Source of the DNA: Flavobacteriaceae bacterium
GTDB taxonomy: Bacteria; Bacteroidota; Bacteroidia; Flavobacteriales; Flavobacteriaceae
Reading direction: 5' to 3'
Length of the DNA stretch: 37,865 bases
Assembly (NCBI GenBank): GCA_947378465.1
Contig: CANCJZ010000004.1
Coordinates: 1-37,865, forward strand
The notes under the pieces are model-generated. The model ran no database searches. It saw nothing but the letters and a program-made list of their open reading frames with translations, and was not told where the DNA came from. Position numbers and translations under genes: made by a program. This document shows positions 1 through 37,865 of this stretch, piece by piece. The stretch's first letter is position 1. The number at the start of each line of letters is the position of its first letter.

Positions 1-588
1 AACAGCAATTCCATTGGTAATCCAAAAGCTTTTGCTTGTTTTTCTGGAAATGACTTCTATTGAAAACAGTATTCCCGCTATAGGGCTTCCAAACAAAGCG
101 GTGATTCCTGCCGAAACTCCTGCACAAATCAATTCTTCTTTGTATTTTCTATAGAAATTGGCTTTTTGTTGCATTACAGATCCTATTGTAGCGGAGGCCA
201 CTACGGTTGAAACTTCTATTCCTGTGGAACCTCCAAAGATTACCGTAAAGAATCCGTTGATAAAATGGGAAGGAATTTTGTAAAGCGGTAAGTTTTTTGA
301 CGAATGTGCTGTCACTTCCAATATTTCTTTAATGCCTTTGTTTTCTTTATTTTTAAAAAGAGATACTCGCAATAGGTATATCAAACTTAATCCAATAAAA
401 GGAAATAAAAAATAATACAAATGAAATCCAATGGCTTCTTTATACAATACCGCTTCATAATATTCGGTTATTCGCTTTAATGAAATTGCTAAAAAAGAGG
501 CTAGTAGTCCAATTATTATCGATACTACCATTAATTTTCGAAAGGCAATATAAGGATAGTACTTTTTAATATTTACAAAACTTAGCAT
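1..588 (-). CDS. ClC-family voltage-gated chloride channel protein (partial, C-terminus outside window)
   Basis: Minus-strand translation from ATG at 588: MLSFVNIKKYYPYIAFRKLMVVSIIIGLLASFLAISLKRITEYYEAV...HFINGFFTVIFGGSTGIEVSTVVASATIGSVMQQKANFYRKYKEELICAGVSAGITALFGSPIAGILFSIEV; GSTGIE and GxPIAG motifs typical of ClC. Open to window edge. Confidence 0.88.
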   Translation of the reverse strand, partial: MLSFVNIKKYYPYIAFRKLMVVSIIIGLLASFLAISLKRITEYYEAVLYKEAIGFHLYYFLFPFIGLSLIYLLRVSLFKNKENKGIKEILEVTAHSSKNLPLYKIPSHFINGFFTVIFGGSTGIEVSTVVASATIGSVMQQKANFYRKYKEELICAGVSAGITALFGSPIAGILFSIEVISRKTSKSFWITNGIAV

Positions 589-727
589 AGGGGAGTGGAT
601 TGGTTAAACAAAAATAACGAATGCGATTCCGTATTGACCAGGTTGAGTAAGAATTTAATATTTATTTGTGAGAATTGGAATTTCGTTTATGAGCACAACA
701 TTTTAAAACTTCTTTCGTTTATTTTAA

Positions 728-1147
728 ATGAAAACAATTAAATACTTCCTAATATTTGGTTTTACTGTACTGATTGCTTCTTGTAAAAGTCACGAATGTT
801 ATAATAACAATATCATTTTTGCTAAATATGGTCCTCAATCCAAAAAGTATAAAGATGAATTAGCCACTGAAATCAAACTCCTGAAAGCAGAAGAACTTTC
901 GTATTATTTATTAGGCTATAAAAAAAGCAATGATAAAGAATATATTCAAATCTCAGTTCAAGCGCCTAACCTATGTGCTAAGAGTAACCTGATAGTAGAA
1001 CAATGGGATGATGTATTAGAAGGAATTAAACAAAATAAAGGACAAGGTTATATTGGAGCAGAATTGGTTGGTTTAAAATTTGAATTCATAGAAACCCCTG
1101 ACGGGGTTCAATTGAAATATAAAAGTGTAGAAAGTATTGTTGATTGA
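728..1147 (+). CDS. putative lipoprotein, unknown function
   Basis: 139 aa ORF with signal peptide and lipobox-like LIASC; no recognisable domain. Confidence 0.7.
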   Translation: MKTIKYFLIFGFTVLIASCKSHECYNNNIIFAKYGPQSKKYKDELATEIKLLKAEELSYYLLGYKKSNDKEYIQISVQAPNLCAKSNLIVEQWDDVLEGIKQNKGQGYIGAELVGLKFEFIETPDGVQLKYKSVESIVD

Positions 1148-1193
1148 ATTTAAGGCAAAAGGATAGATATTGTGAAATAATGATGAACAAAAA

Positions 1194-1225
1194 AACCTGA
1201 CAAGTATTAAAATACTCGTCAGGTT
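1194..1225. terminator. hairpin between convergent genes, likely bidirectional terminator
   Basis: aacctgac-a-agtatt-aa-aatact-c-gtcaggtt, near-perfect stem with A-rich 5' flank. Confidence 0.65.
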
Positions 1226-1293
1226 TGTAGTTTTATAAAACAGTAAAGATTAAGTAAAGATACAATCTTGCTCTTTCCTCTTTCTTCTAAAAT

Positions 1294-2448
1294 CTATTTT
1301 AAAAGTTCCGCAATTTTAGCTTTTAATTCGTCGCCTCTTAAATCTTTAGCAACAATTTTACCAGTAGCATCTAATAAGAAGGTGGTTGGAACTTGTTCCA
1401 CACCGTATTGTTTTGCAATAGGCTCATTCCACTCTTGTAAGTGAGAAATTTGAGTCCAAGTGATATTGTCTTTTGCAATCGCTTCTTTCCATTTGTTCAT
1501 GTCTTTGTCCAAAGATACTCCTACAATATTCAAACCTTTAGCGTGAAATTCTTTATAGATAGCAACAACGTTTGGATTTTCTTTACGACATGGTCCACAC
1601 CAAGAAGCCCAAAAATCAATTACAGTAACTTTACCCATTGCTTGTTTTAATGACATATCAATTCCTTGTGGAGTTTTAGCACTAAAATCAGGAGCTACTT
1701 GACCTACTGTTGGAGGGGTTGTTGCTTTAGGAGCTTTTAATAATTTTTCCATTTGCCCGATTTGTTCTTTAATTTTTTTACCCATTTTAGAGTTTTTTAA
1801 AGATTCTTCAAGACTGTTGTACGTTTTCTTTGTTTTTTCAAGATTGAAATCTGGTGAACGGAATGATTCTCCTAAGATTAATAATGAAATAAATGCTTTT
1901 GGATGATTATCCGCATATTTTTCAAAGTAATCTTTCATTTCTTTTTGAAAAACATTGTTTTCTTTCATTAATTTGTTGATAGTAACGGTGTCTTTCTTTT
2001 GTTGAGCATCGTTATACACTTGCATATTCTTTTGTTGGAAAGCCATCATTTTCTTTTGAATTCCCATTGTTGTTTTTCTGAAATGTTGGAACTCATCATT
2101 GTTATAAGTACCCGAAATTTTAGAATTTGAGATAGTATCTTTATTTACTTCTACTTTAATTTCATCATTTTCTACAATTACTGGGAAACCACCATTGTAA
2201 TCCGGTAATAAAATACTGTAAATTGCAGGCTCTTCAATTTTACCTTTGAATTCAAATTTTCCGTCTTTAACTTTAACTGTATCAAGAGCAATTACTCCCA
2301 TACCGTTATCATTTTGTTTTTGAAGAATAACATTTTTACCGTTTTCAATCCCTTTTGCAGTACCAGTAATAAGGAATTCTCCTTTTTTAACTTTGCTACA
2401 AGAAGCCAAAACGATTAATAATGATGCTAATACTACTATTTTTTTCAT
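1294..2448 (-). CDS. TlpA-family thiol:disulfide oxidoreductase lipoprotein with N-terminal DUF4369-like domain
   Basis: Lipobox (IVLASCSK), thioredoxin motif WASWCGPCRKENPNVV, cis-Pro region VEQVPTTFLLD. Confidence 0.9.
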   Translation of the reverse strand: MKKIVVLASLLIVLASCSKVKKGEFLITGTAKGIENGKNVILQKQNDNGMGVIALDTVKVKDGKFEFKGKIEEPAIYSILLPDYNGGFPVIVENDEIKVEVNKDTISNSKISGTYNNDEFQHFRKTTMGIQKKMMAFQQKNMQVYNDAQQKKDTVTINKLMKENNVFQKEMKDYFEKYADNHPKAFISLLILGESFRSPDFNLEKTKKTYNSLEESLKNSKMGKKIKEQIGQMEKLLKAPKATTPPTVGQVAPDFSAKTPQGIDMSLKQAMGKVTVIDFWASWCGPCRKENPNVVAIYKEFHAKGLNIVGVSLDKDMNKWKEAIAKDNITWTQISHLQEWNEPIAKQYGVEQVPTTFLLDATGKIVAKDLRGDELKAKIAELLK

Positions 2449-2471
2449 TGTTGATTAATTAAAATTTTGCG

Positions 2472-2479
2472 CAAAAGTA
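2472..2479 (-). promoter_or_regulatory. candidate Bacteroidota -7 box (TACTTTTG) for the TlpA-like gene
   Basis: Reverse complement of caaaagta matches TAnnTTTG just upstream of the start codon; no convincing -33 TTG seen. Confidence 0.35.
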
Positions 2480-2610
2480 TTAAAAATACTTTTCTTAACC
2501 TCATTTTTATGATATGTTTATTATTTAGTGCTAAGATAATAGAAGAAAGAGGAAAGAAGAAAGATGTTGTGGGAAGAGGATGGAGTATAGAATATAGAGA
2601 ATAGAATATT

Positions 2611-2727
2611 GAACTTCCCTGATTAGTGTTGACCGATTTCTAATAGTTTTTTTTTATATCTTTTCCAACCCTCGCAGGGTTTAAACCCTGCGAGGGTTCG
2701 AGAGGTGAATATTTATCGTGATTATAG
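2611..2727. repeat. dispersed intergenic element, copy 1 (contains 32-bp perfect palindrome)
   Basis: Reverse complement closely matches 12301-12410; the core at 2667-2698, aaccctcgcagggtttaaaccctgcgagggtt, is a perfect palindrome. Confidence 0.85.
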
Positions 2728-2844
2728 CTCTTGATATATGTCTACCGTAATATTATAGATGTTAGAGGAAAGAAGAAAGCAGTAAAGCTTCAACTGGTAA
2801 AAACATTTGTATCATAATAATAATAATACCTATTCAAAAAAACA

Positions 2845-2904
2845 ACTCCAATATTGATTCAATACAAATGGTACAAAACCAAACTATTAAATCAATATTG
2901 GAGT
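2845..2904. repeat. inverted repeat, 15-bp perfect arms, 30-nt spacer
   Basis: actccaatattgatt (2845-2859) and aatcaatattggagt (2890-2904). Confidence 0.85.
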
Positions 2905-2948
2905 AGTCTAAACGCAATATCTTTCTTCTTTCTTCTTGCCTCTTTCTT

Positions 2949-4292
2949 CTAAACTCCTAAATAATTGCTAGGAGTAATTACTAGTAATTCATTTTTGATT
3001 GTGTCAGAAACGTCTAATGTATTGATGAAATCGTGAATCGATTCTTGATTGATAACGGTGTTTGTTCGAGTCAAACCTTTTAGCGCTTCATAAGGATTAG
3101 GGTAGCCTTCACGACGAAGGATAGTTTGAATTGCTTCCGCAACTACGGCCCAATTGTTATTCAAGTCTTCGGCAAACTTTGGTTCGTTCAATAACAATTT
3201 GTTCAAACCTTTTAACGTAGATTCAAATCCAATAAGTGTGTGTCCCATTGGAACACCAATATTTCTTAATACGGTACTATCGGTTAAATCACGTTGTAAT
3301 CGTGATAAAGGTAATTTAGCTGCAAGGTGTTCAAAGATGGCGTTGGCAATCCCTAAGTTACCTTCTGAGTTTTCGAAATCAATAGGATTGACTTTATGAG
3401 GCATAGCAGAGGATCCAATTTCACCTGCTTTGATTTTTTGTTTAAAATACTCCATTGATACGTAAGTCCAAATGTCCCTATCCAAATCAATGATGATAGT
3501 ATTGATTCGCTTTAAGGCATCAAAGAAAGCCGCAAAATGATCGTAATGCTCAATTTGTGTTGTTGGAAAGGAATGATGTAATCCAAGAGTATCTTCCACA
3601 AAGCTACTTCCAAATTGTTTCCAATCGATTGAAGGATAAGCAACGTGATGGGCATTGTAATTTCCAGTTGCTCCACCAAATTTAGCGGCAAATGGAATGT
3701 TGAATAACAAACGCATTTGTTCTTCTAAACGCTCCACAAATACCAAGATCTCTTTTCCTAAACGTGTAGGAGAGGCCGGTTGTCCGTGAGTTCGGGCTAA
3801 CATTGGAACATCTTTCCATTCCACAGCCATCGTTTTGAGTTTTTGAATTAATGCTATTAGCGAAGGCATATAGGTTTGCTCAAAAGCTTCTTTGGTTGAA
3901 AGTGGTATAGCCGTATTGTTGATGTCTTGTGAAGTCAAACCAAAATGGATAAACTCTTTGTAGGCTATCAAACCTAATTCTTCAAATTTATTTTTGATAA
4001 AATATTCTACTGCCTTTACATCATGATTGGTCGTTTTTTCAGTTTCTTTAATCCATAGAGCATCTTCAGTAGAGAAGTTGACATAGATGGCGCGTAAAGC
4101 TTCAAACTGATCAGAAGAAATTCCACTAAGCTGTGGCAATGGTACTTCACATAAAGCTATGAAGTATTCAATTTCAACCAAAACTCGGTATTTGATTAAA
4201 GCTTCTTCGGAAAAGAAGGCGGAAAGAGCAGCGGTTTTACTACGGTATCTTCCGTCAATAGGAGAAATAGCATTTAATTCGGTTAGTTGCAT
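2949..4292 (-). CDS. purB: adenylosuccinate lyase
   Basis: Start set at MQLTELNAISPIDGRYRSK (ATG 4290-4292); signature GSSAMPHKVNPIDFENSEGN. Confidence 0.95.
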   Translation of the reverse strand: MQLTELNAISPIDGRYRSKTAALSAFFSEEALIKYRVLVEIEYFIALCEVPLPQLSGISSDQFEALRAIYVNFSTEDALWIKETEKTTNHDVKAVEYFIKNKFEELGLIAYKEFIHFGLTSQDINNTAIPLSTKEAFEQTYMPSLIALIQKLKTMAVEWKDVPMLARTHGQPASPTRLGKEILVFVERLEEQMRLLFNIPFAAKFGGATGNYNAHHVAYPSIDWKQFGSSFVEDTLGLHHSFPTTQIEHYDHFAAFFDALKRINTIIIDLDRDIWTYVSMEYFKQKIKAGEIGSSAMPHKVNPIDFENSEGNLGIANAIFEHLAAKLPLSRLQRDLTDSTVLRNIGVPMGHTLIGFESTLKGLNKLLLNEPKFAEDLNNNWAVVAEAIQTILRREGYPNPYEALKGLTRTNTVINQESIHDFINTLDVSDTIKNELLVITPSNYLGV

Positions 4293-4371
4293 TTTGTGTG
4301 TTGTTTTAAAAAGGCAAAAATAGTTATAAGTTATAAGTTGAGCGTGATAAGTGTAAAGTTTTTTATTTTTT

Positions 4372-5064
4372 TTAAAAACCATTTACAAGCAGTTCTTTCA
4401 AATAGGGAACTCCTTCGGTAGCAGTCTTTTCAATAATTTCCACACTATTGTTCACTTCGTACAAAGTGGCTGGCTTAGGATCAATATAAAATACTGGAAT
4501 GCGTTTAGGAGCATAGTGAAGTAATCCTGCTGCGGGATACACTTGCATTGATGTGCCAACAATCACTAAATAATCTGCTTTTTCGGTAATGGCTATGGCA
4601 TCTTCCATAGCGGGGACTTGTTCGCCAAACCATACTATATGAGGACGTAATTGATTTCCTTGCGGATCACAATCACCTTCGAGTAAGTCCTCTTTCCATT
4701 CCATTACTTCAGTAGGATATGGACTATCGCCTCTTACTTTGAGCAATTCACCGTGTAAATGAAGTACATTGGTACTTCCTGCTCTTTCGTGTAAATCATC
4801 CACATTTTGGGTGATGATATGAACCTCATAATGATCTTCCATTTCGGCTAAAGTCAAGTGTCCTTTGTTAGGGACAACGGTATGCAATTGTCTTCGTCGT
4901 TGATTGTAGAAATCCAATACCAATGCTTTGTTTTCCAACCAACCATCATAGGAGGCAACTTTCATCACATCGTGACCTTCCCATGATCCATCAGCATCTC
5001 TAAAGGTTTTGATGCCACTTTCTGCGGATATTCCAGCTCCTGTTAGTACTACTAATTTTTTCAT
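4372..5064 (-). CDS. Sir2-family NAD-dependent protein deacylase
   Basis: Start set at MKKLVVLTGAGISAESGIKTFRD (ATG 5062-5064); GAGISAESG, TQNVDDLHERAG and VGTSMQVYPAAGL motifs. Confidence 0.93.
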   Translation of the reverse strand: MKKLVVLTGAGISAESGIKTFRDADGSWEGHDVMKVASYDGWLENKALVLDFYNQRRRQLHTVVPNKGHLTLAEMEDHYEVHIITQNVDDLHERAGSTNVLHLHGELLKVRGDSPYPTEVMEWKEDLLEGDCDPQGNQLRPHIVWFGEQVPAMEDAIAITEKADYLVIVGTSMQVYPAAGLLHYAPKRIPVFYIDPKPATLYEVNNSVEIIEKTATEGVPYLKELLVNGF

Positions 5065-5133
5065 CTTTTCAATTTTGATTTTAAAACTACTCTTTTTTAC
5101 TATTTTTGGCAAATAAAATTTTGCCAACCTATT

Positions 5134-5793
5134 ATGATCGATCACGATTTACTCAATTACTTAGAAGGATTTTTAACGGATAATAGAAAAGAACGATTTT
5201 CAAAAATATTAGACAATAGAACCAAACATTTTACCATAGCTATGGAAGATGTTTTTCAATTGCATAATACCAGTGCCGTAATGCGCAGTTGCGAAGTATT
5301 TGGTATTCAAGAATTGAATGTAGTGGAGCAGAAGTTTGGCAAACGTATTGACACTGAAATCGCAATGGGCGCTCAAAAGTGGGTGGATGTCAATCGATTT
5401 AATTCTATTCAAAGTTGTATTGATTCGATGAAGTCTAAAGGTTATCAAATTATTGCTACCACGCCTCATAATGATTCGTGTATGTTGCACGAATTCGATA
5501 TTACTAAACCCAGTGCCATCTTCTTTGGAACGGAACGCGATGGTTTGTCACAAGAAGTCATCGATCAAGCCGATGGTTATTTGAAAATTCCAATGGTAGG
5601 CTTTACCGAGAGTTTGAATATATCCGTTTCCGCAGCCATCATCATTCAAGACATTACTAATAGATTGCGTCAATCAGAAGTAAATTGGAAATTGACTCCT
5701 GAGGAAGTACTTGAAAAACGTTTGGAATGGGCTCGTAATTCAATCAAAGATATTGTTAGGATTGAAGAACGCTATGCACAACTTAATCCATAA
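5134..5793 (+). CDS. trmH: TrmH-family RNA 2'-O-methyltransferase (SpoU class)
   Basis: HNTSAVMRSCEVFGIQ, FFGTERDGLS, MVGFTESLNISVSAAI motifs of the SpoU/TrmH family. Confidence 0.9.
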   Translation: MIDHDLLNYLEGFLTDNRKERFSKILDNRTKHFTIAMEDVFQLHNTSAVMRSCEVFGIQELNVVEQKFGKRIDTEIAMGAQKWVDVNRFNSIQSCIDSMKSKGYQIIATTPHNDSCMLHEFDITKPSAIFFGTERDGLSQEVIDQADGYLKIPMVGFTESLNISVSAAIIIQDITNRLRQSEVNWKLTPEEVLEKRLEWARNSIKDIVRIEERYAQLNP

Positions 5794-8173
5794 GTTTTTC
5801 TAATGAATTCGGATATTTTTGGAGTATTGCTTTAAATACCAAATTCATATTTTCTTCTTTGAAATACGCCTTTTTAAAGAAATTCTTTAATCGGTAATAT
5901 TTCCCTAAATAGCCCATTGAAGAGGGAAAACTCTGCTCTTCATATCGCTTTAATAGTGCTAAACCTTCACCCTTGATTTTGCGATCCTCATTTTCAAGCT
6001 TTAAAATACTTAAATACAAATAGCTCATTTCATAGTCAGGAACTTCTTTATTGATAATGAGCAAACTTTCTATGCAATCTTGCTCGTCAAATTCGGTGTA
6101 TAATTCTTTCAAACAATTTATAGAAAAATCATCATTAAATTGTTGTTCGCGGCTACTGTTTTTTAATAAAAACAAGACTAAATCTACAGCAGTATTCTTT
6201 TCCTTTAAAAAATAAGCCAAAGGCAGTAATTTCTTCAAATCATTATAATACTTTTTCTCCTTCAAAAGGGTTATTGAAGTTTTTAATCGATTGCTTATTT
6301 GTGTAGAATCAGCCATAGCTAGTAAGCTAATATCTATTTTGTCATAACTGTTTGGAGTAGATATCGCCTCCAAATATGAATCGAGATACGCAATCCCTCC
6401 TTTACTTTTATTGATCGTATAGTTTAAATAAATCAAGTTCTCGTTGCTTGGATTGTTCTTTTTGGCCGCCTCCAAATAGGCAATGGAATTTGTTTTCCCA
6501 TTCTCATTCATCAAACTATAGAAATAATCAAAATAATTATCATATTCCTCCTTATTATAATTTAATAATGCCCCGAAAAAATTAACATCCATATCATATT
6601 CTTTGATGGAAATGGTATTGGAAAAACTTACATAATCTATAATTAGTTTATAATAGGTTTCATAATATTCTTCTTTTCTAACTTCACTAACCTTTTTATT
6701 ATTCATCGCTAACGAGAGGATACTATTGTTGAGTAGGGAAGAAGATCCTGGGTAAATTTGTCTTAACTCATTAGTAAGCTCAATCAACTTAAACATTTCG
6801 GCTTCTGTTCTAAGTACTGCTGTATTAGAAATGTATTTGGAATCGTTTAGATACAACGGATTCTGAGTTAAAAAGGCAATATAGGAACTCGCATCTTTGC
6901 AATTATCTCTAGCAGGAACATCCTGAAAATTTCCAAAACTAGACTTAACACTTTCTTTTATAGACTTACCATAATACACTGAAAAAACCATTATTCCATA
7001 AATGGCCTGCAAATCCTCTACAGATAATCCTTTTATTTTATTGTATTCATTTTTGTATCTTAATGTAAGCTCTGTTTCATTGATTATCTCTTTAAATTGT
7101 GCCTCATTCAATAAACTAGTTATATTAGCTAAAATAGAGGCTTTAGTACCTGTAATAGTATACAATTGTTTAAAGGTTTTTATAAATGGAATAGGCTTTA
7201 ACATTCCTTTCATTAAAACGCCTAAATCAGGTTCTCTGCTTAAAGAATATACTCCTATTAATGCTTTTAGTTTATGCAGATCGTTTGCCTTCTTTTCCTT
7301 TTGAAGCAGCTTTTTTAAAGCACTTTCTAAATCTACAACCGTCATTTTTTTATCACTGTCATTATTATAATGCAACAACAGCTGCAACGCACTTTCGGTA
7401 GATGATTTGTTAGATAATTTATCTTCTTCTTCCGTTATTTCAGCAACAGTACTTTTATAGCTATTCGATTTACTGCTGTTAAGTTTGTTTTTTACATTGG
7501 TTAAATGAAATAATGATTTATTGGAAATATATAGCATAAATAACTCCTTCAACATATCGTCAACCGCTACTTCTTCTTCTGTAGATCTAAAATCAGCTTT
7601 ATTTAAAAAGTCCAGCTTTAGTAATGAAAAATAGATTCTATCTTCCTTATCAATAGTGTTTATCTGTAACAAACTATCAATAGTAGCGATAGAACTCCCT
7701 TTCTTTTCCTTGATTTGATTCCAAATGCTCTTATCTCTATAATTCAAGATTGCTCGTAAACGCAATTTAATAGGTAAATAATTACTTGGATAATGTTCTT
7801 GAAATGCCGCTAATTGTTTTTGATAAGCATTGAAATTTTTAGTATAAAAGCTAATCCATAAACGAACAAAATCTTGTTGTTCTTTGTTTAAATTAGAAGT
7901 TGCTAAATGTTCTTCAACTTGCTTACTCCCAATAGTATTATAATCTAATAATGAACTAATAAGTGCTGACTCAAATTTATGATTATTAAAGTAATCATTT
8001 TTCAATAATTCTTTAGCACTGTTGAAGTTTCCCTTCGGCGAACTCAAGCTAATGGCATAGTTCATTGTATAAGAACTCTTCAAACAATCGATATAATAAT
8101 TATCCCAAAAATTGATTTGGCTATTAGAAACAGTAAAGTGTATTAAAAAGAGTAGGAGTAGTGCTTTCTTCAT
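5783..8173 (-). CDS. large secreted helical-repeat (TPR-like) protein, unknown function
   Basis: 796 aa ORF with signal peptide (MKKALLLLFLIHFTVSNSQ), rich in helical repeats; overlaps the trmH 3' end by 11 bp (convergent). Confidence 0.8.
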   Translation of the reverse strand: MKKALLLLFLIHFTVSNSQINFWDNYYIDCLKSSYTMNYAISLSSPKGNFNSAKELLKNDYFNNHKFESALISSLLDYNTIGSKQVEEHLATSNLNKEQQDFVRLWISFYTKNFNAYQKQLAAFQEHYPSNYLPIKLRLRAILNYRDKSIWNQIKEKKGSSIATIDSLLQINTIDKEDRIYFSLLKLDFLNKADFRSTEEEVAVDDMLKELFMLYISNKSLFHLTNVKNKLNSSKSNSYKSTVAEITEEEDKLSNKSSTESALQLLLHYNNDSDKKMTVVDLESALKKLLQKEKKANDLHKLKALIGVYSLSREPDLGVLMKGMLKPIPFIKTFKQLYTITGTKASILANITSLLNEAQFKEIINETELTLRYKNEYNKIKGLSVEDLQAIYGIMVFSVYYGKSIKESVKSSFGNFQDVPARDNCKDASSYIAFLTQNPLYLNDSKYISNTAVLRTEAEMFKLIELTNELRQIYPGSSSLLNNSILSLAMNNKKVSEVRKEEYYETYYKLIIDYVSFSNTISIKEYDMDVNFFGALLNYNKEEYDNYFDYFYSLMNENGKTNSIAYLEAAKKNNPSNENLIYLNYTINKSKGGIAYLDSYLEAISTPNSYDKIDISLLAMADSTQISNRLKTSITLLKEKKYYNDLKKLLPLAYFLKEKNTAVDLVLFLLKNSSREQQFNDDFSINCLKELYTEFDEQDCIESLLIINKEVPDYEMSYLYLSILKLENEDRKIKGEGLALLKRYEEQSFPSSMGYLGKYYRLKNFFKKAYFKEENMNLVFKAILQKYPNSLEKLMD

Positions 8174-8179
8174 AAGCCT

Positions 8180-9322
8180 TTAATCTTTGAAAAATTCCAC
8201 TCCATTTTCACCTAACAATCCCTTTCCTTTTTCAGTAGTTACTTGATACAATCCAAATTGCCACGTATCGCTAATGTCTATTTTCTTGTATTCTTTGATA
8301 CTAAAATATTTAGGTGCAATGGAGGGATAAATGGAATTAAATATGATCATTCCTTTTTTATCCCCTTTTACCAAGGTTAGGTCATCTAAGATAGCATCGT
8401 ATTCACAATTCAAAAAGAAAGTATTCCCTTCTTTTATCAAACCATACAAATGATCTTTCTTCACCTTGTATAAACTTACTCCATGATCATTTCCATATTG
8501 TTCTACTTCTTCATATAAAGGAGTAACTAATTCTTCTTGGTTGTCAAATTGAACCACTCCAACTTTTCCATCCTTTGTAACTATGGCATAATCATTATAA
8601 AAATTAAAATCTACCTTGTCATATTTTGCTCTCAGTTGCTCAAGTTTTTGATTTCTAACATCTGCTCCACCTCCAGAGGAGTCTACAATTCCTATTACGG
8701 AAGCATTGCCTAAATCTGTACCATCAACTTTTATTTTAGTATCGTAAAATTTCTTGTCTACTAAAACACCTTCTGCCACCCATACATGTTTTGGATTCTT
8801 TTGATCGGCTTCATCCCATGAGGAATATATGCTTTGATACTCTACTGGAATTATCAATTTAGACTGGCTGTTGACCAAGCCTTTTAATTCGCCTTTTTCT
8901 ACTACAAAACTTTTGTTGTCTGTCGGAGTAATTTTGTTATATAAACAATTTACAATTTCTTTGTTTGCAGTCCATATTCCAACCTTTCCCTTTTTAAAAA
9001 CCCAATAATAATTAGGGAATTCTTCATTCAAATGGATGGAATCATAAGGATTCATTTCAGGCAATATCACTTTCTGATTTTGATCTACCACAAAATAGTT
9101 CTTATTGTTTTTTACTAAATAGCGAGCAACAAAACTCTTGTTTCTAGTTATGATAAAATCCTTAATATCTTTATAAGTTGTTTTTGCTTTTATCGTTCCT
9201 AAAGTATCGGATAAGCACCAAGTGTTATGGTCTCTATAAGGAATTAACACTTTAGTAGAAGTTTGTGCATACGAAATAGTCGTAACAAGTACGACTATTG
9301 ATAATTTAATTTTATGTAACAT
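8180..9322 (-). CDS. WG-repeat-containing secreted protein
   Basis: Repeated GKVGIWTANKEIV..YNKI, GELKGLVNSQSKLIIPVEYQSI, GKVGVVQFDNQEELVTPLYEEV, HLYGLIKEGNTFFLNCEYDAI units. Confidence 0.85.
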   Translation of the reverse strand: MLHKIKLSIVVLVTTISYAQTSTKVLIPYRDHNTWCLSDTLGTIKAKTTYKDIKDFIITRNKSFVARYLVKNNKNYFVVDQNQKVILPEMNPYDSIHLNEEFPNYYWVFKKGKVGIWTANKEIVNCLYNKITPTDNKSFVVEKGELKGLVNSQSKLIIPVEYQSIYSSWDEADQKNPKHVWVAEGVLVDKKFYDTKIKVDGTDLGNASVIGIVDSSGGGADVRNQKLEQLRAKYDKVDFNFYNDYAIVTKDGKVGVVQFDNQEELVTPLYEEVEQYGNDHGVSLYKVKKDHLYGLIKEGNTFFLNCEYDAILDDLTLVKGDKKGMIIFNSIYPSIAPKYFSIKEYKKIDISDTWQFGLYQVTTEKGKGLLGENGVEFFKD

Positions 9323-9331
9323 AAATTGTTT

Positions 9332-10096
9332 TTATTTTTTCTTTAGCACTCTATATTCTTCATAACATTGACTGATGGCATCTAGTATTTGCAGGTCATT
9401 AGCGGTTTGTATAAAGGAATCAGAATAGCTACAATGTTGTAAAATTTCAGCAATATCTTTTTTATCAACACCTAATAGGAGGGCAATGGTTTCTCTATCG
9501 TATTTGGTTTCCAAAAGATTTCGAACGGTATCGTCTTTTTTCATTGCCTTTAATTTGTTGAGTTCTTTAGGCTTTTTACCAAAGAAATTGTACAACATAT
9601 CGGCGGGATTGAATATGGAATTTACCACTCTTGAGAAAGCTTTAGGGGAATTTTCTCCTGCTTCATAAGCCTGTGGAAGGCCTGAAATACTGTAACGATA
9701 GTTTTCTTTTTCAGGGATTAATTTACTATCAACTTCTAAATAACCAGTCAAATCATAACGTTTGATGACTACTTCTTCCAAAGCGATTGCTTTTTCGGTT
9801 AATTGAATACGGGTAGTTCCGTTTTTTATCCAGTCATTGGTAACTCTTACTCTTAAGGATTGAAAGCCAATCATAGTAATATGTAAGGTGTCATTTAAAG
9901 CAGCTTCAATTTCAAAATAACCACGGGTATCCGTAATGGTCCCTTTGGCTTTATTCATATTGATGATGTTGACATTGGATAAAGGAAGTAGAGTGTTTTC
10001 ATTGGTGATGGTACCTGTTACTCTTTTAAGAGTAGGTTCCTGAGCCAATAAGTTGGTGGAAATAAATAAAAAAAGAAAAGCTACAAAATATCTCAT
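9332..10096 (-). CDS. carboxypeptidase-like regulatory domain-containing protein
   Basis: Signal peptide followed by VTGTITNENTLLPLSNVNIINMNKAKGTITDTRGYFEIEA..DTLHITMIGFQSL. Confidence 0.85.
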   Translation of the reverse strand: MRYFVAFLFLFISTNLLAQEPTLKRVTGTITNENTLLPLSNVNIINMNKAKGTITDTRGYFEIEAALNDTLHITMIGFQSLRVRVTNDWIKNGTTRIQLTEKAIALEEVVIKRYDLTGYLEVDSKLIPEKENYRYSISGLPQAYEAGENSPKAFSRVVNSIFNPADMLYNFFGKKPKELNKLKAMKKDDTVRNLLETKYDRETIALLLGVDKKDIAEILQHCSYSDSFIQTANDLQILDAISQCYEEYRVLKKK

Positions 10097-10183
10097 GTCC
10101 TGTTTTGAAGGTTTAAAAGTAATAAACTCTTGAAGATATTTTGTAGCTTTTTAAAATAATTATAAGAAAATTAACAAAAGTTG

Positions 10184-12082
10184 TTAACTTCTTCTTGGAC
10201 GTCTGCTTTTAGCAGCTTCAAACGAACGACCTGCTGGACGATCACTTGAACCTTCTGAGCGACGTGGTGCTCTTTCTTCTCTTTGGAATGAACCTGGTTC
10301 TCTTTTCGGAGCGCTATCGCTACGGAATCCACCTTCTTTTCTTGGTCCAAAACCACCTCTTGGAGCGCCGCTTCTTTCACCGCCACCTCTGGAGTCGCGA
10401 TTACCACCAAAGCTTCTTCTTTCTCCGCCACCACTTCTTCCGTTGTGATCACGTCGTCCGCTTCCACCACCGTCGTTCTTTGAAATTTCCACATTGATAC
10501 GTCTGCCATTTAAGTCAAATCCGTTCAATACTTCCATTACTTTTTCAGTATGCTCTCCGTCAGTATTAAAGAAAGAGAATCCTTCTTTAACGTCTACTTT
10601 GAATACATCATCACGACCTAAGTCTAAGGTTTCTTTTAAGAAGTCTTTCAATTGCATCCAATCAAAATCGTCTCTGGTTCCAATGTTGATGAAATAACGA
10701 ACAGGATCACCAGCTCTAATTTCTCTTGGTTCAGAGCTTCTTTCGCTTCTTTCTCCTTTTTCACCCGATAAATCGCGTTTCTTTTTATAATAAGTAATGA
10801 AACGATTGAATTCAACCGATACCATTTTCTTAATTAATTCTTCTTTTGATAAACCGTCCAATACTTCATTGATCGCAGGAAGATAGTTGTCTATCTCGTG
10901 ATCTACTTCTGTATCTTTGATTTTGTTAGCTAAGTGAAGTAATTGGATTTCGCAAATTTCGATACCGCTAGGGATGGTTTTCTCTTCAAATTTTTGTTTG
11001 ATGATTCTTTCAATAGCTGAAATTTTACGCAATTCACTTTTGGTGATGATCACAATTGAAGTACCTAATTTACCAGCACGTCCTGTTCTACCAGAACGGT
11101 GGTTGTACGTTTCAATTTCGTCAGGTAATTGATAGTTTACTACGTGCGTAATGTTATCTACGTCAATACCACGAGCCGCAACGTCAGTTGCTACTAACAT
11201 TTGGATTTGACGACCTCTAAACGATTTCATAACGCCATCACGTTGCGCTTGAGATAAATCTCCGTGCAATGCTGCAGCACTATAACCATCTTCAATTAAT
11301 TTCTCTGCAACTGCTTGAGTATCTCTTTTGGTTCTACAAAACACTACCGAAAAGATATCCGGATTAGCATCAGCCAAACGTTTTAAAGCCTCATAACGAT
11401 CACGAGCATTTACACAGTAAAATTCGTGGGATACGGTAGCCGAACCTGAATTTTTAGTTCCTACAGTAACTTCTGCGGGATCGTGCATAAATTTCTTAGC
11501 AATACGCGCTACTTCCGCAGGCATGGTTGCTGAGAATAACCAAGTGTTTTTTTCTTCTGGAGTATCCGACAAAATGGATACGATGTCTTCATAAAAACCC
11601 ATGTTTAACATCTCATCAGCTTCGTCAAGAATACAGAAATTGATGTTTTTGATGTTTACAAGACCTCTGTTAATCATGTCTTGCATTCTACCTGGAGTAG
11701 CCACAATAATTTGTGCTCCACGTTTAATCTCTCGGGCTTGTTCTGTAATGCTTGCACCACCATAAACTGCCACTGTATGTAAACCTTTTACATATTTTGA
11801 GTATTGTTTAATCTCGTTGGTGATTTGTAAGCATAGCTCACGCGTTGGTGATAAAATTAACGCTTGTGTACTTCTGTCTTCAGCGTCAAGTTTTTGAATT
11901 AGCGGAAAACCAAATGCTGCTGTCTTCCCTGTTCCTGTTTGTGCTAAAGCTACTAAGTCTGTGTTTTGTTCCAATAGTACTGGAATCGCTTTTTCTTGCA
12001 CTTCTGACGGATTCTCAAATCCTAGATCCTTGATCGCCAGCAGTAACGATTCATTCAGACCTAATTGTTCAAATTTATTCAT
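10184..12082 (-). CDS. DEAD-box RNA helicase with RGG-rich C-terminal tail (DeaD/CsdA-like)
   Basis: AQTGTGKT, PTRELCLQ, DEADEML, SAT, HRSGRTGRAG motifs; RNA-binding domain and Gly/Arg-rich tail. Confidence 0.95.
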   Translation of the reverse strand: MNKFEQLGLNESLLLAIKDLGFENPSEVQEKAIPVLLEQNTDLVALAQTGTGKTAAFGFPLIQKLDAEDRSTQALILSPTRELCLQITNEIKQYSKYVKGLHTVAVYGGASITEQAREIKRGAQIIVATPGRMQDMINRGLVNIKNINFCILDEADEMLNMGFYEDIVSILSDTPEEKNTWLFSATMPAEVARIAKKFMHDPAEVTVGTKNSGSATVSHEFYCVNARDRYEALKRLADANPDIFSVVFCRTKRDTQAVAEKLIEDGYSAAALHGDLSQAQRDGVMKSFRGRQIQMLVATDVAARGIDVDNITHVVNYQLPDEIETYNHRSGRTGRAGKLGTSIVIITKSELRKISAIERIIKQKFEEKTIPSGIEICEIQLLHLANKIKDTEVDHEIDNYLPAINEVLDGLSKEELIKKMVSVEFNRFITYYKKKRDLSGEKGERSERSSEPREIRAGDPVRYFINIGTRDDFDWMQLKDFLKETLDLGRDDVFKVDVKEGFSFFNTDGEHTEKVMEVLNGFDLNGRRINVEISKNDGGGSGRRDHNGRSGGGERRSFGGNRDSRGGGERSGAPRGGFGPRKEGGFRSDSAPKREPGSFQREERAPRRSEGSSDRPAGRSFEAAKSRRPRRS

Positions 12083-12102
12083 ATTGTATTTTAAATTGGG
12101 GG

Positions 12103-12110
12103 CAAAGGTA
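12103..12110 (-). promoter_or_regulatory. candidate -7 box (TACCTTTG) for the DEAD-box helicase
   Basis: Reverse complement of caaaggta matches TAnnTTTG upstream of ATG 12082; -33 not clear. Confidence 0.4.
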
Positions 12111-12300
12111 GAGTTTAAAAACCATAAAAGCTAATTGTTTTTTAGTGGAAGGTTGTTTAAGGTTTCAGGCAATAGGCATTAGGCAATAGGCCGAAGAGAA
12201 TAGAATAAAGAGGCAAGAAGCAAGATATCGCGGGAGACCTATTGATAGAAAATGATTGAAGATAACAATGAGTCCCGGAGAAACGACAGATTTTAAGTAT

Positions 12301-12410
12301 CTAAATCACGGTAAATATTCACGTCTCGAACCCACGCAGGGTTTTAACGCAGCGAGGGTTGAAAAAAAAACAATTAGAAATCGGTCAACATTAATCAGGA
12401 AAGTTCAATT
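12301..12410. repeat. dispersed intergenic element, copy 2 (inverted relative to copy 1, decayed palindrome)
   Basis: Reverse complement aattgaactttcctgattaatgttgaccgatttctaattgtttttttttcaaccctcgctgcgttaaaaccctgcgtgggttcgagacgtgaatatttaccgtgatttag aligns with 2611-2727. Confidence 0.85.
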
Positions 12411-12532
12411 GCGTTAAAGGGAAGAGCGGGTTTGAGGAATAAATAGGTTTAGAAAATGTAGGTAATTAAACATAATCGCAAAATTAGCAATGCACTGTTT
12501 ATTATCGAAAGGTGATATGTTTTTTAACACTT

Positions 12533-12540
12533 TAAATTTG
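12533..12540 (+). promoter_or_regulatory. candidate -7 box (TAAATTTG) for the exopolysaccharide operon
   Basis: Matches TAnnTTTG about 67 bp upstream of ATG 12607; no clear -33. Confidence 0.3.
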
Positions 12541-12606
12541 TTGAACCCCAAACCTCCAAAGCGTTCCTAAAGTAGCATTGTGTTGGTTAACCCAAAAAAC
12601 TGGCTT

Positions 12607-13872
12607 ATGAAAATACTTTTATTACATCAATTTTATTTAGAAGAAAATGATTCCGGCGGTTCTCGATGGAATGAAATCACAAAAAACTGGTCTGAAAAAG
12701 GACATGACATTACCGTAGTAGCAGGAATGATGCATTATGGTGGCAAAGAAAAACCTGAGCAATACAAAGGAAAGTTCTTTGCAAGAAGAAAACAAGGAGA
12801 TATTGACGTTTGGCGCTGTCATGTATCGGAAAATTACAATGCTAACTTTTTGGGAAGACTTTACGGCTATTTCTCATTTGTTTTTTCGAGTTTATTTGTT
12901 GGACTATTCCAATTAAAAAACGACTATGACTTAATTGTCGTTACTTCACCTCCCCTATTTATTGGAATCACTGGTTATGTATTATCGCGCTTGAAAAAAG
13001 TACCGTTTGTATTTGAAGTACGCGATTTATGGCCGGAGTCAGCGATTGACACGGGAGTTGTTAAGAATCCTTTACTGATTAAGTTGTCCTTTTGGTTGGA
13101 ACATTTTATTTATAAAAAGGCCATCTTAATTAATGTATTAACTCCTGCATTTAGAGAGACATTAATCACTAAAAAGCACGTTCATCCGGATAAAATCATC
13201 TATATCCCAAATGCGGCTGATTTTACACTATCGGATATTTATTTAAAAACCTTTGATGTCGCTCAATTCAAAAAAGAACAAGCCTTAGAGGATCGCTTTG
13301 TGGTGACTTATGTGGGTGCTCACGGGTTGGCGAATCATTTGGAACAGATTCTACAAACGGCAAAAATCATGGAAGACACAAAAGCTTTATTCCTATTGAT
13401 TGGCCAAGGAATGGAGAAGGAACGATTGAAAAAGAAAGCACAAGAACTCGAGCTGACGAATGTTCGCTTTATCGATTCGGTACCCAAATCAGAAATCTTT
13501 AAATACATTTTAGCTTCCGACGTTGGGGCATCCGTACTAAAAAAAGTAGATGCTTTCAAAACGGTGTATTCCAACAAAACCTTTGATTATATGTCGTGCA
13601 AAAAGCCGACGCTTATGGCGATCGACGGAGTTTCGAGAGAATTGATTGAAAAGGCCGATGCGGGAGTGTATGTAGAGCCTGAGAATCCCGATGATTTTAG
13701 AAAGAAGTTATTGCTGTATATGAATAAGCCCGAATTAATAAAACATCATGGGGCCAATGGCTATCGCTATGCAAAGGCCAATTTTGATAGAAGCATTTTG
13801 GCCGAACGCTATTTGAGAGAAATAACCGAATTAAAGGTAGAGTTACTAATTGAGAACGCCTTATTGATATAA
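12607..13872 (+). CDS. glycosyltransferase, GT4-like, WbuB/WcaI type
   Basis: MKILLLHQFYLEENDSGGSRWNEITKNW...FVFEVRDLWPESAIDTGVV...SNKTFDYMSCKKPTLMAIDG. Confidence 0.88.
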   Translation: MKILLLHQFYLEENDSGGSRWNEITKNWSEKGHDITVVAGMMHYGGKEKPEQYKGKFFARRKQGDIDVWRCHVSENYNANFLGRLYGYFSFVFSSLFVGLFQLKNDYDLIVVTSPPLFIGITGYVLSRLKKVPFVFEVRDLWPESAIDTGVVKNPLLIKLSFWLEHFIYKKAILINVLTPAFRETLITKKHVHPDKIIYIPNAADFTLSDIYLKTFDVAQFKKEQALEDRFVVTYVGAHGLANHLEQILQTAKIMEDTKALFLLIGQGMEKERLKKKAQELELTNVRFIDSVPKSEIFKYILASDVGASVLKKVDAFKTVYSNKTFDYMSCKKPTLMAIDGVSRELIEKADAGVYVEPENPDDFRKKLLLYMNKPELIKHHGANGYRYAKANFDRSILAERYLREITELKVELLIENALLI

Positions 13873-13889
13873 ATAAAAACAGTTAAAAG

Positions 13890-14657
13890 ATGAAAAAAAT
13901 AGTTCCCTTGCTACTTATAATAATGTCTTTTGAATCCTGTATTACCAGCAAAAACACGGTGTATTTACAATCTGAAAACTTTCCCATTTCGGTAAAAACT
14001 ACACGACCTTTTGAGCCGGTAATTAAAAGTGATAACATATTGAGTATAACGGTATCTGGCGATAATCCAGAAGCAGCCTCAGTATTCAATTTGGTCACTT
14101 TGAACAAGAACATTAGCACAGACAAATCCGTTAACACTCCTACTAATGTTACTTATTTAGTAGATAACGAAGGATTTATAGAGATGCCATTATTGGGCAA
14201 AATACACATCGCAGGATTAAAGAAATCCGAACTCGAAGCATTGCTAAAAGCGCGAATAAGCAAATACTTATCGAATCCCATATTGTATATCCGAATTCTC
14301 AACTATCGATTGTATGTAGTTGGTGAAGTCAATAAAAGCGGAGAACAGAAGCTGGAAAGTGGGGAGCGCACAACGATTATTGAGGCTTTATCCCGAGCGG
14401 GTGATTTGACCATCAATGGCAACAGAAAAAGGATAAAGGTTATTCGAGAAATCGATGGCATCACCACCATCAACACTTTAGACTTGACCAATCCAGACTT
14501 TATCAAATCAGAGTATTATTATTTACAACAAAACGATGTGGTGTATGTGGAGCCGAATAAGGCGAAGATCAACACGAGCTCTATCCTACCCTATGCTACA
14601 GCATTGTCAATAATTGCGAGTACGATCACTGTTTATTTTTTGGTTAAAAAATTATAG
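13890..14657 (+). CDS. Wza-type polysaccharide export outer-membrane lipoprotein
   Basis: Lipobox (SFESC), SBBP/SLBB-like YLVDNEGFIEMPLLGKIHIAGLKKSELEALLKARISKYLSNP; RLYVVGEVNKSGEQKL. Confidence 0.92.
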   Translation: MKKIVPLLLIIMSFESCITSKNTVYLQSENFPISVKTTRPFEPVIKSDNILSITVSGDNPEAASVFNLVTLNKNISTDKSVNTPTNVTYLVDNEGFIEMPLLGKIHIAGLKKSELEALLKARISKYLSNPILYIRILNYRLYVVGEVNKSGEQKLESGERTTIIEALSRAGDLTINGNRKRIKVIREIDGITTINTLDLTNPDFIKSEYYYLQQNDVVYVEPNKAKINTSSILPYATALSIIASTITVYFLVKKL

Positions 14658-14659
14658 GT

Positions 14660-17011
14660 ATGAATACTACTGACAAATTTAATTTTAAGATAAAAATTGA
14701 AAAGTATCTTAAGTATTGGAAATGGATCGTGATTTCTGTGCTCCTCTCGCTGTCATTGGCGTATGTGTATCAACGTTATCTGACTCGTATTTACAAGGCT
14801 TCGTCCACGATATTAATCAATGATTACAGGAGAGCGGGCTTTAACTCGGAGATTAGTGCCTTTACGGATAAATTCTCTGTGTACAATCAAAATAGAGTGA
14901 GTATAGACAATGAAAAAGAGTTTATAAAATCCCGAGAAAATGTCAAAGAAGCCATAGAGCAACTTGATTTAAACATTAGTTACTATTCTGACGGGAATGT
15001 CAAATCAGAAGATATTTATAAAAAATCACCGATTCGATTGGTATTTACTGATAGCTTAAATGTTGAAAACAATGATGAATATCGTTTTTTGGAAGTCGAT
15101 AAAATTGACGCATATCACTTTCAATTGTTGGACAGTGAAAAGAAATCATTGGGCACATTTCCGTACAACAAAGCAATAGAAGTAGGCAATGTGAAGTTTA
15201 GCATTATTAAAAATGCAGAGTTTCAACATTCAAAATTATCCAATATCTATATTCAAATTGCTCCCATAAAAAACACTGTAGAAAGTTTTAGGGATCGCAT
15301 TATCATTGACACTCCAGGGGAAGAAACGTCAGTTTGCGACATCAGCTTTACGGATCGATCGCCTGAAAGAGCGATTGATTTTGTGGATCAATTGGTTAAA
15401 ACCTATGAGCGATCGACCATTTTGGACAAGAAACAACAAATCAAAAACACTTATGATTTTGTAAACGAACGATTGGCAGATGTGGATCAGGTGTTGTCCA
15501 ATACCGAAAGTTCCGACGAGCGTTACAAGCGCTTGAATGATATAGTGGATGTAGACTTGGAATCAGGAGTGAGTTTGTCAAAAAGGGAAGAATTTTCAAA
15601 TAAAATGAACGAGAACAGCACTACCATTTATTTAGTAGAAAGTGTTGTAAAGGAAATGTACAACGATCAGTTGGATTATATCCCTTCGAATATTGTTCCG
15701 ACGAATCAGATATTGATGGGACAAATGAATCAATACAATGAGGACATCAGCGACTTCAATAAGTTTTCGAACGGTACTTTCAAAACGCATCCTGATTGGA
15801 TAGAAAAAAGAGCCAAGCTTATTGCACAGAAAAGAGCAATTATTGATGGATTGAGCAATTTTATCAAAAAACTACAGGAAGAGAATGACTATTACGCTAA
15901 GAAATATCATCTCGTAATGCGCAAAATAAGCAAGTTGCCCAATCAAGAAAAAGAAGTTACTCGCAGTCAAAGAAAGATTGGAGTGATCTCGGAGACTTAT
16001 AAATATTTGATGAATAAAAAAGAGGAAACGGCCATCTCATTATACTCTGTTTCTGCAAATTCAAAACTTATTGAAAAGGCGTTCTGTTCCTATATTCCAA
16101 TATATCCTTCTAAAAAAATAATCTATTTAGTGGCATTTGTGATGGGACTGTTTTTGCCAATACTCTTTATTTATTGTTTGATTTTATTTGATACAAAAAT
16201 CAATAACAAAAAAGATGTTGTAAACAAATTGACCGTTCCGTATTTGGGAGATATATCTTTTTCAAAATCGAAAATCATTCACGTAATGGATCGCGATACG
16301 GTTGCAGAATCATTTAGAATAGTTCGTGCCAATTTAGAATATGTATTGAAAACCTTACCGAAGAAAAGTAGTTCCTGCCGAAAGATATTTATTACATCAA
16401 CGGTACCCAAAGAAGGAAAAACCTTTGTGGGAGTGAATTTGGCCTTGGCATTTGCACAAATCAACAAAAAGGTATTGTTGATAGGAATGGACATTAGGAA
16501 CCCAAAGTTTGAGGAATATTTACCAACGATCAATACTCAAATGGGATTAACGAATTATTTGTTTCAAGAGGAATTCGCGGTGAATCATTTTATACAAGAA
16601 GACAAGGAGAATCATATCTCGGTATTGGCCTCAGGGATGATTCCACCAAATCCGACGGAGTTATTGCTGAATCAAAAAATCGAAGAATTGTTTAATGAAT
16701 TAGAAGAGCAGTACGATTATATCATAGTTGATACTGCGCCGGTGAGTTTGGTATCGGACACTATATTGATTTCCAAATACGCTGATGCCTTTGTGTATGT
16801 ATTGCGCCACAATTATTCAGAGAAGAAATACTTGGATGAGATAGAGGAGTTACAAAAAGAGAACAAATTGTTTAATGTATCTGTTTTGATCAATGACGTT
16901 CCTACCAACAAAGGGTACGGCTATGGTTACGGTTATGGCTACGGCTATGGGGTGAAACCGAGCAGAGTATCCTTATGGGAGAAATGGTTGGACAAAATAA
17001 GATTTAGCTAA
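14660..17011 (+). CDS. Wzc-type polysaccharide co-polymerase / bacterial tyrosine kinase with Tyr-Gly repeat tail
   Basis: Wzz domain with two TM segments; Walker A STVPKEGKT, Walker A' VLLIGMDIRNPKFEEYL, Walker B DYIIVDTAPV; C-terminal GYGYGYGYGYGYG. Confidence 0.94.
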   Translation: MNTTDKFNFKIKIEKYLKYWKWIVISVLLSLSLAYVYQRYLTRIYKASSTILINDYRRAGFNSEISAFTDKFSVYNQNRVSIDNEKEFIKSRENVKEAIEQLDLNISYYSDGNVKSEDIYKKSPIRLVFTDSLNVENNDEYRFLEVDKIDAYHFQLLDSEKKSLGTFPYNKAIEVGNVKFSIIKNAEFQHSKLSNIYIQIAPIKNTVESFRDRIIIDTPGEETSVCDISFTDRSPERAIDFVDQLVKTYERSTILDKKQQIKNTYDFVNERLADVDQVLSNTESSDERYKRLNDIVDVDLESGVSLSKREEFSNKMNENSTTIYLVESVVKEMYNDQLDYIPSNIVPTNQILMGQMNQYNEDISDFNKFSNGTFKTHPDWIEKRAKLIAQKRAIIDGLSNFIKKLQEENDYYAKKYHLVMRKISKLPNQEKEVTRSQRKIGVISETYKYLMNKKEETAISLYSVSANSKLIEKAFCSYIPIYPSKKIIYLVAFVMGLFLPILFIYCLILFDTKINNKKDVVNKLTVPYLGDISFSKSKIIHVMDRDTVAESFRIVRANLEYVLKTLPKKSSSCRKIFITSTVPKEGKTFVGVNLALAFAQINKKVLLIGMDIRNPKFEEYLPTINTQMGLTNYLFQEEFAVNHFIQEDKENHISVLASGMIPPNPTELLLNQKIEELFNELEEQYDYIIVDTAPVSLVSDTILISKYADAFVYVLRHNYSEKKYLDEIEELQKENKLFNVSVLINDVPTNKGYGYGYGYGYGYGVKPSRVSLWEKWLDKIRFS

Positions 17012-17790
17012 TGAAAGTAATTATGGAACTTAAACGTATAGTAAGAGAACTGAGAACCTCTTATCGGGTGTTCAAATACCGTGGAGGGGAATACTATTGT
17101 CCCTTCTGTGAAAACAGTTCAAATGGATTTATCCCGATTGGATTACCCCATCAAGCTATAATTGATTATAAAATCATTGGAGCGGGAATTAGGAATGGCG
17201 GTTGTGTGAAGTGTGACGCTATCGATCGGGATCGTTTGGTGTATGCTTTTTTGGAATTTGAACTTGATGTGCTGCGCAATGATCCGAGTTTGTCGATTTT
17301 GCATATGGCACCCGAGCTGATGCTTTCCAGAGAATTTATGAGATACCAATACAAACAATACGTCTGTGCGGATAAATTCATGCCCGGGTACCATTATCCG
17401 GAGCACACTATCAATAGGGATATTATGGATTTAGACTTTGGGGATAATAGTTTTGAGTTAATCCTTTGCAATCATGTATTGGAGCATATTCCGGACGATA
17501 TTGGCGCGATGAAAGAATTGTATCGTGTATTGAAACCTAAAGGAACTGCCGTATTACAAGTACCCATTTCCCCATTGTTGACGACCAGTTATGAAAATCC
17601 AGAGATACAAACAGCGAAAGAACGAGAGCAGCATTTTGGGCAATACGATCACGTAAGGATATATGGTCAAGATTATATCCAGCGCTTGGAATCGGTAGGC
17701 TTTATTGTGAATCGAATCAACATTTCAAAGAAATTCCAATCCTTTGGGGTCAACCCAGAAGAAGATTTGTTTATCTGTACCAAATACTAA
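17011..17790 (+). CDS. class I SAM-dependent methyltransferase
   Basis: N-terminal Cys motifs (CPFC, CVKC) and SAM-MT motif LDFGDNSFELILCNHVLEHIPDDIGAMKELYRVLKPKG. Confidence 0.85.
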   Translation: MKVIMELKRIVRELRTSYRVFKYRGGEYYCPFCENSSNGFIPIGLPHQAIIDYKIIGAGIRNGGCVKCDAIDRDRLVYAFLEFELDVLRNDPSLSILHMAPELMLSREFMRYQYKQYVCADKFMPGYHYPEHTINRDIMDLDFGDNSFELILCNHVLEHIPDDIGAMKELYRVLKPKGTAVLQVPISPLLTTSYENPEIQTAKEREQHFGQYDHVRIYGQDYIQRLESVGFIVNRINISKKFQSFGVNPEEDLFICTKY

Positions 17791-17811
17791 GAGAACTAAA
17801 ATTCAGAAGCG

Positions 17812-19245
17812 ATGCAACATCTAAAAGACAAGGCAAAATCCGGTATTTATTGGAGTGTTTTCGACAGCTTTTTTTTAAAAGGATTGTTGTTCGTTGTGCA
17901 ATTGATACTTGCCAAAAAACTAGGCCCAAGTGTGTTTGGCATGATGGGAATGATTACTATCATCATTAACCTTGGCAGCTTGATCATCGATTCAGGATTA
18001 GGAGCCTCGTTAATTCGAACTGAGGATGCCGATGAATGGGATTACAATACCGTATTCTATACCAATGTATTGTTTGCGATGCTGTTGTACGGAATGTTCT
18101 ATTTACTAGCGCCCTTATTTGCCTTATTTTATAAGGAGCCACAACTGATTGCAATTATCCGAATCTACAGTTTGGGATTTATCATTAGTTCGATGAATCT
18201 GGTGCAATTGGCGCAATTGAATAAAAAAATGGCATTCAAAAAGATAGCTCTTTTCAATATTGCTGGAACAATTGCAGGCATTGCGATAGGATTGCTTATG
18301 TGTTACAATGGTTATGGCATTTGGAGTTTGGTTTATATGTATTTAGGGACACAAAGTGTAAGTACGGTGATTTATTATGCATTTTCCAAATGGAGACCGC
18401 GATTGTTATTTTCCAAAACAAAATTCAAACATCATTTGAACTTTGGATCGAAATTAGTGTGTTCGGGTATCCTAGATATTTTTTTCAAAAACATTTATTT
18501 CGTAATCATTGGCCGTTTTTTTCCCGTTAAAATGTTGGGTTATTATGAACGCGCCAACGCATACAATCAATATCCTGTAAGTACTCTTTCAGGAATCATC
18601 TCAACGGTATCCTTTCCCTTATTGGCTTCCATAAAAAACGATCCTGAAAAGGTTTCTGAAGTATACCGATTGATTTTGAAATCAAGCTTTTTTGTTACGG
18701 CGCCGATTATGGTGTGTCTTGCAGCCTTAGCGCCTGAACTATTTTCTTTTGTTTTGGGAGCACAATGGATGCCCGCCGTACCATTTTTTCAAATCATTTG
18801 TATTTCAAGCATCTTGTATCCATTACAAGTATTTAATGTAAATATTCTAAAAGTGTATGGCCAAAGCGGTCTTTTTTTGAAATTAGAAATCATCAAAAAA
18901 GCATTGCTATTAGTAACCGTACTGGTAACCTATCCGTTTGGGATTTATGCATTTGTAGGATCTTCCATCATTAATGCCATTATTGGGTACTTGCTCAATT
19001 CCCATTATTGCGGAAAGTTCATCAATTACAAAACCAAAGAACAGTTTATGGATTTAATGCCTACGCTATTATGCTGCGTAGTATTGTATGGATCCATAGC
19101 ATTATTTAAAAATCTGGAGTTCCTCTTTTCAGCAGGTAGTTCTATTGTAGCCAGCCTAATGGTAGGCGTTGTGGTCTATATTATGGCCCATCATATTAAT
19201 AAAAGCCCTATTTATCAGTACCTCTTGAAAAGTTATGTTTCATAA
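17812..19245 (+). CDS. MOP-family polysaccharide flippase (Wzx/WzxC-like)
   Basis: Polytopic; KSGIYWSVFDSFFLKGLLFVVQLILAKKLGPSVFGMMGM...DSGLGASLIRT. Confidence 0.9.
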   Translation: MQHLKDKAKSGIYWSVFDSFFLKGLLFVVQLILAKKLGPSVFGMMGMITIIINLGSLIIDSGLGASLIRTEDADEWDYNTVFYTNVLFAMLLYGMFYLLAPLFALFYKEPQLIAIIRIYSLGFIISSMNLVQLAQLNKKMAFKKIALFNIAGTIAGIAIGLLMCYNGYGIWSLVYMYLGTQSVSTVIYYAFSKWRPRLLFSKTKFKHHLNFGSKLVCSGILDIFFKNIYFVIIGRFFPVKMLGYYERANAYNQYPVSTLSGIISTVSFPLLASIKNDPEKVSEVYRLILKSSFFVTAPIMVCLAALAPELFSFVLGAQWMPAVPFFQIICISSILYPLQVFNVNILKVYGQSGLFLKLEIIKKALLLVTVLVTYPFGIYAFVGSSIINAIIGYLLNSHYCGKFINYKTKEQFMDLMPTLLCCVVLYGSIALFKNLEFLFSAGSSIVASLMVGVVVYIMAHHINKSPIYQYLLKSYVS

Positions 19246-19265
19246 AACTAAACACCCAACCCATT

Positions 19266-20342
19266 ATGCTAAATGTAACCGCAACCTTTTTTCCACCCAT
19301 TGAAGAGTATTATGAACAACTTCGTCGTATATGGGAAAATCAATGGCTCACCAATAGAGGAGCTTTGATTCAAGAACTTGAAACTTCATTGAAAGAACAT
19401 CTAGGAGTTTCAAACATATTAATTATGAATAACGGTACAATCCCTCTACAAATTGCGCTGAAAAACTTAGGACAAAAAGGAGAAATCATCACAACTCCCT
19501 TCAGTTATGTTGCCACTACGGCGGCCATTGTATGGGAAGGATGCACACCTGTATTTGTAGATATTGATCCGCTTCATTTGACGATCGATGAAACCAAAAT
19601 AGAAGCGGCTATTACGTCCAAGACTAGAGCAATATTAGCGACCCACGTATTTGGGAATCCTTGTCATGTAGAAGCGATTGAAGCAATTGCAAAAAAGCAT
19701 CAGCTGAAAGTAATTTACGATGCGGCGCATTGTTTTGGGGTGCGATATAAAGGGGAATCCATTTTCAATTATGGCGATGTATCCACCTGTAGTTTTCACG
19801 CTACTAAAATTTTTCATACGGGTGAAGGCGGAGCGGTATTTTGTAAAGAGGAATCATTGCGCGCTATTTTATATTACAATCACAATTTTGGACATAATGG
19901 TCCCTTAGAGTTTCACGGATTAGGAATCAATGGGAAAATTTCAGAATTACAAGCCGCTATGGGTTTGACAAACCTAGCCCATATTCATTACATAATAGAA
20001 AACCGCAAAAGAGCGGTGGACTACTATGATGCTGGGCTCAATTTTGAAAAACTAAAAAAAATGCAGTTGAGACCAGGGACTCAATGGAATTATCACTATT
20101 ACCCTATTCAATTCGAATCAGAAGCACAATTGCTTTCAGTTCAATCGGAACTCAATAAAGAAGGTATTTATCCTCGACGCTATTTTTATCCTTCACTGAA
20201 TACCCTCAATTATATTAAAAGTGCAAAAATGCCCCATTCGGAAAATGTTGCTTCCCGAATAATGTGTCTGCCACTTTCTCATCAAATAAAAGAGAACGAA
20301 TTAGAGCAAGTGTGTCATCTAATCAATCAGAAATTATGTTAA
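19266..20342 (+). CDS. DegT/DnrJ/EryC1/StrS-family sugar aminotransferase (VioA/FdtB-like)
   Basis: PLP site SFHATKIFHTGEGGA, ITTPFSYVATTAAIVWEGCTPVFVDID. Confidence 0.9.
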   Translation: MLNVTATFFPPIEEYYEQLRRIWENQWLTNRGALIQELETSLKEHLGVSNILIMNNGTIPLQIALKNLGQKGEIITTPFSYVATTAAIVWEGCTPVFVDIDPLHLTIDETKIEAAITSKTRAILATHVFGNPCHVEAIEAIAKKHQLKVIYDAAHCFGVRYKGESIFNYGDVSTCSFHATKIFHTGEGGAVFCKEESLRAILYYNHNFGHNGPLEFHGLGINGKISELQAAMGLTNLAHIHYIIENRKRAVDYYDAGLNFEKLKKMQLRPGTQWNYHYYPIQFESEAQLLSVQSELNKEGIYPRRYFYPSLNTLNYIKSAKMPHSENVASRIMCLPLSHQIKENELEQVCHLINQKLC

Positions 20343-21016
20343 TAGTAGGAGCCAAAGGATTTGCTAAAGAAGTATTAGAAGTACTTTATCAAGAGCAACA
20401 AACAAAACCCATTTTCTTTTATGATGATGTCAATAAAGACATTGGAGATTTAGTATTTCAAAGGTTTCTAATTCTGAAGACCGAGGAAGAGGTGAAACAA
20501 TGTTTTAAAAAGTATGGGAAGGAATTCACTATTGGCATCGGCAATCCTTTATTGCGTTATAAATTATATCAAAAATTTACTGCCTTAGGCGGGATATTCA
20601 CCTCAACGATTAGCCCCTTGAGTGAGATAGGAAAATTTGGGAACCATCTAGGAAAGGGAGTAAACATCATGACGAATGCCGTATTGACGAGCGATATCAG
20701 TATTGGGGAAGGCGTACTCATCAATTTGAATTGTACGATTGGTCACGATAGTGTTATTGGCGACTTTGTGGAGCTTTGTCCCAATGTAAATCTCTCAGGG
20801 CATTGTCATATAGGAGCCTATACTTTTATTGGGACAAATGCGGTAGTACTACCAAATATTACCATAGGAAGCAATGTCATTATAGGTGCTGGTGCTGTGG
20901 TAACCAAAGATGTTCCTGACAATTGTTTGGTAGTAGGGGCACCGGCTACAATTAAAAAGTTCTTTCCCCCTTTAAACTTAATTCTTGAATACCATGAAGA
21001 AAAATCCGTTAGTTAG
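20336..21016 (+). CDS. NeuD/PglD/VioB-family sugar O/N-acetyltransferase (left-handed beta-helix)
   Basis: MLIVGAKGFAKEVLEVL start (ATG 20336); hexapeptide repeats VLINLNCTIGHDSVIGDFVELCPNVNLSGHCHIGAYTFIGTNAVVLPNITIGSNVIIGAGAVVTKDVPD. Confidence 0.9.
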   Translation: MLIVGAKGFAKEVLEVLYQEQQTKPIFFYDDVNKDIGDLVFQRFLILKTEEEVKQCFKKYGKEFTIGIGNPLLRYKLYQKFTALGGIFTSTISPLSEIGKFGNHLGKGVNIMTNAVLTSDISIGEGVLINLNCTIGHDSVIGDFVELCPNVNLSGHCHIGAYTFIGTNAVVLPNITIGSNVIIGAGAVVTKDVPDNCLVVGAPATIKKFFPPLNLILEYHEEKSVS

Positions 21017-21923
21017 TGTATGCATGATCACTTATGGTCATGAAAAATATATTTCCGAAGCCATCCTTGGTGTAGCAATGCAGCAATGTAGCTTCGAATG
21101 GGAATTAATTATTGCCGATGATGCCTCCCCTGATGGTACAGAAAAGAAGGTCGATCTTGCATTAAAGACGAGTAAAATAAAGAATGTTCATTATACCAAA
21201 CACTCCCCTAACAAAGGAATGATGCCCAACTTTATTTGGGCATTGGAACAATGCAAAGGCAAATATATTGCGTTATGTGAAGGAGATGATTATTGGACAG
21301 ATCCTTTAAAACTGCAAAGACAGATTGACTTTTTAGAAGCACATCCAGAATATGTAATGAGCTTTCATCAAGGGACTAATTATTTTCAAAAAGACAAGAG
21401 TACGGCACCTTATATTAGTGATGCAACACTATTGAATGGAATACTTAGTCCTAAAGAGGTGATTCGCTTAGGAGGAAATTTATGTCCAACGAATTCGATG
21501 GTATTTCGAAATAAAGTGTTGGAGTATCCTGACTTTTTCATTAAAGCCAAATCAGGCGATCGCGCCTTGTGTTTGTTATTGTTAGAAAAAGGGAAGTTCC
21601 ATTTTATCAATAAAAACATGAGTGTGTATAGAGTTCATGATGGAGGAGTTTCTCGAAATTTATCTCGACAAAAAACAATTGCATTTAAAGAATCCAATAT
21701 TGAATTATTATGTGCTTTTGATGCGTATTCCAATTATAATTACCATTCAATCATTCAAAAAGAGATTTCGAATCAGATACGTAATATATTTATTTATGAT
21801 CCGAGATATTTATTCAAAACAAGTTATTTGAATAGAATCAACACGACACATTTAATGCTGTCGTTGAGCCGTATATTTATTAATAAGTGCAGTTTTCCAA
21901 TTTTCAAAATCAATTGTACTTAA
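20994..21923 (+). CDS. glycosyltransferase family 2
   Basis: MKKNPLVSVCMITYGHEKYISEAILGV...LIIADDASPDGT...ALCEGDDYW. Confidence 0.92.
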   Translation: MKKNPLVSVCMITYGHEKYISEAILGVAMQQCSFEWELIIADDASPDGTEKKVDLALKTSKIKNVHYTKHSPNKGMMPNFIWALEQCKGKYIALCEGDDYWTDPLKLQRQIDFLEAHPEYVMSFHQGTNYFQKDKSTAPYISDATLLNGILSPKEVIRLGGNLCPTNSMVFRNKVLEYPDFFIKAKSGDRALCLLLLEKGKFHFINKNMSVYRVHDGGVSRNLSRQKTIAFKESNIELLCAFDAYSNYNYHSIIQKEISNQIRNIFIYDPRYLFKTSYLNRINTTHLMLSLSRIFINKCSFPIFKINCT

Positions 21924-21945
21924 TACACAATTATCCCCAATAAAC

Positions 21946-23277
21946 ATGATCAAATCAGTTGTCATAGTAGTTCTAGCGGTTGTACTGTTCTTTGTTGATT
22001 GCAATGCAATTGCAGTTCCTTATGTTCTATTAATTAGTGGGATATTAGTAGGAATGGCACAACAAAAACTGTATAATGAAATTGCATTGGCACTACCGTT
22101 GTTTGGCTATTCATTTTGTTTGTTTTTAAGCAAATTAACGGGGATTATCAATCTAGGAATACTGGGAAGTATCGTTGTTTTGTTCTTTATAATCCGACTA
22201 ATAGGTGGATTACATTTCAAGAATCGATTGAATGCAGGGCAAATTGCCATTCTACTTCCTTATGCTATTTTGCTTGTATTAATAGTATTTTCTTTTATCT
22301 ATTCGGTGGATAATGGGTATCAAAACTTGAAAATCCAACTCTTTTTGACGTGGTTGGCCATCTTTGTATTTTCAATACATACGTTTGACAAAGGAATAAA
22401 GGAGTTTAATTTTGAAGCCTTTCTATTGCTTTCCTTTTTCTTGTTTGTACCGCACTTTTCCAACGCAACCGATAAAGGAATAAGTCTATCTCCATATAAA
22501 GTATGGCAAGTATATTCAATACTTAACGATGGGATTCGCGGTCATGATTTTGACATTATAACGGCAACACGAATTTCAGGCATAGGGATATTGGCCTACT
22601 TGATATACTTACTCGATTTTGAATTAAAAAAAACTTATTTACTGTTCCCGTTATTGTTTTTTGCAGTAATGCTTATCATTTGTCAAACCCGACAATCCAT
22701 TGCTGCTTTGGCGTTGGCTATAGTGCTCTTTGTGTTGTATAATTTCATTAAAGAAGGAACAAAAAATTATTTAGGAATAGGGCTAGGAATTGTTTTTATA
22801 AGCTATTCCATATATAACTACCTCCATTATTTGGAGGATAATGGCGTAAAATCACGAATCGTTTCCAATGTTGAAGGGACTAGCGAGGAAGGAACAGGGA
22901 GAGAACACATTTGGAATTCCGCAATAGAATACCTCAATACCAATGGGGCAATGGTTGGGTTTGGCAATTTCAAAATCGCTACACATACGCATGATTACCC
23001 TCATAATATATTTTTAGAATTATTAATTGAAATAGGTCCTCTCTCCATCGTTGTTTTTCTTTTCGTATTGCTTTACATCATTTATGAATTGTATAAAGTG
23101 TTCTTTGTTTATGAAGAAAATACAAAACTTGAATTGTTTTTGATTTTTGCGACCGTCTACTTTTTAGGATTGGCACAGTTCAGTGTTGATTTGCCGAGAA
23201 ACTTGATGTTTTTCTACACTTTCGCGCTCTTTGTTTTCACAAAATACAATACAGAAAGGGAGGTGGAATATGAATGA
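21946..23277 (+). CDS. O-antigen ligase/polymerase family (Wzy-like) membrane protein
   Basis: Polytopic; large loop followed by GFGNFKIATHTHDYPHNIFLELLIEIGPLSIVVF, typical Wzy_C/O-antigen ligase region. Confidence 0.85.
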   Translation: MIKSVVIVVLAVVLFFVDCNAIAVPYVLLISGILVGMAQQKLYNEIALALPLFGYSFCLFLSKLTGIINLGILGSIVVLFFIIRLIGGLHFKNRLNAGQIAILLPYAILLVLIVFSFIYSVDNGYQNLKIQLFLTWLAIFVFSIHTFDKGIKEFNFEAFLLLSFFLFVPHFSNATDKGISLSPYKVWQVYSILNDGIRGHDFDIITATRISGIGILAYLIYLLDFELKKTYLLFPLLFFAVMLIICQTRQSIAALALAIVLFVLYNFIKEGTKNYLGIGLGIVFISYSIYNYLHYLEDNGVKSRIVSNVEGTSEEGTGREHIWNSAIEYLNTNGAMVGFGNFKIATHTHDYPHNIFLELLIEIGPLSIVVFLFVLLYIIYELYKVFFVYEENTKLELFLIFATVYFLGLAQFSVDLPRNLMFFYTFALFVFTKYNTEREVEYE

Positions 23278-24322
23278 GTATTTGAGTAAAAAAATAAAAA
23301 CACTTTCCTTCATTGCCATGATAATGGTTGTGTTTATTCATAGTTATAATTATACTTTATCCATAAAGACTGATTTCAAAATCAATCCTATTTATCATGC
23401 AATAGAAGATTTTATTTCCTTTCATCTTTGTAGAATTGCAGTCCCAGGCTTCTTTATGATTTCGGCTTATCTATTGCTGTTCGAGTATCAATTGACTATT
23501 ATTTCTTATTTTAAAAAAATAAAAAAACGAATCCGCTCCTTAGTGATTCCATATCTGTTATGGAGCAGTTTATGGTCGGCAGTATTTATTTTAATCAGTT
23601 ACATACCACAATTAAAGGCGTATGTCAACAATCCTATCGCATTAACTTCTTCGTTTGGGCATCTTCTATTAAGTGTGTATATGCATCCTGTATGCTATCA
23701 ATTTTGGTTTATTCGCGATTTGATTGTGCTAATCGGTATATCACCAGTTTTATATTATTTAATTCAAAAAACTGGCATAGTAGTCATTGGATTCGCTTAT
23801 CTCTATTTGCTGTTTTCTCCATTTGAACTGGAAGTACTTCACAACAGTTCGTTGTTGTATTTTCTAATTGGAATGGCCATTCATTGTGGTAAAATTCCTG
23901 TGATTCCTTTTATTTTAAAAACAAATACTATCATTTTAGGATTGTTGTGGTTGGGAGTTTCCTATATGCCAAAATTTCCAATATATCCTTGCAATCCAAT
24001 AGACTTTGCAGCTCCAATAGCCATTCTATTAGGAGTAGCATTTGTATGGAAAGTGTATGATTATTGTAAAAAATACAAACCGCTGATTAAGCATTTAGAA
24101 AATAACGCTTCCTATTCTTTTTTCCTATTTGGGATTCACGAGCCATTATTAATTTGTTTAAAAAAGACGTGCTTTACATTGATAGGCTTTTCTAACGAAG
24201 CTCGGGTATTGGCTTATTTTGTTTTGCCCATTTTGGTGTATCGTATCGCGATTAACACGGCTGCTTATTGCTCTTTAAAATTTAATCCTTTATATAAATT
24301 ATTCGTAGGTGGAAGAACATAA
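23270..24322 (+). CDS. acyltransferase 3 family membrane protein
   Basis: IKTLSFIAMIMVVFIHSYNY...RIAVPGFFMISAYLL...FWFIRDLIVL; RBS gggaggtgg; ATG inside the upstream stop region. Confidence 0.87.
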   Translation: MNEYLSKKIKTLSFIAMIMVVFIHSYNYTLSIKTDFKINPIYHAIEDFISFHLCRIAVPGFFMISAYLLLFEYQLTIISYFKKIKKRIRSLVIPYLLWSSLWSAVFILISYIPQLKAYVNNPIALTSSFGHLLLSVYMHPVCYQFWFIRDLIVLIGISPVLYYLIQKTGIVVIGFAYLYLLFSPFELEVLHNSSLLYFLIGMAIHCGKIPVIPFILKTNTIILGLLWLGVSYMPKFPIYPCNPIDFAAPIAILLGVAFVWKVYDYCKKYKPLIKHLENNASYSFFLFGIHEPLLICLKKTCFTLIGFSNEARVLAYFVLPILVYRIAINTAAYCSLKFNPLYKLFVGGRT

Positions 24323-25415
24323 CAAACATAGTATTTTTTGTCCGATGATTACCCCTACCGACCATGGAGGAGGAATCAAATCGACTATTACCTTGATGAA
24401 TGGATTACAATCCATAGGACATCAAGTAACTTTGGCTGTGCCCAAAAACTGCGATTATCTTGCAAAACTAAACCCTGCCATCACCCTATTGTTTTTTGAT
24501 AGTACCCCTACGATATCACTATTCCAACCGATTCGCTATATAATATTATGCCGATGGATCAAGAAGCAGTTTACAAAATTTAATTCTGACACAGTTTACT
24601 TTTGTTCAGATCGTCCCGCATTAATGTTAGCACTATTGCTCTCCAAAAAAACACCTTTGTACTATGTTTCCAGAGGATGGTTCTATACCAATTGGTCGGC
24701 AATTTTTTTAAGATGGCTTATATTTCCAAAAGTTTCAGTATTTGTAGGCATTTCACACAAACAATTTAATTTAATGCAGCGTTATGCTTCCAGTGAAGCA
24801 AGTGTATATTTAATTGAAAATGGCATCCCTATGCCTGATAAACCAACAGTACCTATTCAAAATACTAGTATTCAATTAGCAACAATTGGAGGGATTTGCA
24901 GAAGAAAAAATCAATGGCAAGCCATTTGTTTAGTCCAATTATTAAAACCCCTATACCCCGTAAAGCTTTTAATTTTTGGCACTACCGTTACTACCGAAGA
25001 CAAACGATATAAATTGATGTTGGAACGAATTATTCGCCAAAATCATTTGGATGATTGTATTGAATTCAAAGGCTATGAATCCGATTTTGCCTTAATTTAT
25101 AGCCAAACCGACATTGCCTTATCCACAGCAACGGAAGAAGGTTTTGGAAGAACATTAATTGAGGCAATGAGTTATGGAGTCCCCGTAATTGCAAGTGATA
25201 AATCAGGAGGACCTTCCACCATCATAAGCCATCTTTCTGATGGTTTGTTATACGATGGTTCGCTACATGACTTAGTCGCCAAAACCAACCAACTTATTGG
25301 AGATAATACTTTAAGAAACAACATTATTACTAAAGCTTTGGAAAAAGTAAAGAGCAAGTATACCGATGAGGCAATGTGTGAAAAATACTCAAACATCATT
25401 GAACATGGAAGCTAA
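24309..25415 (+). CDS. glycosyltransferase GT4-like
   Basis: DHGGGIKSTITLMNGL, STATEEGFGRTLIEAMSYGVPVIASDKSGG. Start uncertain: GTG 24309 or ATG 24345. Confidence 0.87.
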   Translation: MEEHNKHSIFCPMITPTDHGGGIKSTITLMNGLQSIGHQVTLAVPKNCDYLAKLNPAITLLFFDSTPTISLFQPIRYIILCRWIKKQFTKFNSDTVYFCSDRPALMLALLLSKKTPLYYVSRGWFYTNWSAIFLRWLIFPKVSVFVGISHKQFNLMQRYASSEASVYLIENGIPMPDKPTVPIQNTSIQLATIGGICRRKNQWQAICLVQLLKPLYPVKLLIFGTTVTTEDKRYKLMLERIIRQNHLDDCIEFKGYESDFALIYSQTDIALSTATEEGFGRTLIEAMSYGVPVIASDKSGGPSTIISHLSDGLLYDGSLHDLVAKTNQLIGDNTLRNNIITKALEKVKSKYTDEAMCEKYSNIIEHGS

Positions 25416-26466
25416 AAAAATTACAATAGTATATTTGTATGCCGAAATTATGGGGTACAATGTGGCCGTATTTAAAGAATACATAAGCAATCATCAAGCA
25501 GAGGTGCACGTAGTCCATTGGGATCAAAAAAAGAAAACGCCTTATGTTCCACTGGAACTTGATAATGTATTTTATTATGGGAAATCCCAATTTGACAACA
25601 CTTCCCTATTGCAATTTGTACTAAAACTTCAACCAGACATCATTTTTACCTCAGGATGGATGGATCGAGACTATTTGAAAATATGTTTGAAACTGCGTCA
25701 AAAGCCTTTTCCCATAATTGCCATTTCGGACACCTCTTACAATCGAAGTTGGAGACAAAAACTTGGCAGTATCTATTTCAAATTATTTTATCGGAAGGCC
25801 TTTGATTATTTATGGGTGGCAGGACCTTATCAATACGAATACGGCAAAAGATTAGGCTTTAGGAATAGCGAAATTCTTTTCAATTCTCTAACCGCTGATT
25901 TGCCTTATTTTAATTCCATTTACCAATCTACAAAAGCGAACAAAAAGAAAAAATATCCCCATCAGTTTCTATTTGTGGGTCGATTTGCAAACGAAAAAGG
26001 ATTAGAATTACTCATTGAAGCTTGGGATAAAGTGCAATATAAAAAAGATTGGACCTTGCGATTTGTAGGCCACGGACCCTTGAAAGCACAAATACCTCAA
26101 CAACGTACCGTTGAAATTCATGACTTTGTACAACCGGATGAATTTGAATCATTGGTTGCTCAAGCAGGTTGTTTGATTTTGCCGAGTACTAAGGAACCTT
26201 GGGCATTGGTATTGCATGAATTTGCAGCGGCAGGTTTGCCTATAATATGTTCTGATGCTTGCGGAGCAGCACCAGTATTTGTAGTGTCTGGTTATAATGG
26301 TTATACATTTCCAACTACTAAGGTGCATTTATTGCAAGAAGCCATACAGAAAATTATTAACACTTCGGATGAGGATCTAGTACTACTTTCCAATCGTTCG
26401 CATCAATTGGGGCAACGTATTGATCCCGAAACCACTGCTGCAAATTCGTTATCCGTTTTAAAATAA
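25405..26466 (+). CDS. glycosyltransferase GT4-like
   Basis: MEAKKITIVYLYAEIMGYNVAVFKEYI; FLFVGRFANEKGLELLIEAWDKV; PSTKEPWALVLHEFAAAGLPIICSDACGA. Confidence 0.88.
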   Translation: MEAKKITIVYLYAEIMGYNVAVFKEYISNHQAEVHVVHWDQKKKTPYVPLELDNVFYYGKSQFDNTSLLQFVLKLQPDIIFTSGWMDRDYLKICLKLRQKPFPIIAISDTSYNRSWRQKLGSIYFKLFYRKAFDYLWVAGPYQYEYGKRLGFRNSEILFNSLTADLPYFNSIYQSTKANKKKKYPHQFLFVGRFANEKGLELLIEAWDKVQYKKDWTLRFVGHGPLKAQIPQQRTVEIHDFVQPDEFESLVAQAGCLILPSTKEPWALVLHEFAAAGLPIICSDACGAAPVFVVSGYNGYTFPTTKVHLLQEAIQKIINTSDEDLVLLSNRSHQLGQRIDPETTAANSLSVLK

Positions 26467-26656
26467 CGCATTTTGTAGATCGATCAAAAAGGAATTTAAT
26501 TTCTAAAAAATAACAATCTAAAGGCAATAATGTGAATATGGTTTGAGGAATATTGCTTTTATTTTGTTGTAAACCTGAATCAGATTTTATTGAAATAATT
26601 CAATAGTGCTAATGATTAGCATACTGATTATTTAAAAAAGCTAAACAACGTTGTTT

Positions 26657-27799
26657 ATGATAATAGGAATTGATGCTTCAAACATTAGAAAAGGTGGAGG
26701 ATTGACGCACTTAAAGGCATTACTCCAACATGCTCAGCCTAAATCAGTAGGCATCAGTAAAATCATACTATGGTCAAGTGAGGCTACTTTAAAAGATATT
26801 CCTGAATTTATTTTTATAGAAAAAAGAAGCCATGCTTTGTTGAACAAATCCACCTTACATTGTTTTTTATTTCAATTTATTTATTTAAAAAAAGAAGCCG
26901 CTGACTGTGACCTACTATTAGTCCCTGGAGGAACGTTTATCAGCAGTTTCAGGCCTTTTGTCACACTATCACAAAATATGTTGCCTTTTGATGTTGAACA
27001 ATCAAAAGCTTATGGTTTCAAAATGAAACTTCGCTTGAAACTATTGTATTACACTCAATCCTATACCTTTAAAAGAGCGGAAGGTTTGATTTTTTTAACA
27101 CAATATGCCAAAAAAAACATCGTTACAAAAATGAAATGGGAACATCCTAAAGCAATCGTGATTCCACACGGTGTTCACCGTTCCTTCCAACTTCAACCAA
27201 GGTACCAACAAGAAGTTTCTTGTTACAACAAAGACAATCTCTTTGAGTTTTTATATGTTTCCTACATAACTGTTTACAAACACCAATGGAACATTGCTGA
27301 AGCGGTATGTCAATTACATCAATTGGGTTTACCTATTAAACTCAAGTTAGTGGGTAGTGTTTTGGATAGTTTTGATTTATTGAAAGATGTGTATCAGCGT
27401 TATCCCAACTCTAGCGAATGTTTGGAATATATTGGTGATATCCCGCACGAGGAATTAAGTCATCAGTATCATAATGCTGATGCTTTTGTCTTTGGTTCCA
27501 GTTGCGAGAATTTACCCATTATTTTGTTAGAAGCTATGATTGCAGGATTGCCCATTGCCTCTTCTAATTATGGTCCAATGGGTGAAGTATTGGGTTCCTC
27601 AGCGGTGTATTTTAATCCTTATAAAATTTCCAGCATTAAAAATGCACTCCAACTGCTATTTGAAAATCACGAACTCCGCCATTTTATAGCAAATAATACA
27701 TTTGACAAGGGGAAAAATTACACTTGGAATATTTGTGCGCAAAAGACTTTAAAATATACAGTAGAAAGGGCTCACCATTACCATCAAAAAAAACACTAA
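26657..27799 (+). CDS. glycosyltransferase GT4-like
   Basis: MIIGIDASNIRKGGGLTHLKALL; IPHGVHRSF; VFGSSCENLPIILLEAMIAGLPIASSNYGPM. Start set at ATG 26657. Confidence 0.88.
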   Translation: MIIGIDASNIRKGGGLTHLKALLQHAQPKSVGISKIILWSSEATLKDIPEFIFIEKRSHALLNKSTLHCFLFQFIYLKKEAADCDLLLVPGGTFISSFRPFVTLSQNMLPFDVEQSKAYGFKMKLRLKLLYYTQSYTFKRAEGLIFLTQYAKKNIVTKMKWEHPKAIVIPHGVHRSFQLQPRYQQEVSCYNKDNLFEFLYVSYITVYKHQWNIAEAVCQLHQLGLPIKLKLVGSVLDSFDLLKDVYQRYPNSSECLEYIGDIPHEELSHQYHNADAFVFGSSCENLPIILLEAMIAGLPIASSNYGPMGEVLGSSAVYFNPYKISSIKNALQLLFENHELRHFIANNTFDKGKNYTWNICAQKTLKYTVERAHHYHQKKH

Positions 27800-27801
27800 T
27801 T

Positions 27802-29724
27802 ATGTGCGGAATAGTAGGGATCATTTCCCAAAATACAGACCAACTTTTAGCGCCTGCTTTAGCGCGTATCGGCCATAGAGGTCCCGATAGTTCCGGAATG
27901 TACATCGATCAGAACCTGGGATTAGGTCACGCGCGATTGGCCATTCAAGATGTTTCCGAGAATGGACATCAACCTATGGTGAGTAGTTGTGGGAATTATG
28001 TATTGATTTACAATGGCGAAATATACAATCATCAAGAGATCCGATCAAAATTGAATGGCAAATACAGCTTTCAATCCCATTCGGACACCGAAACACTATT
28101 GTATGCCTATATTGAATATGGAAGGGAGGTGCTTACTCAATTGAATGGCATATTTGCCTTTGCTATTTATGATAAAATAAAAAAAGAATTGTTTATTGCC
28201 CGTGATCCTTTTGGAGTAAAACCCTTGTATTATTATGCCAGTAAAGAACTCTTTTGGTTCAGTTCCGAGATTAAATCCATAATTCCGCTCTCCATAACTC
28301 CTCAAATTGATAGCCAAGCTTTGGTAAATTACCTTAGCTTTTTATACAGTCCTGGGGAGAAAACACCCTTCCAAAAAGTATTGAAATTATTGCCTGGACA
28401 TGCAATGACCGTTCCTGTTGAATCACCAGAAGGATTTGTAATTACAAAGTATTATAAAATACCTTTTGAAGGAAAAAGAAGCGCCAAAACTGAGCAGGAA
28501 TTAATCGCTGAATTGGAACAAAAACTGATAACTGCTGTGGAACGACAATTGTTATCCGATGTCCCTATGGGTTTCTTTCTTTCTGGGGGATTGGATTCCA
28601 GTGCCATAGTTGCTCTTGCCAAAAAACTGCATCCCGAGAAAAGGTTCAATTGCTATACTATCAAAACGAATAATGGAGCCGATTTAGACGAAGGTTTTAA
28701 AAATGATCTGCATTATGCACGAATAGTTGCTCACCATTTGGATGTTAATCTGATTGAAGTGGATTCCACTATTGACATCATAAAGGATTTTGATAAAATG
28801 ATTTATCATCTTGACGAACCTCAAGCCGATCCTGCTCCTTTGAACGTATTGCAAATAGCCACTCAAGCTCGAAAAGACGGAATCCTTGTATTGTTAGGCG
28901 GAACTGCTGGCGATGATTTGTTCTCGGGATACCGACGCCATCAAGCCCTGCAAATAGAACGCTATACTGAAGTGATTCCGCTATGGATTCGAAAAGCAGT
29001 TCGCAAAATGGTCCATTCGTTACCCGCTGACAGAACACTGTTCAGAAGAGCACGCAAACTAACGCAACACATTCATCGCACACAAGAAGAACGATTGGTA
29101 GGGTATTTTTCATGGATGGACGTAACCACTATTCAACAATTATTTGCCTCATCTCATCAACAAAATATTCGCAATTATAATCCTTTGCAATTGTTCCAGG
29201 ACCAATTGCAAAACATTCCCCTTGAAAAAGAACTCCTCAACAAAATGTTGTATTTGGAACAGTGCTTTTTTTTAACCGATCACAATTTGAATTATACGGA
29301 TAAAATGAGCATGGCCATTGGCGTTGAAGTAAGAGTTCCTTTTTTGGACAAAGAACTCTTAGAGTTCAGTTGTAGCCTCCCCGTAGATTTGAAATTAAAA
29401 GGCGTAACGACGAAATATATTTTGAAAAAAGTAATGGAAAAATACCTGCCGCACGAGGTAATATACCGAAGCAAATCCGGTTTTGGAGCCCCCGTTCGAC
29501 AATGGATAAAAGAAGAAATGACCGTGTATATCGATGATTATCTTTCCGAAAAAGCAATAAACGAACGAAAGCTTTTCAACTTTAAAGCGGTTCAACAGTT
29601 AATAAAGGACAACCAAGAGGGAAAAATCGATGCTTCCTATACCATTTGGTCCTTATTGGCAATTGAATCGTGGATGCGACAATTTTATGATACTACCCCC
29701 ACCCAAAATCATTCAATACTATGA
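27802..29724 (+). CDS. asnB: asparagine synthase (glutamine-hydrolysing)
   Basis: N-terminal Cys MCGIVGI, RGPDSSG, GFFLSGGLDSSAIVALAKK; start set at ATG 27802. Confidence 0.93.
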   Translation: MCGIVGIISQNTDQLLAPALARIGHRGPDSSGMYIDQNLGLGHARLAIQDVSENGHQPMVSSCGNYVLIYNGEIYNHQEIRSKLNGKYSFQSHSDTETLLYAYIEYGREVLTQLNGIFAFAIYDKIKKELFIARDPFGVKPLYYYASKELFWFSSEIKSIIPLSITPQIDSQALVNYLSFLYSPGEKTPFQKVLKLLPGHAMTVPVESPEGFVITKYYKIPFEGKRSAKTEQELIAELEQKLITAVERQLLSDVPMGFFLSGGLDSSAIVALAKKLHPEKRFNCYTIKTNNGADLDEGFKNDLHYARIVAHHLDVNLIEVDSTIDIIKDFDKMIYHLDEPQADPAPLNVLQIATQARKDGILVLLGGTAGDDLFSGYRRHQALQIERYTEVIPLWIRKAVRKMVHSLPADRTLFRRARKLTQHIHRTQEERLVGYFSWMDVTTIQQLFASSHQQNIRNYNPLQLFQDQLQNIPLEKELLNKMLYLEQCFFLTDHNLNYTDKMSMAIGVEVRVPFLDKELLEFSCSLPVDLKLKGVTTKYILKKVMEKYLPHEVIYRSKSGFGAPVRQWIKEEMTVYIDDYLSEKAINERKLFNFKAVQQLIKDNQEGKIDASYTIWSLLAIESWMRQFYDTTPTQNHSIL

Positions 29725-31841
29725 ATCAAATCATTCAATCACTTAAAACAGGAGCTACCCTATTAGAACAACTTCCCGCTCCAGAAGTCAAAAAAGGACA
29801 AGTGCTGATTAGAACCAGCAGAAGCTTAATTTCCCTAGGTACGGAACGCATGTTAGTTGAATTTGGAAAGTCAAGTTTACTAGCCAAAGCCCAACAACAA
29901 CCGGACAAAGTAAAACAAGTGCTGAATAAAATCAAGACAGAAGGTTTGAAAACTACTTTGGAAGCGGTCGCTAATAAACTAGACCAAGCTATCCCCTTAG
30001 GTTATTGCAACGTTGGGAAAGTAATTGCTATTGGGGAAGGCGTAACTGAGTTTGCCATTGGCGATCGAGTAGCTTCCAACGGAGCCCATGCGGAATACGT
30101 GTGCATTCCTAAAAATCTGGTGGCACACCTTCCCAACAATGTCACAGATGAGGAAGCTACTTTTACAGTAGTAGGCGCCATTGGGTTACAAGGAATTCGT
30201 TTATTGAATCCTACTTTGGGGGAAACCATCGTAGTGATAGGAATGGGGTTGATAGGAATGCTTACCGCTCAACTGCTAATGGCCAATGGTTGTAGCGTAA
30301 TTGGAGTAGATCCCGATGAAGAAAAACTGCGCCTTTCACAACAATGGGGCATCATTCCATTTCATCCTAAATCAGAAGGAGATTTGGTTGCATTTGTAAA
30401 TTCAATCACCAATCACATTGGATGTGATGGCGTAGTGATCACCGCATCCAGCAAAACCAATGATATCATTAGTCAATCGGCGCAAATGTCTCGAAAAAGA
30501 GGGCGCATTGTGTTGATAGGAGTGGTTGGATTACAACTCAACCGAGCGGATTTTTATGAAAAAGAATTGAGTTTTCAGGTATCCTGTTCCTATGGCCCAG
30601 GGAGGTACGATGATCATTATGAGTTAAAAGGTCAGGATTACCCATTGCCATTTGTACGCTGGACGGAGAAACGAAACTTTGAAGCTGTTCTGCAAGCCCT
30701 AGCAACCTCTAAACTTCAGGTAAAAGAGATGATTAGCGAGGTAATTCCCTTAGCAGAGTATCAAAGAATTTACAATCATATTGGAACAAGTAAATCCATT
30801 GCTACTATTTTAAAATACGAGGAGAATAGTTTGGAACCATTGCAAACTATTGCCTTATCAAATTATAACTACTCCAAATCAAAAGCCTGCATTGGCATCA
30901 TTGGGGCAGGTAATTTTACCCAAATGACCTTATTGCCTCTTTTAAAAAAAACCAATGTCCAATTGTACAGTATAGCTAGTACCAACGGGATTTCAAGTAC
31001 AAGCTTGGCTAAAAAATACAACTTTGCGTTTTCCACTACCAATCATCAAAGCATCTTGGAGGATTCCAATGTCAATTTGGTGATGATTACCACCCGACAT
31101 AACAGTCACGCACAATTAGTATGTGAATGTTTACTTCAAAAAAAACACGTATTTGTTGAAAAACCATTGGCGATTACCACACCTCAATTGCAAGTAATAC
31201 TCAAAACCTATCAGCTAACAGAAGGTAAATACAGCATTTCAGTGGGCTTTAATCGTCGATTTTCACCTCATAGTCAAAAAATAAAAGCAGTATTAGGTAC
31301 GCTTCCAATGAATATAATTGCCACAGTAAATGCGGGCAGCTTGCCTCCATCCGCTTGGGTACACGACCGCAAGGTAGGTGGAGGCCGAATTATTGGCGAA
31401 GCGTGTCATTTTATTGACCTAATCACTTATTTAACGGGAAGCTTGGTGAGTAGTGTATGTATGAATGCAATGGAATGCAATCCTCAAGAAACCACTGACA
31501 ATGCGACTATTTTATTAAAATATAAAAATGGTTCTACAGGAGTGATCAATTACTTTTCAAATGGATCAAAAGCTTATGCCAAAGAACGGATTGAAATATA
31601 TTCCCAAGAGCGCACAGCCATTATTGATAACTTCCGAAAAACAAAAGGCTACGGATTCAAAGGATTCAGCTCCTTTTCTTCTTCAATGGATAAAGGACAT
31701 AAAAATCAATTAGAACAACTAGTACAACAACTGCAGCAAGGAACTCCCCCGATTATTCCTTTTGAAGAGTTAGTCAACACCACTCAAGCGGCTTTAGCGG
31801 CTATTGAAAGTTTGAAAACCAAGCAATGGATCACTATTTAA
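29721..31841 (+). CDS. bi-domain oxidoreductase: zinc-type alcohol dehydrogenase-like domain fused to Gfo/Idh/MocA domain
   Basis: MDR-type Rossmann VVIGMGLIGMLTAQLL, then second Rossmann CIGIIGAGNFTQMTLLPLL with EKPLAI; ATGA overlap with asnB. Confidence 0.9.
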   Translation: MNQIIQSLKTGATLLEQLPAPEVKKGQVLIRTSRSLISLGTERMLVEFGKSSLLAKAQQQPDKVKQVLNKIKTEGLKTTLEAVANKLDQAIPLGYCNVGKVIAIGEGVTEFAIGDRVASNGAHAEYVCIPKNLVAHLPNNVTDEEATFTVVGAIGLQGIRLLNPTLGETIVVIGMGLIGMLTAQLLMANGCSVIGVDPDEEKLRLSQQWGIIPFHPKSEGDLVAFVNSITNHIGCDGVVITASSKTNDIISQSAQMSRKRGRIVLIGVVGLQLNRADFYEKELSFQVSCSYGPGRYDDHYELKGQDYPLPFVRWTEKRNFEAVLQALATSKLQVKEMISEVIPLAEYQRIYNHIGTSKSIATILKYEENSLEPLQTIALSNYNYSKSKACIGIIGAGNFTQMTLLPLLKKTNVQLYSIASTNGISSTSLAKKYNFAFSTTNHQSILEDSNVNLVMITTRHNSHAQLVCECLLQKKHVFVEKPLAITTPQLQVILKTYQLTEGKYSISVGFNRRFSPHSQKIKAVLGTLPMNIIATVNAGSLPPSAWVHDRKVGGGRIIGEACHFIDLITYLTGSLVSSVCMNAMECNPQETTDNATILLKYKNGSTGVINYFSNGSKAYAKERIEIYSQERTAIIDNFRKTKGYGFKGFSSFSSSMDKGHKNQLEQLVQQLQQGTPPIIPFEELVNTTQAALAAIESLKTKQWITI

Positions 31842-31898
31842 TTGTTTTATTTTAAATAAATTAAAAATTTTATTTTATTAAAATAAAAAAATAGAGAC

Positions 31899-32234
31899 AC
31901 TTAAAAATAATGATTTTTCCTTTTCCAAAAACTATTTTTGAACGGGGAAAAATAATTTTAAAGGGGCTAAAACTATTTTTACCCCACGCATCAAATACTT
32001 TTGAAGCCTAAAATAATAGTTTTAAGCCCTATTGAATGTCTTTTGCATAGGGAAAAATCATTTTTGGAAAAGGAAAAATCATTTTTGAAGGCGCTGAAAT
32101 ACTTTTACCCCATTCAAAAATATTTTTTGAGGCTTCAAAAACAATTCTATAAAGTTCAAAAAACATTTTAGAAGCTTCAAAAAACATTTTGTAGCTTTCG
32201 TTAATTGTTTTTGAAAGGGGAAAAACCATTTTTA
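31899..32234. repeat. 16-unit tandem array, strict 21-bp period, highly diverged units
   Basis: Sequential 21-mers from 31899 all carry an A-tract then T-tract at the same register, e.g. catagggaaaaatcatttttg / gaaaaggaaaaatcatttttg / aaagttcaaaaaacattttag / aagcttcaaaaaacattttgt / aaaggggaaaaaccattttta. Confidence 0.88.
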
Positions 32235-32368
32235 AGCAGCAGGTTTCTTATAGGTTGTAGGCTTATTTTAAGTTTTATAGTTAGGTTATCCGTTTTTAAG
32301 AACTTTATAACCCATATAGTCACTCCCAACCTCCTACAACTTACCCCCTAAAAAATCTATTACCAAAA

Positions 32369-32402
32369 AAAACAGGTCTTTCAAAAATGAAACACCTGTT
32401 TT
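32369..32402. terminator. stem-loop in convergent intergenic region (possible bidirectional terminator)
   Basis: aaaacaggt..ttca-aaaa-tgaa..acctgtttt. Confidence 0.6.
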
Positions 32403-32443
32403 CAACCAAACTTTATTTACCTAATTAACTTTCTAAAATTAAT

Positions 32444-32468
32444 ACTCAATCGCATTGAGTTTTTTTTT
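32444..32468 (+). terminator. Rho-independent-like terminator
   Basis: actcaat-cgc-attgagt followed by a T-run. Confidence 0.7.
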
Positions 32469-32573
32469 GTTTTTAAGATTACCTCCAGGTTAGAGGAGAT
32501 AATCTCGAAACAAAACATATATAATCAAATAATGAAGATTCTAAATTTATATTAAGGACAGGTAAATGTTATG

Positions 32574-33632
32574 TTAACTTGTCCGCCGAGCACCGGCACC
32601 TGTTGTTCCAACAAAACCATTATCCGTAGTAGCACCACCGCCCGCTCCAATTACGGATCCGGCTGCCGTTGCTGGTGTCCCATTACCAAGTCCACCGATT
32701 CCTCCACCAGGACCCACTCCGTTACCGCCTTTAGCAGTCAAAGAATTAATTGATATTAAGGCACCATTTCCATTAATATTTGTAGTGCCTCCAGTTGCGA
32801 CTCCTCCAGTAGAAAGTTGATTCGTTTTCCCACCGCTTCCACCTGTAGCGGTCAAGGTAGTCCCATTATAAGTAGCAGTACTAGTACCCCCAGCAATCCC
32901 AAGAACAACAACTCCAGTCACTGGAGCCCCTCCTGTACCAACAGAATAACTAATCGTACTACCATAAGCTACAGTGATTACCTTGGAACAATAAGCGCCA
33001 CTAGCGCCTCCACTTGGCCACGGTGGATTGTATCCCATTGCACCACTACCGCCTCCTCCATACACCTCAACAGTTGCTTGTGTAACTCCATTAGGTATGG
33101 CTAAAGTTCCGCTTCCTGAAGTAAAGATATTTACGGCATTATATACAGTAATTGGATAAGTAGAAGTACCTCCATTATAAGTTGCTGTTATGTTTGTAGC
33201 TCCTGCCGAAACTCCAGTAATCACTCCAGTTGAACTATTAATAGACGCTACGGCTGGATTACTTGATAACCATGCAACTCCAGTAGTAATTCGAATTCCT
33301 GAAACATATACTTCAGGAGTTACGGTGCACCCTACTAATACATCCTTGGCAAAGGTCAAAATAGGTCGGTCGTTATTAGAGGACAAACAGAACGACCAAG
33401 CGCCATTTTCATAGGAACGGAGGCATTTAGATGTTTGATCGTAAATGAGCATCCCATTCACTGGAGCGATGATGTCCGAAACTTGCGCTACTCTTGGAAG
33501 CAATAAAGCTTTGTTCGTAGCTGTCAAATCTAAAATGGCATTGCTATCAGGACTTGTTGTTCCAATACCTACTTGGCTATAGCCAAAGCAGCTAAATAGA
33601 AATAAAATCAGATAATATAGTGTTGTTTTCAT
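32574..33632 (-). CDS. secreted glycine-rich adhesin-like protein with Big_2-like domain (C-terminus apparently frameshifted; unshifted stop would be 32552)
   Basis: N-terminus MKTTLYYLILFLFSCFGYSQVGIGTTSPDSNAILDLTATNKALLLPRV; Ig-like WLSSNPAVASINSSTGVITGVSAGATNITATYNGG; Gly-rich C-terminal half. Confidence 0.85.
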   Translation of the reverse strand: MKTTLYYLILFLFSCFGYSQVGIGTTSPDSNAILDLTATNKALLLPRVAQVSDIIAPVNGMLIYDQTSKCLRSYENGAWSFCLSSNNDRPILTFAKDVLVGCTVTPEVYVSGIRITTGVAWLSSNPAVASINSSTGVITGVSAGATNITATYNGGTSTYPITVYNAVNIFTSGSGTLAIPNGVTQATVEVYGGGGSGAMGYNPPWPSGGASGAYCSKVITVAYGSTISYSVGTGGAPVTGVVVLGIAGGTSTATYNGTTLTATGGSGGKTNQLSTGGVATGGTTNINGNGALISINSLTAKGGNGVGPGGGIGGLGNGTPATAAGSVIGAGGGATTDNGFVGTTGAGARRTS

Positions 33633-33665
33633 TTTAATTGTGTGTGTTTGAAAATTTGTTTCTTA

Positions 33666-34301
33666 TTATAATCGATAGGCAATGCTCACATTAGCAATAC
33701 TCATTTTACCGATATCGGTATTGGTCGCACTTCCTTTATTAAAGTCACCAGGATTTTTATCCACATTCAATAGTCCTACAAAACAATGAGCTTCCACAAG
33801 CCATTTTGAGGTAATATTATAGGCAATTCCTAAGGAAGGTCCTAAATCAAAATCCTTAATATAGGCATTGGGTTTCTCAGAATCGAATTTGTTGGTCCGC
33901 TCTCGTGCTGCATAGGCTATATAATTAATTTGTGGTCCTAATTGAAGGTTGAAATGTTGACTAATATTGTATTTCAATAACAATGGTAAACTGATGATGG
34001 ACATTTTTAATTTTTCTTCCACAGTGATGTAATAGTTTCCATAGTAGGGCCATATTTCAGTACGATTGGAATTGGCGTGGATTCGGATATAATCAATTTC
34101 AGGAATAAAACTAATTTTATCACTTAATGGGATTTCGCAGGCAAGTCCTATTTGATAGCCTATTCCGCCTTTCCAATTGGCTTGTTTCCCAGAAAAAAAT
34201 GCTGTATTGGCACCTGCTTTAATGGTAAAGCGCTCTTTCCTATCTTGTGCAGTCACTGAATTAACAACAGCGATTATGAATAATAGTATAATTTTTTTCA
34301 T
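33666..34301 (-). CDS. outer-membrane beta-barrel protein (PorT/OMP_b-brl-like)
   Basis: Signal peptide, FTIKAGANTAFFSGKQANWKGGIGYQIGLACEIPLSDKISFIPEIDY, C-terminal aromatic-type barrel strand IANVSIAYRL. Confidence 0.8.
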   Translation of the reverse strand: MKKIILLFIIAVVNSVTAQDRKERFTIKAGANTAFFSGKQANWKGGIGYQIGLACEIPLSDKISFIPEIDYIRIHANSNRTEIWPYYGNYYITVEEKLKMSIISLPLLLKYNISQHFNLQLGPQINYIAYAARERTNKFDSEKPNAYIKDFDLGPSLGIAYNITSKWLVEAHCFVGLLNVDKNPGDFNKGSATNTDIGKMSIANVSIAYRL

Positions 34302-34825
34302 AACATTGAATTGGTTTCTAATTGATCGCTTTTAAAATCATCTGAAACAAAATTAGAGACAATGGATTTAGGCTTGATGGTTAAACTTGCTTTAGCCTTG
34401 TTATTTTTGATTTTATTTTCAGTTATGGGCATATTTTTATGAATTAATTGAACTAATTCCACTGCATCTTCAAGAATGGCTTCCTTAATTTTTAATTCAA
34501 TAAAATCAAATTCTTTAACGATCAATAATTTATATTCGTAATCCTTAATCATAAGCGCAATGATAAATGCAGTTAGCACTTGAAAAAGGATAAGATTCGC
34601 GGTGGTTTTCAAGAATAAATAATCTACTGCAAAAGTGAGCGCAATAGCTACAATGAAGAAAAGATAGTTTTTGTGATACTTTTTTCTTTTGTATAAAAAA
34701 GTTTTCTTAATCAATTCCAAAGGGATCGTTAAGGTTGAAGAATCTCTGTAAATTTTTACTAGGGATGAAGTTACTATACCTATAGCATTTTCACCATTTC
34801 CGTTTTTTTTAGCTATGTTTTTCAT
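34298..34825 (-). CDS. hypothetical membrane protein (two adjacent TM segments)
   Basis: NYLFFIVAIALTFAVDYLFL and ANLILFQVLTAFIIALMI; 4-bp overlap with downstream OMP gene. Confidence 0.65.
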   Translation of the reverse strand: MKNIAKKNGNGENAIGIVTSSLVKIYRDSSTLTIPLELIKKTFLYKRKKYHKNYLFFIVAIALTFAVDYLFLKTTANLILFQVLTAFIIALMIKDYEYKLLIVKEFDFIELKIKEAILEDAVELVQLIHKNMPITENKIKNNKAKASLTIKPKSIVSNFVSDDFKSDQLETNSML

Positions 34826-34858
34826 TTTAGATTAATTCAGTAGTTAATAACAACTTTG

Positions 34859-35287
34859 TCAATTAATGTTTTTATCATTTGTGTGTCCTTCATTGGAACT
34901 GCTATGTATTATCTTTAATTCCTTTAGCTTTATGATCAAATATTTTAAAAACACTGTTTTTCTATCAAATAAATCCAAATAGATAATGCCCTCCATTTTG
35001 TACAAACTATGGTCAAAATTTTTGATGCGTGCTCCAAGAAAAACGGTATCCACTTTAGAATGTATATAACTCAAATTCAACACATCTTCATTGTGATTGA
35101 TGATTACCAAGGCGCAATCAAAATCCACCTTATCATAGGCATACAAATTTTTAGCACTTGCACATTGCTTGATGTCAAATGAATTTCCAAAAAAGCGATA
35201 GATCAATCTTGAATATCCTTTTGAGGTATCAAAAACCAAAACTTTTTTCTTTTGAATCGTAGTATTCGTTACGTCGTTCGTCTCCAT
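34859..35287 (-). CDS. hypothetical protein, possible degenerate response-regulator receiver fold
   Basis: KKVLVFDTSKGYSRLIYRFFGNSFDIKQCASAKNLYAYDKVDFDCALVIINH resembles a receiver beta1-alpha1-beta2-alpha2-beta3 pattern. Confidence 0.55.
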   Translation of the reverse strand: METNDVTNTTIQKKKVLVFDTSKGYSRLIYRFFGNSFDIKQCASAKNLYAYDKVDFDCALVIINHNEDVLNLSYIHSKVDTVFLGARIKNFDHSLYKMEGIIYLDLFDRKTVFLKYLIIKLKELKIIHSSSNEGHTNDKNIN

Positions 35288-35567
35288 CCTTTCAATTATT
35301 TATTTATTATTCTGACTTTACAGTAAATTATTATCTCCATGAGATAGGCATATAATTATCACTTAATTTTAGATATACTACTCAACTAATTCTGTCAATT
35401 GGAATTAGTAACTCTTACCTTCCTTTACAAAATTATTTAACAATAGAATGACAGAGTTTGTAATAATTGATTACTCATTATGAAATTTGACTAAAATTGC
35501 AATGATTGGCTTTTAAACAATCTATAATCGCTCTTAATTAACACATTAGATAAAACATTAAATTATT

Positions 35568-35751
35568 ATGAATGAGATATTTTATCAAATCCAGCAATCC
35601 AATATCAATTATAACAAGGAGGAAGTGAATACAATACTATTCTTTTGTAGAAGAATCGCCACTTGAAATTAAAATACATGTAGCGCTTTTAAAAAAAAAG
35701 GGGGACTATAATTGGCATTCCATTAGTGGGCAATTAATAAATAAGAAATGA
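35568..35751 (+). pseudogene. small (about 60 aa) ORF with apparent +1 frameshift, coupled to heparinase gene start
   Basis: Frame 1 MNEIFYQIQQSNINYNKEEVNTILFF, then, after a tttt tract, frame 2 VEESPLEIKIHVALLKKKGDYNWHSISGQLINKK*, whose TGA overlaps ATG 35748; length 184 nt = 3n+1. Confidence 0.5.
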
Positions 35752-37613
35752 AACGACTAACACTTGCTTTTGAATTGGTGAAAAATATGGGGTTTCGGTA
35801 TGTCCTGTATAGAATTTGGTTTTTCTCCCAAAAAAAAGCAGGTGTTTTAAAATACGTCCATCCTACTAAGCCAAAGTCCCTTTTTTATATTAGTCTTGAT
35901 CAATGGAGAAATACTCCTTCTCATTTTTTATTTGAAAATAGAAAGGCTTTACATTTTAAAAGAAAACCATCTTTCATTTTAAAAGAAAAAGCAGAACGTA
36001 TATTGAATGGCGAAATCCAATATTTCAGTAATGAATGGATTCCTTTGGGAAATGAGTACAATTGGATTACCAATCCTGATACCCATTACGAATACAACAA
36101 TGCACAACATTGGAGCGAGATTAACGATTTCAACACTGCTCAAGGAGATATTAAATATGTATGGGAAAAATCGCGCTTTAGTTATTTGATTACGCTGATG
36201 CGTTACGACTATCATTTTGACGAAGATCATTCCGAATTTGTATTTAAAGAAATCGATAGTTGGATTCAATGGAATTCGATAAATCAAGGTCCAAACTGGA
36301 AGTGCAGTCAGGAAATTTCGTTGCGATTGTTTAATTGGATGTATCTTTTGAATTTTTATAAAGATTCTATTTATTTGACTCCTGAGTTGTGGGCTAAGAT
36401 TCAAAATGTGCTGTATTGGCAATTGCACCACATTTACCATCATATCCATTTTTCGCGTATTGCAGTTCGAAACAATCACGCATTGACGGAAACCTTAGCG
36501 TTAAGTTTGTCGGAGTTGTTTTTCCCCTTTATTCCTGAGGCAAAAAAATGGAGCAAACGAGGACGTAAGTATTTTGAACAAGAAATCGATTATCAGATTT
36601 ATGCTGATGGGGCCTTTATTCAACACAGTATGAATTACCATAGAGTGTTGATTCAGTTGTTGAGTTTTGGATTGCATATCACTCAAAAAGCACAAAAGCC
36701 TTTTTCCAAAAAGGTATATAATAAAGCCTATCAGAGTTTGAATTTCCTTATTCAATTTGTTCAAAAAGAAAATGGGTATTTGCCTAATTATGGCGCCAAT
36801 GATGGCGCTTGGTTTTTTCCATTAAGCGATAGTGAGTATAGGGATTATCGTCCGCAATTGAATAGTTTGCACACCTTACTTACGGGAAGCCCAATTTTTG
36901 GAGAACAGGAAGATTTTTTTGAAAGGCAAGAAAGTCGTTACTCCTATCCCCGAATAAAAATCCAAATGGGGATGGTGGTTTTTGAATCATCAGGCTATTA
37001 TTTGTTTAGAAAAGAACATTCTTTTACTTTTATAAAATGCGGTAGTTATAGGGACCGACCTTCCCATGCGGACAACCTACATGTGGACATTTGGTGTAAA
37101 GGAGTAAATATAATTAGAGACAGCGGTTCCTATAAATATAATACTGATGAAAGAAGTTTCAAATACTTTTTTGGGACCTTATCCCATAATACTGTGATTG
37201 TGGACAACCACGACCAAATGCTCAAAGGAGGTCGCTTTATATGGTATTATTGGTCCAAGGCATTGGTCGTAAAAACTAAAGAAACCGAGGAAGCATTTAT
37301 CTTTGAAGGTACGATTAAGGCTTTTCAACAATTGGGAGGGATTCATCACAAACGAAGACTTGTTATTTATAAAAATAAAAACTTATGGGAAATCAAAGAT
37401 GCAATAATTGCCCCTAAGAATCATAAAACACATCAATTATGGCATAGCCTCCCTGATGCTGATCTTTGTGAATTAGAGATTCAATCGGACAGTTCTTTAG
37501 GAAAAGAGTATTTGCAATCCTATTATTCTTCTTTTTATGGATCAAAAGAACTTCAAAATTGCATTGCCTTTGAATTTAAGAATAAGATAAAAACCAGAAT
37601 TTCTTTAAAATAA
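35748..37613 (+). CDS. heparinase II/III-family polysaccharide lyase-like protein
   Basis: RNNHALTETLALSLSELFFP, IQHSMNYHRVLIQLLSFGL, RDRPSHADNLHVDIWCKGVNIIRDSGSYKYN...FFGTLSHNTVIVDNHDQM. Confidence 0.9.
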   Translation: MKRLTLAFELVKNMGFRYVLYRIWFFSQKKAGVLKYVHPTKPKSLFYISLDQWRNTPSHFLFENRKALHFKRKPSFILKEKAERILNGEIQYFSNEWIPLGNEYNWITNPDTHYEYNNAQHWSEINDFNTAQGDIKYVWEKSRFSYLITLMRYDYHFDEDHSEFVFKEIDSWIQWNSINQGPNWKCSQEISLRLFNWMYLLNFYKDSIYLTPELWAKIQNVLYWQLHHIYHHIHFSRIAVRNNHALTETLALSLSELFFPFIPEAKKWSKRGRKYFEQEIDYQIYADGAFIQHSMNYHRVLIQLLSFGLHITQKAQKPFSKKVYNKAYQSLNFLIQFVQKENGYLPNYGANDGAWFFPLSDSEYRDYRPQLNSLHTLLTGSPIFGEQEDFFERQESRYSYPRIKIQMGMVVFESSGYYLFRKEHSFTFIKCGSYRDRPSHADNLHVDIWCKGVNIIRDSGSYKYNTDERSFKYFFGTLSHNTVIVDNHDQMLKGGRFIWYYWSKALVVKTKETEEAFIFEGTIKAFQQLGGIHHKRRLVIYKNKNLWEIKDAIIAPKNHKTHQLWHSLPDADLCELEIQSDSSLGKEYLQSYYSSFYGSKELQNCIAFEFKNKIKTRISLK

Positions 37614-37617
37614 AAAA

Positions 37618-37639
37618 GTGATTCGAAATTACTAATCAC
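37618..37639 (-). terminator. candidate second minus-strand terminator
   Basis: Minus strand reads gtgatt-agtaatttcg-aatcac-ttttttatttt. Confidence 0.5.
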
Positions 37640-37645
37640 AAAAAA

Positions 37646-37668
37646 CCACCTTTTTATAGGTGGCTTTT
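37646..37668. terminator. bidirectional terminator-like hairpin
   Basis: ccacct-tttata-ggtgg with T-run on + and A-run upstream (T-run on -). Confidence 0.65.
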
Positions 37669-37697
37669 CAAAAAATAGTAGTGGTTGTTTAAAGGAA

Positions 37698-37865
37698 TTA
37701 GTATTTAATCACTGGCAATAAAGCCAAGTTTTTAGGTCTTGTTTCTGTTGAGGTTCTCGCTACTCTTGATGCGTCAAAATTATAATTGGATACATCCGGA
37801 CAACATCCTCCAAATTGTAACCAAGTAGCTACAGTCCCTGTTCCTGCAAAGGCTCCATTGGCGGC
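37698..37865 (-). CDS. phage tail-collar/tail-fibre-like C-terminus (partial)
   Basis: Minus-strand frame AANGAFAGTGTVATWLQFGGCCPDVSNYNFDASRVARTSTETRPKNLALLPVIKY*; ARTsTETRPKNlAllpvIKY resembles tail collar protein C-termini. Continues past window edge. Confidence 0.65.
   Translation of the reverse strand, partial: AANGAFAGTGTVATWLQFGGCCPDVSNYNFDASRVARTSTETRPKNLALLPVIKY

Follow-up and report, generated by a model that had tools for sequence, protein, structure and literature searches.

What is a run of sixteen diverged 21-bp units, all held in one register, doing between two converging genes of a flavobacterial genome? The run lies in the window, by which we mean the whole stretch of 37,865 bp that was analysed, and the features needed here are the following:

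31899..32234, no strand: array of 21-bp period with 16 diverged, in-register units, each with a core close to cAAAAAnnaTTTTTg and a variable G/C-containing segment
31909..31931, plus strand: left arm of a perfect 23-bp inverted repeat (units 1-2 against units 8-9)
32061..32083, minus strand: right arm of the same inverted repeat
29721..31841, plus strand: flanking gene of 706 aa, a fused zinc-dehydrogenase / GFO-IDH-MocA oxidoreductase, convergent on the array
32574..33632, minus strand: flanking gene of 352 aa, a Big_2 and glycine-rich secreted-type protein, convergent on the array
32369..32402, no strand: hairpin AAAACAGGT...ACCTGTTTT outside the array, a probable terminator

Splitting the sequence from position 31899 reproduced, without phase slip, the 16 units of 21 bp that an earlier note on this DNA had described, together with the A-tract followed by a T-tract and the variable G/C segment (columns 8-12 are mostly A and columns 16-20 mostly T). 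The convergent intergenic setting was likewise as it had described, with the plus-strand gene ending at 31841 and the minus-strand gene at 32574. Autocorrelation bore out the period: the array matched itself at 0.533, 0.520 and 0.527 for lags 21, 42 and 63, compared with 0.299 ± 0.028 (mean ± SD) at lag 21 in dinucleotide shuffles, and no lag in any of 1000 shuffles exceeded 0.419. TRF returned the array in three pieces with periods 20 and 21, a fragmentation that we attribute to the strong divergence of the units.

The array matched no Rfam family at gathering score, and weaker Rfam matches were judged to be chance. A CRISPR was rejected as a candidate, given that there is no constant repeat with unique spacers and no Rfam match and that the adjoining genes are not Cas genes, and a plasmid iteron array was rejected because no replication protein adjoins. 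The array stands at the edge of a polysaccharide-type gene cluster (27724-37613), whose members in the window include the fused dehydrogenase/GFO-IDH-MocA oxidoreductase listed above as well as an asparagine synthase-like gene and a heparinase-like ORF (35748-37613), the last two named by eye.

The 21-bp arrays of the genome of origin

BLAST together with R1, a sequence-only profile built from 17 four-unit windows, found further arrays in the same genome on contigs C94, C76, C1, C162/C58, C107, C23, C180, C187 and C51; R1 matches within genes (L126, L128) were taken to reflect the usual periodicity of coding sequence and were excluded. A lag scan that is blind to sequence and scores self-similarity at any lag, run over 374 kb of this genome, picked out 17 regions for a lag of 21 and 18 for a lag of 42, compared with 3 for a lag of 20 and 0 for a lag of 22. 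Under a stricter rule about 17 arrays were counted in the same 374 kb, 15 of them outside predicted genes. Nearly all arrays of this genome had periods of 21, 42, 63 or 84 bp, and their units were mostly unrelated (e.g., AGTAGTGGCTCAGTCTACTTG, CAACACCATAAATCGCCATTG and CTACATTTATGACGTACTGTG). The earlier suggestion that the period is conserved rather than the exact sequence thus gained strength, since 21 bp is kept across dozens of arrays with unrelated units. By extrapolation to 3.05 Mb, we infer some 100-140 arrays in the genome. Array counts are low estimates, because the assembly, of metagenomic origin and in 318 contigs, has several contigs that break off within arrays. On contigs C162 and C58, an identical array stands at the ends (L033, L034) and the sequences then diverge, an indication that the array breaks the assembly.

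An empty-site comparison of an orphan array beside dnaK found only the dnaK side in common with relatives. Among the class-B arrays, no shared element was found outside the array, as the flanks gave only short AT-rich matches.

Short tandem repeats of 7 bp are also frequent in this genome, with 17 regions at lag 7 in the 374 kb, for example at L152:15747-16015 (AATAGGC) and L136:114-248 (ACTGAAC). The 21-bp arrays resemble such 7-bp STRR and minisatellites in being intergenic tandem repeats, but they show no sub-period of 7 bp and are linked to one protein family (see below), and no comparable enrichment was seen at 14, 28 or 35 bp.

The protein gene downstream of the arrays

Downstream of several arrays in other genomes we noticed a gene for a protein of ~227 aa, which we call AAP, for array-associated protein. 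An array sequence is a poor BLAST probe across species, so that the R1 profile and then the protein itself were needed. AAP is rare, occurring in 1 of 61 Flavobacterium genomes and 4 of 250 Bacteroidota genomes, and our species-genome search placed it in Flavobacterium, other Bacteroidota, Verrucomicrobiota, Planctomycetota and Armatimonadota. Many of the genomes compared are metagenome assemblies, with kinship and names as annotated. The gene is often present in multiple copies per genome (~15 in one Verrucomicrobiaceae), and the genome of origin carries four, which fall in three separate clades. AAP was found neither in IMG/VR contigs by pattern scans nor in phage and plasmid records by tblastn, and a phage or plasmid origin was set aside accordingly.

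No Pfam family was found among 29 homologues and no NCBIfam family in the three proteins tested. The AlphaFold2 model (29 homologues; pLDDT 93) predicts two long helices (residues 9-30 and 34-73) and two shorter ones (100-113 and 119-125), followed by a beta sandwich. The two shorter helices carry a conserved RIKA..YTxAIGxxLGI stretch, the only locally basic part of a protein with a median pI of 6.1. In the model, the C-terminal part matches fibronectin type III folds, no solved structure was found that resembles the helical N-terminal part, and no enzyme or DNA-binding domain is evident.

The linkage between gene and array is close. All four AAP loci of the genome of origin adjoin an array with a period of 21 or 42 bp. 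In the first named set, an array with a period that is a multiple of 21 bp lies directly upstream of 27 of the 28 loci that could be evaluated, and in a second set the same holds for 51 of 55; the loci of the second set that lack one are three partial genes and a diverged gene that has a 24-bp repeat. A random phylum sample, whose loci were not chosen for arrays, added 6 of 6. Taken together, such an array occurs within 700 bp upstream of 88 of 92 evaluable AAP genes from four phyla (the diverged-gene locus with the 24-bp repeat, which failed in both sets, is counted once). Within 700 bp downstream of AAP, the second set showed four array regions only, mostly of the 7-bp type. Lag 21 was the strongest among lags 15 to 30 in 78 of 81 AAP arrays, and the mean self-match at multiples of 21 fell from 0.585 to 0.445 out to 210 bp, with neighbouring lags at ~0.30. 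Most arrays measure 200-400 bp, and the distance to the gene is usually <350 bp; their GC content, ~28 to 65%, tracks genome GC (r = 0.80). The importance that had been given to A-tracts did not survive this comparison, as arrays at 55-65% GC retain the 21-bp period. At AAP loci (L186/L187, L312, L317, L319, L309), the 21-bp array often adjoins, on its immediate 5′ side, a tandem repeat of 8 bp (GCTCCACG at L186, for example), which may mark an element boundary.

A period of 21 bp is also seven codons, and the arrays could accordingly be, or once have been, repetitive coding sequence. At least one open frame was indeed present in 55 of 79 AAP arrays (43 expected from column shuffles), and a 66-aa frame overlaps part of the window array. 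However, no frame is open through the window array, with 2 to 14 stops in each of the six frames; stops likewise interrupt all frames of the arrays at L030 and L031, array composition has no strand bias relative to the AAP gene, and the arrays have no common reading frame or peptide. We consider a coding origin extremely improbable.

A full element comprises the 21-bp-period array, a leader of ~100-140 bp, one AAP gene and usually an intrinsic terminator. At three loci of F. restrictum, leader, gene and terminator share ~95% DNA identity and the DNA outside differs; in several genomes, paralogous AAP loci are alike from the gene end back to about -100 to -140, where the array puts an end to the homology. 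From this we conclude that turnover is much more rapid in the array than in the gene, with the period kept.

This turnover bears on whether AAP might be a classical DNA-binding protein specific for its own unit, with the arrays as operators or iterons that co-evolve with it and the orphan arrays as its regulon. Array similarity does climb with AAP identity (mean 0.54-0.56 below 40% identity and 0.71 above 70%, the rise occurring only above ~70%), the arrays occupy an upstream regulatory position, and the window array falls in the class of one AAP array of its own genome. Yet L294 and L296, whose AAPs are 92% identical, have unrelated arrays (similarity 0.64), the arrays of L331 and L332 (84%) are likewise near background similarity, most orphans in the genome of origin belong to classes without a match among the four AAP arrays found there, and AAP lacks a recognisable DNA-binding domain. 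Near-identical proteins with unrelated arrays argue against strict sequence-specific recognition, and we regard this explanation as unlikely.

The window itself contains no AAP gene, and neither a gene nor a remnant was found near its array. Without AAP within ~700 bp downstream, the window array is an orphan of the array type and not a complete element. By BLAST it matches the C76 array, which precedes the AAP gene P0001, with an E value of 5e-10, and its best 42-mer identity is 0.76 with the C76 array (L031) and 0.81 with L030, over a background of 0.54-0.58, values to which shared AT-richness contributes. Its sequence class comprises the P0001 array and the arrays at C94 and C162/C58. Because its units resemble the P0001 array above the level of unrelated AAP arrays, we read the window array as very probably an orphan (solo) copy of the AAP-linked type and of that class, an assignment made by sequence comparison. 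Upstream of the C76 array lies a small ORF (L031:2329-2595) with IGGNRPVGE-type repeats of 9-13 aa, encoded by a 39-bp DNA repeat.

Orphan arrays were common only in the genome of origin. Under the stricter rule, no intergenic arrays were found in 600 kb of AAP-less Flavobacterium and related genomes, none away from AAP genes in 200 kb each of F. restrictum (G172) and the Verrucomicrobiaceae genome G423, and two in 200 kb of G416.

Symmetry, folding and predicted curvature

Units of the window array occur in both orientations with the register kept, and its longest perfect inverted repeat, at 23 bp, exceeds what column shuffling yields (mean 12.8, maximum 20 in 200 shuffles). The units of AAP arrays are imperfect palindromes, with a best-centre complementarity of 0.548 vs 0.470 when columns are permuted.

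Inverted units would also arise if the arrays were a functionless by-product of mutation, in which slippage or template switching, perhaps promoted by AAP, duplicates sequence in 21-bp steps and inversion at the dyads scrambles the units. The unrelated units, the dependence of array GC on genome GC and the massive expansion of orphans in one genome only are also in keeping with such an origin. Diverged arrays, the window array with its 16 units among them, nevertheless hold their register through homopolymer runs where indels would be expected, and the linkage to AAP extends across four phyla; we therefore consider a mere by-product quite unlikely.

The earlier note had further proposed that each core is a small dyad that could fold if transcribed. 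A strong predicted fold was found on both strands (z ~ -7.6), but it comes from complementary units elsewhere in the array, and the pairing within single units was not supported by covariation. These data touch on the possibility that the arrays act single-stranded, as chains of RNA hairpins or as cruciforms under supercoiling, in termination, RNA stability or replication. Besides the fold on both strands and the location between convergent genes, real units outfold column-shuffled ones (z = -5.2 for the window array; mean -2.28 over 65 arrays), and some arrays have compensating arm changes, such as the L169 units GTAG..CTAC and GGTG..CACC. Against this, the arms within units of the window array do not covary (p = 0.79), and covariation in other arrays is weak and comes from a test biased by choosing the best centre on the data, which we do not use as proof. 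A long RNA structure would moreover not need an exact 21-bp period, and the arrays lie 5′ of AAP genes, whose terminators are 3′. A single-stranded role is, in our judgement, improbable.

Intrinsically curved DNA with phased A-tracts has been described (PMC3940949), and the earlier note had proposed curvature for this locus. In a DNA-wedge model, strong curvature is indeed predicted for the window array and reaches its maximum at a uniform spacing of 21 bp; the ratio of end-to-end distance to contour length is 0.105, vs 0.755 for shuffled sequence, and the array is predicted to be nearly circular over ~200 bp. Among periods 17-26, modeled curvature is greatest at 21 for the window array and for the AAP arrays as a group. 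The model uses assumed wedge parameters and tends to predict curvature for whatever sequence has a strict 21-bp period, so that the geometry fits without showing selection for bending. AT-rich arrays, including the window array, are thus like phased A-tract DNA in their in-phase A-tracts and strong predicted curvature, whereas AAP arrays as a type differ from it in joining a 21-bp array to an associated gene and in holding the period without A-tracts where they are GC-rich.

A possible protein-carrying scaffold

A period of 21 bp corresponds to two helical turns. Plasmid iterons are direct repeats of ~17-22 bp upstream of a Rep gene and are bound by the adjacent protein. Like those of the Rep_3 (RepA/RepE) type, AAP arrays are tandem repeats of about two turns directly upstream of one protein gene, and the R1 profile in fact recovered a true iteron case: at L129:1-98 (G357:C131), iterons with a period of 21 bp (TATAAGCTAAAAAACAGTTTT) immediately precede a Rep_3 initiator gene. 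A ParA gene lies further downstream of this Rep_3 gene, on a plasmid contig. Two turns per unit, dyads in either orientation, the lack of strand bias and the upstream position give the AAP arrays their resemblance to iterons. They differ, however, in being chromosomal and multi-copy, in that AAP is not a Rep protein, in their many orphans and in that units differ between near-identical genes.

A second known system for comparison is that of the REP/BIME sequences with their RAYT transposases (GTAG and CGTC families), which are short intergenic dyad units (PMC3733652). Like AAP arrays, REP/RAYT sequences reach many copies in some genomes, stand in part beside a dedicated protein gene and are patchily distributed. 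Unlike them, AAP arrays have a strict 21-bp tandem period, no fixed terminal tetranucleotide was seen in them and their protein is not a tyrosine transposase. For the window array, this identity was rejected, because the two Y1_Tnp genes of the genome of origin have no adjoining 21-bp arrays; neither a GTAG nor a CGTC tag recurs among its 16 units. Near one Y1_Tnp gene of this genome (L375:561-1093), there is an array of 41-bp lag (ACTCTTTTTGGTCAGACATA / ATTCTTTTTGGTCAAAAACAA), whose units seem to be 20 and 21 bp long in alternation; near the other IS200/RAYT-like gene (L374:1178-1284), a weak repeat of 22 bp is present.

Our preferred reading, to which we assign a probability of roughly 45% as a whole statement, is that the window array is the orphan array half of a two-part element and that such arrays are iteron-like scaffolds that carry protein. 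The array would act as double-stranded DNA, with each 21-bp unit forming one imperfectly palindromic site, and the spacing of two turns would place all sites on one helix face. Several molecules of a single protein, for which AAP is the simplest candidate, could then line up there with loose sequence recognition, and the array may bend coherently. An array beside an AAP gene would set AAP expression, and orphan arrays, the window array included, would be extra sites in trans or leftovers. Several findings count against a scaffold of AAP: the protein is not basic overall, its N-terminal fold has no match among solved structures, AAPs that are nearly identical can have unrelated arrays, orphans are common only in the genome of origin, and the window array has no AAP remnant nearby.

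Alternatively, AAP and the array might form a new class of element that propagates itself, with AAP, or a process involving it, writing and maintaining arrays quantised in 21-bp steps from any upstream sequence and seeding orphans at other chromosomal sites. To this proposal we give a low probability.

Array and gene together apparently constitute an undescribed bacterial genetic element. No published description of a 21-bp array/AAP element was found in the open-access literature searched, though an earlier one is possible, and to our knowledge a fixed 21-bp period without a fixed sequence fits none of the repeat classes REP/RAYT, iterons, CRISPR and STRR. The element offers a simple handle, namely one small protein gene with one array directly before it, and genomes with up to ~15 copies exist. 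Variation in intergenic tandem repeats has been noted in environmental bacteria, e.g., in Planctomycetota (PMC9426551), and AAP-type arrays may account for some of it. More broadly, the arrays suggest that what a genetic element conserves can be its DNA geometry and not its sequence.
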